A DNA stretch of 64,000 nucleotides from Saccharibacter sp. EH611 (lineage in GTDB: Bacteria > Pseudomonadota > Alphaproteobacteria > Acetobacterales > Acetobacteraceae): assembly GCF_009834765.1 (NCBI RefSeq), contig NZ_WVHP01000022.1, positions 186,001-250,000 of the forward strand, given 5' to 3'. A program made the position numbers and the translations under genes. The first letter of the stretch is position 1. Every line of letters begins with the position of its first letter. The notes beneath the pieces were generated by a model that had not been told where the DNA came from, searched no databases, and worked only from the letters and a program-made list of their open reading frames with translations. Below, piece after piece: positions 1-64,000 of the stretch.

Positions 1-906
1 TGGCGACGTTCTGTCATCGGTGCGGAGATGATCGAAGAAGATTCCGTTGCGACGTTTTTTAAACGGTTTGAGCCGTCAAACCTCGCAAAGACGGTGCTGC
101 GCCCTGGCTATGGGATGGCGGAAACAACCTTGATGATTGCCAGCGGGGGGCGACAAGGGCATGAGGTCGTTTCTTTCGGTCGTTTTTCACGTTCCGCGCT
201 TGCTTGCAAACATGTTGAGGTACCACAGCATGAGGATGATGTTCGCGTGTTGGCGAGCTGTGGCAAGGTGATTGAAGACCACGCTATTCTTGTGGTTGAT
301 CCTGAAAGTGAAAATGTCCTCCCTGAGGGATTTGTCGGTGAGCTGTGGCTAAGCGGGCCTTCTATTACCCCTGGTTACCTTAACCGTGATGATGAAAACC
401 GAGAGCGTTTTGGTTTTATCCATGATGGGAAACGTTTTTTCCGTAGTCGTGACATGGGGTTCTTCCATCAGGGTGAGCTTTATGTCACGGGACGGATGGA
501 GAATCAGATCATGTTTGAAGGGCGGGTGTTTGATCCCGATGATTTAGCGCATGTGGTTCGTGTCGCTTGCCCAGTTTTTAAAGGGCGGAGTCTTGCTGTT
601 TTCCGCCAGAATGATGATTTATGTGTTCTCGGAGAGATTGCCGCCTCTGTGTCTTGTGCTCAGCGAGAGGCCTTGGCATGGACAATGGGACGAGCCCTTG
701 CGCGGGTATGCCCGGTTGTAAAGTCTATGCGGATTGTCTTGGTACGACCGGGGGGGATTTGCCGCACACCAAGTGGTAAGATACGTCTCTCAGCAACGCG
801 CATAGCGTTGGAGGAAGGAGGCCTTCCTGTGCTAGATGACCGGCAGTTTGGAGAAGAGAGGCTTAAAACGGTTGAAGTCATCAATCGGCCTGAAATGCGG
901 CTGTAG
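1..906 (+). CDS. Fatty-acyl-AMP ligase-like AMP-forming enzyme, 3' part only
   Basis: The reading frame is open from base 1, so the 5' end lies outside the window; only about 300 C-terminal residues are present. The visible part has a Gly-Ala-Glu stretch near its beginning, a YGMAETTL motif (the YGLAExTL signature of fatty-acyl-AMP ligases), a later GELWLSGPSITPGYL block typical of adenylating enzymes, and a C-terminal SGKIRLSATR segment matching the conserved lysine region. Known relatives activate a carboxylic acid as an acyl-adenylate and hand it to a carrier protein. The acyl substrate and partner cannot be told from this fragment. It is followed after about 60 bases by two protein heptosyltransferases on the same strand, but a functional link is not shown. 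Confidence 0.75.
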   Translation, partial: WRRSVIGAEMIEEDSVATFFKRFEPSNLAKTVLRPGYGMAETTLMIASGGRQGHEVVSFGRFSRSALACKHVEVPQHEDDVRVLASCGKVIEDHAILVVDPESENVLPEGFVGELWLSGPSITPGYLNRDDENRERFGFIHDGKRFFRSRDMGFFHQGELYVTGRMENQIMFEGRVFDPDDLAHVVRVACPVFKGRSLAVFRQNDDLCVLGEIAASVSCAQREALAWTMGRALARVCPVVKSMRIVLVRPGGICRTPSGKIRLSATRIALEEGGLPVLDDRQFGEERLKTVEVINRPEMRL

Positions 907-967
907 GACGAGTATTGGCTTGGAGATAGGTAAGAACCATGAATGTGAAAGCGCGTAGGCGGGGCTG

Positions 968-2137
968 ATGAGTGACGTAGTAATTCTGACACAAGAAGGG
1001 CCGGAAGGCATCCGCTATGACTTTGTGGATGGTTGCCGTGTATGGGTGCCAGAAGGCGGTCATTGGCGTATCCGCTTGCGTGATAGAGCGGCTGATACGG
1101 TGGTGTATCAGCATGAGTTTACGTCAACAGGCATGGTTCAAAGCTCGAAGCGCTATTATATTCCATTCGAGATCAAAGTATGGAAAGACGATAAGCTCGT
1201 TTTCACCCATAATTGTGACCTTAAAGAGCGTGATGTGCTCATCACGATGCATTTGGGCGGATTAGGGGATCATCTTGCATGGATGGGGCATGCCGTTGCT
1301 TTTGCTCAGCAGCATCAATGCCGCCTTACGTGCCGTGTGCAAGAAGCGCTTATTCCGCTTTTTGAGAAGACATATCCCGATATTCACTTTGTTGCAGATG
1401 TCGATGATGAGGCGATGAAGCGTTATTATGCGCATTATCGCGTTTTAGTGTTTTTTGACGATAAAGAGCATAATTTCCAACCCATTGATTATCGTCAATC
1501 TGGCTTGATCCATATGGGGGCTGATACGTTGGGGCTCCCTTATGCGGAGCGCCGACCGCGTGTTATGATTGATCCAGGTGGACGCCCTATAAAAGAGCGC
1601 TATGTGTGTATTGGTTCGCAAGCGTCAGGATTGAGTAAATATTGGAACAATCCTGTGGGCTGGTATCAGGTGGTGCGTTTTTTGAAAGAGCACGGCTATC
1701 GTGTGATCTGCATTGACCGGTCTCGGGTTGGTGGAACGGAAGAAGCGCTGCGCATGATCCCTCATGGTGTGGAGGATGAAACCGGCGATCGGCCTTTGAG
1801 TGAGCGGGCACGTTGGCTCAAACATGCTGATTTCTTTGTTGGCTTATCATCCGGATTGTCATGGCTCGCATGGGCGGTAGAAACACCTGTGGTGATGATT
1901 AGCGGTTATACACAGCCTTATAATGAGTTTTACACGCCGTACCGGATTATTAACCGTCATGTCTGCAATAGTTGTGGAAATGATGTGACGAAGCGTCTCC
2001 ATCCAGAGGATCCACTCTTTTGTCCGTACCATAAGGGAACAGACCGTATTTTTGAATGTACCCAAGCTATTTCTGCACAGCATGTAATGTCTGTTATTGA
2101 GACGATCCCAGGGTTTGGAGTGCAGCGTGATGACTGA
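968..2137 (+). CDS. Autotransporter O-heptosyltransferase, Aah/TibC (BAHT) family, copy 1
   Basis: This 389-residue protein matches the bacterial autotransporter heptosyltransferase family (Aah, TibC), cytoplasmic enzymes that transfer heptose from ADP-heptose onto serines of strand-loop-strand adhesin repeats before secretion. The N-terminal ~80 residues form a beta-rich domain. The middle carries MHLGGLGDHL (donor-site region) and the conserved RARWLKHADFF and GLSSGLSWLAW stretches. Four cysteines at residues 333, 336, 352 and 364 (CNSC, FCPYHKGT, FEC) match the iron-binding set known from TibC. The C-terminal stop overlaps the start of a paralogue. No adhesin substrate gene is seen in the window, so the acceptor is probably encoded outside it. 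Confidence 0.9.
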   Translation: MSDVVILTQEGPEGIRYDFVDGCRVWVPEGGHWRIRLRDRAADTVVYQHEFTSTGMVQSSKRYYIPFEIKVWKDDKLVFTHNCDLKERDVLITMHLGGLGDHLAWMGHAVAFAQQHQCRLTCRVQEALIPLFEKTYPDIHFVADVDDEAMKRYYAHYRVLVFFDDKEHNFQPIDYRQSGLIHMGADTLGLPYAERRPRVMIDPGGRPIKERYVCIGSQASGLSKYWNNPVGWYQVVRFLKEHGYRVICIDRSRVGGTEEALRMIPHGVEDETGDRPLSERARWLKHADFFVGLSSGLSWLAWAVETPVVMISGYTQPYNEFYTPYRIINRHVCNSCGNDVTKRLHPEDPLFCPYHKGTDRIFECTQAISAQHVMSVIETIPGFGVQRDD

Positions 2138-3602
2138 TAAAAATGATAAAAGCCGCATTCTTAATGATATTGTGACCCTTAAAGGGCCATCTTCAGCGCC
2201 AGAGAAGCGTTCGTTAGTGTCGGGCTTTGAACCGTCATCATCAGCGTCTTCTTCGTCTTCTCGTCCGTCATCATCGGTTTATCTGGATGGGCGCTCTCCT
2301 TCTGCTCAACCATCGTCCTCGGCATCGTCGCACACGTCTTCTGACGATAAAAAGGCTGGGGCTGGGATCATGAAGGGAATGCCCTTTCCCGATCCGGTTT
2401 TGGTGCCGACCCAAGAGGGGGCACATGGGCTCCGGTTTGATTTTAATATCGGCATTCGGGCGATTTTGCCGCCAGGGAAATGGACAATCCGTTTTCGAGA
2501 CCTTGATACCTATACCGTTCTTTATCAAACGGAGGGTGATGCTCTTCAGGTCTTATCGCGCAAACGGCATTTTATTAATGCACGGATTGAGCTGGAAAAA
2601 GACGGCGAAATCGTTTGGGCCCATGATTATGACGCAGCGGGGAAAGATGTGGCTGTCGTTATGCCGGGGGGAACGTTAGGGGATTCTCTAGGCTGGTTCC
2701 CTTACGCGGTGCGTTTTGCGAAGAAGCATCAATGTCGCCTGACAGTGATGTTATCAGAACCGTTAAAGAAGCTGTTAGAGCCTGTCTATCCAGATATTCG
2801 GTTTGTCTTAGCGGATGAATTTGACGCTATTCGGGAGACCCTCTACGCGACCTATTATTTGGGTCTTTTCTTTGATGATGAGGAAAATAGTTGGCAACCG
2901 GCTGATTTCCGCTATGTTGGGCTTCATCGAACGGCTGGTTATATTTTAGGTGTTGATCCAACAGAAGAGCCGCCACGTGTTGATATTGAGGATGAGGACA
3001 CACGCCCGATAGAAGAGCCTTATGTGGTGGTCGCTGTGCAAGCCTCCTGTGGCTGTAAAATGTGGAACAATCCGACAGGATGGATGGACACCGTCCAGCA
3101 TCTTAAAGCAAAAGGCTATCGGGTTATTTGCATTGACCGTGACCCCGCTGTTGCCAGTTCGATCCATTGGAACGTGATTCCTAATGGGGTCGAGGACGAA
3201 ACAGGCAATCGTCCCCTAAAGGAACGCGCACGTTGGCTTAAACATGCGGATTTCTTTGTTGGTTTGTCGTCAGGTCTTTCTTGGTTGGCGTGGTCTGTGG
3301 GAACGCCAGTCGTGTTGATTAGTGGCTTTACTCATCCAAGCAATGAATTTCACACGCCGTATCGTGTCTTCTCAACGCACGGATGTAATAGTTGTTGGCA
3401 TGATGTGCGCACGCCCTTCAAACATAATGATTACATGTTTTGCCCGCGCCATAAGGGCACGCCACGTTTCTTTGAGTGTACCCGTATTATTAGTGCGGAC
3501 TACGTAAACGCGACGATTGACCGTGTTTGCCAGGATTATGCTGTGCCGAAATTGGGAAAAAAGCGTAAGAATAAGAAACGTGCTCGGTCTAAAAAAGCGT
3601 GA
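2130..3602 (+). CDS. Autotransporter O-heptosyltransferase, Aah/TibC family, copy 2 with Ser-rich N-terminus
   Basis: A second member of the same family, 490 residues from ATG 2130, chosen because GGAG lies nine bases upstream and the start overlaps the preceding stop by only eight bases. A longer frame from 2097 lacks such a site. The catalytic part aligns along its length with copy 1, including the LGDSLGW donor region, the RARWLKHADFF and GLSSGLSWLAW stretches, and four cysteines at about 419, 422, 438 and 450. It differs by an N-terminal extension of about 90 residues rich in serine, proline and acidic residues (residues ~20-70), absent from copy 1, and by a lysine/arginine-rich C-terminal tail. 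The tandem overlap suggests co-translation and perhaps different acceptor preferences, which is inference. Confidence 0.88.
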   Translation: MTDKNDKSRILNDIVTLKGPSSAPEKRSLVSGFEPSSSASSSSSRPSSSVYLDGRSPSAQPSSSASSHTSSDDKKAGAGIMKGMPFPDPVLVPTQEGAHGLRFDFNIGIRAILPPGKWTIRFRDLDTYTVLYQTEGDALQVLSRKRHFINARIELEKDGEIVWAHDYDAAGKDVAVVMPGGTLGDSLGWFPYAVRFAKKHQCRLTVMLSEPLKKLLEPVYPDIRFVLADEFDAIRETLYATYYLGLFFDDEENSWQPADFRYVGLHRTAGYILGVDPTEEPPRVDIEDEDTRPIEEPYVVVAVQASCGCKMWNNPTGWMDTVQHLKAKGYRVICIDRDPAVASSIHWNVIPNGVEDETGNRPLKERARWLKHADFFVGLSSGLSWLAWSVGTPVVLISGFTHPSNEFHTPYRVFSTHGCNSCWHDVRTPFKHNDYMFCPRHKGTPRFFECTRIISADYVNATIDRVCQDYAVPKLGKKRKNKKRARSKKA

Positions 3603-3609
3603 TGGTTCT

Positions 3610-3655
3610 TTCATGGAGAGTTTTGCTCTATCCATAGCCGCATTCTCCCCATGAA
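3610..3655 (+). terminator. Possible terminator hairpin after the heptosyltransferase pair
   Basis: An inverted repeat (TTCATGGAGAG ... CTCCCCATGAA, one mismatch) with a 24-base loop sits eight bases after the second heptosyltransferase stop. There is no T-run, so it may be a weak or factor-assisted terminator. Confidence 0.35.
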
Positions 3656-3734
3656 GGAGAGACTGTGATAAAGAAGAACACAGTAAAAAGGTGGCCTTTG
3701 GACATGTGAGAGAGGCCATAACTTGGGAGATACC

Positions 3735-4688
3735 ATGATGTCTGAAACTGATCTGCCCATTTGCGTTGCGGCCTTGTATCATTTCACACGATTTAGCGAC
3801 CATGAAGCGCTGCGCGAGCCATTGTTACAGTGCTGTCGGGAGGCAGGCATTAAAGGGAGCCTTCTTTTGGCTGCAGAAGGGATTAACGGCACGATTGCGG
3901 GGTCCGATGAGGGGATTGACCGTGTTCTTGCCTATATTAACCAGTTGCCTGGCTGTGAGGGGTTTGTTTTCAAAAAATCCCGTGCGAAAGACATGCCGTT
4001 CCTGCGCATGAAGGTGAAGCTCAAGCGTGAAATTGTCACGATGGGCCAACCCAATATCGACCCGTTGTCCTGTGTCGGGCGCTATGTAAAACCTCAAGAT
4101 TGGAATGCGTTAATCTCTGACCCGGATACGGTCGTGATGGATACGCGTAATGATTACGAAGTCGCCATCGGTACGTTCCGCGGCGCGGTGGATCCAGACT
4201 TGAAAACATTCCGTGAATTTCCCCAATGGTTTCGGAATTGGCGGCGTGAGATTGAAGCGCAAGGACGCACGCCTAAGGTAGCGATGTTCTGCACAGGAGG
4301 GATTCGCTGCGAGAAATCGACCGCTTTTGCGCGTGAGGAAGGGATTGATGAGGTGTACCATCTTCAGGGTGGTATTTTGAAATATCTTGAGGAAATCCCA
4401 GAAGAAGAAAGCCTATGGGACGGAGAGTGCTTCGTCTTTGACCAACGCGTTTCGGTGGGGCATGGGCTGAAATTGGGCCATTATGACCTCTGCCACGCCT
4501 GCCGTTGCCCCATTGATGACGAGGATAAAGCCTCTCCTCAGTATGAAGAGGGGGTGAGCTGCCCTCATTGTTATGGGAAGCGCACGGACGCCCAGCGTCA
4601 GCGCTATCGGGAGCGGCAACGCCAAGCTAAGCTAGCTGAAAAACGTGGCAAGGCCCATCTTGGGGAAAAGGCAGAAACCCAAGTCTAA
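3735..4688 (+). CDS. trhO: tRNA uridine(34) hydroxylase, rhodanese-like (TrhO/YceA)
   Basis: A 317-residue protein of the YceA/TrhO family, which hydroxylates uridine 34 of certain tRNAs as the first step toward 5-methoxy- or 5-oxyacetyl-uridine. The N-terminal acylphosphatase-like domain carries the family stretch [11 protein letters not shown]. The central rhodanese domain contains the catalytic cysteine in [12 protein letters not shown]. The C-terminal part holds a cysteine cluster (CHACRCPI and SCPHCYG) that may bind zinc. Start: ATG 3735 or 3738, both served by GGGAG at 3725-3729; the frame could extend to a TTG at 3723 but that overlaps the ribosome site. It is monocistronic, closed by a strong terminator. 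Confidence 0.92.
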
Positions 4689-4712
4689 AGCTGCCGCTTG
4701 AGGCACGAGAAG

Positions 4713-4748
4713 AAACGGCCATGCAGTGTGAATGCTGCATGGCCGTTT
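4713..4748 (+). terminator. Strong hairpin terminator after trhO
   Basis: A perfect 14-bp stem (4713-4726 with 4735-4748) and an eight-base loop, ending in TTT, starts 25 bases after the trhO stop. It could act in both directions, since the copper receptor gene ends at 4879 on the other strand. Confidence 0.8.
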
Positions 4749-4878
4749 GTATGTGGGGCTCGTTTATAAGGCTGTGTATCTCGGCCGCACAAGGTGTCTT
4801 GGAGGTGGGGTGAGTGATGCCCAGCGGGTATTGATGACTACGCCCCACTGACATCACGTCTCTTGTTCCGTATGGCGT

Positions 4879-7086
4879 TTAGAAATTTTCACGCAAGGTC
4901 AGATTGACCGAGCGCCCCATTCCCAGCACCGGGGAGGGCAGCGCGCCATTTGATGGCAGCGATGACAATTCCCGCCCACTGAGGGGCAGGAAATAGCGCT
5001 GGTTCAGCAGGTTCTCCAAGCTCAGATCAAGGCGGACAAAACGCCAATGATAACCCATGCCGAGCCCCAGCAGGGCGTAACCCGGTGTTTTGGGCTCATT
5101 ACGGACCCAGTCTACCGTGTGTTTGGCTTTCACAAGGGTGAGCTCGACACGTCCCGACCAAGGGCCACGCGTTTCATGCAGGCTGATGGTCCCGTTGAGG
5201 GGCATCTGCTGATACAGGCCGGAATGGGTGACATTATCTTGCCCACGCACCCAGTTGAGCGTTGTGCTGAGATGGCCCATTCCCCAACGATGGCTGTCCC
5301 ATAGAAGCGTATGAGCAGCGGCATTAATGCCGTAGCTCTGAGCGTTATGGTTCGCGAATTGAAGTAGGTTAAACCCGTGTGAGAGTCCTTTAAGACGCAC
5401 CACATTAATATAATGCTGCGTATAGGTGTAAAAAGGCTGGATCATCACGTCCCATACTGCGCGCTGGGTGTCATGGACATGCACGGTAAAGCTGGCGGTG
5501 TTCGCAATTTCAGGGCGGAGATTGAGTGAACCGACATAGCCGTTCCCATCGCCAAACCAGCCAATCATTTTGGCGGTCATCCCGCCTTGGCTCCAGCCAT
5601 AGCGTTCATAAAGGTTGGGGGAGCGTGTTTTACGTCCGTAGCCACCTTCTAGGCTGATCTGGTCGGTTGGGTTCCAACGTGCGAGGGCGGTGATGTCGAG
5701 GTTGCTGTCTGTGCGGCCACGATGGGCGGCATTGAAGGCATGGGCATTTTTGGCGTCGCCCATGCTCATCATACCCATACCCCCCATCATACCCGACATG
5801 CCCATCATGCCGCTCATTCCTCCCCAACTATAGGGGCTAACCGGGCCTGTATTCATCATAATGACATCACTGCGGGCCCCGAGTTCGGTGGAAAAACGGG
5901 GTGTCCATTGTGCATTCCACTGGAAGAAATGCCCCAGATGATTGCGAGAGCCCCCATTGAGATTATGGAAGGTACCGGGGCCCATCATCATGCTGTCCAT
6001 AACGGGGGGCCACCAATCATTGAGCCCGTTATGCTCGAACTCACTGCCCACTTTGAGACGATGCCGGTTGGTAAGGGGGATGGTGGCGGTGATGGCATAC
6101 CCAGCCATACGCCCGTCACTATTCATGGGCATACCGGTGGTGGCGCTGTGCCCGCCTTTATCGGCGAGCATATTCATCGCGTGGGTGGTGCGTTTCCAGA
6201 ACCCACGCGTTTCAAGCTCTCCCCAATGGAAATGGCCGGTATATTTGCCATTTACGAAGGTTGAACGGTTATTGGTCTCATCCATATAGCTATTGGGAAA
6301 CCCCTCATAAGGCACATCTTGCTGGCCAAAGGTGAGGCTAAATTGATGGTTGCGGTGCTTAAAGCCGGCCGTTACGGCGTGATTATAGCTGAGATAACGG
6401 GTGGAGAGGACGCGCCCGCCACGGCCGCCTGCGCTATAATCGCTGGCATGGTTATAGGAGGCTTCATAACGCAGGCTGAAACTGTCATTAGCGACGGTGA
6501 GAGAGCCCGAAGCCCCTGAGCCCCCACCATTACTGCGCCAGTCCTGCCGTCCATTTCCTGTGACGAGGATATTCCCCTTTTGAGCAAATTGCGGGGCCTT
6601 GCGTTCAACGGAAATGGTTCCGCCTGTGCTATCACCACCCATACTGACTGAAGTAATGCCTGCAATGGCGCTACTGGTCGCAACGGCATCTGGGTCAATT
6701 TGCGAAAAGGCGGGGTTCATATGGTTCGGGCAGTCAGAGCCCAGCCGCATGCCGTCAACGAAGGTTGCAACACGGTCATCGGCCATGCCGTTGAGCACGG
6801 GGAGAGAGGCTGTGCCCCCCGTCGCGTAAGAGCTAAATCCGGGCGTGTCTTTGAAGAGCGAGAGTGTGTCAGCACTTTGTTGGAAAGAGTGCCGACTGCC
6901 CACAACCGTCATTTTTTCCGTTGGGGCAGGAGAGGCGGATGGCGGAGAAGGCACAGGCGTGGTTTGAGCGGAGGCAGCGTAAAAAGGCGCGCAGGTGAGT
7001 ACCGTACAAACGAGCAGAGAGGCCGGGAACATAGGGGTTCGCGGCCTATACGCAGAGCAGCGCGTAAAGGGAGCAGTAGAGGACAC
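4879..7086 (-). CDS. TonB-dependent copper receptor, OprC/NosA-like
   Basis: A 735-residue outer-membrane receptor with an N-terminal signal sequence ending near AASAQ. The plug domain contains CPNHMNP at about residue 119, the signature of the OprC/NosA class that binds copper through cysteine and methionine. An extracellular-loop segment at residues ~420-443 is extremely Met/Gly-rich (about a dozen Met), and another MDSMMMGPG cluster lies upstream, both fitting copper capture. The C-terminus ends in Phe, as beta-barrels do. GTG 7086 is preferred because AGGA lies nine bases upstream; an internal ATG at 7032 has no clear site but would still encode the signal peptide. It follows a His-rich DUF2946 gene on the same strand. 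Confidence 0.88.
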   Translation of the reverse strand: MSSTAPFTRCSAYRPRTPMFPASLLVCTVLTCAPFYAASAQTTPVPSPPSASPAPTEKMTVVGSRHSFQQSADTLSLFKDTPGFSSYATGGTASLPVLNGMADDRVATFVDGMRLGSDCPNHMNPAFSQIDPDAVATSSAIAGITSVSMGGDSTGGTISVERKAPQFAQKGNILVTGNGRQDWRSNGGGSGASGSLTVANDSFSLRYEASYNHASDYSAGGRGGRVLSTRYLSYNHAVTAGFKHRNHQFSLTFGQQDVPYEGFPNSYMDETNNRSTFVNGKYTGHFHWGELETRGFWKRTTHAMNMLADKGGHSATTGMPMNSDGRMAGYAITATIPLTNRHRLKVGSEFEHNGLNDWWPPVMDSMMMGPGTFHNLNGGSRNHLGHFFQWNAQWTPRFSTELGARSDVIMMNTGPVSPYSWGGMSGMMGMSGMMGGMGMMSMGDAKNAHAFNAAHRGRTDSNLDITALARWNPTDQISLEGGYGRKTRSPNLYERYGWSQGGMTAKMIGWFGDGNGYVGSLNLRPEIANTASFTVHVHDTQRAVWDVMIQPFYTYTQHYINVVRLKGLSHGFNLLQFANHNAQSYGINAAAHTLLWDSHRWGMGHLSTTLNWVRGQDNVTHSGLYQQMPLNGTISLHETRGPWSGRVELTLVKAKHTVDWVRNEPKTPGYALLGLGMGYHWRFVRLDLSLENLLNQRYFLPLSGRELSSLPSNGALPSPVLGMGRSVNLTLRENF

Positions 7087-7161
7087 GAGATGTTATCCTG
7101 AAAGAGGTCACGACAAAACGCCCTCATCGCCAAGAGAGGCGTGGGCGTTACGAGAACAGAT

Positions 7162-7590
7162 TCAGGCAGGCAGTGGCGGCGCGCGGCTTGGGGGGCGGTC
7201 GCGTGTGAGGCGTGGCGGCGCTTGCGATGGCGGGGTGCAGCGCCATAAAGCCCGCATGAGGGCACTCGTCCCTAAGAAGAATGCCAGCGCATTGAGCGCA
7301 AAGAGGATATGCCCCAAGAGCGGGCATAATGGGCAGTCCCCATCATGCTGATGGTGGGAGGCTGGATGGTGATGATGGTGTGCTGGCGCGCAGTGCGGTG
7401 CCTCTATGGAGGCCGATGGAGGGGCAATATCAATGGAGGTCAGGCGGTAGAGCGTTGCGCGTGGGCTTTCGCCGCTATACGCGAAGGATTGAAGCCCGAG
7501 TTGCCCCACGAGAGCAAGGAGCAGGACGATGACCAGCCCCCATCGTCGTTTGGAGTGAGGGGGCAAGAAGGGGCGTTCTATCAGTGCCAT
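7162..7590 (-). CDS. DUF2946-like His-rich membrane protein, probably metal-linked
   Basis: A 142-residue protein with an N-terminal hydrophobic segment (residues ~17-35), a cluster rich in histidine (HCAPAHHHHHPASHHQHDGDCPLCP) at the centre, and a second hydrophobic segment after it. The His cluster followed by CPLCP is typical of the DUF2946 family, often found beside TonB receptors and copper genes. The C-terminal tail is Pro/Arg-rich. The gene starts nine bases after the transporter stop and ends 75 bases before the copper receptor, so the pair probably works in copper uptake or sensing. The role is inferred; no biochemical function is established for the family as far as I know. Confidence 0.75.
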   Translation of the reverse strand: MALIERPFLPPHSKRRWGLVIVLLLALVGQLGLQSFAYSGESPRATLYRLTSIDIAPPSASIEAPHCAPAHHHHHPASHHQHDGDCPLCPLLGHILFALNALAFFLGTSALMRALWRCTPPSQAPPRLTRDRPPSRAPPLPA

Positions 7591-7599
7591 AAGTGCGGA

Positions 7600-7941
7600 T
7601 CAGCCTTTAACCCCACCAAACAGGCTTGCCAGAATGGTGCCAAGCACAATCAGGGCGATCCCTCCATAGGCGGGGGGGGGAAAGGACTGTCGAAAGACGA
7701 CCACGCCGATTGCCACAATGCACACACTGCCAAAGCCACACCAAACGGCATAAGCGATGCCAAGGGGGATATGGCGTAGTGCACAAGACAGGCAGTAAAA
7801 TGCCCCAGCATACAACGCGAGAGAGCCGATGGTGGGCAGTATCCTGCGGAAGCCATCGCTGAGGTTCAGCAGGCTTGTTGCGCCTACTTCCAGCACGATG
7901 GCGACAAAGAGAAAGGCCCAAGAAAGGGTGGCTGCACTCAT
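7600..7941 (-). CDS. Small multidrug resistance (SMR) family transporter
   Basis: A 113-residue protein with four predicted membrane helices, the usual length for EmrE/SugE-type proton-coupled exporters of cationic compounds. The membrane-embedded glutamate in helix 1 is present ([11 protein letters not shown], Glu18, equivalent to EmrE Glu14), and the helix-2/3 block [14 protein letters not shown] is characteristic. The start codon overlaps the uvrA stop as ATGA, so the gene is translationally coupled to uvrA. Which compounds it exports cannot be told; its position before copper-related genes is noted but no metal substrate is implied by the sequence. Confidence 0.88.
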
Positions 7942-10934
7942 GAATGTTTGTCTTTCTTTCCGCTCTTTTTCGCGGTGGTTTTTTTCTTAGTCTTTTTAGG
8001 TTTGTCTTTAGAGCCCTTGGGGCGTTCTGCTTCGCTTGCAAGCGAAGGACGGGCAAGCATATCGGCGAGGAACTGGCCTGTGTAGCTGTTCTTACAGGCC
8101 GCGATCTCTTCAGGGGTGCCTGTGGCGATAATCTGCCCACCGCCAGCTCCTCCTTCAGGGCCGACATCAATCACCCAATCAGCTGTTTTGATGAGGTCGA
8201 GATTATGCTCAATCACCAACACGGTGTTGCCTTGATCAACGAGGGCATGCAGCACTTCGAGGAGCTTCTTAACGTCTTCGGTATGAAGCCCCGTGGTGGG
8301 TTCATCCAGAATATAGAGCGTGCGGCCTGTTGCACGCCGGGCGAGCTCTTTAGCGAGCTTCACACGCTGGGCTTCCCCGCCGGAAAGAGTTGTGGCTTGC
8401 TGGCCGAGGGCGACATAGCCCAGCCCAACACGTTGGAGAATAGACAGGCGTTCAGCAATACGCGGCACCGCTTGGAAGAAAGGAAGGGCTTCATCCACCG
8501 TCATGGCTAGTACATCGGCGATGGATTTCCCCCGGAAGGTAATGTCCAATGTCTCACGGTTATAGCGTGCGCCTTTGCAGGTGTCGCAGGTGACGAAAAC
8601 ATCGGGGAGGAAGTGCATCTCAATTTTCAGCACGCCATCCCCTTGGCAAGCCTCGCACCGTCCGCCCTTCACATTGAAGCTGAAGCGTCCCGGCTTATAA
8701 CCACGTGCTTTGGCTTCAGGCAGTTCAGAAAACCAATCTCGGATCGGGGCGAAGAGATCGGTATAGGTCGCAGGGTTAGAGCGAGGGGTGCGTCCAATGG
8801 GGGACTGGTCGATTTCGATAATTTTATCGAGCTGATCGACCCCTTCAAGGCGGCTATAAGGCAGTGGCACGGCGCCCGTTTTCATCACCTGACGCGAGAG
8901 TGCTTTATAGAATGTGTCGGTAATGAGGGTTGATTTCCCACTCCCTGACACTCCCGTCACAGCGGTAAACGTGCCCAGCGGCACTTTGACGGAGACATTC
9001 TTCAGATTATGGCCGCGTGCGCCTTTCACGCCGACCCATCGTTTGCTGCTGCGTCGCTGAGCCGGGACGGGAATGCCACGCTTACCGGCGAGCCATGCGC
9101 CGGTAATACTGTTAGGATTTCGCGCGACGTCTTCAGGGGTGCCATACGCCATGACATGGCCGCCTTGTGTGCCGGCACCTGGGCCCATATCCACCAGATA
9201 GTCCGCTTGGCGGATAGCGTCTTCATCATGCTCGACCACTAGCACCGTGTTCCCGAGATTACGCAGCCGCTCTAGCATCGCGAGTAGACGGGCATTATCG
9301 CGCTGATGCAACCCAATAGAGGGCTCATCAAGCACGTAGAGCACGCCGGTCAGGCCCGACCCAATTTGGGAAGCGAGGCGAATGCGCTGGCTCTCCCCAC
9401 CCGAGAGCGTGCCGGAGCTGCGTGAGAGGGTGAGATAGTCGAGGCCGACGCGGTCGAGAAAATGCAGGCGCTCGACAATTTCACGCAAAATACGGCGGGC
9501 GATTTCTGCCTTTTGTGGCGTGAGCTTTTCTTCTACGCCGCTAAACCATGCAAGAGCTTCTGTAATCGTAAGATCAGACGCCTGAGCAATGGTGGCATCA
9601 TTGACTTTGACGCAGAGCGCTTCAGGGCGCAAACGAGCCCCGTGGCACGCGGGGCATGGCATAGCCGACTGATAACGGCCCAAGGCTTCGCGGACATAAA
9701 CGCTATGGCTTTGGGCAAGGCGGCGTTGAAGATGGCTGATGACCCCTTCAAAGGGACGGTTGACCGTATGGGTGCGGTTGTTTTCGTCTAAATAGGGGAT
9801 TTTGACCGGCTCGGCACTGCCATTGAGGAGAAAGTCATGGGTGCTGCTTTTGAGTTTTTCCCACGGCGTATCGAGGTCTTCCCCACAATGGCGAGCAAGG
9901 GCGGCGAGGGTTTGTTCAAAAAGAGGGTCTTGCTCGTCACGCCACGGGGCAATCGCACCATCACGGAGCGTGCGGCTCTCATCGGGGATGATGAGGTTGG
10001 GGTCAAAATGCGTCTCTGTCCCAAGCCCGTCACAGGTCGGGCACGCGCCCATAGGGGCGTTGAAGGAGAAGAGGCGCGGTTCAATCGTCTCTAAAATAAA
10101 GCCCGACACAGGGCAGGAATAGCGGGATGAAAAGGCCGCTTTGAGAGGTTTGCGTTCTTCCCCAGAGCGCAGCACTTCTTCAACAGAGGCGAGGCCGTCG
10201 GAGAGGGTGAGCGCTGTTTCAAAACTATCGGCAAGACGTGTTTCGATGCCTTCTTTCAGCACGATACGATCCACGACTACATCGACATTGTGGCGGGTTT
10301 TGCGGTTAATCTTCGGTGTGTCGGTAATGTCGTACAATGTGCCGTCGATGCGCACACGGGCAAAGCCACGTCGTGTCAGCTCTGCCAGTTCTTTTGCGCA
10401 ATCCCCTTTACGGTCGCGAATAACAGGGGCCAGCAGCATCAGCCGTGTGCCAGAAGGCATGGCCATGACACGATCGACCATTTGGCTCACACTTTGGGCT
10501 TCAATCGGCAGACCGGTCGCGGGGGAGTAGGGTGTTCCGGCGCGTGCCCAAAGCAAACGCATATAGTCGTGAATTTCAGTAATCGTCCCGACCGTTGAAC
10601 GCGGATTTTTGGACGTTGTTTTCTGTTCGATGGAAATTGCTGGGGACAGACCTTCAATCGAATCGACATCCGGCTTGCCCATGAGTTCGAGAAACTGACG
10701 CGCATAGGCTGACAGGCTCTCGACATAACGGCGCTGGCCTTCCGCATAAATCGTGTCGAACGCGAGGGACGATTTCCCCGAGCCAGAAAGCCCCGTAATG
10801 ACGGTAAGCTGGTCGCGTGGAATCGTCACATTCACCTGCTGAAGGTTGTGGGTGCGGGCGCCACGAACCCGGATAGCGTTTGGATTAAGGGTATCAGGAG
10901 AGTGTTTCACGCGATTATGTCCACCGTTCAGCAT
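7938..10934 (-). CDS. uvrA: UvrABC excinuclease subunit A
   Basis: A 998-residue DNA damage-recognition ATPase of nucleotide excision repair. It has the duplicated ABC layout: Walker A at residues 48-56 (GLSGSGKSS) and again in the second half (GVSGSGKST), two LSGGE signatures ([24 protein letters not shown]) and two Walker B/D-loop DEPSIGLH and DEPTTGLH. The second zinc module is intact (CEAC ... CDTC). The first reads CPVSG ... CPTC, so its second cysteine is a serine; I recall this substitution from other alphaproteobacterial UvrA. The protein is longer than the usual ~940 because of a Lys-rich C-terminal tail. It heads a run of four minus-strand genes and is divergent from ssb. Confidence 0.97.
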
Positions 10935-11014
10935 AACGACGGTAGATCATACGCGCTGAGAGCGCTAGGATCACCCCGATAATGCAATCTTTTTGAAAAA
11001 TGGAAGCAAAGCGG

Positions 11015-11539
11015 ATGGCAGGAAGCGTCAATAAGGTCATTTTGGTGGGGAATTTGGGCCGTGATCCAGAGGTGCGCAACACGCAGTCAGGGGCAAAAAT
11101 TGTCAATCTGACGGTGGCCACCAGTGATACATGGACAGACCGTGCCACAGGTGAACGTCGTGAGCGCACTGAATGGCATCGTGTCGTTATTTTTAATGAG
11201 CGCACAGCTGATGTGGCCGAACGTTTTCTTCGTAAAGGCCGCAAGATCTATCTTGAAGGTGAACTTCAGACCCGTAAATGGACCGACCAGCAGGGGATGG
11301 AACGGTACACGACAGAGGTCGTGATTAGCCGTTTCCGTGGCGATCTGGTGCTACTTGATAGCCAACGCAGCGGTGGCGACAGCTTTGGCGGTGGCCCGTC
11401 TCAGGGAGGCTATAACGATCAGCAAGCTCCTGCCCGCAATAATACTGGGGGTTCTAGCGCGCCGCAGCGTTCATCTGGTGGTGGCGGTGGTTGGGATGCC
11501 CCGGCCGATAACAGCCTTGATGACGAAATTCCGTTCTGA
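11015..11539 (+). CDS. ssb: Single-stranded DNA-binding protein
   Basis: A 174-residue SSB for replication, recombination and repair. The N-terminal OB fold begins MAGSVNKVILVGNLGRDPE and includes EWHRVVIFNERTADVAERFLRKG; a Gly/Ser/Gln-rich linker follows, and the C-terminus is the acidic partner-binding tip DDEIPF. The start at 11015 is chosen because the family begins at MAGSVNK; an ATG 15 bases upstream at 11000 would only add five residues. Divergent from uvrA across about 80 bases, an arrangement common in bacteria. I looked for a LexA-type direct repeat (GTTC or GAAC pairs) in this gap and did not see one. Confidence 0.96.
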   Translation: MAGSVNKVILVGNLGRDPEVRNTQSGAKIVNLTVATSDTWTDRATGERRERTEWHRVVIFNERTADVAERFLRKGRKIYLEGELQTRKWTDQQGMERYTTEVVISRFRGDLVLLDSQRSGGDSFGGGPSQGGYNDQQAPARNNTGGSSAPQRSSGGGGGWDAPADNSLDDEIPF

Positions 11540-11557
11540 TGTGAGGCATTATTAACG

Positions 11558-12187
11558 ATGCCTGTATTGATGCGTCAGGCAAGGCTGGTGGTTGGCCTTG
11601 CTTTGATGGCGGCGTTGGCGGCTTGTGCTACAGCGCCGCCAACCCATCCTAATGATCTGTGCGCCATCTATCACGAAAAACGGGGCTGGTATCATGCGGC
11701 GATGCGGCAGGAAGCCAAGTGGAATATTCCGTCTTCTGTGCCGATGGCGATCATGCACCAAGAATCCAGCTTTCGGAGCAATGTCCATACACGACGGACG
11801 CATATTTTCTGGGTGATCCCGTGGGGCTATATCACGACGGCCTATGGCTATGCGCAGGCCAAGACCGATGTATGGCATGATTATGAGCGTCGCGCTGGTG
11901 TGAGTGGAAGCCGCGATAATTTTGCGGATGCGCTCAATTTTATGAATTGGTACATCACCAACACACGGCAGATTGATCACGTCCCCGTAACCGATGCGAC
12001 CCGCCAATATCTCGCCTATCATGATGGTTGGGGCGGCTATCGTCGTCGTACCTATGCGTCCAAGGCGTGGCTCATTAATGTCGCTGATAAAGTGGGGACG
12101 CGGGCACGTCTGTATCAGCATCAGTTTGACCGCTGTAAAGACGACTTAAAAGATGGATTCTGGGAGCGTTTTTGGAGTTGGCTCTAA
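11558..12187 (+). CDS. Lipoprotein with lytic transglycosylase (SLT-like) fold
   Basis: A 209-residue predicted lipoprotein: hydrophobic leader followed by a lipobox LAAC at residues ~19-22. The segment MAIMHQESSFRSN carries the glutamate-serine pair typical of Slt-type lytic transglycosylases, and YGYAQAK, NFADALNFMNWY and YLAYHDGWGGY resemble further conserved blocks of such domains. It would cleave peptidoglycan glycan strands at the inner face of the outer membrane. Only 18 bases separate it from ssb, so some read-through is possible. The substrate is inferred from the family. Confidence 0.82.
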   Translation: MPVLMRQARLVVGLALMAALAACATAPPTHPNDLCAIYHEKRGWYHAAMRQEAKWNIPSSVPMAIMHQESSFRSNVHTRRTHIFWVIPWGYITTAYGYAQAKTDVWHDYERRAGVSGSRDNFADALNFMNWYITNTRQIDHVPVTDATRQYLAYHDGWGGYRRRTYASKAWLINVADKVGTRARLYQHQFDRCKDDLKDGFWERFWSWL

Positions 12188-12439
12188 GAGCTTTACTGCG
12201 TGAAAAAGAATAGAGGCTCTTTTGCGGGGGTATGGGCTGCGATGGATGACTTTCCCGCCTATTGAGCGTCCATTGTTGCGACTTATGTCCTTTCGCTGAG
12301 CATGAAGCGAAGGAGAAGGCGGCTCTCTCGTTCGTATGGTGCCAGAAGAAGGTGGTTATTTCTTCTTCTGGCTGTCCGCTCGTAGCGTAGCCGTTGCTAC
12401 GTCGATCTAAGGCTTAACAGTTTTCCCATTTAAACATGG
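12188..12439. other. Convergent intergenic spacer with three hairpins
   Basis: No gene is seen in these 252 bases between two convergent genes. They hold at least three inverted repeats: an imperfect CCTTTCGCT/AGCGAAGG near 12290-12313, a perfect 11-bp stem (12341-12351 with 12362-12372), and CGTAGC/GCTACG near 12382-12402. None is followed by a long T-run on the plus strand. They probably terminate transcription from either side. Confidence 0.5.
12341..12372. terminator. Perfect 11-bp stem-loop in the convergent spacer
   Basis: GCCAGAAGAAG pairs with CTTCTTCTGGC around a ten-base loop. It is the strongest hairpin of the spacer, probably a factor-assisted or bidirectional terminator, as no T-run follows. 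Confidence 0.45.
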
Positions 12440-13144
12440 TCAGCTGGCTGTCTCGACCATGACAAGTTCAGCATCATCGTGAGCCGTGATGGTCAGTGTT
12501 TCTTCATTTTCAATGGCCACACCATCGCGTGTGTTGGCGCGGTGGCCGTTGACATCAATGGTGCCTGTGGACGGCACAAGATAGGCCTTGTGCTGTGGGT
12601 TAAGGCTGTAGGTCAGGCTTTGTCCAGCGCGAAGGGTGCTGCCTAAGACGCGGCCGGGCGTATGAATGGGCAGAGCCGTGTCTTTATCTTCTGGGAAACC
12701 AGAAGCGAGCGCGACAAACTGCCCTTCACGACTTTTTTTAGGGAAAGGCCGTTGTCCCCAAGAAGGCTTATGACCTTGCTGGTCGGGGATCATCCAAATC
12801 TGGAAGATGAGCGTGTCTTCGTCCTCAAGGTTATATTCGCTATGGGCAATGCCTGTGCCGGCAGACATGACTTGCACGTCTCCAGCCTCTGTGCGGCCTT
12901 CATTGCCGACCGTATCGCGATGGGTAATCGCCCCTTTGCGCACGTAGGTGACAATTTCCATGTCGGCATGAGGATGGGTAGGAAAGCCTGTCTGTGGAGC
13001 GATGAGGTCGTCATTCCAAACACGGAGCCGTCCCCAATGCAGGCGTGCAGGATCGTAATAATTGGCAAAAGAGAAATGATGGTGGGCATTAAGCCAACCA
13101 TGGTTAGCGTGGCCTAACGACGTAAACGGGCGGATCTCAATCAT
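12440..13144 (-). CDS. Pirin family protein (YhhW-like)
   Basis: A 234-residue bicupin protein. The N-terminal cupin carries the metal-ligand histidines in TGFPTHPHADMEIVTYV and AGTGIAHSEYN, as in pirins and the E. coli quercetinase YhhW. The IWMIPDQQGHKPSW block is also typical. Pirins have been assigned quercetin 2,3-dioxygenase or redox-linked roles; the real substrate here is unknown. It is divergently paired with a LysR regulator 106 bases away, a common arrangement suggesting that the regulator controls it. Confidence 0.88.
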   Translation of the reverse strand: MIEIRPFTSLGHANHGWLNAHHHFSFANYYDPARLHWGRLRVWNDDLIAPQTGFPTHPHADMEIVTYVRKGAITHRDTVGNEGRTEAGDVQVMSAGTGIAHSEYNLEDEDTLIFQIWMIPDQQGHKPSWGQRPFPKKSREGQFVALASGFPEDKDTALPIHTPGRVLGSTLRAGQSLTYSLNPQHKAYLVPSTGTIDVNGHRANTRDGVAIENEETLTITAHDDAELVMVETAS

Positions 13145-13250
13145 TGGGGGTCTCCCTCACATTATAGGAAAAGATGTTGAAGAAGACGTAGTGCCAGAAG
13201 CGTTGCTGTGCCATATCCAGAAGTGAACCTTAGTTTTTCAGGAATGTACT

Positions 13251-14174
13251 GTGACGTTACTGCCTGATTTTGAAGCTTGGGCCATTATGGCGCAGGTGGC
13301 TGAAGACCGCTCTTTTACGCGTGCTGCAGAGCATCTCTCTGTGTCTCGTCCTACGGTGTCGCGTGCTGTGGCACGGTTGGAGGAGACGCTTAATATTGCG
13401 CTTTTTCAACGCACATCGCGTCAGCTTTCTCTTACAGCCGCGGGAGAGGCCGTGCTTGAGCATGCACGGCGCGTGCTCAGTGAAGGGCGCGCAGCGGAAG
13501 CGGCGTTGCAGGAAACGGCAGGCCCGCCACATGGGCGCATTCGCATCTCGATGCCTGTGACCTTTGGCATCCAGCATGTGGCACCCTTTCTGCCACTTTT
13601 TATGAAGCAATATCCTGAGATAACGCTCGATATAGACTTCAGTGATCGCGCCGTGGATGTGGTCGCCGATGGGTATGATGTAGCACTGCGTGTTTCGGCT
13701 ATGGCGGATTCGTCTTTGCGGGCGCGGCGTATTGCCACCATTCCATGCTGCCTTGTGGCAAGCCCAGAGTGGATTGCGCAGTATGGGGAGAACGTACACA
13801 CGCCGCGGGATATAGAGGCCTATATGAGTGTGCTGTATGGGGCCGGGAACGTGAGGCCATCGCGGCTTACCCTCTATCGTGGGGAAGAGGAGGCCGTCAC
13901 GATCACACCTCGTAACTTACGCCTTGTCAGTAATAATGCAGAGGCTTTCTTGCCGCTGTTGGAGAGTGGCGGTGGTGTGGGGGTGATGCCCTCTTTTATG
14001 ATCCACCACGCCCTAGAGCAGAAGCGCCTTGGAATTATTCTTCCCCAATGGCAGGCATCGCCGACGGCATTGCATATTTTAACACCACCAAATGCGCGAC
14101 GGCCAATGCGCGTCTCGGTGTTTGTGGAATGGTTGGCGCGGCAGATGAAGAAAAACTGCCTTACGAAGATCTAA
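13251..14174 (+). CDS. LysR family transcriptional regulator
   Basis: A 307-residue regulator with the N-terminal winged helix-turn-helix (RSFTRAAEHLSVSRPTVSRAVARLEETL, residues ~20-47) and a C-terminal periplasmic-binding-protein-like effector domain from about residue 90 (HGRIRISMPVTFG). It belongs to the DhcR/PecT-like branch by its general look. Position next to pirin and opposite strand suggests autoregulation and control of the pirin gene; the effector is unknown. Its stop codon overlaps the stop of the converging DUF421 gene (CTAA, 14171-14174). Confidence 0.9.
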   Translation: MTLLPDFEAWAIMAQVAEDRSFTRAAEHLSVSRPTVSRAVARLEETLNIALFQRTSRQLSLTAAGEAVLEHARRVLSEGRAAEAALQETAGPPHGRIRISMPVTFGIQHVAPFLPLFMKQYPEITLDIDFSDRAVDVVADGYDVALRVSAMADSSLRARRIATIPCCLVASPEWIAQYGENVHTPRDIEAYMSVLYGAGNVRPSRLTLYRGEEEAVTITPRNLRLVSNNAEAFLPLLESGGGVGVMPSFMIHHALEQKRLGIILPQWQASPTALHILTPPNARRPMRVSVFVEWLARQMKKNCLTKI

Positions 14175-14866
14175 TGCTTGTTGAGGGCTGCACGCGTTGG
14201 GCGAATAGTGCCATCTTTGCAGATATATTTAAAATGCCCTTTGTGAAACTCACCAAGAAAGACGTCATCAACGTCTTCAATCCCGTGGGCTTTCATGTCG
14301 TTAATCAGATCGTCCCGGCTGTGCTCGGTATCTTCAAGGTCGTCTTCACGGATGACGCCTTGATAGCAGACGATGACGGAGGGCAGTTTGTCTTTATCGC
14401 AGATGGCGGTTACGGAGCCATTAGGCTCGATCTGCGCAAACTGAATTTCATCAAATGAATAAATGCCCTGAAGATTGATTTGTGAAGAAATATTAATCAT
14501 GTCGATTTTATTATTTTTATTAAGGATATTTTCCATAATAAAACGACCGTTTTTGATGATCGGAATCTGGCGGCCAATGGTCACATTGCGGAAGAGATTG
14601 AATTTTCGGCAGAAGACGTTTAGCGTAAGGAGGATGGAAATACCGATAAGGAGTGCGAGCACATATTTATAAAATGGGATTGCCGTGGTGTAGATGACGC
14701 CGCCGACGAGCCCGCCCAAGATGAAATTGCCCACAAGATCAATGGCATTCATTTGGGAAAATTGGCTGCGTCCTGAGACATTGAGGTAGGTGATAATGAA
14801 GGCAAAGCCTGTTACAAGCTTGATCACCATCCAGACGTAGAACATCATCGTCATTTTCTCCATCAA
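14171..14866 (-). CDS. DUF421/YetF-like membrane protein
   Basis: A 231-residue protein with three N-terminal hydrophobic helices (residues ~8-28, 43-60, 65-84) followed by a soluble alpha/beta domain, the layout of the YetF/DUF421 family. Conserved blocks include SQMNAIDLVGNFILGG and an acidic C-terminal half. The family's biochemical role is not established; some members are linked to stress or spore responses. The C-terminal ~60 residues are unusually rich in Asp/Glu. It converges with the LysR gene, the two stop codons overlapping by four bases. Confidence 0.8.
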   Translation of the reverse strand: MMEKMTMMFYVWMVIKLVTGFAFIITYLNVSGRSQFSQMNAIDLVGNFILGGLVGGVIYTTAIPFYKYVLALLIGISILLTLNVFCRKFNLFRNVTIGRQIPIIKNGRFIMENILNKNNKIDMINISSQINLQGIYSFDEIQFAQIEPNGSVTAICDKDKLPSVIVCYQGVIREDDLEDTEHSRDDLINDMKAHGIEDVDDVFLGEFHKGHFKYICKDGTIRPTRAALNKH

Positions 14867-15084
14867 TGAATGGAGAGCCTACTATCGGTTGGTCGATAAA
14901 GCCCCCGATCCATTTTTTTGCCGTACTCCGCCTATATCTTGCGGGGTTCTCAATGAGCTCCAAGGTATAGGAAACGTTGTGAAGATTTCAAGAACGACGC
15001 TCTTTTGTCTTCTTGATAGGCTTCCCAAAAGACGTAAAAAACACATCTAGCTGCCTCAGATAAAGGTAAGAAGGAGAGCGTACT

Positions 15085-15822
15085 ATGAGTGAACACGTTA
15101 ACTTCCCAATCCCTGCAGATGCGCCGCTTGCTGTTCAGCCTAAGGGTGAACTTCGTATGGTGCTTTTCGACTGCGATGGCGTTTTGGTGGGTGGTGAGCA
15201 TTTTTCAACCGCTCTTATGTCCGAAGATGCCCGTAGTCATGGGTGGGATATCTCCGATGAAGAAGGTAATAAGCTTTTCGGTGGTGGTGAACTCGCAAAA
15301 ATTGGCGAAATGATCGCTGAGAAGACGGGTGACAAGCTCCCTGCTGACTGGGATATGATCATGCAAAAGCGCATCGTTGATATGATGCGTTCCAAAGCGC
15401 CTGCTATTGACGGGGCCGAGCGCATGGTGCGTGCAGTGAAAGAAGAGCTTAAGCTGCCAGTCCGCGTGGGGTCGAACTCCTCTATGGCGGAGATGGAAGC
15501 GAAATTCTCCTGCACAGGGCTTGATAAGCTTTTACCTGTGGATCGTATTCATTCAGGCCGTGATCTGAATATGCCGAAGCCACGCCCAGATATTTATCTG
15601 TATGGGGCCAAGCAAGAGGGCATCCCACCAGAGAACTGCATCGTTATTGAAGATTCCGATGCAGGTGTGGAAGCAGCACGTCGTGCGGGTATGGCCTGTG
15701 TGCTGCTGCGTGACCTTGATAAGCCTGCGCCGTCATGGCCGGGTCTGTTCCGTATTCAACATCTTGATGAGCTTGTGCCCTTGCTCAAGAAGATTATTGC
15801 CGCTCAACAGGCAGCGCATTAA
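15085..15822 (+). CDS. HAD superfamily hydrolase (subfamily IA), probable sugar-phosphate phosphatase
   Basis: A 245-residue HAD phosphatase. Motif I is FDCDGVLVGGEH (nucleophile and general acid Asp), motif II is SNSS, the motif III lysine is in KPRPD, and motif IV is EDSDAGVEAA. In motif I, the usual Asp-Ser after the hydrophobic residue is replaced by Gly-Gly. The helical cap lies between residues ~35 and 110. Start ATG 15085 has AAGGAG with eight bases spacing. It precedes a mannitol dehydrogenase by 100 bases and may dephosphorylate a sugar or polyol phosphate in the same pathway; this is inferred from position only. Confidence 0.85.
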   Translation: MSEHVNFPIPADAPLAVQPKGELRMVLFDCDGVLVGGEHFSTALMSEDARSHGWDISDEEGNKLFGGGELAKIGEMIAEKTGDKLPADWDMIMQKRIVDMMRSKAPAIDGAERMVRAVKEELKLPVRVGSNSSMAEMEAKFSCTGLDKLLPVDRIHSGRDLNMPKPRPDIYLYGAKQEGIPPENCIVIEDSDAGVEAARRAGMACVLLRDLDKPAPSWPGLFRIQHLDELVPLLKKIIAAQQAAH

Positions 15823-15836
15823 TGTCAGTGCTGTTT

Positions 15837-15869
15837 CCGGTGCTCTCTTAAACAGGGGGAGAGCACCGG
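15837..15869 (+). terminator. Hairpin between the HAD phosphatase and mannitol dehydrogenase genes
   Basis: A perfect 11-bp stem CCGGTGCTCTC/GAGAGCACCGG with an 11-base loop begins 14 bases after the HAD stop. No T-run follows, so it may attenuate rather than end transcription, or act as an mRNA stabiliser. Confidence 0.5.
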
Positions 15870-15922
15870 TGGTGTTGGCTATTCCCTATATCTCGCCTGT
15901 CTGACTGTTATGAGGTGATGCT

Positions 15923-17386
15923 GTGCTGACTTACGACACTCTTACGTCTCTTCCTGCTGATGTTGCAGGGCCATCCTATGCGCTTGATGCCGTTACGCCG
16001 GGGATCATCCATTTCGGTGTGGGAAACTTCTTTCGTGCGCATTTAGCGTATTATATTGATCGTGCTTTAGCATTACCAGATTCCCAACAATGGGGAATTG
16101 TTGGCGTTGGGCTACGTGCTGGGGAGAAGTCTGAGAAGAAAGCGAAAAATTTCTTGGCACAGCATGGGCTGTACTCTCTGACAGAAACAGCAACAGATGG
16201 GACACGCCGGACCCGCGTTATGGGTGCGTTACGTGACTATCTTCTGGCACCGCATGAGCCGGAAAAGGTGTTGGATCTTCTTGCTGCTCCAACCACGAAG
16301 ATCGCTTCTCTGACCATTACAGAGGGTGGGTATAATATTGATGAGACAACGGGTCAGTTCCGCCTGTCTTTCCCACCTGTGAAAGAGGATTTAGCAGACC
16401 CAACGCATCCTAAAACGGTGTTTGGTTTTATTGTTGAAGGGCTGCGTCGTCGTCGTGATGCTGGTCATGGTGGGTTGACGATCCTGTCCTGTGATAATTT
16501 GCGTCAAAATGGTGAAGTATCGCGTAAGGCATTCTTGGGTTATGCGCGTGCTGTTGATAGCGAGCTGGCGGCTTGGATTGAACAGAACGTCACGTTCCCC
16601 AATGCGATGGTTGATCGTATTACGCCAAGCGTCTCTGTTGAAACGGCAGCGACGCTCAACCAGCAAAGCGGCCTTGATGATCTTGAGCCTTTGTTGGCGG
16701 AAGATTTCACGCAATGGGTGGTGGAAGATAAATTTGCAGCAGGGCGCCCCGCTCTGGAAAAAGTCGGCGTGCAGTTTTCTGATGCCGTGGCGGATTATGA
16801 ACATGCGAAGATCCGTATGCTCAACGCGTCTCATTTGATTATCAGTGCAGCGGGAATGTTGCAGAACGTGCCGTTGGTTGATCAGGTGCTGGCTGAACCA
16901 AAGGTGCGTCAGTTTGTGGATGAGGTGCTTGATCGTGACGTGATCCCGACCTTGCATGCCCCTGAAGGGGTTGATCTGCGTGAGTATAAGCAGACCATCC
17001 TTAATCGCTTTGCTAATCCGGCGTTAGCGGATCAAGTGGCGCGCATTGCGGCTGATTCGACCTCTAAAGCACAAGTGTTCTGGACGGAAACGGTGCGGAG
17101 CGTGCTGAGCCGCGACCATGACCATACGCGTGTTGCCTATTTCCTTGCTTTACAGCTGGAGCTCATGCGGGGTCGTCGTGAAGATGGTCAGTCTTTTGAC
17201 TTACCAGAGCCTGTCTTGACGGACGAGCAACGCAACATTGCGCGTTCGGACGATTATCGGGCTTCGTTGGCTCTTCCGGGCTTTGACAGCTGGCGTGACC
17301 TGCTCACAGAAAAAGTGGAGGATGATATTGTTGCCTTCCGTCAAGAGATCCGTGAGAAGGGTGTGCTGAAAAGCTTGCCGCTCTAA
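15923..17386 (+). CDS. Mannitol 2-dehydrogenase family (long-chain polyol dehydrogenase)
   Basis: A 487-residue NAD(P)-dependent dehydrogenase of the mannitol dehydrogenase family, interconverting D-mannitol and D-fructose or acting on a related polyol or uronate. The N-terminal Rossmann motif is GIIHFGVGNFFRAHLAYYID (residues ~29-48). The catalytic lysine region reads KIRMLNASHL, and TITEGGYNID and DRITPSV are further family blocks. GTG 15923 is supported by GAGG seven bases upstream. Length fits the family (480-490). Followed by a strong terminator. Substrate preference between mannitol and fructuronate is not decidable by eye; mannitol is favoured by the acetic acid bacterium context. Confidence 0.88.
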   Translation: MLTYDTLTSLPADVAGPSYALDAVTPGIIHFGVGNFFRAHLAYYIDRALALPDSQQWGIVGVGLRAGEKSEKKAKNFLAQHGLYSLTETATDGTRRTRVMGALRDYLLAPHEPEKVLDLLAAPTTKIASLTITEGGYNIDETTGQFRLSFPPVKEDLADPTHPKTVFGFIVEGLRRRRDAGHGGLTILSCDNLRQNGEVSRKAFLGYARAVDSELAAWIEQNVTFPNAMVDRITPSVSVETAATLNQQSGLDDLEPLLAEDFTQWVVEDKFAAGRPALEKVGVQFSDAVADYEHAKIRMLNASHLIISAAGMLQNVPLVDQVLAEPKVRQFVDEVLDRDVIPTLHAPEGVDLREYKQTILNRFANPALADQVARIAADSTSKAQVFWTETVRSVLSRDHDHTRVAYFLALQLELMRGRREDGQSFDLPEPVLTDEQRNIARSDDYRASLALPGFDSWRDLLTEKVEDDIVAFRQEIREKGVLKSLPL

Positions 17387-17411
17387 GGGATTGCGCTTTT
17401 TATAGCTGTGG

Positions 17412-17440
17412 AAAAGGGGCTCTTTAGGGAGCCCCTTTTT
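17412..17440. terminator. Bidirectional terminator between mannitol dehydrogenase and esterase
   Basis: GGGGCTC (17416-17422) pairs with GAGCCCC (17429-17435), extended by AAAA/TTTT, and is followed by a T-run on the plus strand and an A-run giving T's on the minus strand. It suits both converging genes. Confidence 0.88.
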
Positions 17441-17454
17441 GTGAGAAGTGGTCT

Positions 17455-18774
17455 TCAGTGATGGCTAGGTGCCCAAAGCCATTCTAGGGCTTCTGGTAAG
17501 GTTTGTTCGATTGTAGGGCCATCCACATGGTTGGCGTTGCGTGAGAGAACGAACTGATAGTCGTAGTGTTTATTGTGAAAAACGCGCGCCATATTTTCCC
17601 CAGCGAGTACCCAATCATGCATCCCATCGGGAAGGGCACGGACGGGGTAGAAGAGGTCTTGATCGCCCATTTCATACCATACGCGCAGCGGTTTCCGGTC
17701 GGTGTTAGGGGCTAAAGCCGCACCGCTTTGCGGTGGCTGTGCGTGAGGAGCGCCAGCCCAAGGGGAGTGAAGCTGCCATGCGCCACCGGGAAGGGATGGG
17801 TCATGAGGCCATTGTTGATTGACGAGCGTTGGCGAGTAAGCAAGCACGCGATGGTAGAGGTTAGGGCGGAACCAGGCCATCGCGAAAGCGGCCGCTCCGC
17901 TGGAGCTGAAGCCCATGGTGGCGCGGTCATCGGGGTTATGGCTGAGGGCGATATGGCCGTGTTTTTCGACGCGTGGAAGCACCTCATGCTCAACCCAGTC
18001 GGCATAAGCGCCCGAGAACGTATCATATTCGCGTCCACGCTCACTGCCTTGCGCATCGCCTCCGCCGGAGCCAACGCCAATAATGACCATGGGAGGGAGG
18101 CGATGTTGGCTGATGAGCACATCAACCAAAGCGAAAAGATCGCGTCCCGGATAGATCCCATTTTCCCCACCATCACCAAAGATCAGAAACGGAACCGGTT
18201 TCCCACGAGGAAGATTGTGAGGGATGTATAGATCGACGGGACGTGTCCAGTCTGTCGAACCTGTATGGGGGAGGATGAGGTGAGACGGGTCGCCCGGTTG
18301 GCTGTAAGGCTCACTTCCGCTTCCTTGTGGGCAAGCGAGTGGGTCTGTGCGGGTGATACCGGGGCTATAGCCGTGACTTTCTTGTGAGGAAAGCGTGAAG
18401 GAAACAATGCGCCCATGGGGTGTGGTTTGGGCCGTATCCCAAATGTGTGGTGGCGTATGGGTGGGCCCTAAAACAAAATTGCCGATGCGATTTGCCGGGG
18501 GAAGTTGCTCATCGGGAAGGTCGGTTGCTTTGGGATAGAGCGGATTATGGGGGTCACGTTGGGGCATCATGGGCGTGGCAACATTGAGCCCGGTTGTATC
18601 AATAAAAAATGGAGCCTGTGGGGAGGTTGTATTGGGGGTAGGGGGCGTGAGTGTTTGCAGGGGCAGACAATCAGGAGCAGGAGAATCGGCTAAAGCACGA
18701 GACGGCAGAGGCCCCAACCATGCGGCCGCTCCAAGGGAGAGGAGAGCAAGAGGCATTGAAAAAGAGAGGTTCAT
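17455..18774 (-). CDS. Secreted esterase, enterochelin-esterase (Esterase D) type
   Basis: A 439-residue alpha/beta hydrolase with an N-terminal signal peptide ending near SRALADS. The nucleophile elbow is GFSSSGAAA, with the family blocks LIFGDGGENGIYPGRD, VIIGVGSGGG and a late histidine in ANHVDGPT; together they match the Esterase D/YbbA-like group of siderophore or carboxyl esterases. The N-terminal ~170 residues, including a proline-rich stretch, form an additional domain seen in enterochelin esterase-like proteins. Substrate unknown. The gene is divergent from a NemR-like regulator, and two operator-like palindromes lie between them, so it may be under that regulator. Confidence 0.8.
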   Translation of the reverse strand: MNLSFSMPLALLSLGAAAWLGPLPSRALADSPAPDCLPLQTLTPPTPNTTSPQAPFFIDTTGLNVATPMMPQRDPHNPLYPKATDLPDEQLPPANRIGNFVLGPTHTPPHIWDTAQTTPHGRIVSFTLSSQESHGYSPGITRTDPLACPQGSGSEPYSQPGDPSHLILPHTGSTDWTRPVDLYIPHNLPRGKPVPFLIFGDGGENGIYPGRDLFALVDVLISQHRLPPMVIIGVGSGGGDAQGSERGREYDTFSGAYADWVEHEVLPRVEKHGHIALSHNPDDRATMGFSSSGAAAFAMAWFRPNLYHRVLAYSPTLVNQQWPHDPSLPGGAWQLHSPWAGAPHAQPPQSGAALAPNTDRKPLRVWYEMGDQDLFYPVRALPDGMHDWVLAGENMARVFHNKHYDYQFVLSRNANHVDGPTIEQTLPEALEWLWAPSHH

Positions 18775-18858
18775 AATGATCCATTTAACACGGTATGAAA
18801 GCGGGCACGCTAACGAATTGCGTGGATTAATGCACGGAAAGGCCGCTTTTTCTTTTTT

Positions 18859-18873
18859 GAGACGACCGGTCTA
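18859..18873. promoter_or_regulatory. Probable NemR-like operator, copy 1
   Basis: GAGACGACCGGTCTA, matching TAGAC-N5-GTCTA with one mismatch. It lies in the divergent region between the esterase and the TetR-type regulator, and shares 14 bases with the copy in front of the YqhD-like gene at 19561. Confidence 0.65.
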
Positions 18874-18881
18874 ATTTTTAC

Positions 18882-18896
18882 TAGACAATCGGTCTA
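18882..18896. promoter_or_regulatory. Probable NemR-like operator, copy 2
   Basis: TAGACAATCGGTCTA, a full TAGAC-N5-GTCTA dyad eight bases from copy 1. A further half-site (TTAGACAATC) follows at 18904-18913, directly before the regulator start codon, which points to autoregulation. Confidence 0.65.
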
Positions 18897-18916
18897 GAAC
18901 AGGTTAGACAATCCTC

Positions 18917-19513
18917 ATGAGCCAGACAGAAAGACATCTTCAGGTAAAGCAAGCGATCTTACGATCAGCACGTCCCCTTATTGGGGCACGCGGGTTTTCG
19001 GCCGTTGGATTGTCGCAAATCTTAGAAGCAGCCGCGATTCCTAAAGGGTCTTTCTATCATTATTTCTCGTCGAAAGAGCATTTCGGTGAAGCATTGCTGG
19101 AGATGTATGTTGAAGAATATTTGCAGCATGTGGAGGCGCTTTTCCGTCGAGAAGGGGGGAATGGCTATGCAAAGATGCTGACCTATTGCCAATGGTGGCA
19201 GGAAACTCATGTTAACGGCCAGATTGGAAATAAATGCCTGATTGTGAAGCTTGCTGCTGAGGTTTCTGACCTTTCTGAACGGATGCGGGCAATTCTAGAA
19301 GTCGGAACGTCAGAGGTGATCAAGCGGCTAGAGACTGTGATCTCTGAAGGGCAGAACGATGGCTCCATTACACAAACGACATCCGCCTTTGTATTGGCGG
19401 CTACGATGTATCAGATGTGGCTTGGAGCGACGTTGATGATGAAGATGACCCATACGTCACAGCCCTTTGACGTGGCGTTGAGCGCGACGCAGAGCTTGTT
19501 GCAGCGTTCATAG
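18917..19513 (+). CDS. TetR family regulator, NemR-like
   Basis: A 198-residue repressor whose N-terminal helix-turn-helix (GFSAVGLSQILEAAAIPKGSFYHYFSSKE is the region, residues ~26-54) and C-terminal ligand domain resemble E. coli NemR, including the GNKCLIVKLAAEVSDLSE stretch (GCLTVKLSAEVCDLSE in NemR as I remember it). NemR senses electrophiles, aldehydes and hypochlorous acid through cysteines; here Cys64-equivalent positions and a conserved Cys in the GNKCL block are available. It sits between an esterase and a YqhD-type alcohol dehydrogenase, with three near-identical palindromes around it, so it probably represses both itself and the dehydrogenase until an aldehyde appears. Confidence 0.85.
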   Translation: MSQTERHLQVKQAILRSARPLIGARGFSAVGLSQILEAAAIPKGSFYHYFSSKEHFGEALLEMYVEEYLQHVEALFRREGGNGYAKMLTYCQWWQETHVNGQIGNKCLIVKLAAEVSDLSERMRAILEVGTSEVIKRLETVISEGQNDGSITQTTSAFVLAATMYQMWLGATLMMKMTHTSQPFDVALSATQSLLQRS

Positions 19514-19560
19514 AAATCGAGATGAAGACGCCGGTAGAGGGTTCTTGTGGAAGAGACTTT

Positions 19561-19575
19561 AAGACGACCGGTCTA
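19561..19575. promoter_or_regulatory. Probable NemR-like operator, copy 3, before the alcohol dehydrogenase
   Basis: AAGACGACCGGTCTA lies 24 bases before the start of the iron-containing alcohol dehydrogenase and repeats the operator-like sequence at 18859 over 14 bases. Its location close to the ribosome site fits a repressor site. Confidence 0.65.
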
Positions 19576-19598
19576 TTAAAGGAATAAAGAGGGAAAGA

Positions 19599-20756
19599 AT
19601 GCTGAACTTTGAATTTTACAATCCGACGAAGATTCTCTTCGGGCGAGGCATGATTGCTAAGCTTGATGAGCAACTCTCTCCACATGCTAAAGTCTTGGTG
19701 CTTTATGGTGGCGCCAGTGCTGAAAAGAGCGGAACTTTGCCAGAAGTTAGGCAGGCTTTGGGGCAGCGCAACGTCAAAGAATTTGGCGGGATCGAAGCAA
19801 ACCCGACCTATGAAACGCTCATGAAAGCCGTTGAGGTTGTGCGTTCTGAGGGGATCGACTTTCTGCTCGCTGTAGGCGGTGGTTCTGTCATGGATGGCAC
19901 GAAATTTGTGTCTGCCGCTGCAAAATATGACGGGGAGCCATGGGATATCCTGACGAGCCAAGGCGAGGCTGTGCAAGAGGTTGTTCCTTTGGGAACGGTC
20001 GTGACCTTGCCGGCTACCGGTTCTGAAATGAACTCCATTAGTGTGATTTCTCGTCAGTCCACAGGTGATAAGCTTCTTTTTGCAAACCCTAAGGTTTTCC
20101 CACGCTTTTCGATTTTGGATCCAACACGTACGTACAGCTTGCCAATGCGTCAGGTGGTCAATGGGGTGGCGGATTCGTTCGTTCATGTCATGGAACAGTA
20201 TATGACGTACCCAGCCCAAGGCATGGTGCAGGATCGTTATGCTGAAGGGCTTTTGTCCAGCATCTTGGAAATTGGCGGTAAAATCGTCGATGCTCCAGAA
20301 GATTATGATGTGCGGGCTAATATGATGTGGGTGGCCACACAGGCGCTCAATGGCCTTGTCGGTGCGGGTGTGCCTGAGGATTGGACGACGCACATGATCG
20401 GCCATGAGTTGACGGCGAAGTATCATATCGACCATGCACGCACACTCGCGGTCGTCTTCCCGGCTCTGCTGAAGGTGCGTCGTGACAGCAAGCGTGAAAA
20501 GCTGTTGCAATATGCGTCACGGGTTCTTCACCTGACAGAAGGCACCGATGATGAGCGCATTGATGCGGTGATTGCTCAGACAGAATCCTTCTTTGAAAGC
20601 CTTGGTATGCCAACGCGCTTGTCTGGTTATGACATTGGGCAAGATGGGATTACCGCCATTGTTGGGCAGCTTGAGCAGCACGGCATGACGGCTCTGGGTG
20701 AGCATAAAGACATTACGTTAGAAATCAGCCGTCAGATCCTAGAAACCGCTGCTTAA
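19599..20756 (+). CDS. yqhD: Iron-containing alcohol dehydrogenase, YqhD-like aldehyde reductase
   Basis: A 385-residue group III alcohol dehydrogenase most like YqhD, an NADPH-dependent reductase of short and toxic aldehydes. The nucleotide site GGGSVMDGTKF (residues ~92-102) and the TLPATGSEMN stretch are present. Metal ligands are visible as an Asp and His in ADSFVHVMEQY and two more His in HMIGHELTAKYHIDHAR. It follows a NemR-like regulator and a matching operator, the same pairing logic as aldehyde-stress genes in enterobacteria. A terminator hairpin separates it from the downstream aldehyde dehydrogenase gene. Start ATG 19599 with AGGGA upstream. Confidence 0.9.
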   Translation: MLNFEFYNPTKILFGRGMIAKLDEQLSPHAKVLVLYGGASAEKSGTLPEVRQALGQRNVKEFGGIEANPTYETLMKAVEVVRSEGIDFLLAVGGGSVMDGTKFVSAAAKYDGEPWDILTSQGEAVQEVVPLGTVVTLPATGSEMNSISVISRQSTGDKLLFANPKVFPRFSILDPTRTYSLPMRQVVNGVADSFVHVMEQYMTYPAQGMVQDRYAEGLLSSILEIGGKIVDAPEDYDVRANMMWVATQALNGLVGAGVPEDWTTHMIGHELTAKYHIDHARTLAVVFPALLKVRRDSKREKLLQYASRVLHLTEGTDDERIDAVIAQTESFFESLGMPTRLSGYDIGQDGITAIVGQLEQHGMTALGEHKDITLEISRQILETAA

Positions 20757-20774
20757 TCATCACATATCTTATGT

Positions 20775-20808
20775 CTGTGGCAGAGGCGGGATCTGCCACA
20801 GCTCCTTT
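20775..20808 (+). terminator. Terminator between yqhD-like gene and aldehyde dehydrogenase
   Basis: Perfect 10-bp stem CTGTGGCAGA/TCTGCCACAG with a seven-base loop, then CTCCTTTTT. Confidence 0.8.
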
Positions 20809-20834
20809 TTCTTGAAAGGCTCATGAGGTCACTT

Positions 20835-22223
20835 ATGGCTTACGCAACAACCAACCCGTTTACCAATGAAGTCATCAAAACATTTCCTGAAGCAACAGAT
20901 CAGGACGTGCAAAACGCACTGAGAGATGGCTATAGCGCTTACGAAAATTGGCGTGAGACCTCTTTTGCACAGCGCTCTGAGCTGATGAGCAAAGCGGGTG
21001 CAATTTTGCGTCGTGATATTGATAAATATGCGCGTCTTGCCACGTTGGAGATGGGTAAGCTTTTTGCTGAAGCGAAGGCGGAAGTCATTCTATCTGCTGA
21101 AATTTTGGAATATTACGCCAAACATGCTGAGGCTCTGCTCAAGGATGAGCCTCTTGAGGTTGCGAAGCCTGAAGATGGCAAGGCGACAATGGTGCATGAG
21201 CCACAAGGCATTGTGCTGGCGATTGAACCGTGGAACTTCCCCTTTTATCAGGTGGTTCGCATTGTCGCGCCTCAGCTGTCCGCTGGGAATGCGGTTATTT
21301 TGAAGCATGCAAGTAATCTGCCGCAATGCGCTGCGATTATGGAAGAGCTGATGCTGGAAGCTGGGGCTCCTAAAGGCTTGTTCCAAAATCTCTACACCGC
21401 GCGCCCTCATACCGAGATGATCTTGAGCGATGCCCGCGTATGCGGTGTTGCCCTGACAGGCTCTGAAGGGGCTGGTGCGATTGTGGCTGGCATTGCTGGT
21501 AAGTCACTCAAAAAAGCAACGATGGAGCTTGGCGGTGCCGATGCCTTTATCGTGCTCGATGATGCTGACCTTGAAAAAGCGGTGCAATGGGCTGTGTTCG
21601 GGCGTCATTGGAACGCAGGCCAAGTCTGCGTATCGGCTAAGCGTATGATCGTTGCTGATGCGCTCTATGATCGCTTTGTCGAGCTGTATAAAGAAGGCGT
21701 TGCGGCCCTTAAAGCGGGTGATCCGATGGATCCTGCCACGACGTTGGCGCCGCTTTCCTCTCAAGGGGCAGCCGATGACTTAGCTGAGCAGGTGCGTAAA
21801 GCTCAAGAGGAAGGTGCTAAGGTCGAGGTTATTGGCGCACCTGTCCCCAAAGAAGGTGCTTTCTTCCAGCCTGTTCTGCTGACGAATTTAGAAAACTCAG
21901 AAGCCCGGCATTGGGAGTTCTTCGGCCCTGTCACACAGCTTTATCGTGCAAAGGACGAAGATGATGCGATCCGTATCGCCAATGACTCACCCTTTGGTCT
22001 AGGTGGTTCTGTCTTTACACGAGACGAGCAGCGCGGCGTGCGCGTGGCCTCTAAGATTCGCACTGGGATGGTGTATGTAAACCGTCCTGTTGTCCCAACA
22101 GCAGATCTGCCTTTTGGTGGGGTCGCACGTTCCGGTTTTGGGCGTGAGCTTGTTGGCTTGGGTATTAAGGAGTTCGTTAATCAGAAGCTGATTAATGTCG
22201 TTTCTAGCGATGTGACTCCTTAA
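20835..22223 (+). CDS. NAD(P)-dependent aldehyde dehydrogenase, succinate-semialdehyde dehydrogenase-like
   Basis: A 462-residue aldehyde dehydrogenase. The catalytic glutamate lies in ATMELGGADAF and the catalytic cysteine in NAGQVCVSAKR; PWNFPFYQ and the FFGPVTQLY blocks are conserved. The sequence resembles the succinate-semialdehyde dehydrogenase (Sad/GabD) branch, but substrate is not fixed. ATG 20835 is chosen: GAGG lies five bases upstream, whereas an ATG at 20823 has a site too close. Directly follows the aldehyde reductase gene, so the two may handle the same toxic or metabolic aldehydes by reduction and oxidation. Closed by a strong terminator. Confidence 0.88.
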   Translation: MAYATTNPFTNEVIKTFPEATDQDVQNALRDGYSAYENWRETSFAQRSELMSKAGAILRRDIDKYARLATLEMGKLFAEAKAEVILSAEILEYYAKHAEALLKDEPLEVAKPEDGKATMVHEPQGIVLAIEPWNFPFYQVVRIVAPQLSAGNAVILKHASNLPQCAAIMEELMLEAGAPKGLFQNLYTARPHTEMILSDARVCGVALTGSEGAGAIVAGIAGKSLKKATMELGGADAFIVLDDADLEKAVQWAVFGRHWNAGQVCVSAKRMIVADALYDRFVELYKEGVAALKAGDPMDPATTLAPLSSQGAADDLAEQVRKAQEEGAKVEVIGAPVPKEGAFFQPVLLTNLENSEARHWEFFGPVTQLYRAKDEDDAIRIANDSPFGLGGSVFTRDEQRGVRVASKIRTGMVYVNRPVVPTADLPFGGVARSGFGRELVGLGIKEFVNQKLINVVSSDVTP

Positions 22224-22258
22224 TCCTATCTCCTGTGGTGGAACTCAGTGATAGGATC

Positions 22259-22291
22259 GGGCCTTCCCACGAGAGTGGGGAGGCCCTTTTT
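22259..22291. terminator. Terminator after the aldehyde dehydrogenase
   Basis: A 12-bp stem (22259-22270 with 22275-22286, one G-T pair) closed by GAGA and followed by TTTTT. It may also serve the TonB receptor gene that converges from the other strand. Confidence 0.88.
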
Positions 22292-22301
22292 CTATGGGGG
22301 A

Positions 22302-24692
22302 TTAGAATTCAGCCCGAACAGAGCCAAAAAATTGCCGTGGGTTTCCCAAAAGGATCGACTGATTGTTCAGGGCTGCTCCGCCTGCATTATTCATTGTGAA
22401 GCCATTTTGGCCCATGGTGGACGCGTATTTGACGTTGGCGAGGTTATAAATATTGAACGAGAAGACGAGGCGATGAACAGACACCGCTTTTAATGCTCCC
22501 AGACTGACATCATGGAGCGTGTAAGAAAGCCCAAGATCGCTCATCCAATACGAGGGGAGCTTGAAGTCCCCTGTATAAGAAAAGCTGCGGCGCCCGTAAT
22601 ATTGGGCATCCACAAAGGCCTGCCAATGATGCCATTCATAGGCGAGGCGCGCTTTATACATAAAGCGAGGATAAGCGACGACCTGTTGACCACGTGTCGC
22701 GTAGGTGGTGGAATCACTACGGATGTTTTGATCATATGTCGAATGGCTATAGCTGATGCTGTTAAACAGTGAGAGTCCTTCAATCGGAGAGACGGTCACG
22801 GAAGCATCCACACCATTCATCGTTACACCGCCCACATTCTGCACTGTTGTGGTGTTGTTGGTGAGCAGCGCACCGGCCCCTGTATTGGCTAAGATTTGCT
22901 GGAGGCGGTTATTAAAGTTGGTGCGGTAAAGATACAAACTCCCCTGTAATTGTGGGGAGGTATAGCGATAGCCGCCTGCGAATGTCCACGCGGTTTCTGG
23001 CTTGAGGGTGTTGCGGGTGGCGTTATAGGCCGCTTGTGACACAGCAAAGGGGGAATTGCTGGAGTTATAGCCTGACTGCGGATAGGCGTGCACATTCTCT
23101 GAAATATCAACAAACAGCTCATGACGGTGGAGAAAATGCCAATCAAGACTGATATGGGGGAGAAACGCTTTAGCTGTGGTCAGGCTCTCTCCAGTCGCCA
23201 AGCTGGGGAAACGTAGAGACCAGTTCGTTGCATGACCGACCCGTGTCGTGTTGAGGAGCGACTTAAACCCGGCATGGATCTCCAGTGAAGGGAGCGGATG
23301 GTAGGTATCTCCTACAAAGGCGGTAAAGCTGTTGGTATTGTACTCTTGCCCCCAAAGCGTGCGGCTTGGAACATTTTTAAAGCTGCCAAAAGGATTTAGC
23401 GGTGCGCCTTGTCCGGGGAGAGGTTGCTGATAAGCATATTCGTACGAGGTGTAATGATTGTTTTCATACCATAGCCCCGCTGAAAGGGCATGATGGGCGA
23501 TGTGATAATTGAGCGAGGTTATACCACCAAAACGTTCAAGAGCGGGTTTACGCACTTGCTCGAAAATACGGCTTCCGTTGAGCTGTATGGTATCATCCTG
23601 TGCAGGGCATGGTGAGGCAGAGGCATCGCGGCATGCATAAGGGTTGGCATAGGTGCCGTGGCCTGTTTCTTCATGACCGTAAAAGGTTGTCTTCCAGCGC
23701 AGTTTATTGGTTAGGGCAAGGTCAGCGGTGATGCCTCCAAAGAGGTCGCTCGAAGAGGCGGTGCTGTCATAATATGAAACGTCTTTGGGGTCGTTAATCC
23801 CTTTATAAGATGAGGGGAATATTCCTTGTGAGGCGTTATACGCATTGCTCCATGCGTTTGGTGTGCCATAAAAATTATCGAGTTTTGTTCCGTTATTTTT
23901 AAGCCAATTAGGGGTGTAGTCTTGGTAGTTGACCATTTGCAGGGCATCCCAATCAAAGAATGCACTAATTTGGCTGTGTTGATTGATGGGTTGAACAAGT
24001 TTGGCGTTGACCTGTTGAACAAATTGATCCCCACCGCCTTTCCATTTTTCCCCTTGGTTGCGCATATAAGAGACGAAAAATTTCGTCCCCGTATCATTAA
24101 GGTGCCCTGAATCAACACGGAAGAAAGAGTGGAACAGAGCGTTGCTGCCAAAGGTCTGGGAAACAGTTCCGCCCGTTTTCTCTTTTGGATTGGCTGAAAT
24201 ATAGTTGATGGAGCCGCCAAGATTGTTGGTGCTTGGTGTGCTTTCAGCCCCAGCACTTTGGGTGACATCAAGCCGCTCCACATTTTCAGAAGAAATGGCT
24301 TGCAAGGCGCTTAACCCATTATAGTTACGGAATGTCGGCTCCCCCAGTGGGATGCCATCAAGGGTCGTACCGATATCGTTTTGTGTAAAACCATGTATGT
24401 AAAGCTGGTTTGAATAGGTATCGAGCCCTTGAGGATCATCCGATTGAAATTGCACTCCGGGAAGTTGCGCGAGGGTTTTGAGAGGGTTGGTTCCGGGTAC
24501 TTGTTGCTCCATCAATTTATGAGACAAGACCTCTTGCGTGCCACGGCGGACAGGGTGTGCACGGACGGAGAGGGTCTCATGGCCTGCTAGGATGGCAGCG
24601 TGATGGTGTGGTGTGTCTGCACAGGCAGATGATGCTATTACGAGGGATATGCTTGATAAGCTGAGCCATGTGAGAGGAAAGTGAGAGCGCAT
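22302..24692 (-). CDS. TonB-dependent outer-membrane receptor
   Basis: A 796-residue receptor with a signal peptide ending near ACADT, a TonB-box-like ETLSVRAH region, a plug domain (PLKTLAQLPGVQF, YIHGF, TLDGIPLGEP, NLGGSINYISANPKEK) and a long beta-barrel finishing with a terminal Phe. The ligand is not evident: no cysteine-methionine copper motif is present and the neighbours do not form an iron or vitamin system. Upstream about 160 AT-rich bases separate it from the previous gene. Its plug is of the type seen in many proteobacterial receptors of unknown substrate. Confidence 0.88.
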   Translation of the reverse strand: MRSHFPLTWLSLSSISLVIASSACADTPHHHAAILAGHETLSVRAHPVRRGTQEVLSHKLMEQQVPGTNPLKTLAQLPGVQFQSDDPQGLDTYSNQLYIHGFTQNDIGTTLDGIPLGEPTFRNYNGLSALQAISSENVERLDVTQSAGAESTPSTNNLGGSINYISANPKEKTGGTVSQTFGSNALFHSFFRVDSGHLNDTGTKFFVSYMRNQGEKWKGGGDQFVQQVNAKLVQPINQHSQISAFFDWDALQMVNYQDYTPNWLKNNGTKLDNFYGTPNAWSNAYNASQGIFPSSYKGINDPKDVSYYDSTASSSDLFGGITADLALTNKLRWKTTFYGHEETGHGTYANPYACRDASASPCPAQDDTIQLNGSRIFEQVRKPALERFGGITSLNYHIAHHALSAGLWYENNHYTSYEYAYQQPLPGQGAPLNPFGSFKNVPSRTLWGQEYNTNSFTAFVGDTYHPLPSLEIHAGFKSLLNTTRVGHATNWSLRFPSLATGESLTTAKAFLPHISLDWHFLHRHELFVDISENVHAYPQSGYNSSNSPFAVSQAAYNATRNTLKPETAWTFAGGYRYTSPQLQGSLYLYRTNFNNRLQQILANTGAGALLTNNTTTVQNVGGVTMNGVDASVTVSPIEGLSLFNSISYSHSTYDQNIRSDSTTYATRGQQVVAYPRFMYKARLAYEWHHWQAFVDAQYYGRRSFSYTGDFKLPSYWMSDLGLSYTLHDVSLGALKAVSVHRLVFSFNIYNLANVKYASTMGQNGFTMNNAGGAALNNQSILLGNPRQFFGSVRAEF

Positions 24693-24790
24693 AGTGAATC
24701 AAACTTTCATATATCAACTATATTACATAGTAAATTAATTAAACTACAAATTTTTATTGGGATAAACTGTTTAAGAGAGATATAAGACAT

Positions 24791-24827
24791 AAAAAAATGA
24801 GTGTGCTGTTAACAACACACTCATTTT
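24791..24827 (-). terminator. Terminator of the glycosyltransferase 39 gene
   Basis: A 12-bp perfect stem (24794-24805 with 24816-24827) with an inner TGTTAACA dyad. On the minus strand it is followed by a run of T, as expected for the gene ending at 24860. Confidence 0.8.
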
Positions 24828-24859
24828 AAGACTGTAATAAAATCAAGGGTATAATAAAT

Positions 24860-26299
24860 TTATGGCTTTTTTAGTCGATAAAGAATAATCTGATCCTCTT
24901 TTTTATAAGGCTTGCTTATATATACGGGAGTATATTTCTGAGAGATCTCTTTTTTAAAGAGTTCTGTGTTTTGTACACTTATATTGGGGTCAGAATTATG
25001 AGAAATAGTATCTATGATATAAAGTGGATTTTGAGAAAAGACGCGTTTTAATTCAAATGCTTGATTAACACCAATCGCGTTTCTTTCATGTGTAGCATTT
25101 AAGTGACCGGGGAAAAGAAAAGGTGTTATGTGACAGTAAGGGCGTACATCTTGCAGAGAAGAGGGGCCATTATACTCAAAAGAACATCCTGGTTTCTGTG
25201 TGATAATATGATGGATATCATACATCACTTCAGTTCTTTCTTTATGACTGGAATGATAAATGACCTTTTCGCCGATGAAAATGCCGATAAGTGTTGATAG
25301 CGAGAGATATATTTTTCCAATACGTGATGTCCATAATGGTGCAAAGGCAATAAAAAATGGAACAAAGAGGGGAAGAACGTAATGTTTGAAGTAGTCTCCA
25401 ACAATAAAAACACCAAACCATGATGAGAGAGACCATAAAAGAATAAAATATTCTTTCTTATCCCGTTTTCTTTCAAAAATAATATGCAAAACAAGTGGAG
25501 TAATCAGGAAGGCTGAGATAGAAGCCATATATATTTCATTGGGCCGTGCTTCTATTTTTTCTCTCAGGAAAATAGATTCAACATTTGCAAACCACCATTG
25601 ATGACCGTACCCTAGTGAAACATAAAAGAGAAAAACAATAAGTGTAGGCAGAAGAGCCGTGCCGACCCATAGTGGAATAGACTTAGCGAAGTCAGATATA
25701 CGCCCTGTATGGCGGTATAACGCATAGATAAGGTAGAGGCCGGCAAAAATCCCTTCAAAAACAACCGTATATTTTATCTGAATGGCAATTCCAAAAAGAG
25801 CCATTACGTTAATACCAACAGTATTTATAGTTTTTTTGTCAAAATTATCGATATTTCTTATCATCAAATAGAGAGCATAGGCGATAAGAGCATTATAAAA
25901 GATGGGTGTTTGCCCTCCACCACCATGGGCAACATTAATCCAGCCGAGATAAAGAAAGCCAGCGATGAAAGCGCCACCAAGAGGGGCAATGATGCGTGCG
26001 GAGCGCATAATAAAAATGGCCGTTAAAGCGGCACTGAGTGTTGCACCAATTTGATAAGCCCAGAAGCGCCACTCACCAAAAAGATGGAAGACGGTATAAA
26101 GGAGAAAAATACCGATCGGTTTGCGATCCCACACATCAACAAAAGGCAGATCGCCTGAGAGAATACGCCCCCCAACAAAAAGATAAAATTCTTCATCAGA
26201 AGCAAAAAAGGGCGTTCCAAAAGCTGTAGCGCGCAGGGCAAAGGCGGCAAAGAAAAGGAGGATATATAGGAGAAATGGGCGGTTTGATACAGAAATCAT
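24860..26299 (-). CDS. Glycosyltransferase family 39-like membrane protein
   Basis: A 479-residue polytopic membrane protein of the ArnT/protein-mannosyltransferase (PMT-2) type, which moves sugars from a polyprenyl phosphate donor at the periplasmic face. The first periplasmic loop holds FASDEEFYLFVGGRILSG and DVWDRKPIGIF; the acidic pair after the first helix is the usual catalytic region. About ten hydrophobic helices follow and a soluble C-terminal domain closes it. Base composition is strikingly AT-rich against the neighbours. The frame is open upstream to an ATG at 26377, which would overlap the next gene by 44 bases; 26299 is preferred though neither has a clear ribosome site. Acceptor unknown. 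Confidence 0.78.
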   Translation of the reverse strand: MISVSNRPFLLYILLFFAAFALRATAFGTPFFASDEEFYLFVGGRILSGDLPFVDVWDRKPIGIFLLYTVFHLFGEWRFWAYQIGATLSAALTAIFIMRSARIIAPLGGAFIAGFLYLGWINVAHGGGGQTPIFYNALIAYALYLMIRNIDNFDKKTINTVGINVMALFGIAIQIKYTVVFEGIFAGLYLIYALYRHTGRISDFAKSIPLWVGTALLPTLIVFLFYVSLGYGHQWWFANVESIFLREKIEARPNEIYMASISAFLITPLVLHIIFERKRDKKEYFILLWSLSSWFGVFIVGDYFKHYVLPLFVPFFIAFAPLWTSRIGKIYLSLSTLIGIFIGEKVIYHSSHKERTEVMYDIHHIITQKPGCSFEYNGPSSLQDVRPYCHITPFLFPGHLNATHERNAIGVNQAFELKRVFSQNPLYIIDTISHNSDPNISVQNTELFKKEISQKYTPVYISKPYKKEDQIILYRLKKP

Positions 26300-26333
26300 G
26301 AGAGAGGGGAATAGTGGTGCATAAAGCCTCTTG

Positions 26334-26825
26334 TTACAGGGTGAGTTGTAGGAAGGTGAGATCAAGCCAGCGACCAAATTTTTCGCCCACCTCGGGCATA
26401 TGGCCTGTTTGTATGAACCCTAATTTTTTATGGAGCTGAATAGAGGCCGTATTACGCGACTCAATCGCGGCAACCATGACATGCTTATGGTTCGAATGCG
26501 CTTGATCAATGAGGGCCTCGAGAAGTTTGCGACCAACACCGTGTCCACGTTTCGTTTTTTCAACATAAACGGAATGTTCTACCGTGTGCCGGAACCCGTC
26601 AAAATTGCGCCATGGCCCAAAAGTGGCGTAACCCATGACAGTTTGGTCTTGGTCAACGGCAACCAGAACAGGGATTTTTGCTTTCTGATGAGCATACAAC
26701 CAATCTAATCGGTTTTGAACCGTAACGGGTTTGTCATTCCAGATGGCGGTCGTTGTGAGCACGGCATCATTATAGATGGCTGTAATCGCATCAATATCAT
26801 GAGGCAAGGCGGGGCGTATGATCAT
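26334..26825 (-). CDS. GNAT N-acetyltransferase, MnaT/phosphinothricin acetyltransferase-like
   Basis: A 163-residue acetyltransferase with the order MIIRPALPHDIDAITAIYNDAVLTTTA, YATFGPWRNFDGFRHTVEHSVYV, RGHGVGRKLLEALI (acetyl-CoA pyrophosphate loop, R/Q-x-x-G-x-G/A) and IESRNTASIQLHKKLGF, the pattern of the YncA/MnaT and Pat/Bar group. Relatives acetylate methionine analogues, phosphinothricin or other amino acids. ATG 26825 gives the family's usual beginning; an open extension to 26903 is possible but poorly conserved in look. Substrate is unknown. Confidence 0.85.
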   Translation of the reverse strand: MIIRPALPHDIDAITAIYNDAVLTTTAIWNDKPVTVQNRLDWLYAHQKAKIPVLVAVDQDQTVMGYATFGPWRNFDGFRHTVEHSVYVEKTKRGHGVGRKLLEALIDQAHSNHKHVMVAAIESRNTASIQLHKKLGFIQTGHMPEVGEKFGRWLDLTFLQLTL

Positions 26826-26946
26826 GGCTACATCCAATGCCGCTGTGGAAATGACAAAATATGACCGTGGGATTGCTGTAGCATGTCTTAAGAAGAAAGG
26901 CACTCATGACACAGAGAGGAATGTGCCATGAGTGTGAAAGCGCGCT

Positions 26947-28572
26947 TTAGTGAAATGCGCCGGTTGGTAGAGGGCGTAAAGCAGCGTTTGTGCCGCGCCC
27001 GTCAATATCAGGCGCTGGAGTGGTGAGGTTTTCAGAATTTTCAGGATGTTCTGAGCTATGTATATCTCCAACGCTGCGTGCGTGGTGGAGGCCTCCATAT
27101 TGGAATGCACCAACAGAGTTGGTTTCTCCCATTGTTGGTAGGGCCGTGACGTTCCATCCGCCACCAAGGCTACGGACTAAACTGATATCGGCTTGGTAAA
27201 GGCGTGTTGCGACCTCAACCTGCGTAATGCGTGAACGTAGCGTATTTTCCTGACTGAAGATGGCATCAAGATAGGTACCGACACCGCCCTGATAGAGAGT
27301 CATGGTCATGTTTTGAGAGGCGAGGTTGGCCTCAACGGCTTTTTCAAGCGCTTGGTTTTCGGCATTGAGACGGTTCGTGCGTGACAGGCCGTCTTCCACT
27401 TCTCGGAAGGCGGAGAGAACAGTCGCGCGGTAGCTGTCGCGCATTTCACGGTAAGACGACCATGTGCGCTGGAGCTCGGCCCGCCGGATGCCGCCATCAA
27501 AGAGAGGCAAGTTCATGCGTGCGCCATAAGTCCAAAGTGAATTGGCAAGGTTGGCCAGTTTAAACCCGTTTGCTTCAAACCCACCATCAGCATTGAGGGA
27601 GAAGTGGGGGTAGAAAGCCGCGCGTGCAATCCCGATGGCCCGGTTTGCTTCGGCCATACGACGTTCGGAACTTGCAATATCAGGGCGTCGTTGGAGCAAC
27701 CCGGATGGAATCCCGGTTGGGATGGAGGGTTGCTTAAAGTCGAGCGCCTGAACAGGGGCGATCTGGAAGCTTGAGGGTGCCGAATTGGTCAGAACCGCGA
27801 GAGCATGTTCCGTGACTTGGCGTGCTGCTTGAATGTCATACAGCGCTGCTTGTGTGCTGTAGAGCTGTGCTTGAGCACGCGCAAGATCGAGCCTAGGCGC
27901 TGCTTTATTTTGCAGTTGGTTTTGGGTGATGCGCAACGCGCGCTGATAATAGGCGATGGATTGTTGGTAAATCGCAATTTGCGCATCATAGCCGCGGAGC
28001 TGGATATAGTCATAGGCCAACTCTGCTTGCAGGCTTAGCCGGGCCATGGCGAATTGAGCGGCACTATCTTGAGCCGCTTGGCGATTAATCCGTACGCGGT
28101 TGCGGATAGACGACCAAAGGTCGGGCTCCCATGTGGCTAGGCCTCCATATTCTTCCTGCGTTTGTACCAACGTGGCACCATTACGGAAGAGACGGTCAGA
28201 GGATTGTTTATTATCTGACCCACCTGCTTCTAAACTGAGATGAGGCAGAAGATCAGCGCGGGCACGGGCGACGAGAGAACGCGCTTGGAGAAAGCGCTCT
28301 CCTGCAGCCTGAAGGTCACCATTCTCAGCAGTGGCGCGGTCTTCAAGTTTGTCGAGGAGCGGGTCGTGGAAAAGAGTCCACCAATTGGTTGGTAGCGTCG
28401 CGTCTGCTGGTGCGGCTGGCGCGAAAGGCGCTTGCCCATGCCAGCTATCAGGCACCACGAAATGAGGGGGCTTATAGGCGGGGGCCAAGTCGCAAGCCCC
28501 CAGCCCAATCATGGCCAGCAAAGAGACGCCTTTAAGAGCCGTGCGATGGCCAAAAAATGATGTCAATGCCAT
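26947..28572 (-). CDS. RND efflux outer-membrane factor, NodT/OprM family lipoprotein
   Basis: A 541-residue TolC-type channel. The N-terminal hydrophobic leader ends with lipobox LGAC, so the mature protein is acylated. The two repeated outer-membrane efflux domains are visible, with WWTLFHDPLLDKLEDRA and IPTGIPSGLLQRRPDIASSERRMAEANRAIGIARAAFYP as hallmark blocks of the NodT group (residues given as separate short motifs in the family). It is the last gene of a three-gene operon with permease and adaptor, three bases after the adaptor stop. Its C-terminal ~60 residues are a low-complexity Pro/Glu/His tail beyond the family core. Confidence 0.92.
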   Translation of the reverse strand: MALTSFFGHRTALKGVSLLAMIGLGACDLAPAYKPPHFVVPDSWHGQAPFAPAAPADATLPTNWWTLFHDPLLDKLEDRATAENGDLQAAGERFLQARSLVARARADLLPHLSLEAGGSDNKQSSDRLFRNGATLVQTQEEYGGLATWEPDLWSSIRNRVRINRQAAQDSAAQFAMARLSLQAELAYDYIQLRGYDAQIAIYQQSIAYYQRALRITQNQLQNKAAPRLDLARAQAQLYSTQAALYDIQAARQVTEHALAVLTNSAPSSFQIAPVQALDFKQPSIPTGIPSGLLQRRPDIASSERRMAEANRAIGIARAAFYPHFSLNADGGFEANGFKLANLANSLWTYGARMNLPLFDGGIRRAELQRTWSSYREMRDSYRATVLSAFREVEDGLSRTNRLNAENQALEKAVEANLASQNMTMTLYQGGVGTYLDAIFSQENTLRSRITQVEVATRLYQADISLVRSLGGGWNVTALPTMGETNSVGAFQYGGLHHARSVGDIHSSEHPENSENLTTPAPDIDGRGTNAALRPLPTGAFH

Positions 28573-28575
28573 GAA

Positions 28576-29775
28576 TTAGTCCTCGTCACCGGATTCTTGC
28601 CAGCCGCTTTCGTTATACCCACGCGCTGGCGTGACCACATGAACCACGTCATTTTCTAATAAATCGGCAGGCGGGTTGTTGATGATATGGTCTGTTGCGT
28701 TCAACCCAGCGTCAATTTCTGTGGAGCTATCAGCCATGCGACCAATTTGAACATTGTGGTAATGAGCATGGTTGTGGTCATCCACGACGACGACCTGCAT
28801 GCCTTTCTCTTGGAAAACCAATGTGCCTGTTGGCACGTCAAGCTGATTGGCCGCTGTATTATGAGCCTTCAAGGACACAGAGGCGAATGTCCCGGGCCAG
28901 AGCTTTTGCTGATCATTGTCCATCGTGAACTCAGCAACGGCTGTTCGGGTATTGAGGTCATATCCACGAGATGTGGTGAGATAGGTGGCCTTAAAACTTT
29001 GCCCGGCATATTGCGGCACACTGACCTCGGCTTGCAGCCCATCTTGTAAGATGTAAGAGAAAATTTCTGGCACAGAGATGAACAAACGCAGCTTATGGGT
29101 ATCTGCTACCGTAAAGAGCTCGGACGCAGAGCCAGTAGCATTCAGCTCACCACCGCCGTTATTGACGTAGTCCCCAACACTGATAGAGCGGGATGTGACG
29201 ACCCCATCAAAAGGGGCAACGATGGTTTTAAATTTCTCCAGCGCCTCAAAATGATCCACATTGCGTTGAGCGGCTTGCATTTTAGCTTCGGCAGCTTGTT
29301 CATTGGCTTCAGCAACGGAGACAGACTGGCCAGACACGGACTGTGACCGTCCCATTGCCCGCCAGCGGTTCGCGGTGACAACGGCAAGATGGTATTTTGC
29401 GGTGACAGCGTCTAAGTCCGCCTTCGCTTGGGCATATTGGGCGTCCAGAGCAGGGGCGTTAATTTCTGCCAGAACATCGCCTTTATGGACGGTGGCCCCG
29501 TAATCTTTATACCACATCGTCACATAACCAGAGACCTGCGGATAGATCGGGGCGCGATACCACGCGTCAATCGTGCCGGGCAGTGTGAGCTCGACTTTTG
29601 ATTTGGCATGATGAGGCATGACGACAGCGACATTAGGGACAGCGTTTTCTTCAGCCACGGTGTGAAGCGTGGCAGCGTGATGAATTTTCCCCACCACGAG
29701 GCTGCCAATATAGAGGCCAAGGACGCAGACACCCGCGCCGATAAGAACGTTACGTGTGCGAGCCGTGATAGCCAT
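28576..29775 (-). CDS. RND efflux periplasmic adaptor (membrane fusion protein)
   Basis: A 399-residue HlyD/AcrA-type adaptor. An N-terminal membrane helix (residues ~10-28) anchors it; lipoyl-like halves (YGATVHKGDVLAEINAP, APFDGVVTSRSISVGDYV) flank a short coiled hairpin, followed by a beta-barrel and membrane-proximal domain. It links the permease to the outer-membrane factor. The start ATG overlaps the permease stop (TAATG), which implies coupled translation. A stretch rich in His (VVVDDHNHAHYHNV) occurs in the membrane-proximal region and could reflect metal contact, though this is speculative. Confidence 0.92.
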   Translation of the reverse strand: MAITARTRNVLIGAGVCVLGLYIGSLVVGKIHHAATLHTVAEENAVPNVAVVMPHHAKSKVELTLPGTIDAWYRAPIYPQVSGYVTMWYKDYGATVHKGDVLAEINAPALDAQYAQAKADLDAVTAKYHLAVVTANRWRAMGRSQSVSGQSVSVAEANEQAAEAKMQAAQRNVDHFEALEKFKTIVAPFDGVVTSRSISVGDYVNNGGGELNATGSASELFTVADTHKLRLFISVPEIFSYILQDGLQAEVSVPQYAGQSFKATYLTTSRGYDLNTRTAVAEFTMDNDQQKLWPGTFASVSLKAHNTAANQLDVPTGTLVFQEKGMQVVVVDDHNHAHYHNVQIGRMADSSTEIDAGLNATDHIINNPPADLLENDVVHVVTPARGYNESGWQESGDED

Positions 29776-32700
29776 TAGACAGTCTCCTGATGACGCGCAG
29801 AACGGTTATGGATGATGGCGTAAACGCAAGGGACAAAAAGAAGAGTAGACAGAGTTGCCATGAGTAGCCCCCCAATGACCGCGCGCCCGAGGGGAGCGTT
29901 GGTGGAGTTTGAGATAGCCATTGGAACCATCCCTACGACCATGGCAAGCGCCGTCATGAGCACGGGGCGGATACGGCCATGCCCCGCTTCAATCGCGGCT
30001 TTGAGAGCATTGCCGTGGATTTCCCGACGTTCACTCGCAAACGAGACCACCAAGATGGAGTTTGCTGTAGCTGTACCCATGCACATGATGGCTCCTGTGA
30101 GGGCCGGCACAGATAGCTGCGTGCCTGTGAGGAAGAGAGACCATGCAATGCCCGCCAACGCGCCTGGGAGGGCGGTAATAATGATGAAGGGATCCAGCCA
30201 AGATTGGAAGTTCACCACGATCAGCAAATAGATCAGAAAAACAGAGACCAGCAGGCCTAAAATGAGCTGTGAATACGCGCTATACATGGTGACGGCTGCC
30301 CCATGAATTTCGGTTGCAGCGGTCTTGGGGAGAAGCTGCTTCGTATCCTTGATGACTTGCTGAACATTTTTGAGAACAGAGCCGAGGTCTGATCCTTCTG
30401 TGGACACATACACGTCAATCTCTGGCATGGAATTGAAGTGAGAGACCTCCCCTGGTGTTCCAGTGGGAACGATCGTGCTGATGCTTCCAAGGAGCTGATC
30501 CCCTTTCCCTGTTGGGTTCCCGTCGCCTTTATCGACCGGAACGGTCAGCAGGTCATTCAGATGAGTGAGCTGATCTTGGGAGACATAGGTATTGAGCGGG
30601 AAGGTGACGTTATTAGCCGGATCGAGCCAGAATTGCGGGTCAACCGTGCTGGAGCCCGATAGGGTCATCAGTTGGTTATTGGCCAAGTCTGCCTCGGTCA
30701 GGCCTGTTGCCTGGCTGAAGGTTCGGTTGCCCTTAATCATAAGGGTCGGGGTCTTCATGGTTTGCTGAATAACGACATCAGCGGCACCGGGGATATGACG
30801 CAAACGGCCAACGATATGGCGTGCATACGCATAGTTATCGCCAATGTCGGGCCCGTTAATTTGAATATCAATCGGTGCTGGTGAGCCGAAGTTTAAGATC
30901 TTCGCTGTGAGGTCTGCCGGCTGGAAGGTAAAGACCGTACCGGGGAACTGTGCGGAAAGATCTTTGCGTAAAATAGAGCGGTAATCCCAGACCGGTGAGG
31001 CTTCGTTTTTAAGCGCAATCGTAAGGTCGCAATCTTGCGTACCGATAGAAGGCGTTGGGATGAAGGCTTGGTTATGGGGCCCTTCAGGCAGGCCGCAGTT
31101 GCTCACCACTTCTTCCACCTGACCGGGCAAATCATGCCGGATGCGGTCGGTTGTTAGTGCGGCAATACGCCCAGCGACTTCAATACGTGTGCCAAGTGGC
31201 GTGCGCATGTGCATTTGCAGTGCGCCGGATTTTACTTCTGGGAAGAAGTCGCGTCCAGCAGCGAGGTAAAGCCCAAGAGAGAGCACGGAGAGCCCTAAGA
31301 AGACGCCAACGAATAGGCCACGTGCGGCCACGCAACGGCTCAGAAAGTCATTATAGCTGTTGCGGAAGGCTTCAAACTTTTCTTCGAACCCTTTTTGGAA
31401 CCGGATAAAGAAGCCCATGATCCCACGTTTGGGATGGGCAGCCGCATGACCATGCTCTTCAGTATTATGAGCAGAGAGCAGGTATTTTGCCATCGTTGGG
31501 ACGAGTGTCCGAGACAAAATAAAGGAGGCTATCATGGCGAAGATAATGGCTTCTGCCATCGGGCGGAACAAGAAGCCCGCAACCCCATCAAGCTCAAAGA
31601 GTGGAAGCCAGACAATGCAGATGCAGGAGGTTGAGACGAACGTCGCAACAACGATCTGATTGGCCGCATCAATGATGGCGGTCTCAAGGTCTTTGCCCAT
31701 TTCCAGATGGGTGTCGATATTTTCGATCATGACCGTCGCATCATCCACCAAGATCCCAACGGCGAGAGCGAGCCCTCCCAAGGTCATCACATTGATGGAT
31801 TGTCCTGCCCAGCCGAGCCCAATGACAGAGCATAGAATAGAGAGTGGGATAGCGGTGGCGATAATAACTGTGGAGCGCCACGACCCCAGGAAGAGCAGCA
31901 CGACAATGCCTGTGAGTAAGGCCGCTGTGCCCATTTCACGCACCACATCATGGATGGCATCTTTCACGAAGGTGGAGGCATCGGAAAGAATGCTCACCTT
32001 GACGTCGCTAGGCAAGACAGCGCGCAGGCGTGGCAGGGTTTGCTTTACCCCGGCGACCACATCCAGCGTAGAGGCGTCACCACTTTTCATGACGACAACT
32101 TCCACCCCTTGCCGGCCTTTAACGAGCACGAGGTTGGTTTGTGGATGTCCGCCACGATACACATCAGCAACATCATGGACGTAAATAACCGCATTACCAA
32201 CGCGCTTAACGGGAATATCACCCAGTGCTTTCATTGATTTCGGTGTGGCGTTTGTTTGCACCATCCAGTCCACAGAATCGATCTTTTGATCCCCTGCTGG
32301 GAGCACAATATTTTGGTTGTGCATAGCATTTTGCACATCCATCGCTGAAAGATGATGGGCGCGAAGCTGCTGCTGGTTGAGGGTGACCATGACGAAGCTG
32401 TCCATCCCACCATAAGGATGGGGCACCACAGAGCCGCTGACCGTTACAAGGAGTGGTCGCACACGAATCATTGCCAGTTTGTACAAGTCTGACGGTGTTT
32501 GCTTATCAGAGGTAATCTGAAGCGAAATCACCGGAACAGACGATGCATCAAGACGCATGATCATGGGTGCAGGGATATTGACCGGGAGCTGTTTGATCAC
32601 CGTTTGGGAAATAGCGGTGACTTCGGCCTCAGCCTCCCCGATCTCAGAGCCCGGTTGGAAGAAGATCGTGACGATCCCGCGACCATAATAGGAGTTGGAC

Positions 32701-32948
32701 TCCATATGTTCGATGCCCTCGACGGTGGAGGTCACCATAAGCTCGTAGTTATAGATAATACGGCCGGCAAACTCTTCAGGGAGCATGCCCCCATAGGTCC
32801 AAACGACGGCAACGACCGGAATCTTGATATTTGGGAACACGTCTGTCGGGGTTTTAAAGACAGACATGATACCGAACATCAGGATAAGGATCGACAAGAC
32901 CACGAAGGTCAGTGGTCGCCTTAGTGCGGTAATGACAATGGCATTCAT
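29775..32948 (-). CDS. RND family efflux permease
   Basis: A 1057-residue inner-membrane pump of the AcrB/MexB-like superfamily with two halves of six helices and two large periplasmic loops. The start has the usual first helix followed by TDVFPNIKIPVVAVVWTYGG, and transmembrane helix 4 carries the proton-relay acidic pair in GILVDDATVMIEN. The second half begins after CVAARGLFVGVFLGLSV. It is the first gene of the permease-adaptor-channel operon. The drug or metal spectrum is not evident; lack of the CusA Met relay cannot be judged securely by eye. The about 160-base AT-rich region upstream is the likely promoter area; no regulator gene is adjacent. Confidence 0.93.
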   Translation of the reverse strand: MNAIVITALRRPLTFVVLSILILMFGIMSVFKTPTDVFPNIKIPVVAVVWTYGGMLPEEFAGRIIYNYELMVTSTVEGIEHMESNSYYGRGIVTIFFQPGSEIGEAEAEVTAISQTVIKQLPVNIPAPMIMRLDASSVPVISLQITSDKQTPSDLYKLAMIRVRPLLVTVSGSVVPHPYGGMDSFVMVTLNQQQLRAHHLSAMDVQNAMHNQNIVLPAGDQKIDSVDWMVQTNATPKSMKALGDIPVKRVGNAVIYVHDVADVYRGGHPQTNLVLVKGRQGVEVVVMKSGDASTLDVVAGVKQTLPRLRAVLPSDVKVSILSDASTFVKDAIHDVVREMGTAALLTGIVVLLFLGSWRSTVIIATAIPLSILCSVIGLGWAGQSINVMTLGGLALAVGILVDDATVMIENIDTHLEMGKDLETAIIDAANQIVVATFVSTSCICIVWLPLFELDGVAGFLFRPMAEAIIFAMIASFILSRTLVPTMAKYLLSAHNTEEHGHAAAHPKRGIMGFFIRFQKGFEEKFEAFRNSYNDFLSRCVAARGLFVGVFLGLSVLSLGLYLAAGRDFFPEVKSGALQMHMRTPLGTRIEVAGRIAALTTDRIRHDLPGQVEEVVSNCGLPEGPHNQAFIPTPSIGTQDCDLTIALKNEASPVWDYRSILRKDLSAQFPGTVFTFQPADLTAKILNFGSPAPIDIQINGPDIGDNYAYARHIVGRLRHIPGAADVVIQQTMKTPTLMIKGNRTFSQATGLTEADLANNQLMTLSGSSTVDPQFWLDPANNVTFPLNTYVSQDQLTHLNDLLTVPVDKGDGNPTGKGDQLLGSISTIVPTGTPGEVSHFNSMPEIDVYVSTEGSDLGSVLKNVQQVIKDTKQLLPKTAATEIHGAAVTMYSAYSQLILGLLVSVFLIYLLIVVNFQSWLDPFIIITALPGALAGIAWSLFLTGTQLSVPALTGAIMCMGTATANSILVVSFASERREIHGNALKAAIEAGHGRIRPVLMTALAMVVGMVPMAISNSTNAPLGRAVIGGLLMATLSTLLFVPCVYAIIHNRSARHQETV

Positions 32949-33107
32949 GGTGGTGCGTGTTCCTGTAGTGCTACAGTCTTAGAAACAGTTTTCCCAACCT
33001 AGAGAATTATTTTCAGAAAGCGTATTAAATCATCATTCATATATTAAATATCATTTATTTAAAATATTTTTAATGACACTATTTTTAGTATTAATCATGT
33101 AAAAATA

Positions 33108-34415
33108 CTATTTTCCACTACGAATATTTTTAACATCTTCTTTTTGTACCCCAGATTCATTATTGCCCCAAGCATGACGAATAAAACGTGTAATATCGGC
33201 GATATCTTGATCGCTTAATGTCTTCTTAAACCCCGGCATGGAGAAAGAAGACGGTGCCGTTGATAGGCTTGGCATGGTATCACCCTCTTTGATGATATGG
33301 ATGAGCGATGTTGGGTCTTTGCTCAGCACGACAGGGTTCCCTGCAAGAGGAGGGAAAACAGTGCCATAACCGCGACCATCGGTGCGGTGGCAGGCCGCGC
33401 ATCGGTCAATATAAAGCTGGGCGCCACGCTCTGAGAGGTCAGCGCGCTGTAGGGCATCGCGGCTTGATGGGTCATACTGCCATTCTTTTTCATGCAGAGT
33501 GGCAGGCGTGAGGGTTTGTAGAAAACGGGCGATCGCGTGGAGGTCGCTGTCGCTGTAGGCATGTGTGCTGTGTTCAATCACAGGGGTCATACTGCCAAAA
33601 CTGACCCCTGTGGGCGCACGACCGGTTTTAAGAAAAGCGACAATATCGTCTTCGTGCCACCGCCCCAGGCCTGTGCGATTTTCTTGGCGTAAGGAGGGGA
33701 CAACCCATTGCTCCAGAACACCACCACCTGAGAGAAAAGAGGAGCCGCCCTGCGCTGTTTGCGTTTTTTCGGCCATAGTGAGGCCGCGTGGCGTATGGCA
33801 GGCACCGCAATGCCCAGCTCCCTCGACGAGATAAGCACCGCGTGCCAGCACTGGGTCGGTAAATTCCGCGGCTGTGCGTTGCTGGGCTTTTGTGACGTTT
33901 GGTGCAAAAAACCAGCGCCAGAAAGTCAGGGGCCAGCGCATAGATAACGGCCATGTCAGGCGGTTGGGCGGGGGAGAGACGGGCTGCGGGGCGACGCCAT
34001 GATGGAAATACACATAAAGGGCGTGAATATCGCTGTCACTGAGCCGAGCATAAGACGGATAGGGCATGGCCGGGTAAAGCGTGCGGCCATCTTTGCGGAT
34101 CCCTTGCCGTATGGCGCGGGCAAAGTCTGCCTCTGTATAGGTGCCGATCCCATGAATGGGGTCGGGTGTAATATTGGTCGCGTAAATCGTGCCGATCGGC
34201 AGAGCAAAGGGCACGCCTCCGCTATAAGCAGGGCGTCCCGGGGCGCTATGGCATGCCATGCAATCCCCTAAAATGGCTTGATAATGGCCTTGCTCCATTA
34301 AAGAAGCGGGGACTTCATGGGCAATGGACGGGGTGTCTTCGGCGTGTGCGGGTGAAAAGGCGAGCCAACCAATAAGCGTATAAAAGCTGAGGAAAGAAAG
34401 ATACCGTTGCATCAT
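33108..34415 (-). CDS. Triheme cytochrome c subunit of a membrane-bound FAD dehydrogenase
   Basis: A 435-residue periplasmic cytochrome with signal peptide (FSPAHAED) and three CxxCH heme sites at about residues 52 (CMACH), 203 (CGACH) and 339 (CAACH), matching the cytochrome subunits of gluconate, 2-ketogluconate, sorbitol and fructose dehydrogenases. It takes electrons from the FAD subunit and passes them to ubiquinone. Met in MPGFKK-like and other loops may be axial ligands. ATG 34415 overlaps the large-subunit stop as ATGA; the frame is open 20 codons further upstream but that part would lie inside the large-subunit gene. No hydrophobic tail is obvious after residue ~410. Confidence 0.92.
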   Translation of the reverse strand: MMQRYLSFLSFYTLIGWLAFSPAHAEDTPSIAHEVPASLMEQGHYQAILGDCMACHSAPGRPAYSGGVPFALPIGTIYATNITPDPIHGIGTYTEADFARAIRQGIRKDGRTLYPAMPYPSYARLSDSDIHALYVYFHHGVAPQPVSPPPNRLTWPLSMRWPLTFWRWFFAPNVTKAQQRTAAEFTDPVLARGAYLVEGAGHCGACHTPRGLTMAEKTQTAQGGSSFLSGGGVLEQWVVPSLRQENRTGLGRWHEDDIVAFLKTGRAPTGVSFGSMTPVIEHSTHAYSDSDLHAIARFLQTLTPATLHEKEWQYDPSSRDALQRADLSERGAQLYIDRCAACHRTDGRGYGTVFPPLAGNPVVLSKDPTSLIHIIKEGDTMPSLSTAPSSFSMPGFKKTLSDQDIADITRFIRHAWGNNESGVQKEDVKNIRSGK

Positions 34416-36208
34416 GACGGCACCAAGGGGCCGGGGGATTTGAGGTAGGTTGTGCGAATATGATGGGCAGACCAATAGGCCAAGGCAGCCAGCAGTCCCG
34501 TAGGATTATAACCGAGCCCGTGGGGAAAGGCATTGGCCCCAATCACGAAGACATTGGGCACGTCCCAGCTTTGCAGATACCGGTTGAGTGCGCTGGTGCG
34601 GGGGTTGCTTCCCATAATCGCACCGCCGCCTAAATGGGTGGTTTGATAAAGGCGGCTATCGAAGGGTTGGTTATAGTCCAGCATGTTCAGCTCGGTGCGC
34701 GTGGCTCCCATGGCACGGGCGATCGGTTTGAGCTGATCGACGACATAACGATTCATGCGGACATCGTTATCTTTCCACGTAAAGGTCATGCGTAGGAGCG
34801 GTTGATCATAGGCATTCGTCCAAGTGGGGTCGAGGTCGAGATACACATCGCGGTAAGTCATATTGCTGCCATGGGCATCAACACTGAGGGAGTGTTTATA
34901 GGTCTCGATCATATCGCTTTTATACTGCGCTCCCCAACGTGGACGACCTTTCCCGCCTCCAGCAGAGGCGGCTGCAATCGGCTTAACGCCGGCTTGATTG
35001 ACCCAAAGCGGGGAGCCACCAATAAAACCATGTGGGCCGCGGTCAAAGTCGGGCTGGTTAAAGTCATCAATGGCCACACCAGCACCGCCCGCCCCGACGA
35101 ACTGGTTGGTATAGCGGTTTTTGGGGAGCCAAAAGCGCGAGGTTGTAATGGTCTGATAAAAGAAGTTACGGCCAATCGTACCGGTGTTTGTGTGTGGATC
35201 GTAAGGAGTGCCGATGCCCGACAGCAGCATGAGATGCACGTTATAGAGTTGGAAGGCCCCGAGGATCACAAGATCGGCTGAGATAGTTTTTTCATGGTGA
35301 TCGTTCAGGTCAACATAGACCGCCCCGGTGGCGCGTTTTTTGCTTTGATCCAGCGTAATACGGAGCACTTGTGCTTGTGGAACAAGGGTAAAGCCCGGGT
35401 CGCGGCGCAATGCGGGGAGGATATTGATGTTGGGAGAGGCTTTAGAATAAAGAAAGCAGTCATACCCGCTGCAATAGCCGCAGAAGTTACAAGGGCCCAT
35501 CTGGCACCCATAGGGGTTGGTGTAAGGGCGGGAGGCATTGGCGGCAGGCATACTGTAGGGATGATAGCCGAGCTCTTGCGTTGCTGCGCGAAATTGTGCG
35601 GCTGAGAAAGTGTCTTCCATAGGAGGAAGAGGGAAGGGAGACGAACGGTTGGGGGCGAAGACATTGCCGTTTCCCGTTGGCTTTCCTTGCACCATATGGG
35701 CTTCCCCTGAGGTGCCGAAGACTTTCTCTGCTTTATCAAAGAACGGCTCAAGTTCGTCATAGGTGACGTCGAAATCTTGCAGCGTCATATCGTCAGGAAT
35801 GAACTTTTTCCCATATCGTTCAATCGTGGCACTTCGCAGACGTAAATCATCCGGCATGACGCGAAAATGGCAGCCAGACCAATGAAGCCCTGCCCCACCC
35901 ACACCTTCCCCGGGGAGGAATGCGGCAAGCTGGCGATAAGGTAGTGCTGTTTGGTCGATCCTATTGCGGATGGTTAAAGAGTTGCGGGAAAGCTTTTGAA
36001 ACAGGCGCTTGCGCACACTGCCGCGAAGCTCATCAATGGAGTTCGGGTAAGCGCCGGTTTCGGCCGTATGGCGATCCTCTCCGCGTTCTAAAATGGTGAC
36101 GGAAAGCCCCGCTTCGGTCAGCTCTTTAGCCATGATGCATCCAGCCCATCCCGCGCCGACAATGAGGACATCGCTATGGCGTGGGGCTGTTGTGGAGGAA
36201 GCGTTCAT
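34412..36208 (-). CDS. FAD-dependent GMC-type dehydrogenase large subunit (gluconate/2-ketogluconate type)
   Basis: About 598 residues. The FAD-binding N-terminus reads DVLIVGAGWAGCIMAKEL; LPGEGVGGAGLHWSGCHFR and the C-terminal TTHLGGGAIMGSNPRTS and NAFPHGLGYNPTGLLAALAYW blocks are typical of the GMC class. A cysteine-rich segment at residues ~232-249 (CQMGPCNFCGYCSGYDC) matches the iron-sulfur site known for this dehydrogenase group. Size and S-L-C order fit gluconate 2-dehydrogenase or 2-keto-D-gluconate dehydrogenase better than fructose dehydrogenase (S-C-L order). It oxidises a sugar or sugar acid in the periplasm. Start: ATG 36208 directly after the small-subunit stop, or GTG 36217 overlapping it by eight bases. 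Confidence 0.9.
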   Translation of the reverse strand: MNASSTTAPRHSDVLIVGAGWAGCIMAKELTEAGLSVTILERGEDRHTAETGAYPNSIDELRGSVRKRLFQKLSRNSLTIRNRIDQTALPYRQLAAFLPGEGVGGAGLHWSGCHFRVMPDDLRLRSATIERYGKKFIPDDMTLQDFDVTYDELEPFFDKAEKVFGTSGEAHMVQGKPTGNGNVFAPNRSSPFPLPPMEDTFSAAQFRAATQELGYHPYSMPAANASRPYTNPYGCQMGPCNFCGYCSGYDCFLYSKASPNINILPALRRDPGFTLVPQAQVLRITLDQSKKRATGAVYVDLNDHHEKTISADLVILGAFQLYNVHLMLLSGIGTPYDPHTNTGTIGRNFFYQTITTSRFWLPKNRYTNQFVGAGGAGVAIDDFNQPDFDRGPHGFIGGSPLWVNQAGVKPIAAASAGGGKGRPRWGAQYKSDMIETYKHSLSVDAHGSNMTYRDVYLDLDPTWTNAYDQPLLRMTFTWKDNDVRMNRYVVDQLKPIARAMGATRTELNMLDYNQPFDSRLYQTTHLGGGAIMGSNPRTSALNRYLQSWDVPNVFVIGANAFPHGLGYNPTGLLAALAYWSAHHIRTTYLKSPGPLVPS

Positions 36209-36209
36209 A

Positions 36210-36938
36210 TTACTCACGCACCGTCATAGACAGAGAAGGAGAGATGGAGACAGGGCCAAAGGGATAGGGGGCACCATTTTGGTTAATCCAATCCATAAAA
36301 TCAGCCCGTGCTCCGGGAAAACCCATCATGATCCAACCTTTCATATCACGGTTGCCCCCATAGATCGGGTCGGAGAAGGCCCCTTCTAACGTATTGCTGC
36401 GGAGTTGTTCAAAAAACGTTGGGCCCGGAATGTCTTCTAACGCTAGCGCGCCCGTTTCTAAGTGTGACAGCACCAGCTGTTGTGTGTCTTGAGGAAGCTG
36501 ATGAAAGGGGGCGTGATAATGGCGTAGGCACTGTTGGGTGAGGCTATAGATCCCATTCCGGTAAAGCTGTCGTGGCGTGTAGGGCAGCTGATAACCCAGC
36601 TCTGGCGGCCCAGAGACGAAAGGTGGTTTGCGATACCATAACTCCCCATGGCCGTAAGGGGTCTGCATTTGCTGGTCAATAAAGTGCGCAACGCCCAGCT
36701 CTTGTGCGCCGGGCCCGTTTTCATCATGGGGGAGAATGCATTCGCTGGCACGCTCAATAAAGCGGAATTCGTCAGAGGTGAAAAAACGCGGCAGATCTGG
36801 CGAGCGTGTTGGGGGGGCGGTGCGTGCGGTTGCTGTGTTTCGCCAAAAAGGGGCCGAGGCTAGGGCGGTAGCACCTTTGATGAATTGGCGTCGTGCCAAA
36901 GAGGGCCTTGAGGGGATCGTGGCGTGGTGATGCGTCAT
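36210..36938 (-). CDS. Small subunit of the FAD dehydrogenase (gluconate 2-dehydrogenase subunit 3 family), Tat-exported
   Basis: A 242-residue subunit with a twin-arginine signal (ARRQFIKGATALASAP), needed because the large subunit has none and is thought to be carried across the membrane with it. The body begins FFTSDEFRFIERASECILPHDE and contains YQLPYTPRQLYR, blocks typical of the gluconate 2-dehydrogenase gamma family. ATG 36938 is chosen as it places the arginine pair near residue 16; a longer frame reaches 37031. First gene of a small-large-cytochrome operon, overlapping or abutting the next start. Confidence 0.9.
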   Translation of the reverse strand: MTHHHATIPSRPSLARRQFIKGATALASAPFWRNTATARTAPPTRSPDLPRFFTSDEFRFIERASECILPHDENGPGAQELGVAHFIDQQMQTPYGHGELWYRKPPFVSGPPELGYQLPYTPRQLYRNGIYSLTQQCLRHYHAPFHQLPQDTQQLVLSHLETGALALEDIPGPTFFEQLRSNTLEGAFSDPIYGGNRDMKGWIMMGFPGARADFMDWINQNGAPYPFGPVSISPSLSMTVRE

Positions 36939-37065
36939 GAGAGAACAGCCCGCCCTAGCAAAAATGACAAAAGACACGCCATCATAGGAAAGGAAAGACC
37001 ATATTGGCAACGGGCGCGCCCGTGCTCGCAACGCTCTTTCCTTTCGACACTACACACTACATGTT

Positions 37066-37838
37066 TTAGCGCTGCGGTAGGTGGAGCTCCCCTCCATGAG
37101 AGGTATGAGCCGGCAGGCTTTGTGTTGCTGCCTTGCCCGGTGCAGGAAGAGCGTTATTTGGGCTAGATGGCGGTGTGAGCGTGCTGCCCGAGATAGAGCC
37201 CATTTGTGAGGCGTCGAGGTCTTGGCTTTGGACTTTCGCATTGAGTGGGGTGCCTGTGGCATCGGTCAACCACTCAGAGCAATGTTTGCGAAGCTGATAT
37301 TCTAGCTCAACATTCATATCATCCATCAAAGCCTGATTAAGGGTATATAGGTTGCTCTGATGAGATGTTTTGTTTGAAAAGCTACGGGTTTGATGCACGG
37401 TCGCGACGATTTTCCCATGATGTTGCTGGGCGGGGTCATCCAGTGTGAGCTGCACGGAGAATGTGCCGCTTAGTTGGCGCCAGCCATGTTCTTTCGTGAT
37501 GTCGGCCTTCAGAACGGTAAAGTGCGCATTCCCTGTCACGCCTGTTGTTTTAAGGCGGTCTTGGGCCATACGCTCTAAGTTCGTTACCGGTGAGGTTGGG
37601 CTTTGTGCGGCGATATCGTGCTTATCAAATGTGACGCGATTGCTGATGTCAATTTGCCCAACATTCAGGTGGAAAATTGGCAAATAGCTATAGCTTGGTG
37701 TGGGGAATGTTTCTTCTGGTTGGTCGCCACTGCATCCGGTAACAGCCAAGGAAAGACTAAGGCCGGCGGCGCACAGTGCTGTTGTGCTGAACGTTTTGAT
37801 GGATTGAGCAAAACGGGGAGAAAGGAGGTGAAAGCGTT

Positions 37839-37842
<4 letters not shown>
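37066..37842 (-). CDS. Uncharacterised lipoprotein downstream of hslO
   Basis: A 258-residue predicted lipoprotein: basic start, hydrophobic stretch and a cysteine in AVTGCSGDQ as probable acylation site. The middle alternates polar and hydrophobic residues like a beta-rich domain (INFHLNVGQIDISNRVTF area, TFSVQLTLDD, GKIVATVHQT); the C-terminal 55 residues are Ser/Pro-rich and likely disordered. I do not recognise a family. The start overlaps the stop of the Glu-Pro repeat protein as ATGA, so it is the last gene of a coupled hslO cluster. Confidence 0.7.
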
Positions 37843-39001
<1,159 letters not shown>

Positions 39002-39005
<4 letters not shown>

Positions 39006-39958
39006 GTGTGGTGATCTTCCTTGGGGAGGTCATCACGGTTAAAGTCGAAACGGGTATTACAAAAACCACAATTCATTGAGATCACGCCATTTTGGGCCAT
39101 CTCATCAAGTTCGTCATCACTAAAGCGCGTGAGGAAGCTGCGCATACGCTCTTTATCGCAGCGGCACCCAAAGGAAAGCGGGCGTGACGCCGCGCACTGC
39201 ACACTCAGTGTGCCAAACAGGCGATTGATGAGCGTGACGGCGGAGAGCTCAGGGTTGAACAGCTCGTCCGCATTGAGCGTGTCTGCGAACGTGCAGGCCG
39301 TGTCCCACACATCTTCTTCGTCGGCTGTGGCTTGCGCGGCGATATTGTCGTTATGAGCGTCGCTGCTTTCTCCAGCGAGACGCTCTAAGACGAGGGCACC
39401 AGCCTGCCAGCCTTGGTCGCTTGGTCGTGCGAAGAGATGGATGGAGCATGGATGCTGCTCACTATCGGTGAAATAGCGCGTTGCCATGTCCGCTAGGGTC
39501 TTGCCTTCAAGGCTAGTAATGCCCTGATGGCGTTCTGTGTTAGGGCCTTGGTCGATGGTGAAGGCAAAGTAGCCGTCGCCAAAAAGGCCTTTCGCGGTAT
39601 CGGGTAAGGGGCCGGTATGTTTCTCACTCATTTGCGCCATAAAGCGCAATTCGCCTTTGTCAGTACAATCGACAAGGAAGAGGGAAATCGGCCCATCCCC
39701 CTTAATTTGGAGTGATAAAGTGCCACTGAACTTCAAGGCCGTGGCCATCGCAGCGACCAGAGCTAAACCTTCCCCGCCAAGTGCTTTAACCGCATCTGGC
39801 AGCGTATCATGACGGGAGAGAATGTCCTGTGCGAGCGGGCCGAGGCGAATGAGACGACCACGCACAGGCGCACGGTCAAGATAGAAAGGCTGCACAGCGT
39901 GAGCGACGGTTAGGCCGGTGCTTGGGGAGGCATGTTTAGGGGAAGAAGCGTCAGTCAT
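39002..39958 (-). CDS. hslO: Redox-regulated chaperone Hsp33
   Basis: A 318-residue Hsp33, activated by oxidation to hold unfolded proteins during oxidative stress. The C-terminal zinc/disulfide switch reads CRCDKERM ... CGFC, a C-x-C plus C-x2-C arrangement as in the family, though the first pair is preceded by SFGCRC. The N-terminal domain includes GDGPISLFLVDCTDKGELR. Start at ATG 39958 (MTDASSPKHA) is one choice; ATG 39970 in frame is equally near, and further upstream ATG 40009 lies within a hairpin. Placed after argD-argF, a conserved order in alphaproteobacteria; its stop overlaps the start of the next gene. Confidence 0.95.
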
Positions 39959-39995
39959 CACAAAGGTCATTTCTGTCTGGGTGAGGGCGACGATA

Positions 39996-40021
39996 CTCTG
40001 CCTCCTCATGAGAAGGCAGAG
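39996..40021. other. Hairpin between argF and hslO
   Basis: CTCTGCCT (39996-40003) pairs with AGGCAGAG (40014-40021). There is no T-run, so it could be an attenuator or RNA-processing site in an argDF-hslO transcript; it also argues against a start codon at 40009. Confidence 0.4.
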
Positions 40022-40071
40022 TGCTGCGTCGTAAATATTCCCCTTATAGAGGGAGGGGAAGGGCGCCGGAC

Positions 40072-41025
40072 TTAGAAAATTTCGTCATACCCGAAGCACC
40101 AGAGCAGCAAGCCTTTTTGGCTGTGCAGGCGATTCTCTGCTTCGTCAAAGACAACAGAGGCGTCACTCTCAAAGACACCTTCAGTGACTTCTTCGCCAAC
40201 ATGAGCGGGGAGGCAGTGCATGAAGAGGGCATCAGAGGCGGCATTTTCCATCAGCTCTTCAGTGATCTGATACGGACGGAAAGCGCGCTGACGCTCTTCA
40301 GCATCGTCATCGCCCATGCTGACCCATGTATCCGTGATGACGGCATCAGCGCCTTCAGCAGCTTCATGAGGATCACGCGTGGTGATGATATTGGCCCCAT
40401 TGCTGCGTGCCCAGACGATAGCTTCCTCAGAAGGATCAAATTCATCGGGTGTTGCAAGGCGCAGGTTAAACCCTAACAGGGCGGAGGCCTCAATCAGTGA
40501 GGTTGCAACATTATTGCCATCACCGACCCACGCTAAGGTACGGCCTTCAATAGGCCCGCGATGCTCCTCAAACGTCATCACATCAGCGAGGATCTGGATC
40601 GGGTGAGAGACCGGGGTAAGCCCATTAATGACGGGAACGCTGCCCCAACGGGCAAGCTCACGCAGAGCCTCATCCTCCCCAGTGCGGAGCACGATGACAT
40701 CTAAAAAGCGCGAGAGGACACGGGCCGTATCGGCAATGCTTTCTCCACGGCCCAGCTGCATGTCAGAAGGGGAAAGAACGCTCACATTCCCGCCCAGCTG
40801 CTTCATGCCGACTTCAAAAGACACACGTGTGCGCGTGGAGGGTCGGGCCATCATGAGGCCTAGGGCCCGACCAGAAAGGGGGCTGTCAGGATGAAGAGGG
40901 AAGCGGCGTCCATCTTGTTTGGCTTTGACCCGTGAAGCCATGTTGAGAATGGCGCGAATTTCGTCGCCTGTAAGGTCTTTAATGTCAAGAAAATGACGGG
41001 GGGTGGAAGAGTGGGGCGCGGTCAC
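40072..41025 (-). CDS. argF: Ornithine carbamoyltransferase
   Basis: A 317-residue enzyme joining ornithine and carbamoyl phosphate to form citrulline in arginine synthesis. The carbamoyl-phosphate motif appears as RPSTRTRVSFEVG (STRT box), the ornithine site as HCLPAHVGEEVT (HCLP), and GDGNNVATSLIEA is the usual central block. The start overlaps the argD stop as ATGA, giving translational coupling. Length is standard. Confidence 0.96.
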   Translation of the reverse strand: MTAPHSSTPRHFLDIKDLTGDEIRAILNMASRVKAKQDGRRFPLHPDSPLSGRALGLMMARPSTRTRVSFEVGMKQLGGNVSVLSPSDMQLGRGESIADTARVLSRFLDVIVLRTGEDEALRELARWGSVPVINGLTPVSHPIQILADVMTFEEHRGPIEGRTLAWVGDGNNVATSLIEASALLGFNLRLATPDEFDPSEEAIVWARSNGANIITTRDPHEAAEGADAVITDTWVSMGDDDAEERQRAFRPYQITEELMENAASDALFMHCLPAHVGEEVTEGVFESDASVVFDEAENRLHSQKGLLLWCFGYDEIF

Positions 41026-42212
41026 GCGTTCTTCTCCTGATTGTTGGTAAGGGCGTGGGCAGCACGTTGTAAGCGCGTGCAGGCCTCTTGGCAGTCCTCT
41101 TCTGTAGCGATCAAGGGTGGCATGAGACGCATCACATTATCACCTGCTGCAACGGCAAGGAGACCCTCACCAAGGGCTGCACTAACAAGGGAACCGACGG
41201 GGACACGACAATGTAGGCCACGCATAAGCCCAGCACCGCGCACCTCGTCGAAAATTTCGGGCATGTCAGCAACCAAAGCATCAAGCATGGTGCCAAAGGC
41301 GTGCCCAACGCGAGCAATTTGTTCCAACATACCGGGTGCAAGGAGCACATCGGTAACGGCAAGCCCAGCCGCACAGGCCAGTGGATTCCCACCATAGGTG
41401 GTGCCGTGCGTTCCGGGCGTGAGATGTTTGGCCAGTTCTTCACGGGCGAGAACCGCGCCAAGAGGGAAGCCGCCACCAATGCCTTTTGCTGCTGAGATAA
41501 CATCAGGGGCAATCCCAGCATGTTCATGAGCAAAAAGTGTCCCAGTACGACCCATTCCAGACTGAACCTCATCAATTCCAAGGTAAAGCCCATATTCGTC
41601 GCAGAGGGCTCGCAACCCTTGCAGGAACTCTGGAGTGGCTGGACGGATCCCGCTCTCTCCTTGGATAGGCTCGACAAGAATACCAGCTGTTTGGGGGGTG
41701 ATGGCTGCTTTAACGGCGTCAAGATCGTTAAACGGCACATGGTCAAACCCCTCCACCGTCGGGCCGAATCCCTCAAGATAGGCAGGGTTCCCTGTAGCGG
41801 AGATCATTGCCAAGGTGCGTCCGTGGAAGGCATGCTCAAAGCATATGATCCGGTTCCGTTCGGGATGGCCGTTTTGATACTGAGCACGGCGGATCAGTTT
41901 AACGAGCCCCTCATTGGCCTCTGCACCAGAATTGCAGAAAAGGACTGAATCTGCGGCAGAATGTGCAACGAGTCGGTCGGCAAGGGCTTGCGCTTGAGGC
42001 ACGTGATAAAGGTTAGAGACATGCATGACCTGTCCGGCCTGCTCGGTAATGGCTTTCACGAGCTGGGGGTGTGAATGTCCCAGGGAGGTTACAGCAATAC
42101 CAGCCCCGAAATCGAGATAGCGTCGTCCATCCGTTCCCGTAAGCCAGAGGCCTTCCCCATGCTCGAAAGCAAGGTCGAAGCGTTTATAGTTTGGCATAAC
42201 GGTGGGGATCAT
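41022..42212 (-). CDS. argD: Acetylornithine aminotransferase
   Basis: A 396-residue PLP-dependent class III aminotransferase converting N-acetylglutamate semialdehyde to N-acetylornithine. Family blocks are FCNSGAEANEGLVKLIRR, CFEHAFHGRT, VEPIQGESGI and the PLP lysine in SAAKGIGGGFP; GTHGTTYGGNPLACAA follows. First gene of argD-argF, transcribed toward hslO. Some ArgD also act on succinyldiaminopimelate; the sequence does not exclude it. Confidence 0.96.
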   Translation of the reverse strand: MIPTVMPNYKRFDLAFEHGEGLWLTGTDGRRYLDFGAGIAVTSLGHSHPQLVKAITEQAGQVMHVSNLYHVPQAQALADRLVAHSAADSVLFCNSGAEANEGLVKLIRRAQYQNGHPERNRIICFEHAFHGRTLAMISATGNPAYLEGFGPTVEGFDHVPFNDLDAVKAAITPQTAGILVEPIQGESGIRPATPEFLQGLRALCDEYGLYLGIDEVQSGMGRTGTLFAHEHAGIAPDVISAAKGIGGGFPLGAVLAREELAKHLTPGTHGTTYGGNPLACAAGLAVTDVLLAPGMLEQIARVGHAFGTMLDALVADMPEIFDEVRGAGLMRGLHCRVPVGSLVSAALGEGLLAVAAGDNVMRLMPPLIATEEDCQEACTRLQRAAHALTNNQEKNA

Positions 42213-42397
42213 GAGTGTGCGATCCTATCAGGGTGAAACAGACAATAACGAACGGGGAAGGCATCACTTCCTTCGATGGTTTTCCCAAAGCAGAAAGCCC
42301 CACTCCCCTTGGTGAAAAGAAAGAGCAGGGTGCAAACCCACCCCAACATAGTGCTCAAGGAGAGAGAAGACGTCAAACTTAACCTTAACATAAAGGG

Positions 42398-43996
42398 TTA
42401 AACGTCTCCAGATGGACGAGGAGAAAGACGCTCATAAACGAGGTTTCGTGCCAGCCAGCACCCAACGCGCACCTGCCGTACAGACCCTTGAGTGCGTTCA
42501 ATGTTAAGCGTCCAATCACCGGGGGCGGTGTGGTCGAGGGCGCGTGGGCAGGGGAAGGTCCACAGATCTTCGCCAATTTCAGTGAGGCGCTCCATCCGCC
42601 CTTCCCCTAACAGGCCGCTGAACCCTCCATAGAGCAGTCCTCCCTGTTCGGTAATGGTGAGTTCAGAATTATCCAGCTCGCCACAACGATATTGTCCGAC
42701 GATTTTATGGCGTTCTGGGGTGGGAGCTGTGCTGTGAGGTGTGAGCAGGCAATGCCGGTTTTCGGCAGGGCGTGTCATGACGATTCCCTCAGCTGTGCGT
42801 TCAAGCTGCACGCCTCCATTCCCGGCATTTGTTGCGGTAAGGAGGGGGATTTCCTCGGGCACCATGAGGTAACGCAGACGAAGGGTCGAGGCGTTTGCGT
42901 TTTCAATACGTGCCGAGAGCCCTGTTTCTTCATCCAGCCATACTCCGTTAAAGTCATGGGCGATGGCTGGTGCTGTATTGGACGGGGTGGAGCGTGGTGC
43001 CGTTAGGCCGAGAGCGTGATGGAAGAGGTCGCTCGCGGCGGCTTGGGCGGCGGACATATGGTTAAACAGCACGACAACAGAAAGGCGTTTTTCTGGGCAA
43101 TAGAGGCGATGGGAGCGCCAGCCGCGCAGTGCACCACCATGCCCCGTGACTTCGTATCCAGCCAAGCGGCTGTGTTGGAGGCCGAAGCCGTAAGAGGTCG
43201 GTGTGCCATCGCGGAAAGTGACGGGGGCGCTGAGACGTTGATAGAGGCTGTTGGGGTCATTGCGTGTGGCATCAATAGAGCGTTCCCACGCGATCATATC
43301 ATCAAGTGATGCGGCCATGCCGGCGTCCCCTGTCCAGTAGATACGATTTACGGCGGGGCGGAAGCCGCTTTCTGTCGTCCCTTCATAACCGGTCGTGCCA
43401 TCAGGCAGAGCGCGGGTTTCGGGGGCGAGAAGGGCGGTGTGCATACGTGCGGGGGTGAAGATATGGTGCTTGAGGAGTGCTGCAAAGCTTTCGCCACTTT
43501 CTGCTTCCATCGCATTGGAAAGGAGGCGGAAATTCTGATTAACGTAAGAATAAGATGTGCCGGGTTCAAACTGAAGCGAGCGTGTGCCTGCCATCACACG
43601 GCGTGCATCGCCTTCGTTAAACTGGCCTTCAATAGCGGCTCCATGGAGCATCGCAACAGCCCAATAGTCCCGTAGGCCGGACTGATTATGGGCGAGGTGA
43701 TGGATGGTCGGGTGCTGTGTTGCTAAATGAGGGAGCGCTTGCCGTACGAAGGGGGCGAGCTTTTCTGGGTCGCGATAACGATCCAACATCACAGCGCAGG
43801 TAAATTGTTTTGTGATAGAACAGATGCGGAAAAGAGAAGACGGCGTGAAGGGTATTCGGCGTTCAAGAGAGGCATAGCCCCAACTATGGCGCGCGATGAT
43901 TTCTCCTTCACGAAGGATAGCAACAGCACCGCCGGGCCCGGGGTAGCGTTGGGCAATCTCTAAGAGGGCGGTATGAAGAGTGTCTGAAGAGGACAT
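42398..43996 (-). CDS. Serine hydrolase of the D-aminopeptidase (DAP/beta-lactamase) family
   Basis: A 532-residue penicillin-recognising-type hydrolase. The SxxK pair is at S60-K63 (CSITKQ), close to Ser62/Lys65 of the Ochrobactrum anthropi D-aminopeptidase as I recall; YSYVNQN provides the Tyr-x-Asn and GHGGALRGWRSH the third motif. Two beta-barrel domains follow the catalytic domain, as in DAP. Such enzymes remove N-terminal D-residues; no signal peptide is seen, so it is probably cytoplasmic. ATG 43996 is chosen: a longer open frame reaches 44359 but runs antisense through recX. Divergent from recX. Confidence 0.85.
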   Translation of the reverse strand: MSSSDTLHTALLEIAQRYPGPGGAVAILREGEIIARHSWGYASLERRIPFTPSSLFRICSITKQFTCAVMLDRYRDPEKLAPFVRQALPHLATQHPTIHHLAHNQSGLRDYWAVAMLHGAAIEGQFNEGDARRVMAGTRSLQFEPGTSYSYVNQNFRLLSNAMEAESGESFAALLKHHIFTPARMHTALLAPETRALPDGTTGYEGTTESGFRPAVNRIYWTGDAGMAASLDDMIAWERSIDATRNDPNSLYQRLSAPVTFRDGTPTSYGFGLQHSRLAGYEVTGHGGALRGWRSHRLYCPEKRLSVVVLFNHMSAAQAAASDLFHHALGLTAPRSTPSNTAPAIAHDFNGVWLDEETGLSARIENANASTLRLRYLMVPEEIPLLTATNAGNGGVQLERTAEGIVMTRPAENRHCLLTPHSTAPTPERHKIVGQYRCGELDNSELTITEQGGLLYGGFSGLLGEGRMERLTEIGEDLWTFPCPRALDHTAPGDWTLNIERTQGSVRQVRVGCWLARNLVYERLSPRPSGDV

Positions 43997-44061
43997 GGGT
44001 AAAAGCCGTCTCTGAAAAAAGGATATGTAAGGAACTAGTAGGGACGAGTATAGGAGATACA

Positions 44062-44667
44062 ATGTCAGAAATCCCCCCCGCTCCGACACAAACGCAGCTT
44101 CGTGAGGCTGCTTTGGCTCATTTGGCGCGTTTCGCCACCACCCGGCAGGGATTACGGTTGGTTTTGCAGCGGCGTATTCGTCGTTGGGCAGGCAGGGCTG
44201 TGCGAGCTGGGCTGGAAGAGGAGCAGGCTGTTGCGCATGAGCAGCAGTGCCAGCCGTGGATTGATGAGATTGTGGCTTCCATGGAAGGGCTGGGAGCTGT
44301 TGATGATGCGGGTTATGCGCGAGCGCGAGCGCGGAGCATGACGCGCACAGGGCGTTCACGCCGGGCAGTCAAAGCGCATTTACGCACCAAGGGGGTGGAG
44401 GAAGACACGTTGGATCAGGCGATAGATGAGAGCTTGGGGGAGCGCTCAGACGAATCTGGACGAGAGGCGGAGCTTGGAGCCGCGCTTGTTTTGGCGCGTA
44501 AACGTCGCGTTGGCCCTTTTGCCCGTCCTGATCGACCAGAGAAGGAGCGTCATAAGGTTTTGGCGATTTTTGCTCGAAATGGTTTTTCGCAGGATGTCGC
44601 ACAGTCTGCCTTGGCGATGGAGCTGGAGGAGGCTGAGGAGAGGATCTTCGCTTTTCGCTCTTTGTGA
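44062..44667 (+). CDS. recX: RecX-like regulatory protein
   Basis: A 201-residue helical protein of the RecX family, which modulates RecA filaments. The three-helix repeat pattern is seen around GLGAVDDAGYARARARSMTRTGRSRRAVKAHLRTKGVE (residues ~77-113) and the C-terminal FARNGFSQDVAQSAL. recA is not in the window, as in many alphaproteobacteria. Divergent from the D-aminopeptidase gene with 65 bases between start codons. Confidence 0.82.
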   Translation: MSEIPPAPTQTQLREAALAHLARFATTRQGLRLVLQRRIRRWAGRAVRAGLEEEQAVAHEQQCQPWIDEIVASMEGLGAVDDAGYARARARSMTRTGRSRRAVKAHLRTKGVEEDTLDQAIDESLGERSDESGREAELGAALVLARKRRVGPFARPDRPEKERHKVLAIFARNGFSQDVAQSALAMELEEAEERIFAFRSL

Positions 44668-44970
44668 ACCAATAGTGGCGTTATACCGCGCTTATTCTCT
44701 GCCTTCGCTTAAAGAGGCTTTGGAGAGCGGTTGAGGTGTATGACGGTCGTTGAGAGGTGGCAAAACCGTTAAGAGTTGAGTGGAAGGTGCTTTGTCTTGT
44801 GGGCTTTTGTGGACAGATATAGAGATGTCATGAATTTTCACAATGATGACGTGCTTTCTAGCGTCTGTCTTTTTGTTTAGCTGTTTCGTGCTATTCCATC
44901 CACAAGAGTGACTCCAGAAGGTTGCGTGGCAACCCAGATACTGATCATGATGACCCTTCGTCCCTCAGTT
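44668..44970. other. Non-coding spacer after recX
   Basis: About 300 bases without a convincing gene; no tRNA, strong hairpin or terminator with T-run recognised. It ends in the promoter region of the CHAP-domain lipoprotein. The upstream frame of that gene is open to about 44908, but nothing there supports an earlier start. Confidence 0.5.
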
Positions 44971-45414
44971 ATGATGAAGCATTTTTCTTACGTATTTTTG
45001 CTTGTCCTTTTAGGCTGTGCTGGGTGCAGCGGGTATCATGGCTCTGTGCAATGTGCGCCTTATGCGCGTCGTCTTACAGGAGTGAAATTGCACGGCCCGG
45101 CGGCGGGTTGGTGGTGGCAAGCGCGCGGGCATTATGCGCGGGTTCATCGCCCGGCCCAAGGCGCGGTGTTGGTGTTTCGTGCAACGTCACGCGTGCCAGA
45201 TGGGCATGTGGCGGTTGTGAGACGCGTGCTGACAGAGCGACGTATCACCGTCGATCAGGCCAATTGGGTGCCGGGCGAGATTGAGCATAATGTGCTGGTT
45301 GAGGATGTTTCCCCAAAAGCAAACTGGTCGCGCGTGCGGGTGTGGTGGTCGCCAACAGGGCATTGGGGAACACGCTTTTACCCAACCTATGGTTTTCTCC
45401 TGACGTCACGGTAG
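44971..45414 (+). CDS. CHAP-domain lipoprotein (probable peptidoglycan amidase/endopeptidase)
   Basis: A 147-residue exported protein. A hydrophobic leader ends at a lipobox-like LLGCAGC, then QCAPYARRLTGVKLHG supplies the catalytic Cys of a CHAP (NlpC/P60-like) domain; the histidine lies in DGHVAVV, and VDQANW and SRVRVWW are further CHAP blocks. The family cuts peptide bonds in peptidoglycan. ATG 44971 is preferred because it places the hydrophobic leader directly at the N-terminus; ATGs at 44947 and 44974 are in frame. No Shine-Dalgarno is evident for any. It lies in front of tatA on the same strand. Confidence 0.78.
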   Translation: MMKHFSYVFLLVLLGCAGCSGYHGSVQCAPYARRLTGVKLHGPAAGWWWQARGHYARVHRPAQGAVLVFRATSRVPDGHVAVVRRVLTERRITVDQANWVPGEIEHNVLVEDVSPKANWSRVRVWWSPTGHWGTRFYPTYGFLLTSR

Positions 45415-45501
45415 AGCAGTTCTGTGCAGAGAAGGGGTTGCACAATTGGCCAACCCTTGCCACATGCTGGAGGAGCTTTTGGCTTTTCGGAGTATGACCC
45501 T

Positions 45502-45765
45502 ATGGGCAGCATGAGTATTACGCACTGGGTAATTTTTGGCATTGTCGTTTTAGTCTTGTTTGGCGGCGGTGGTAAAATCAGCGGCCTCATGGGGGATTTT
45601 GCGAAGGGCATTAAGTCCTTCAAGAAGGGTATGGCTGAAGAAGATCCGCCGTCATCCGAGCAAAAACCCGATGAACGTCTCACTCCTCCGAAGAAGGACG
45701 GTCAGGCAGCACCACAGCGTGATGCACGTATGGCTGAAGAAGAATCGGCGCATTCTCCACGATAA
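45502..45765 (+). CDS. tatA: Twin-arginine translocase subunit TatA/E
   Basis: An 87-residue protein with one N-terminal membrane helix (residues ~6-20), the hinge [25 protein letters not shown] typical of TatA, then an acidic/proline-rich tail. It forms the pore of the twin-arginine pathway, which would export the Tat-signalled dehydrogenase small subunit at 36.2-36.9 kb. ATG 45502 has GGAG nine bases upstream. tatB and tatC are not adjacent here; downstream is ribF. Confidence 0.9.
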
Positions 45766-45794
45766 GTGGGAGAGCGGAGCGGTATTAGACGTTT

Positions 45795-46730
45795 ATGACA
45801 CTCTATACAGATTGGCGCACACTCCCTCAGGCTGTGCGAGGGAACGCCGTTGCGTTGGGGAATTTTGACGGTGTGCATCGTGGACATGTGCATTTGTTAG
45901 AAAGCCTCAAGATGGCGCGCCCTGATTGCCCACCAGCCGTGGTGACGTTTGAACCGCATCCGCGTGCGTTTTTTCGTCCTCAAGACCCGCCGTTCCGCCT
46001 CATGCGTGCGGATATGCGCGCTCAGGCTTTGAGTGAGCAGGGCGTGGATCATGTCGTGCAGATCCCTTTTGATTCGACTTTTTCTCACAGTGGGCCACGC
46101 GACTTTGTGCGTGACGTGTTGATCGGTGGTCTCGATGTTGCGCATGTAGCGTGCGGGGCTGACTTCGCGTTTGGTCACCGTCGCACGGGTGATGTTGTGC
46201 TTCTCGAAACCTTGTTGCGCCAGCATGGTGTTGGGGTGAGCATTGTTCCACAGCTTTCCGATGTGTCAGGCCCTATTTCCTCCAGCCGTATCCGTCGTCT
46301 CATTCAAGAAGGCTATCCTGAGCGAGCCGCTGAGCTGCTAGGGCGCACGTGGAGTATCACGGGGGAGGTTGTGCAGGGAGACCAGCGTGGGCGATTGTTG
46401 GGATTCCCGACGGCGAATATTGCGCTTGGAGATTATATTGAGCCTGCTCGTGGGGTTTATGCGGTGCAGGTTCGCTTGCCGGATGGGCGCGACGTGCCGG
46501 GTGTGGCCAATGTTGGGCGGCGTCCCACCATTAATGATGGCAAAGAAAGCCGTTTAGAAGCGCATCTTTTTGATTTTGATGAAGACCTTTATGGTCAGAC
46601 ACTGAGCGTAGCCCTCGTGGCATTGTTGCGTGAAGAGAAGCGCTTTAAGGGTTTGGACGAACTGAAAGCGCAAATTGCTTGCGATGCACGGCAAGCTCGT
46701 GCGTGTTTAGAGCGTCATTCTACCTGCTAG
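45795..46730 (+). CDS. ribF: Bifunctional riboflavin kinase/FAD synthetase
   Basis: A 311-residue enzyme making FMN and FAD from riboflavin. The N-terminal adenylyltransferase domain has GNFDGVHRGH (residues ~17-26) and SSSRIRRLI; the C-terminal flavokinase has GRLLGFPTANI and GVANVGRRPTINDG. Between tatA and ileS; the ribF-ileS-lspA order is common in proteobacteria. A terminator follows. Confidence 0.95.
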   Translation: MTLYTDWRTLPQAVRGNAVALGNFDGVHRGHVHLLESLKMARPDCPPAVVTFEPHPRAFFRPQDPPFRLMRADMRAQALSEQGVDHVVQIPFDSTFSHSGPRDFVRDVLIGGLDVAHVACGADFAFGHRRTGDVVLLETLLRQHGVGVSIVPQLSDVSGPISSSRIRRLIQEGYPERAAELLGRTWSITGEVVQGDQRGRLLGFPTANIALGDYIEPARGVYAVQVRLPDGRDVPGVANVGRRPTINDGKESRLEAHLFDFDEDLYGQTLSVALVALLREEKRFKGLDELKAQIACDARQARACLERHSTC

Positions 46731-46777
46731 GTCTTGACCGGAGAGGGTCCGTCTCCCCATATGGTCAGACCTTTTTT
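46729..46777 (+). terminator. Terminator between ribF and ileS
   Basis: AGGTCTTGACC near the ribF stop pairs with GGTCAGACCT (one bulge), enclosing an inner GGAGA/TCTCC stem, and is followed by six T's. Part of the stem overlaps the ribF stop codon. Confidence 0.75.
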
Positions 46778-46805
46778 GTTTTCTTAAAACCGGCGCGCTT
46801 ATTTC

Positions 46806-49658
46806 ATGTCTGACCCCGTAGAAAAGACCGATTCAGCTTTTCGTGACCAACAAGAGCGTTATCGCGAGAGTGTTTTCCTCCCCAAAACATCCTTCCCTAT
46901 GCGGGGGAACCTCCCAAAGCGTGAGCCTGAGACGCTCAAGCGCTGGGCGGAGATGGGCCTAGATGGTGCGATTCGCGAGGCTGGGAAACAGGCGGAGCGT
47001 ATTTTTACGCTGCATGATGGCCCTCCTTACGCGAATGGTCATATTCATATTGGGCATGCACTTAATAAGGTGATGAAAGACGTCATCAATCGGGCTCAGC
47101 GGATGAATGGGGCCGAGGTGCGCTATATGCCGGGCTGGGATTGCCACGGCTTGCCGATTGAGTGGAAAGTCGAAGAAGAATACCGCAAAAAAGGAAAGGA
47201 TAAGGACGCTGTTCCTGTTCTGAAATTTCGTGCGGAATGCCGTGACTACGCAGCACGTTGGGTGGATGCACAGCGCGAGGACTTTAAGCGTTTAGGGATT
47301 CAGGCGGAATGGGATCATCGTTATGTGACGATGGATTTTTCTTCCGAAGCGCAGATTGTGGAGGAAATTGGGAAGTTTCTTCTCAATGGTCGTCTCTATC
47401 GTGGGTTGCGCCCTGTTATGTGGAGCCCAGTTGAGAAAACAGCGCTTGCTGAAGCGGAAGTGGAATATCACGATATTAAATCCACAACCCTTCAGGTAGC
47501 TTTCCCCATTGCGCATGACCCAACCCCTGAAGGGCTCTTGCGTGACGTGTCCGCCGTTATTTGGACGACCACGCCATGGACGATCCCCGTCAACCGCGCC
47601 TTAGCTGCTGGGCCTGAGATTACGTATCAGGTCATTGAGGTCACGGGGGTCACGGATGAAAGCGTTGTGCCTGTTGGCAGTAAGCTGCTGATTGCTCAGG
47701 AACGGTTAGAGCTTTTCGCCTCTGACGTGGGGCTGACCGAATGGACGGTGCTGCATACCCTGCCGGGGAGCGCGTTAGAGGGGGCTGTTTTTGCCCATCC
47801 TCTGCGTGAGCGCGGTTATGAGCATGATGTGCCGCTCTTTTTGGGTGAGTTTGTCACGACTGAAGCGGGGACGGGGCTGGTGCATATGGCGCCGGCTCAT
47901 GGTCAGGATGACTTCCAGCTCTGCCGTGAGCATGGCGTGGAAGTCACAGAGCTAGTTCAAGATAACGGCACCTATGTGCCGTGGATGCCAGAGCTTGCCG
48001 GTGTGCATGTTTTTAAAGCAACCGCGCCTGTCTGTGCGTTGTTGGAAGAAGAGCGCGATAAAGCGGCGGCGCAGGGGCGTGCTGTTGGGCTGATGGGCCA
48101 GCGCGTGATTGAGCACTCCTATCCGCATTCTTGGCGTTCTAAAAAACCGGTGATTTATCGCGCAACGCCGCAATGGTTCATCGCGATGGAGTCTGAAGAC
48201 GGTGACGGCCTGCGTGCCAAAGCCCTTGATGCTTTGGAGAATGTGTCTTTCGTGCCGGCAAGCGCGCGTCGTCGTCTCACTACGATGGTGGCGCAGCGCC
48301 CCGATTGGTGCATCTCACGCCAGCGTTCATGGGGCGTGCCGATCGCTGTGTTTGTGGAAAAACGCACAGGAACAGTGCTGCGTGATCCCGCTGTGATGGA
48401 GCGTGTGGTCACAACCTTCCAAGAACGCGGGGCGGATGCGTGGTATGACACCGATCCAGCCGTGTTCCTCGGTGAGGGGCGTGACCCGGCGGATTACGAA
48501 CAGGTTTTCGATATTGTCGATGTCTGGTTTGAAAGTGGCTGTAGCCATCGTTTCGTCTTGCAACAAGAGGGGATGAACTACCCGGCGGATCTGTATCTGG
48601 AAGGGTCAGATCAGCATCGTGGTTGGTTCCAATCATCCTTGCTTGAAAGCGTCGGGACGCAAGGCTGGGCCCCCTATAAAGCGGTCGTCACAAACGGCTT
48701 TGTGCTGGACGGCCAAGGCCGCAAAATGTCTAAATCTCTTGGTAATGTCATTCTTCCTGAAGATGTAACCAAGAAGCTCGGTGCTGATGTGCTGCGTCTT
48801 TGGGTGTTGAATTCTGACACCAACGAAGATTTGCGCATTAGTCACGATATTCTCAAACAGCAAGGCGAGCTTTATCGCCGCGTGCGCAATACGCTGCGTT
48901 GGCTTTTGGGGGCTTTGGATGGTTTTTCAGAGGAAGAAGTGCTGCCTTATGCGGAGCTGCCGCCTTTGGAACATTATATCCTCCACCGCCTGACAGAGCT
49001 GCATCAGCGCGTGATGGAAGCAGTGAAGACCCATCAATGGAATGGCGTTTATCCGCTGTTACATGGCTTCTGTAATAATGACCTGTCGGCCTTTTATTTC
49101 GATATTCGTAAAGATTCGATCTATTGCGATGGGGCTGCATCCACAACACGGCGTGCTGCACGGACGGTGTTGGACATCTTGCACCGGGCTTTAGCAACAT
49201 GGTTGGCCCCTGCTTTGGTCTTCACTGCTGAAGAGTCGTGGCAGGCACGTTTTGGTGAGGGAGAGAGTGTGCATCTGCAACGTCTCTTCACACCTGACCA
49301 AGCGTGGCACAATCCCGAGCTGGGGGCGCGCTGGGAAGCCCTCCGTCACACACGCCGCCGCGTTACCACAGCGCTGGAAGGCGCCCGTCGTGATGGGGCG
49401 ATCCGCAGCTCTCTGGAAGCGTGTGTTCAGCTGCCTCTTTCAGAGGACGAGAAACGCCAGACAGACGGTATAGATTGGGCAGAGTTGTGCATTGCGTCAC
49501 AGCTTTACACGGTTGACGGAAGCGCTGATGCCCCCGTGACGGTGGAACCTGCTGAGGGAGAAAAATGCGCGCGTTGTTGGCGTGTGCTGCCCGATGTTGG
49601 GGAGAATAAAGACCATTCACATCTTTGCCGCCGCTGCGTTAGCGTGGTGGAGGGCTGA
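46806..49658 (+). CDS. ileS: Isoleucyl-tRNA synthetase
   Basis: A 950-residue class I synthetase attaching isoleucine to tRNA-Ile. The HIGH motif (GHIHIGHALNK) lies at about residue 80 and KMSKS at about 640. The editing domain sits between (TTTPWTIPVN) and the C-terminal zinc module reads CARCWRV ... CRRC. This is the usual bacterial (type 1) form. The stop overlaps the lspA start by one base (TGATG), indicating coupling. Confidence 0.98.
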   Translation: MSDPVEKTDSAFRDQQERYRESVFLPKTSFPMRGNLPKREPETLKRWAEMGLDGAIREAGKQAERIFTLHDGPPYANGHIHIGHALNKVMKDVINRAQRMNGAEVRYMPGWDCHGLPIEWKVEEEYRKKGKDKDAVPVLKFRAECRDYAARWVDAQREDFKRLGIQAEWDHRYVTMDFSSEAQIVEEIGKFLLNGRLYRGLRPVMWSPVEKTALAEAEVEYHDIKSTTLQVAFPIAHDPTPEGLLRDVSAVIWTTTPWTIPVNRALAAGPEITYQVIEVTGVTDESVVPVGSKLLIAQERLELFASDVGLTEWTVLHTLPGSALEGAVFAHPLRERGYEHDVPLFLGEFVTTEAGTGLVHMAPAHGQDDFQLCREHGVEVTELVQDNGTYVPWMPELAGVHVFKATAPVCALLEEERDKAAAQGRAVGLMGQRVIEHSYPHSWRSKKPVIYRATPQWFIAMESEDGDGLRAKALDALENVSFVPASARRRLTTMVAQRPDWCISRQRSWGVPIAVFVEKRTGTVLRDPAVMERVVTTFQERGADAWYDTDPAVFLGEGRDPADYEQVFDIVDVWFESGCSHRFVLQQEGMNYPADLYLEGSDQHRGWFQSSLLESVGTQGWAPYKAVVTNGFVLDGQGRKMSKSLGNVILPEDVTKKLGADVLRLWVLNSDTNEDLRISHDILKQQGELYRRVRNTLRWLLGALDGFSEEEVLPYAELPPLEHYILHRLTELHQRVMEAVKTHQWNGVYPLLHGFCNNDLSAFYFDIRKDSIYCDGAASTTRRAARTVLDILHRALATWLAPALVFTAEESWQARFGEGESVHLQRLFTPDQAWHNPELGARWEALRHTRRRVTTALEGARRDGAIRSSLEACVQLPLSEDEKRQTDGIDWAELCIASQLYTVDGSADAPVTVEPAEGEKCARCWRVLPDVGENKDHSHLCRRCVSVVEG

Positions 49659-50155
49659 TGGCGGCACGGCGCACTTTTCATATTCATCGACCGTCAAGTT
49701 GGCGAGGCGTTGGCTTGGTCGTCGCTTTGCTCGTGTTGCTGGGAGACCAAGCGAGCAAGCTATGGATTCTCTATGGGCTAAACTTGCCGGAGAAGGGAAG
49801 TGTTCCAGTTTTGCCATGGTTGAATTTTACCATGGTCTGGAATCATGCCGTAACATTTGGCATGTTTGGCGGGCATAGCGCCTGGGTCTTTGTTGCGATC
49901 TCTGTGTTAGCTGTGCTGGCGCTTTTAGTCGTCCTCGCACGAAGCCGTCGTAAAGCTGTGAGTATAGCGTGCGGTGGTATTATCGGTGGGGCGATCGGCA
50001 ATGTGATTGATCGTGTGCATTATGGAGCGGTGGTGGATTTCCTCCATTTCCATGTTGCTGGTTGGTCATGGTATGTTTTCAATGGTGCTGATTCAGCGAT
50101 TGTATGTGGTGTAGGGTTATGGATCCTCGACTCATTTATCGCTGATCGACGGTAG
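49658..50155 (+). CDS. lspA: Lipoprotein signal peptidase II
   Basis: A 165-residue four-helix membrane aspartyl protease that removes signal peptides of prolipoproteins such as the several seen in this window. The motifs GDQASK, NHAVTFGMF, GGAIGNVIDR and FNGADSAI contain the catalytic aspartates in the third and fourth. Coupled to ileS by a one-base overlap and followed by a lipoprotein gene. Confidence 0.95.
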   Translation: MAARRTFHIHRPSSWRGVGLVVALLVLLGDQASKLWILYGLNLPEKGSVPVLPWLNFTMVWNHAVTFGMFGGHSAWVFVAISVLAVLALLVVLARSRRKAVSIACGGIIGGAIGNVIDRVHYGAVVDFLHFHVAGWSWYVFNGADSAIVCGVGLWILDSFIADRR

Positions 50156-50224
50156 ATCGTTCCTCCGGGAACATGTCTGGAATGCTTGCCCATTTTCTGT
50201 GGGAACGATAGGACTAAGAACATC

Positions 50225-50776
50225 ATGAGTGCAGTGCGGGAACCTGTCATGCGGCGTTTTGCTCCTTCCGTTATTCGTTGGGGGATACAAGCTGGAGTTG
50301 CGGCTTCTATTGGTCTCACCCTTATTGGATGCTCGGGGAGCGATGTGGTGCGTAGTTTTGGCCTCAAGCGGCCAATGCCTGATGAATATACGGTGACCAC
50401 ACGAGCACCGCTGTCTATGCCACCTTCTGAAAAGCTGGTGCTGCCGGGGGCTGCGAATGCGAACCGCCCTGATGAAAGCCCGCGTATGCAAGCGCTGGAA
50501 ACGCTGGCACCTGACGTTGCGCTTCATCCGCTTGATGGGAGCCCCAGTGCTGGTCAGAGCGCCCTTGTGAGTGATGTTTCCAAAGCAGCCCATAGCCCGG
50601 ATAACTCGGAACTGGGTGATTCGGACGCTGGGTTCGTTGATAGCCTAATGTTCTGGCAAGGTGGTCGTGCGGGTGATGTGGTGGATGGTGATTCTGAAAA
50701 TCAGCGGATCCAGCATAATAGTGCCTTGGGGCAGCCCCTGAACCACGGGGCGACACCCACCATGAAAAGCCGCTAA
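50225..50776 (+). CDS. DUF3035 lipoprotein
   Basis: A 183-residue predicted lipoprotein (LIGCSG lipobox). After the acylation site the conserved patch PDEYTVTTRAPLSMPPSEKLVLP is characteristic of the DUF3035 family of alphaproteobacteria, often found behind lspA. The rest is acidic and Ser-rich and probably disordered. Function unknown; family position near the outer-membrane assembly pathway has been suggested but I cannot support it from the sequence. ATG 50225 is taken; TTG 50186 and ATG 50249 are alternative starts. Confidence 0.78.
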   Translation: MSAVREPVMRRFAPSVIRWGIQAGVAASIGLTLIGCSGSDVVRSFGLKRPMPDEYTVTTRAPLSMPPSEKLVLPGAANANRPDESPRMQALETLAPDVALHPLDGSPSAGQSALVSDVSKAAHSPDNSELGDSDAGFVDSLMFWQGGRAGDVVDGDSENQRIQHNSALGQPLNHGATPTMKSR

Positions 50777-50813
50777 GAGCGGTATTTTCTTTTAAGTTAG
50801 AGACGGTACAGTC

Positions 50814-52718
50814 ATGCCTCATGCGACGATCCGTCGGCTTTCAAATCATGTTGTTGATTTGATTGCAGCCGGCGAGGTGGTGGAACGCCCCGCTGCGGCG
50901 TTGAAGGAGCTTGTGGAAAATGCCCTTGATGCGGGCGCGACCTCCATTGACGTGGTGTTGCGTGGCGGCGGATGTGACAGCATTGAGGTGACTGATAACG
51001 GGCGCGGCATGACCGCGCAGGAATTGCCGTTAGCCATCGAGCGTCATTGCACCTCTAAGCTGCCTGATGATGATTTGGTGCACATCCGCACGCTTGGGTT
51101 TCGTGGTGAAGCGCTCCCGTCCATTGGGGCCAGTGCGCGCTTAAGCGTAACCTCTCGCACGGCAGAGGCCGATACAGCGTGGTGCCTGCGGGTCGAAGGG
51201 GGTGTTGTCGAGCCCGCCATTCCGGCTGCTGGGGCGGTCGGAACGCGCGTTGTGGTGCGTGATTTGTTTTTTGCCACACCAGCACGGCGCAAGTTTTTGA
51301 AAAGCCCGCGCGTGGAAGGAAGCCATGCGGAAGCGGTCATGCGGCGTATGGCGTTAAGCTCGCCCCATTGCGCGATTTCCTTTACCCTTGAGGGGCGGGA
51401 AGTCTTGCGTCTTCCCGTTCAAAGCGTTCAGGAACGTGTGGCTGCGGTGCTGGGGGTGGCGCATGATAGTTTGCTCGCGGTGGATGAACAGCGTGGGCGT
51501 ATGCATCTTTCGGGCTTTATTTGTGGGCCAGCGCATACGCGTGCAACGGGTGCGGGGCAGTTTTTGCTCGTTAATGACCGTCCCGTAACTGACCCCGTGT
51601 TACGGACGGCTGTACGTGTGGCCTATCGTCCTGTGATTGAACGTGGCCGCTTTCCCGTGTTGATGCTGCATCTTCACGTGCCCTATGAGCGGGTGGATGT
51701 GAATGTTCATCCGGCGAAAACAGAGTTGCGCTTTGCTGATGAAGCGGAAGTGCGCGCTTTTGTCATCGGCGCTGTTGGGCGTGCTCTGGCTCGTGGTGCG
51801 GGAGATGGCGGCGGTGTGCATGCTGATTTAGAGCGGGTGGTGACACCAGAGCCAACGCCCCCGGGGGGAGCCTCGCGTTCTGCACGGCCTTCGGCGCCTG
51901 CGTCGTGGAATGATCGACGCCCGGCTGTTGCGCGTGACTGGAAGCAGGACAGAGATTTCGGCTTTGCCCCTTCCGTGCGTCAGGTTGCGCGTTCGCCGAT
52001 GCCAGAAAAAGAGGCCGGATTATCGGAAGCCACGGCTTTATTTGACCGTGCAACCCCGTCCTTTGCTCCAGCGGGTGAGGATGAAGGAGGAGCGCATGAG
52101 GTGCCGCCTTCTTCTGAGCAAACGCTTGGGGTGCCGATTGGTCAGATCCACGCCACATATATTCTCGCTATTGCTGCCGATGGCGACCTCATTATCGTTG
52201 ACCAACATGCCGCTCATGAACGGCTGACCCATGAGCGCTTGTTTGCACGGTTTGAAGGTGGTGTGATTAAGGCGCAAGCATTGCTGTTGCCAGAGGTGGT
52301 TGATCTTCCACGTAATGAGGCTGATGCCGTGATGGCGTGTGCTGAGGAATTGGCGCAGTTTGGTTTGGAGTTGGAATCCTTTGGGGAAGGCAGTGTGATG
52401 GTGCGCACACTTCCCGCGCCGTTGAGTGGTGGTGATGTGGGAGCCCTTGTGCGCGATATTGCTGAGGAGTTGGCTCAAGACCCTGATCTGTCCGCACGAC
52501 AAACAGAAAGCCTAGACCGTCGCTTTGAGGGGGTTGTTGCGCGTATGGCGTGCCATGGCAGCATCCGTGCTGGGCGGACATTAAAGCGCGAGGAAATGGA
52601 GGTTTTGCTGCGGGATATGGCGCAAAATCCGCGCGTAAATACTTGCCCCCATGGGCGTCCGACATGGCTGCGTCTCAGTAAGGACGCATTGGAAAAGCTT
52701 TTTGGGCGTGTAAAATAA
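50814..52718 (+). CDS. mutL: DNA mismatch repair protein MutL
   Basis: A 634-residue MutL linking mismatch recognition to strand incision. The GHKL ATPase motifs are ENALDAGATS, DNGRGM and GFRGEALPSIGASARL. The C-terminal dimerisation/endonuclease domain contains DQHAAHERLTHE, the DQHA-x2-E-x4-E metal site found in MutL of bacteria without MutH, plus the late ACHGSIRAG and CPHGRPT blocks. So this MutL is predicted to nick DNA itself. An internal Pro/Gly/Arg-rich linker lies around residues 340-400. Confidence 0.95.
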   Translation: MPHATIRRLSNHVVDLIAAGEVVERPAAALKELVENALDAGATSIDVVLRGGGCDSIEVTDNGRGMTAQELPLAIERHCTSKLPDDDLVHIRTLGFRGEALPSIGASARLSVTSRTAEADTAWCLRVEGGVVEPAIPAAGAVGTRVVVRDLFFATPARRKFLKSPRVEGSHAEAVMRRMALSSPHCAISFTLEGREVLRLPVQSVQERVAAVLGVAHDSLLAVDEQRGRMHLSGFICGPAHTRATGAGQFLLVNDRPVTDPVLRTAVRVAYRPVIERGRFPVLMLHLHVPYERVDVNVHPAKTELRFADEAEVRAFVIGAVGRALARGAGDGGGVHADLERVVTPEPTPPGGASRSARPSAPASWNDRRPAVARDWKQDRDFGFAPSVRQVARSPMPEKEAGLSEATALFDRATPSFAPAGEDEGGAHEVPPSSEQTLGVPIGQIHATYILAIAADGDLIIVDQHAAHERLTHERLFARFEGGVIKAQALLLPEVVDLPRNEADAVMACAEELAQFGLELESFGEGSVMVRTLPAPLSGGDVGALVRDIAEELAQDPDLSARQTESLDRRFEGVVARMACHGSIRAGRTLKREEMEVLLRDMAQNPRVNTCPHGRPTWLRLSKDALEKLFGRVK

Positions 52719-52783
52719 GACTCTTTCAGTAAAGATTTTACGGAATGTCCCGTAAAAGAAAAATGAATGGAAGAGAGGACACG

Positions 52784-54478
52784 ATGTCGGGGCTGCTTAA
52801 CAAGCTTGAGGGTATTGTAGGCCAGCGACACGTTCTAACATCAGAAAGTGCAACGTATCCTTTTCGTAAGGGGTTTCGGTTTGGACTTGGCCGTGTAGAG
52901 GCTGTAGTTATGCCTCATTCTCTTGTGGAGTTATGGTATGTCGCGCAGTCCTGCGTGCAAGCGGATCGGATCCTTATCATGCAGGCGTCCAATACGGGAT
53001 TAACGGGTGGATCCTCGCCCGATGGTAATGCGTATGATCGGCCCATTATACTCGTCAGCACGCGTCATTTAAAAGGCATTCATCTCGTTGGTGGTGGCAA
53101 GCAGGTTGTGTGCTTGCCCGGTGCTACTTTGTATGAGCTTGAAGAAATTTTAAGCCCGATTGGGCGTGAACCGCATTCTTTGATTGGGTCGTCTTGTATC
53201 GGGGCCTCTGTTTTAGGGGGTGTGAGCAATAATTCCGGTGGATCACTTGTGCAGCGTGGCCCAGCTTTTACGGAAATGGCGCTTTTTGGCCAGGTGGATG
53301 AAAAAGGCGCGCTGCATCTCGTGAATCACCTTGGGCTTCGCTTAAAGGGTGACCCAGAACAGGTGCTCGCTGCGGTAGAAAAAGGCACCTTCTCACCTGA
53401 TGATGTGGAATGGTCTGCCGGACGCGGGCATGATGCTGATTATATTGATCGTGTGCGTGATGTGGATGCGGACACACCCGCTCGCTTTAATGCGGATCCA
53501 GGTCGTCTCTATGAAGCCTCTGGCTGTGCGGGGAAGTTGGTCGTGTTTGCGGTGCGGCTTGATACGTTTCCAGCGGAGAAAGACACGGCTGTCTTCTACC
53601 TTGGGACAAACAGTACAGAAAAACTGGAAGATTTGCGCCGTGCGGTCTTAAGTAAATTTGACGAGATGCCGATTGCCGGTGAGTATCTCCATCGTGATAC
53701 GTTCGAGATTGCAGACCATTACGGGCGTGATACGGTCGTAGCTATTCGCTATTTGGGCACGAAGCATCTTCCTTTCTTCTTTGCGATGAAAGAGAAGATT
53801 GACCTTCTATCGCAAAAAGTCTCCTTCTTCCCAGATGCGTTAGGAGATCGCGTTTTGCAGGCGATGAGCCGGCTGTTCCCCTCGCAAGTGCCTAAGCGGA
53901 TTATGGCCTATCATAAGCGTTTTGAGCACCATTTGATGTTGAAGGTATCAGGCCAATTTGCGGATACATTACGTCCGTGGCTGCAGGAGTTCTGTAAAGA
54001 CGGCGACATGGCATCCTTTGAATGCACAGCAGATGAAGGCAAGCGAGCGTTCCTCCACCGTTTTGCAGCCGCAGGTGCTGCTGGTCGATATGCGGCGGTT
54101 AATCGAAAAACAACAGGGGGAATGATGGCCCTTGATGTTGGGCTGCGTCGCAATGATCGTGAGTGGTTTGAAAAGCTACCACCTGAAGTTGATAATAAGC
54201 TGGTGGTGAAGCTCTATTACGGCCATTTCTTCTGCCATGTGATGCATCAGGATTATGTGGTGAAGCAGGGTTATGATCCTGTGGCGGTTGAGCATGAAAT
54301 GTGGCCATTGCTCGATAAACGTGGGGCGCGTTACCCGGCAGAGCATAATGTTGGCCATCTCTATAACGCCCCCCAATCCATGCTGGATCATTATCGGAGC
54401 TTGGATCCATGCAATTGCATGAATCCGGGAATTGGTCGTTCTACCAAGCGGAAAAACTGGGTCGCAGAGAGCGTTTAA
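52784..54478 (+). CDS. dld: Quinone-dependent D-lactate dehydrogenase
   Basis: A 564-residue peripheral membrane flavoprotein oxidising D-lactate to pyruvate with electrons to ubiquinone, an energy-related activity in acetic acid bacteria. The FAD-binding stretch is MQASNTGLTGGSSPDG and PGATLYELEEILSPIGREPHSLIGSSCIGASVLGGVSNNSGG (family core blocks), followed by the Dld-specific C-terminal membrane-binding part with HFFCHVMHQDYV and CNCMNPGIG. ATG 52784 has GAGG five bases upstream; earlier in-frame ATG 52763 and 52745 are weaker. Its stop overlaps the converging DUF1643 stop. Confidence 0.93.
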   Translation: MSGLLNKLEGIVGQRHVLTSESATYPFRKGFRFGLGRVEAVVMPHSLVELWYVAQSCVQADRILIMQASNTGLTGGSSPDGNAYDRPIILVSTRHLKGIHLVGGGKQVVCLPGATLYELEEILSPIGREPHSLIGSSCIGASVLGGVSNNSGGSLVQRGPAFTEMALFGQVDEKGALHLVNHLGLRLKGDPEQVLAAVEKGTFSPDDVEWSAGRGHDADYIDRVRDVDADTPARFNADPGRLYEASGCAGKLVVFAVRLDTFPAEKDTAVFYLGTNSTEKLEDLRRAVLSKFDEMPIAGEYLHRDTFEIADHYGRDTVVAIRYLGTKHLPFFFAMKEKIDLLSQKVSFFPDALGDRVLQAMSRLFPSQVPKRIMAYHKRFEHHLMLKVSGQFADTLRPWLQEFCKDGDMASFECTADEGKRAFLHRFAAAGAAGRYAAVNRKTTGGMMALDVGLRRNDREWFEKLPPEVDNKLVVKLYYGHFFCHVMHQDYVVKQGYDPVAVEHEMWPLLDKRGARYPAEHNVGHLYNAPQSMLDHYRSLDPCNCMNPGIGRSTKRKNWVAESV

Positions 54479-55041
54479 TGATCGCTTAATGTTGTAGGAT
54501 CAAGAGGTTGAGGGGTCAGAGCAGCCGGTAAATAGAGCGGGTGCTCTGGCCGTCTTCCTTTACGACTGAGCCGGAGGGCTGTGATCTCGTGGCCAGCTTG
54601 GCTTAGGAGTTGGGCGACAGCTGTCCCGCGAGAGCGGAGGGCTTTTGCTTGAGGCGTGCCATAGGCCAGGACGATGGTTTGGGCATCTGCGGCCATTTCT
54701 AAGAGATACGCATCATTTTGAGGGCCAATAGGGTCTGGTATTTCCAGAAGGCGTTTTTGGTCGGTGCAGCGATAGGCGAAGCTGTTGCCAACATAGATGC
54801 CCCCATATCCCCAAGCGCGGGCATAGCGCTGACATTTGGCCACGGTGCGGTCATCGCCCACTTCTGTAGCGACAGAGGGGTTCATCATAACCCACATGAT
54901 AAGAGGGCGTGTTGAATCCCAAACGCGCTTTAAGCTGTAGCGATAGCAGTCTTGTGGGCCATCATAAATGGCGGTGCTGATGATATCATCAGCTAAACGA
55001 AGAGGGGTCGATGACCCAACGTGATGTGTTTTCTCTGTCAT
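54475..55041 (-). CDS. DUF1643 protein
   Basis: A 188-residue soluble protein with PLIMWVMMNPSVATEVGDDRTVAKCQRYARAWGYGGIYVGN, the core of the DUF1643 family, and a second block around DAQTIVLAYGT. The family has no established function. Monocistronic; its stop shares four bases with the dld stop (TTAA, 54475-54478), so the genes converge with no spacer. Confidence 0.85.
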   Translation of the reverse strand: MTEKTHHVGSSTPLRLADDIISTAIYDGPQDCYRYSLKRVWDSTRPLIMWVMMNPSVATEVGDDRTVAKCQRYARAWGYGGIYVGNSFAYRCTDQKRLLEIPDPIGPQNDAYLLEMAADAQTIVLAYGTPQAKALRSRGTAVAQLLSQAGHEITALRLSRKGRRPEHPLYLPAALTPQPLDPTTLSDH

Positions 55042-55097
55042 AGGGGATAGGTGTAGCGTGCAGCGAAGGCCTTTTTAAGTCCCTAACTTTATTACCC

Positions 55098-56243
55098 TCA
55101 GAAATGGGATTGAGGTGAGAGGGGCATACAGGGGATGCTATGGGTAAGCTTTCGGCATGTTGCTAGAGCTTGATCGTGTGAGAGCCCCGTTAATCGGGCG
55201 CGATAAAGTAGATGCCGGCCTGAATGAACAGGGGTAACGAGGACAGATACGCGTTTGGGCGTAAGGCCGGTAAGATGGCGGATTTGTGTGGAGACCGCCG
55301 AGGCTTGGGCGCGGGTTGAATAGCTCCCCAATTGAACAGCCCATTGGGCGGAACTATTTTTCAACATATCGCTTGCTAACCCGCTACGGTAGGGTGGATG
55401 CGCTAATGGGATGGATTGAACATGAATGGTCTCTTCTGGTGATGGTTCAGGTTGGGGGGGCTTATGTGAAGCCGTGCTGCGCGGCTGTGGAGGGGGGCTC
55501 GAGAAGCCTCGTGCGGCCCACGCGGCACTAATCGATTGTTGAGCGGGGTTGGATGTTATCGGTGCTGGCTGTGTGTCCTCGATCGTGGCATTGCCCTGTG
55601 TTTGTGCGGTCGGGTCGTGACGGGCAACCATGAGGTCGTTATGAGAACGTTGCTTGGGCCAAATCCCAGCAATATGCGGAGCGATGGCGGCGACATAACG
55701 CCGCGTTTCTAAAGGCAGAGCTCTATTCTGGCGAAGATAACGGTCAAGGCTTCCGGGGCCATAATTATAAGCGGCTAAAAAGCCCGGGGATCCATAAATC
55801 TCGTACATTTCCCGCATGTAGGCAGTGCCAGCTAAAATATTGTCGTGTGGGTTATAAGCGTCGGGGCCTAGGCCATAGCGTGTGCGCAGGTCGTCATAAG
55901 CAGGGGGCATAATCTGCATCAGTCCCATGGCACCTGGGAGTGATGTGATGAAATGTCCGTGGCGGTCATAAATGTGCCCTCCGGATTCCTGATGCATGAC
56001 GGCACGAATCCAGGCAGTTGGCACATCAAAACGCTCGGATGCTTCACGGATATAAGGCCCCCATGGATCGTAAGCCGGGCCAGGTGGCGTATAAGAGCTT
56101 TGGGCGTGTGCTTGATATTGCTCTTGCTCGTGAACAAGCGCTTGTGGAGATATGGATGAAGATGGTGTATTTGCGCAGGCGGCGAGTAAGCCAAGACACC
56201 CCACGGCAGCGGCAGAGCGGGGTGAGCAAATATGAAGAGACAT
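55098..56243 (-). CDS. Lytic transglycosylase lipoprotein with C-terminal SPOR domain
   Basis: A 381-residue lipoprotein (LLAACA lipobox). The SLT domain spans about residues 60-190: AVMHQESGGHI with catalytic Glu, LPGAMGLMQIMP, NILAGTAYMREM and AAYNYGPG. A proline/serine-rich linker follows and residues ~300-381 form a SPOR-type peptidoglycan-binding domain (WAVQLGSYSTRAQASAVSTQI). It would cut denuded septal glycan strands, acting at division. Upstream lies the AT-rich island. Confidence 0.9.
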   Translation of the reverse strand: MSLHICSPRSAAAVGCLGLLAACANTPSSSISPQALVHEQEQYQAHAQSSYTPPGPAYDPWGPYIREASERFDVPTAWIRAVMHQESGGHIYDRHGHFITSLPGAMGLMQIMPPAYDDLRTRYGLGPDAYNPHDNILAGTAYMREMYEIYGSPGFLAAYNYGPGSLDRYLRQNRALPLETRRYVAAIAPHIAGIWPKQRSHNDLMVARHDPTAQTQGNATIEDTQPAPITSNPAQQSISAAWAARGFSSPPPQPRSTASHKPPQPEPSPEETIHVQSIPLAHPPYRSGLASDMLKNSSAQWAVQLGSYSTRAQASAVSTQIRHLTGLTPKRVSVLVTPVHSGRHLLYRARLTGLSHDQALATCRKLTHSIPCMPLSPQSHF

Positions 56244-56759
56244 GGAAAGAAGAGGCTCCGCCTAGAACGATTGACAAATTCATTTTTTGCCAAACTAACA
56301 TAATATATTTATAAATTTAATAAGATATTCTTATTATAATAGTGAAAAGAAACAACGATAAGAGAGAAAATAAATCAAAAACAATGCAGGATATCATAGT
56401 TATAAAGTATTAAATTAACGAGAAAACTATGATATGAAAAATATGTGACTTTTATGCTAAAAAATAATATTTCTATATTAAATTAATATAAAAAATTAAA
56501 TATATGAAAATAATGATGATATTATGATATTTTTAAATAAATAAATTTCTATGAAAAAAGAAAACCCCTCTTGGGATAGTGGATTATTTTGGCTATATAT
56601 AAAGAAACGCCTTTATGGCGACTCGATGAGTTATCAAATCATGTGAAGCGTGCTAACACGGCATTGAGCTCTTTCGTGGGGCGGGTGCTGCTGTAGATCT
56701 TGTAGTAGGTGGCGCTCTGTTTGTAGGAAAGCTAGCTTGATATTTTGAGGAGAGAGGTC
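56244..56759. other. AT-rich non-coding island with an 11-bp inverted repeat
   Basis: More than 500 bases with no convincing gene. From about 56280 to 56600 composition is far more AT-rich than around it. ATATCATAGTT (56391-56401) and AACTATGATAT (56425-56435) form a perfect inverted repeat with 23 bases between. The rest consists of short A/T runs. The island could hold promoters for the divergent transglycosylase and the small gene downstream, or be a regulatory or replication-linked element; no tRNA or known ncRNA was recognised. Confidence 0.6.
56391..56435. repeat. Perfect 11-bp inverted repeat in AT-rich spacer
   Basis: Two arms of ATATCATAGTT-type sequence separated by 23 bases. It may form a stem-loop or bind a dimeric protein; nothing more can be said. 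Confidence 0.6.
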
Positions 56760-56978
56760 TTGTCTTACGCTGCGATTGATGCAGAACGTGTTGCGAAAGC
56801 GGCCGAGAATGCGTTGAAGACTCTTCAGATGACGTCCAGTGATTCTGAAGTTCATCAACGTAAGACGGCGATGATTGAACGAATTCATGCGTTAGCTGTG
56901 GCTGCATCACAGACGCAAAAGACTGGTGTGATTACTCTGACGTCTGAAGAGTTTTGGCTCATTTCCAAAAATTGGTAG
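56760..56978 (+). CDS. Small hypothetical protein
   Basis: A possible 72-residue helical protein starting at TTG 56760, supported by GGAG eight bases upstream. A TTG at 56745 is in frame and would add five residues. Its charged, amphipathic sequence (ERVAKAAENALKTL, VHQRKTAMIERIHALAVAASQ) looks coding. No family recognised. It precedes the glycosyltransferase by about 100 bases. Confidence 0.5.
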   Translation: MSYAAIDAERVAKAAENALKTLQMTSSDSEVHQRKTAMIERIHALAVAASQTQKTGVITLTSEEFWLISKNW

Positions 56979-57085
56979 AATGTGTTTCTACTGGTAGAGT
57001 GTATTTCTAAGGTGATATTGTTAGGACAGGCGGATATGATTCAGCACGGCTGTCTATTAGATTTGGGGCATTAGGGGCGTTTGGC

Positions 57086-57952
57086 ATGAAGTGGTTTTTT
57101 GCAATTACAGAGCAGACGCTCTCCAATGATCCAGATCATGGATTTATTGATTGTATCCGTGTGGCAGTACGGTCTGCACGAGAGAATACGACGTTAAAGC
57201 CGCACATGGTTTTTGACGGGCAGGAATGCGATTTTACGCGCGAGATGCGTGAGTTGGGTGTGACGGTTATTTTCCACCGCATCCATTTTTATGATCGCTT
57301 GCATGAGGCGCAACGCCGTCAGAAGCCTGAATGGCCGAATTACATGCAGACGGCTGCAGGGGCCTTTATGCGCCTTGATCTGCCGCTGTTGGAAAAAGAA
57401 GATCAATACGTCCTTTATACAGACTGTGACGTTTTGTTCATGCGTGATCCGCAAGTTGAGTTCTGTCGTCCTGCTATTTTTGCAGCTTGTGGTCAGTTTG
57501 GTATGCAGGATTATTACACAGATATGAACTCAGGGGTCATGGTGATGAACCTTGAGCGCCTGCGTAATGACTTGCCGGCGATGATCGATTTCCTATGCGA
57601 CAATCTGTATTACATTTCTGGTTACGATCAGGAGCTGTTGCGCGTTTTTTATAATGCTCAATGGAGCCCGTTATCTGCGCGCTTTAACTGGAAGCCTTAT
57701 TGGGGTGTGAATGATGATGCGGTCATCGTGCATTTCCATGCCGGCAAACCACCAGCGGCGCGTCATTTGCTGGATGATCCTGCGTATCGTGAGCATGATC
57801 CAGTCTTTCACACATGGCGTCATTGGTTTTTCCAAAATCCAGCTGGCTATGCACATTACGTGCCACGGTGGGAAGAATTCTTGCGGATGTCCACTTCTCC
57901 ACCAGCTGATACAGTGGATGAGTTTGATGCGATGCGTGAAGGTGACGCATAG
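57086..57952 (+). CDS. GT8-like glycosyltransferase
   Basis: A 288-residue protein with YTDCDVLFMRDP (DxD metal motif, about residue 112), SGVMVMNLERLR and HFHAGKPP, an arrangement like family 8 nucleotide-sugar transferases that retain anomeric configuration. The donor and acceptor are unknown; it could act on lipopolysaccharide or a protein. It stands alone with a strong terminator behind it. Confidence 0.75.
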   Translation: MKWFFAITEQTLSNDPDHGFIDCIRVAVRSARENTTLKPHMVFDGQECDFTREMRELGVTVIFHRIHFYDRLHEAQRRQKPEWPNYMQTAAGAFMRLDLPLLEKEDQYVLYTDCDVLFMRDPQVEFCRPAIFAACGQFGMQDYYTDMNSGVMVMNLERLRNDLPAMIDFLCDNLYYISGYDQELLRVFYNAQWSPLSARFNWKPYWGVNDDAVIVHFHAGKPPAARHLLDDPAYREHDPVFHTWRHWFFQNPAGYAHYVPRWEEFLRMSTSPPADTVDEFDAMREGDA

Positions 57953-57973
57953 GTTCAGCACAGTGAGAATGGC

Positions 57974-58004
57974 AAAGCCCGGGGATCTTCCTCGGGCTTT
58001 TTTT
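57974..58004. terminator. Terminator between the glycosyltransferase and AbrB-family genes
   Basis: AAAGCCCGGGG pairs with CCTCGGGCTTT (one G-T pair) around five bases, followed by T's on the plus strand and T's on the minus strand from the A-run. It overlaps the end of the converging gene. Confidence 0.85.
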
Positions 58005-59097
58005 ATGACGGTGGTGTTTGCTGATTCTTTGGTTTGTGGCGCTCAAGCCATGTGCCGATTGGGCGTGCAATGAGGGGGCCGAGGATAACGACAGCGAGCA
58101 TACGGGCGGTCTGGAGGGCAACAATAAAGGGGAGCGCTACAGGGATGGATGTGCTGATAATGACGATGGTGTCCAACCCGCCCGGACTTGTCGCTAGATA
58201 GGCGCTAAAAAGGTCGATCTGAGCGAGGCGCGCAACGGGGATGGCTAAAAGAGCACAAACACAGATGAGAATAAAAGAAGAGAGACATACGGCAGGGAGG
58301 GTGTGAAAGGCATAGCACAACACAGCTTTGGTAAATCGAAGGCCAATAGCCCACCCGATCGACATATAAGCAGGAACGCAGAGCCATAAAGGGGTGCTAA
58401 TAGCGAAGAGGCCTGTAAGCTGAGCGATCCCGCCAAGGAATAAGGTGAGAAGCAGCGGCGCAGCCGATAAAGGTAGGCGCATGCCAATGAATGTTGAGCC
58501 TATAATAAGGGCCAGAGTGGGGAAAATATCGCCTTGATGAAGAATTGATAGCGGCGGTAGAGAATGAGATGGTGAATGGGAGCTGCCAACACACCAAGCG
58601 ACCAGTGACGTTGAGAGGGCTACCATAATCACACGGAAATACAGCATAAAAGCTGCAAGCCGTGGGTCGGCTCCAAAAGATTCGCACATGAGAGTCATGG
58701 TCGAAGCGCCACCGGGAGAAGCTCCCCACAGTGCGGTGGTTCCAGGCATATTGCCGAACCAAGCCAGCACAGCTCCGGTGAAAAAGCTGGCGACAATCAC
58801 TGATATCACGCTGAATAGCATGAGCATCCAGTGATGGAGGCAATTTTGGAGAATGTCGATTGAGAGAGATTTTACGATAACGCAGGCAAGGACGGCTTGT
58901 GCGAGACAAAAGATGGGTCGTTTAATCGTTAATTGACGACCGCTTACCGCCATAATAATCCCGGCGATCATGGGGCCCAGCATGGTGCCTGCTGCGAGAT
59001 GTGCGCTGAAGAAGGCAACCGTAAGCACGGCTGACAGCCCTATCAGTACAAGCCAGCGTTTCCCGTACTGATAGGGCGAGAGTGTACCGTGCGCCAT
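58003..59097 (-). CDS. AbrB-family membrane protein
   Basis: A 364-residue polytopic membrane protein of the PF05145 family (unrelated in function to the transition-state regulator AbrB). Two similar halves each contain a re-entrant-looking motif: WGASPGGASTMTLMCESFGAD in the first and ATSPGGLDTIVIISTSI in the second. About ten helices. Transport substrate is unknown. Ends within the terminator of the previous gene; starts 12 bases after the sspB stop. Confidence 0.82.
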   Translation of the reverse strand: MAHGTLSPYQYGKRWLVLIGLSAVLTVAFFSAHLAAGTMLGPMIAGIIMAVSGRQLTIKRPIFCLAQAVLACVIVKSLSIDILQNCLHHWMLMLFSVISVIVASFFTGAVLAWFGNMPGTTALWGASPGGASTMTLMCESFGADPRLAAFMLYFRVIMVALSTSLVAWCVGSSHSPSHSLPPLSILHQGDIFPTLALIIGSTFIGMRLPLSAAPLLLTLFLGGIAQLTGLFAISTPLWLCVPAYMSIGWAIGLRFTKAVLCYAFHTLPAVCLSSFILICVCALLAIPVARLAQIDLFSAYLATSPGGLDTIVIISTSIPVALPFIVALQTARMLAVVILGPLIARPIGTWLERHKPKNQQTPPS

Positions 59098-59109
59098 GAA
59101 TCTTGTTGC

Positions 59110-59685
59110 TTAGGAGGGATCTTCCGTGTCGGTGGAGCTCTCTGACTTATTGTGACGTTTGCGGAAAGCGGCAAGGCTGACAACTTCTGCTTCTTGCGTT
59201 TCTTTTTCCTCATGCTGAGGGGTGTTAGAAGCACTGTCAGGTTCATCCTGATAGAGCTCCGGGCCGCCATTGTCCTGCTCAACCTCTGGGGTCGTTCCTT
59301 CAGGGTTAAAGCGGAGCGCAATTTGGATATGCGGGTCAGCAAAGGCCGTGATTGCTTTAAGGGGAATACGCAACGTACAAGGTGTTCCGCCAAAGGAAAG
59401 CCCCACAGAAAAAACGCTACGATCCTCGCTCACAGTTGGGTTAAGGAACTGATGCTGAAGGACGATAGTCATCTCGTCAGGGTAGCGATCCTTTAGACGT
59501 GCAGGGATGTCAACGCCGGGATAGTCTGTGAGGAACGTCATGTAGAAATGATGTTCCCCCGGTAAGCCGTGATGGCATAAATAATCCAAAGCCTTTAGAA
59601 CAACGCCCCGATGTGCGTCTTCTAACCATGTGTCATAGGGTAAAAGGCTCGTAGGGAAGGTCGGGTCGTTTGGATCGTCGCTCAT
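59110..59685 (-). CDS. sspB: ClpXP adaptor SspB, alphaproteobacterial type
   Basis: A 191-residue SspB-like protein. In alphaproteobacteria it tethers SsrA-tagged proteins to the ClpX unfoldase. The folded domain holds ALDYLCHHGLPGEHHFYMTFLTDYPGVDIPARLKDRYPDEMTIVLQH and SVGLSFGGTPCTLRIPLKAITAFADPH; the rest is an acidic linker and a basic C-terminal tail that would contact ClpX. ATG 59685 is taken; the open frame further upstream to 59724 is not conserved. The tmRNA gene lies just upstream on the same strand, so the tag and its adaptor are encoded together. Confidence 0.9.
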   Translation of the reverse strand: MSDDPNDPTFPTSLLPYDTWLEDAHRGVVLKALDYLCHHGLPGEHHFYMTFLTDYPGVDIPARLKDRYPDEMTIVLQHQFLNPTVSEDRSVFSVGLSFGGTPCTLRIPLKAITAFADPHIQIALRFNPEGTTPEVEQDNGGPELYQDEPDSASNTPQHEEKETQEAEVVSLAAFRKRHNKSESSTDTEDPS

Positions 59686-59802
59686 GGATAGCTTGCTACA
59701 CGGTTTAGTGTGAATGGTTCTCAATTTCTGGGCTAGAATGCCACAGATAGCAAGAGAAGAAGGTGTTTTTTTCTGTCTAGAGTGTATTGGGAACCATCAA
59801 GT

Positions 59803-60087
59803 AAGCGTGAGTGGGAGGCTTCTGTTGCCCGGTGCCTCCCGAACCGCGCTTATCGCTTATGCAGCAACAGCGAGCACCTCTGAGTTATCGTTGGCACTTG
59901 TAAAATTTAGCCCGATGACGGCGGTACCATGCCGGGCAAAAAATAGATCTTTACTGTGCGTGTCGAGCCTGTTTCGTCCCCATAGCCCTCCTAAGGAGGG
60001 TCTTGGTGGAGACGCCGGGCACTGCCCCCGGGTCCACTACACCTATTCCATCTATCGTTTATCGCCATAGCCGGAGCGAACCCCGGC
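59803..60087 (-). ncRNA. ssrA: Circularly permuted two-piece tmRNA (ssrA)
   Basis: On the minus strand a 12-codon tag frame (59895 to 59860, stop TAA at 59857-59859) reads ANDNSEVLAVAA, the AxDN...VAA pattern of alphaproteobacterial SsrA tags. The acceptor piece comes first (60087 to about 60004): T-arm-like GGACCCGGGGGCAGTGCCC and CGTCTCCACCA. A 22-base intervening segment with a CCCTCC/GGAGGG hairpin separates it from the coding piece, which starts GGGGACGAAACAGGC at 59981. GGGGACG pairs with CGTCTCC to rebuild the acceptor stem (one G-U). This order, 3' half before 5' half, is the permuted form known in alphaproteobacteria. Ends are approximate. Confidence 0.9.
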
Positions 60088-60094
60088 AAGAGTT

Positions 60095-60123
60095 AAGATA
60101 AGGCGTGTACATATTTTTAGCAA
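60095..60123 (-). promoter_or_regulatory. Probable sigma-70 promoter of ssrA
   Basis: On the minus strand TTGCTA (60123-60118) and TATCTT (60100-60095) are spaced 17 bases apart, with transcription expected to begin about 60087, matching the 5' end of the acceptor piece. Confidence 0.7.
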
Positions 60124-60210
60124 GGGGTGAAAGGCTCACGTGACGAGTGGGGGAGAAAAAGGTTAGAAGGCAGAGAATACGTTTTAGCTTGGTATGGTAG
60201 GAGAAAGCCC

Positions 60211-61125
60211 ATGGCTCTGACAGATGAACAGCGCGCTGAAATTACAGCGCAGCGTCATGCGCCGGCGCAAACAATGCGACCAACAGTTCCGGCGATGGAA
60301 GCGCTTCTCTTTGAGCCATTTGAGCTTCTTGATCACGGCTTTTTGCGCGTTGTGGACTATATGGGCGACGATTCGGCTGTCGTGCAAGCGGCGCGTGTTT
60401 CTTATGGGAAGGGGACGCGTCGTACGTCTGAAGATGCGGGATTGATTCGTTATCTGATGCGTCATCGTCATTCCACACCGTTTGAAATGTGTGAGATTAA
60501 GTTTCACGTGAAACTTCCACTCTTTGTTGCACGGCAATGGATTCGTCATCGCATGGCGAATGTGAATGAATATTCAGCGCGTTATTCTGTCTTGGATAAA
60601 GAGTTCTATCTGCCTGCAGCCGAGCAAATTGCGGCTCAAAGTCGGTCGAATAAACAAGGACGCGGGGATGCGTTGAGTGCGGAGGCAGCCCAAGAGGTGT
60701 TGTCCATCCTACAGCGTGATGCGCTGCAATGTTATGACGATTATGAGCAGATGCTAGACCCAGAGGGGATGGGTGTTGCGCGTGAATTGGCGCGTGTGAA
60801 CCTGACACTCAACACCTATACGCAGTGGTATTGGAAAATTGACCTCCATAATCTGATGCATTTTCTTGCCTTGCGCTCGGATCCTCATGCTCAATATGAA
60901 ATCCGTGTTTATGCGCAGAAGATGCTAGAGATCGTTAAAGCGTGGGTGCCTCATACGGCCGCAGCGTTTGAGGAGTATCGTCTTGGAGCGCATAGTTTTT
61001 CGGCAGGAATGCTGAAAGTGCTTCGTCGTCGCCTTGCAGGTGAGGATGTGACGCAAGAAAATTCCGGCATTACGAAGCGTGAATGGGCCGAGATGATGGC
61101 CGTGCTTGAGGCAGACGCTTCATGA
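60211..61125 (+). CDS. thyX: Flavin-dependent thymidylate synthase
   Basis: A 304-residue ThyX making dTMP from dUMP with FAD and methylene-tetrahydrofolate. The RHRxxSxxxxSxR-type signature reads [15 protein letters not shown] near residue 112; here the first Ser of the canonical motif is Asn (RHRMAN). [24 protein letters not shown] precedes it. Start ATG 60211 has AGGAG seven bases upstream, while ATG 60127 has none. It lies downstream of the tmRNA promoter on the opposite strand. Confidence 0.92.
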
Positions 61126-61153
61126 TGCGATGACGGAAGGAGGTGGACGCCGT

Positions 61154-61447
61154 ATGAGTGATTGGGATCGACTTCTGAGTGAAGGGCGGGCTTATCAGTA
61201 TGAGGAAGGATTGCTTCCTCCCAAACGGCGGCCACCCTCTATGGTACCGTGGGTTGTGTTGGCTGTGTTGTTGGTGTTGACCTCTCTTGGCATTGAGCTC
61301 TTTTGGCCGCTGCCTTCTCATCATGGCCCTTTGCCGGTCTGTCAGCGTGGGCATATGGCGCCGGCCTCATCATGTCAAAAGCAGGATGAAGCGTCTCGTT
61401 CTTCCGAAAGATCGGGGCATGATGGGGCGGGGAAAAAACCCTCTTAG
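61154..61447 (+). CDS. Small single-pass membrane protein
   Basis: A 97-residue protein starting at ATG 61154 with AGGAGGT nine bases upstream; an in-frame ATG at 61130 overlaps the ribosome site region. One hydrophobic helix (VPWVVLAVLLVLTSLGIELFW, residues ~30-50) is preceded by a charged segment and followed by a polar tail. Family not recognised. It lies 28 bases after thyX and may be transcribed with it; its TAG overlaps the converging aldolase stop. Confidence 0.65.
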   Translation: MSDWDRLLSEGRAYQYEEGLLPPKRRPPSMVPWVVLAVLLVLTSLGIELFWPLPSHHGPLPVCQRGHMAPASSCQKQDEASRSSERSGHDGAGKKPS

Positions 61448-62544
61448 GGGCGTGGAGACGCCAGGCTTTTCCCACGAGAGCCGAGGATCGTGAAGGCGTC
61501 GTTAAGGCGTTCAATGCAGTGCTCTTCCCCAGCGCGCAGCCATGTGCGTGGGTCGTATTGTTTTTTGAGTGGACGCCCTGTTTGGGGGCATAGTTGATGT
61601 TGAAAGGCGGTGTCGTGGTGCTGCACATAAGCTCCGACGCCGCGCGCGAAGGCAAATTGAATATCAGTATCTAGATTGACCTTGATGACGCCGTAAGAGA
61701 GGGCTTCGTGAATGATGGCGGGATCAGACCCGGAACCGCCATGAAAAACTAGAGGGAGTGGGTTGGGGCCCCCTCCGCATTGGGAGGACACGAGCTCTTG
61801 AGAGTTTTTTAAAATCTCAGGACGGAGGGTCACGTTCCCCGGTTTATACACACCATGTACATTGCCAAAAGAAGCAGCAATTGTGACGGTTCCTAGCGGG
61901 GAAAGACGTTTCCATGCGGTAAGAACTTCTATCGGTTGGGTGTAAAAAGAGGGATTTGCAGTGTGATCCTCTCCTAGTTCAGCGCCGATCCCGTCTTCTT
62001 CCCCACCGGTGATCCCAAGCTCAATCTCCAGCCCCATGCCCAGAGGGGTGAGGCGGCGTAGCATAGCGTCTGCTTCATCAAGGTTGTTTTCTAGTGGCTC
62101 AGCTGAGAGGTCGAGCATATGGGAGGAGAAAAGAGGTCGCCCTGTTTGAGCGTAGTTGACCTCACTGAATGCCACTAGGGCGTTAAGCCACGGAATGAGA
62201 GGGCGGTTAGCGTGGTCAGTATGGACGATGACGGCAATACCGTATTCCTTGGCCATAAGATGCACATGACGCGCCATAGAAACGGCACCTAATACGCGAG
62301 CGCGATGAAAGTCTTGTAAGCCGTTCCCGCCAAAAAAACGCGCCCCACCGTGAGAGATTTGTATAATGACATCAGAGTGATTGCGTGCTGCAGCTTCCAA
62401 AACCGCGTTAATCGTGTTCGTATTCGTAACATTGACAGCCGGTAGGGCGTAGCGCCCATGTTGGCACGCTGCTAAAAGGGTGCGGTAATCGCGGCCCGTG
62501 ACAACACCAGGAGGAACAGCTGTGGTAGAGAAAGAGCGGGGCAT
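61444..62544 (-). CDS. fbaA: Class II fructose-1,6-bisphosphate aldolase
   Basis: A 366-residue zinc aldolase of glycolysis/gluconeogenesis, most like the E. coli FbaA (class IIA) form. The zinc ligands are in VHTDHANRP and the later FGNVHGVY and VFHGGSG motifs; EIELGITGGEEDG is the family loop. ATG 62544 is chosen with GGAG six bases upstream; ATG 62556 lies in frame too. Faces the small membrane protein gene with overlapping stop codons. Confidence 0.93.
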   Translation of the reverse strand: MPRSFSTTAVPPGVVTGRDYRTLLAACQHGRYALPAVNVTNTNTINAVLEAAARNHSDVIIQISHGGARFFGGNGLQDFHRARVLGAVSMARHVHLMAKEYGIAVIVHTDHANRPLIPWLNALVAFSEVNYAQTGRPLFSSHMLDLSAEPLENNLDEADAMLRRLTPLGMGLEIELGITGGEEDGIGAELGEDHTANPSFYTQPIEVLTAWKRLSPLGTVTIAASFGNVHGVYKPGNVTLRPEILKNSQELVSSQCGGGPNPLPLVFHGGSGSDPAIIHEALSYGVIKVNLDTDIQFAFARGVGAYVQHHDTAFQHQLCPQTGRPLKKQYDPRTWLRAGEEHCIERLNDAFTILGSRGKSLASPRP

Positions 62545-62726
62545 GACTGTCTCCATTGAGATCGCGCATGATGTTTGCGAGAGCGCCTTGTCTATTACAG
62601 CCTGTAGGCTCTGTCATTGGGGATGAACCATGATCATGGCACAATAACAGAGATTGGCCGTCATGTGTCAGGTCATTGCGGTATGATAGCATGATGAAAG
62701 CATAAAATGCGGGCACACATGAAGTA

Positions 62727-62741
62727 GGACTATTATAGTCC
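62727..62741. promoter_or_regulatory. IscR-like palindrome upstream of the NFU gene (inferred)
   Basis: GGACTATTATAGTCC, a perfect seven-base dyad around one base. Its core GACTATTATAGTC agrees with the GACTRWWWYAGTC part of the E. coli IscR type 1 site as I remember it, but the outer flanks do not. It lies 84 bases before the Fe-S carrier start. Binding by any protein is not shown. Confidence 0.4.
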
Positions 62742-62824
62742 GCAAACCTTGCACTATGAAAGGATGATCCATAGGTGAAGGAATATCTAGCACGAATGTG
62801 TGTTCAACAGAGGGTGGGATCGTA

Positions 62825-63388
62825 ATGTTAATTGAGACGGAAGACACGCCAAATCCGGCAACATTAAAGTTTTTGCCGGGTCGTGAGGTGACAGGAGCTC
62901 AAGGGCCTGTTGACTTTGCGCATGCTGATGCTGCGAAGGGGGGGTCTCCTTTAGCTGAGATGTTGTTTGCTCTCCCTGAAGTGCAGCGTGTCTTTCTTGG
63001 TGAAAACTTTGTGTCTGTGACCAAGGTTGAGGATCAGTCATGGCCAGAGGTTCGTCCGCTTGTGCTGAGCGTGCTCACAGAGTTTTTTGCTTCTGGGAAA
63101 GAGGCGCTGACGCGGCCAGATGTGGAACCTTCTCTTCAGATTGCTCCCGAGGATGAAGAGGTTGTCTCTCGCGTGCGTGAGCTTTTAGATACACGGGTGC
63201 GCCCTGCTGTAGCCGGTGATGGTGGCGATATTGCCTTCCGTGGTTATCGTGATGGTATTGTCTATCTTGCCATGCAAGGCGCATGTTCGGGGTGCCCGTC
63301 ATCTCGGGCAACCTTACGTCATGGTGTTGAAAACATGTTGCGCCACTACGTGCCTGAAGTTGAAGGCGTGGAGGCGGTAGAGGAGTAG
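62825..63388 (+). CDS. nfuA: NFU-type iron-sulfur cluster carrier
   Basis: A 187-residue two-domain protein. The N-terminal Nfu_N domain opens with IETEDTPNPATLKFLPGREV, as in mitochondrial/alphaproteobacterial NFU1, and the C-terminal NifU-like domain has GGDIAFRGYRDGIVYLAMQGACSGCPSS with the cluster-binding CxxC at residues 154 and 157. It moves Fe-S clusters from ISC/SUF to targets. ATG 62825 gives the family's usual start; the frame is open to 62798. Symbol by analogy; in some species this gene is called nifU-like. Confidence 0.9.
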   Translation: MLIETEDTPNPATLKFLPGREVTGAQGPVDFAHADAAKGGSPLAEMLFALPEVQRVFLGENFVSVTKVEDQSWPEVRPLVLSVLTEFFASGKEALTRPDVEPSLQIAPEDEEVVSRVRELLDTRVRPAVAGDGGDIAFRGYRDGIVYLAMQGACSGCPSSRATLRHGVENMLRHYVPEVEGVEAVEE

Positions 63389-63395
63389 GACTGAA

Positions 63396-63989
63396 ATGAT
63401 GACGCAAAACGAGGCTTCTTGGGAGGCGTTGTTCACGGAACGTCGCACGCCGCGGGACTTATCGTCTCGTCCTGTTGAGGAAGACGTTTTGCGTCGTCTG
63501 TACGACCTTGTAAAAATGGGGCCGACGTCTGGAAATTGTACGCCGGGGCGCTTTGCGTTTTTAACAACGGATGATGCGAAGGAGCCTTTGCGGCCTGCCT
63601 TGTCTGCGGGGAATATAGAGCGTGCCTTACGCGCGCCTGTCGTTGCGATCATTGGTCATGATCCGATGTTTTTTGAACAGCTCCCCCGTGTAGGCACTTT
63701 GCCAGGTTTGCGCGATTGGTTTGCCGCTGATGTTGGGTTGAGTGAGGAAACAGCTTTTCGTAACGGAACTCTACAAGGAGGGTATTTCATCCTTGCCGCG
63801 CGTATGCTGGGCCTTGATGTTCTTCCGATGTCTGGTTTCGATTCTTTGATGGTGGAAGAGCGTTTCTTCCGTGAGCAAGGCTGGCGAGCGAATTTTTTGG
63901 TCGCTTTGGGTTATCCGGCCGAGGATGCTGACCCTTTGCCTGAACGTGCGCCTCGGTTGAGCTTCGAGGAGGCATGTCTGTGTCTGTGA
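63396..63989 (+). CDS. Nitroreductase-family protein, RutE/HadB-like
   Basis: A 197-residue flavin reductase of the malonic semialdehyde reductase RutE/HadB subgroup: FTERRTPRDLSSRPV, GPTSGNCTPGRF (FMN site) and FNGTLQGGYFILAARMLGLDVLPMSGFD-like blocks. It is the last complete gene, seven bases after nfuA, and probably shares its transcript. The rut pyrimidine pathway is not seen here, so the substrate (a semialdehyde or a quinone/nitro compound) is open. Confidence 0.82.
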   Translation: MMTQNEASWEALFTERRTPRDLSSRPVEEDVLRRLYDLVKMGPTSGNCTPGRFAFLTTDDAKEPLRPALSAGNIERALRAPVVAIIGHDPMFFEQLPRVGTLPGLRDWFAADVGLSEETAFRNGTLQGGYFILAARMLGLDVLPMSGFDSLMVEERFFREQGWRANFLVALGYPAEDADPLPERAPRLSFEEACLCL

Positions 63990-64000
63990 TGCCAGCGCGT

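Follow-up and report, generated by a model that had tools for sequence, protein, structure and literature searches.

In the stretch of the Saccharibacter sp. EH611 genome analyzed here (64,000 nt; hereafter the window), a tmRNA gene, ssrA, is located on the minus strand and is followed on the same strand by sspB and by a gene encoding an AbrB-like membrane protein; thyX (PF02511) lies upstream of ssrA in divergent orientation. The coordinates of the individual features are collected in Table 1. ARAGORN made a single permuted tmRNA call in the window, at 59766-60096 of the minus strand, with the tag ANDNSEVLAVAA, and the Rfam model of the alphaproteobacterial permuted tmRNA, RF01849, scored 258.6 bits over 59810-60127 (cut-off 50, E 4.9e-74). 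The covariance alignment is full length (model positions 1-355), and this is the only RF01849 match in the 2.28-Mb, 25-contig genome. The general permuted model RF04321 also matches the locus (149.5 bits); under permissive Rfam settings no further RNA family was listed between 57900 and 60400, in a listing from which two lower-scoring overlapping matches within the clan are omitted. The initial annotation had proposed a permuted tmRNA with this very tag on the minus strand; the ARAGORN call bears out both, and with a covariance match so far above the cut-off the objection of an absent match falls away.

Table 1. Features of the ssrA-sspB locus in the window.
Feature	Coordinates	Strand	Basis
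-35-like hexamer TTGCTA, ssrA promoter	60118..60123	-	sequence; within conserved CCCTTGC block
-10-like hexamer TATCTT, ssrA promoter, spacer 17	60095..60100	-	sequence; within conserved CCTATATT block
Acceptor piece of tmRNA, ~85 nt, encoded CCA at end	60004..60088	-	Rfam alignment and sequence
22-nt intervening loop, hairpin CCCTCC-TTA-GGAGGG	59982..60003	-	sequence
Coding piece of tmRNA, GGGGAC to 3' hairpin	59810..59981	-	RF01849 end at 59810
Tag reading frame ANDNSEVLAVAA and stop	59857..59895	-	ARAGORN, codons checked
ssrA-sspB gap, no T-tract terminator found, no conserved promoter block	59686..59809	-	scans and alignments
sspB, ClpXP adaptor, 191 aa, ATG at 59685	59110..59685	-	PF04386
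AbrB-like membrane protein gene, start 12 nt past sspB stop	58003..59097	-	PF05145, 243.6 bits
Terminator-like hairpin, 12 pairs, between AbrB-like gene and convergent gene	57974..58000	+	hairpin scan

The anatomy of the RNA is that of RF01849, with the acceptor piece upstream of the coding piece and a removable loop between them. The acceptor strand, GTCTCCACCA as read from the sequence, terminates at 60004; in the acceptor stem, GGGGAC (from 59981) pairs with GTCTCC, which is followed by ACCA. A G-U third base pair, read by alanyl-tRNA synthetase, and an A discriminator make up the alanine identity rule, and the tmRNA of the window carries both. Its 3' hairpin, GGGAGGC...GCCTCCC, ends at 59813 and has seven pairs, six of them G-C; 59810 is the end of the RF01849 match, and the mature 3' end is a prediction. 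The 5' end, placed from the position of the promoter, would lie near 60088. The tmRNA of S. meliloti is described as processed to two pieces of 214 and 82 nt (PMC2873474) and that of Orientia as consisting of two pieces of about 240 and 80 nt (PMC7335160). By analogy with these two, the loop 60003-59982 is expected to be cut out, and the window tmRNA would likewise be processed into two RNAs. The full-length match, the permuted order, the encoded CCA and the ANDN...AA tag are all shared with the RF01849 type, nothing noteworthy differs, and the tag is common to 11 other genomes of the family; ssrA here is thus of the standard circularly permuted alphaproteobacterial type and ordinary in kind.

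Alignments of the region upstream of ssrA from 94 family and 74 other genomes revealed two conserved promoter-like blocks, CCCTTGC and CCTATATT, with low conservation farther upstream; outside the family, the -35-side block reads CCCTTTC rather than CCCTTGC. The first ~39 positions of RF01849 are unpaired in the Rfam alignment and span these promoter-like elements. A simple promoter scan requiring at least 9 of 12 called no site at ssrA of the window, where the hexamer pair scores 8; across relatives, 28 of 107 genomes reach a promoter-like score of at least 9 of 12 in front of ssrA (5 in shuffled sequence) and 9 of 107 do so in front of sspB (6 in shuffled sequence). The positions given by the initial annotation agree with this picture: 60123 is the start of the -35-like hexamer, and an RNA 5' end at 60087 suits the -10-like hexamer at 60100-60095.

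The protein encoded by sspB matches PF04386 with 131.5 bits (cut-off 27), the only such match in the genome, which confirms the proposal that sspB is the next gene on the same strand. It aligns over its core with the PDB relatives 2nys, 2qas and 2qaz and ends in a ClpX-binding-like tail, VVSLAAFRKRH, in which residues 168-177 form the motif VVSLAAFRKR. Of 181 SspB relatives, 124 have the strict motif; looser variants were seen in the 25 tails inspected among the 57 that it leaves unmatched. A tail of this type presumably binds ClpX, and, judging from the sequence, the protein would bind the SsrA tag and deliver tagged products to ClpXP. Family membership, core alignment and tail are shared with Caulobacter-type SspB (2qas, 2qaz, 2nys), which Lessner et al. 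2007 reportedly describe. The core differs from that type at residues 81-83, which read L-N-P in the window (59445-59437, minus) and H-H-P in the other genome of the genus, where the commonest residues are W, D and L (136, 112 and 178 of 181, respectively); P83 occurs in only two of the 181 proteins, both from the window's genus.

The AbrB-like gene is a possible third member of the ssrA-sspB unit. The hairpin at 57974-58000 was called for the plus strand only, as one found against 2.6 expected in shuffles (no excess), and no long run of T comes after its stem on the minus strand; it is therefore not evidence for the end of an sspB transcript. Losing it as the end of the unit weakens the inclusion of the AbrB-like gene and leaves the odds for ssrA and sspB themselves unaffected.

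To place the arrangement in context, gene order was compared in a family sample of 120 genomes (tmRNA in 115, SspB in 115, both in 114, on one contig in 98) and a class sample of 190 genomes (tmRNA in 176, SspB in 168), two genomes, G000 and G040, belonging to both. Among the class matches listed (best 150 per model), both genes were found in 130 genomes and on the same contig in 118; genomes with the two genes on different contigs (16 of 114 in the family and, among the matches listed, 12 of 130 in the class) do not enter the fractions. In 83 of the 98 family genomes, ssrA and sspB share a strand with sspB less than 1 kb downstream; the distance is 1-5 kb in 12 genomes and larger in three. 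The class presents the same pattern among the matches listed, with 98 of 118 genomes below 1 kb, 11 at 1-5 kb, five at 5-50 kb and four farther apart. Neither the 98 family genomes nor, among the matches listed, the 118 class genomes contained sspB within 5 kb of ssrA in another order or on the other strand. Some near-complete small genomes (e.g., G148, G167, G216 and G292) have a tmRNA match and no SspB match among the matches listed.

Since the order is shared across the class, the arrangement is ancestral or very old and not local or recent. On this comparison of sequences, we take it to be inherited from an early alphaproteobacterial ancestor and not special to the window genome. The adjacency in Acetobacteraceae that had been put forward for checking is accordingly present in the window's family and is not specific to it. 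In Escherichia coli, ssrA and sspB have the same functions, the tmRNA is a one-piece molecule, and sspB sits beside sspA rather than near ssrA. The closeness of trans-translation genes recalls smpB-ssrA neighbourhoods (PMC4131195), a survey of smpB neighbours whose accessible text does not mention sspB. Lessner et al. 2007 and Chien et al. 2007 aside, no statement on a class-wide ssrA-sspB order was found in the accessible text of the literature searched; further sources cited, likewise in their accessible parts, are PMC3985003, PMC8138137, PMC11915505 and PMC10117765.

The gap between the two genes is usually short. From the tag stop to the sspB start it measures 171 nt in the window, with a median of 160 nt in 91 family genomes and of 135 nt in 92 others, the latter including at least two with a doubtful start choice (G181, G264). 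When the gaps of 70 family and 74 other genomes were aligned, no conserved promoter block was detected, and conservation was limited to the start of sspB and the 3' hairpin of the tmRNA. The loop of this hairpin is longer than the 8 nt allowed in the terminator scan, and the hairpin was therefore given a scan of its own: in the window, the best 8 nt after it contain three T. On these grounds, read-through from ssrA into sspB, with one promoter supplying both tag and adaptor, is the slightly favoured reading for the window. It could instead be that the genes adjoin and are transcribed separately, with ssrA terminated by Rho or at the 3' hairpin and sspB driven by a weak promoter in the gap, a quite credible alternative that falls somewhat short of being probable. 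The missing T-tract in the window, the short gaps and the lack of a conserved promoter in the aligned gaps argue against separate transcription, whereas the G-C-rich 3' hairpin itself argues for it, as do 46 of 196 genomes (22 of 101 family, 24 of 95 other) with at least five T in 8 nt after that hairpin, in which termination there is possible. The other genome of the window's genus (G101) has five T in 8, with the hairpin drawn differently by the scan. Of 74 family gaps, 8 contain a small terminator-like hairpin, where shuffled sequences give 2.0; for the other genomes, the corresponding figures are 2 of 81 gaps and 1.7. An inverted repeat in the window's gap, TTGATGGTTCCCAAT ... ATTGAGAACCATTCA at 59711-59800, contributes to a fold with a z-score of -2.3 and is possibly a processing site or a product of chance.

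The larger gaps also bear on this question. Of 14 genomes with a gap above 1 kb, 11 have an oppositely directed ORF (ORFs called mechanically) separating ssrA from sspB, a fifteenth such genome, G304, standing outside the count; there, sspB probably needs its own promoter, which again speaks for separate transcription. No integrase was recognised by eye among the ORFs of the 14 larger gaps. In four small-genome family members (G029, G066, G070 and G116), oppositely directed genes split ssrA from sspB, so that sspB can be expressed alone there and adjacency is not indispensable. The intervening genes at loci L219, L220, L221 and L222 look by eye like an HldE-like kinase/nucleotidyltransferase and an epimerase-like gene, with smaller ORFs in two of them. 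At two loci with ssrA and sspB far apart, L234 (G263) and L235 (G131), the 3' hairpin as drawn by the script is atypical and no T-tract follows.

T content after the hairpin did not differ between 168 genomes with adjacent genes and 28 in which the genes are non-adjacent or sspB is absent from the fetched stretch (p = 0.85). T content being independent of adjacency, there is no sign of selection for read-through. This result would also suit an order that persists merely because nothing breaks it, given the short distance and vertical inheritance, with no functional coupling; so would the genomes in which a distance above 5 kb separates the genes (3 of the 98 family genomes and, among the matches listed, 9 of the 118 class genomes). 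We nevertheless regard such neutral persistence as unlikely, as the proportion of class genomes with the genes under 1 kb apart exceeds what we would expect under neutral rearrangement. Shared control of tag and adaptor, suggested in the initial annotation from their being neighbours, is thus reasonable in view of the order conserved across the class, the conserved ssrA promoter region and a gap free of a T-tract; the common transcript it may imply is plausible.

Next, tag composition was analyzed. Loci were available for 213 genomes, 16 of which gave no ARAGORN tag, leaving 197; 14 of these had no sspB in the fetched stretch, and two with short SspBs (G181, G264) were then dropped, leaving 181. 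The tags of the 101 family genomes have 12 residues in 55 genomes, 11 in 28 and 13 in 18, and ANDNSEVLAVAA recurs exactly in 12 of them, the window included, so the SEVL middle, originally regarded as unusual, is nothing of the kind. An N-terminal ANDN is present in 188 of 197 tags and a C-terminal AA in 196.

It had further been suggested that tag and adaptor co-adapted in the window's lineage. The 11 other genomes with ANDNSEVLAVAA have SspB cores 55-71% identical to that of the window (mean ~62%), and the 79 family genomes with other tags have a mean of 58% and a maximum of 64%; four of the 11, including the one from the same genus, exceed 64%, which kinship can explain. The ten same-tag genomes outside the genus keep L83 with SspB cores 55-67% identical, and the genus-specific L-N-P at 81-83 comes without a matching tag change, although P83, against the L of nearly all other SspBs, could itself be read in favour of co-adaptation. 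Partial Mantel tests, which have limited power, related tag-middle distance to SspB-core distance with tmRNA-body distance held fixed as a stand-in for kinship, and gave a partial correlation of 0.042 for the 91 family genomes (reached in 101 of 500 permutations) and of -0.020 for 84 genomes outside the family (344 of 500). The pooled set yielded a weak correlation of 0.13 (175 genomes, 0 of 500), a point for co-adaptation that pooling can by itself produce and that may arise from the two-group structure. A sister-pair test of tag against SspB change per column (81 pairs) was rejected as confounded by divergence (rho 0.58): tag changes rise with divergence, and low p-values can therefore not be read as linkage. 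With the same tag beside diverged SspBs, ANDN nearly universal and no correlation within or outside the family, co-adaptation is not supported by these comparisons, and we consider it highly improbable for the window's lineage.

A separate group of tags is much longer. In 6 of the 197 genomes, the tag has 20-30 residues and a normal-looking stretch precedes the resume codon. ARAGORN error was considered as their origin; the bases before the resume codon are normal in six of nine odd tags, so these six long tags are probably real. For G124 (together with its relative L243) and G181, the odd tags look miscalled and were kept out of the long-tag set; the tag of G272 (ANNN...) has an ordinary length. 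Long-tag relatives were searched in the orders of G229, G259, G264 (with G132) and G297, G139 being added singly (loci L238, L240 (G229), L241, L242, L244-L254, L256, L258-L265 and, for G139, L091). ARAGORN returned 26 tags for 28 loci; the motif count omits one duplicate, L240, as well as L243 and L255, whose short tags are doubtful. Of the distinct long tags, 24 in number and 19-33 aa in length with that of G139 counted in, 19 contain A-N-x-N and five lack it; 1000 shuffles gave 4.7 tags with the motif on average and 11 at most, a comparison that overstates independence, as the tags are related within lineages. The motif lies away from the tag start in 18 of the 24 and has moved inward or been repeated in most long tags of five small-genome lineages. 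Some Anaplasmataceae tags also repeat an AND motif. The long-tag genomes measure ~0.9-2.4 Mb, and one example of their tags is AKDMNAFGRMAANLNASNLNGVGVAAAAAA.

Adjacency holds in this group too: sspB adjoins ssrA in 27 of 29 loci, the exceptions being a contig-end fragment and a sub-threshold match. Of the 46 SspB positions that are at least 85% conserved in the ANDN genomes, 35 retain their residue in 70% or more of 28 long-tag proteins and 11 do not. At each of positions 24, 72 and 105, three or four of the five long-tag lineages depart from the usual residue, mostly by conservative changes; these would count in favour of co-adaptation, and from the alignments they could reflect drift or fine adjustment to the tag.

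Taken as a whole, the locus is very probably explained by a standard permuted ssrA followed by sspB in an inherited order, serving two-piece ribosome rescue and SspB delivery. A precursor RNA would start near 60088 at the conserved sigma-70-type promoter; the loop 60003-59982 would be excised as in tRNA maturation, and the resulting acceptor and coding RNAs would be held together by the acceptor stem. Charged with alanine, this two-piece RNA would rescue stalled ribosomes and add AANDNSEVLAVAA, whereupon SspB would bind the AND-N end of the tag and pass the product to ClpX, which would recognise the terminal AA. Some transcripts probably continue past the 3' hairpin into sspB.

We also put forward, tentatively and as something rather less than probable, that the pair is an ancestral dual-output unit, in which tmRNA maturation sets the 5' end and the amount of the sspB mRNA, and that an A-N-x-N docking motif is what is selected, not its position. 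If the former is true, one conserved promoter would yield both a stable RNA and a read-through adaptor mRNA; if the latter is true, motifs moved inward or repeated would perhaps represent multivalent docking on the SspB dimer. The gene pair is ordinary in itself, and its value lies in the class-wide order, together with the finding that comparison lends co-adaptation no support. As most genomes of the class sample retain the ssrA-sspB order, a coupling between the supply of tag and that of adaptor would be testable in model alphaproteobacteria.
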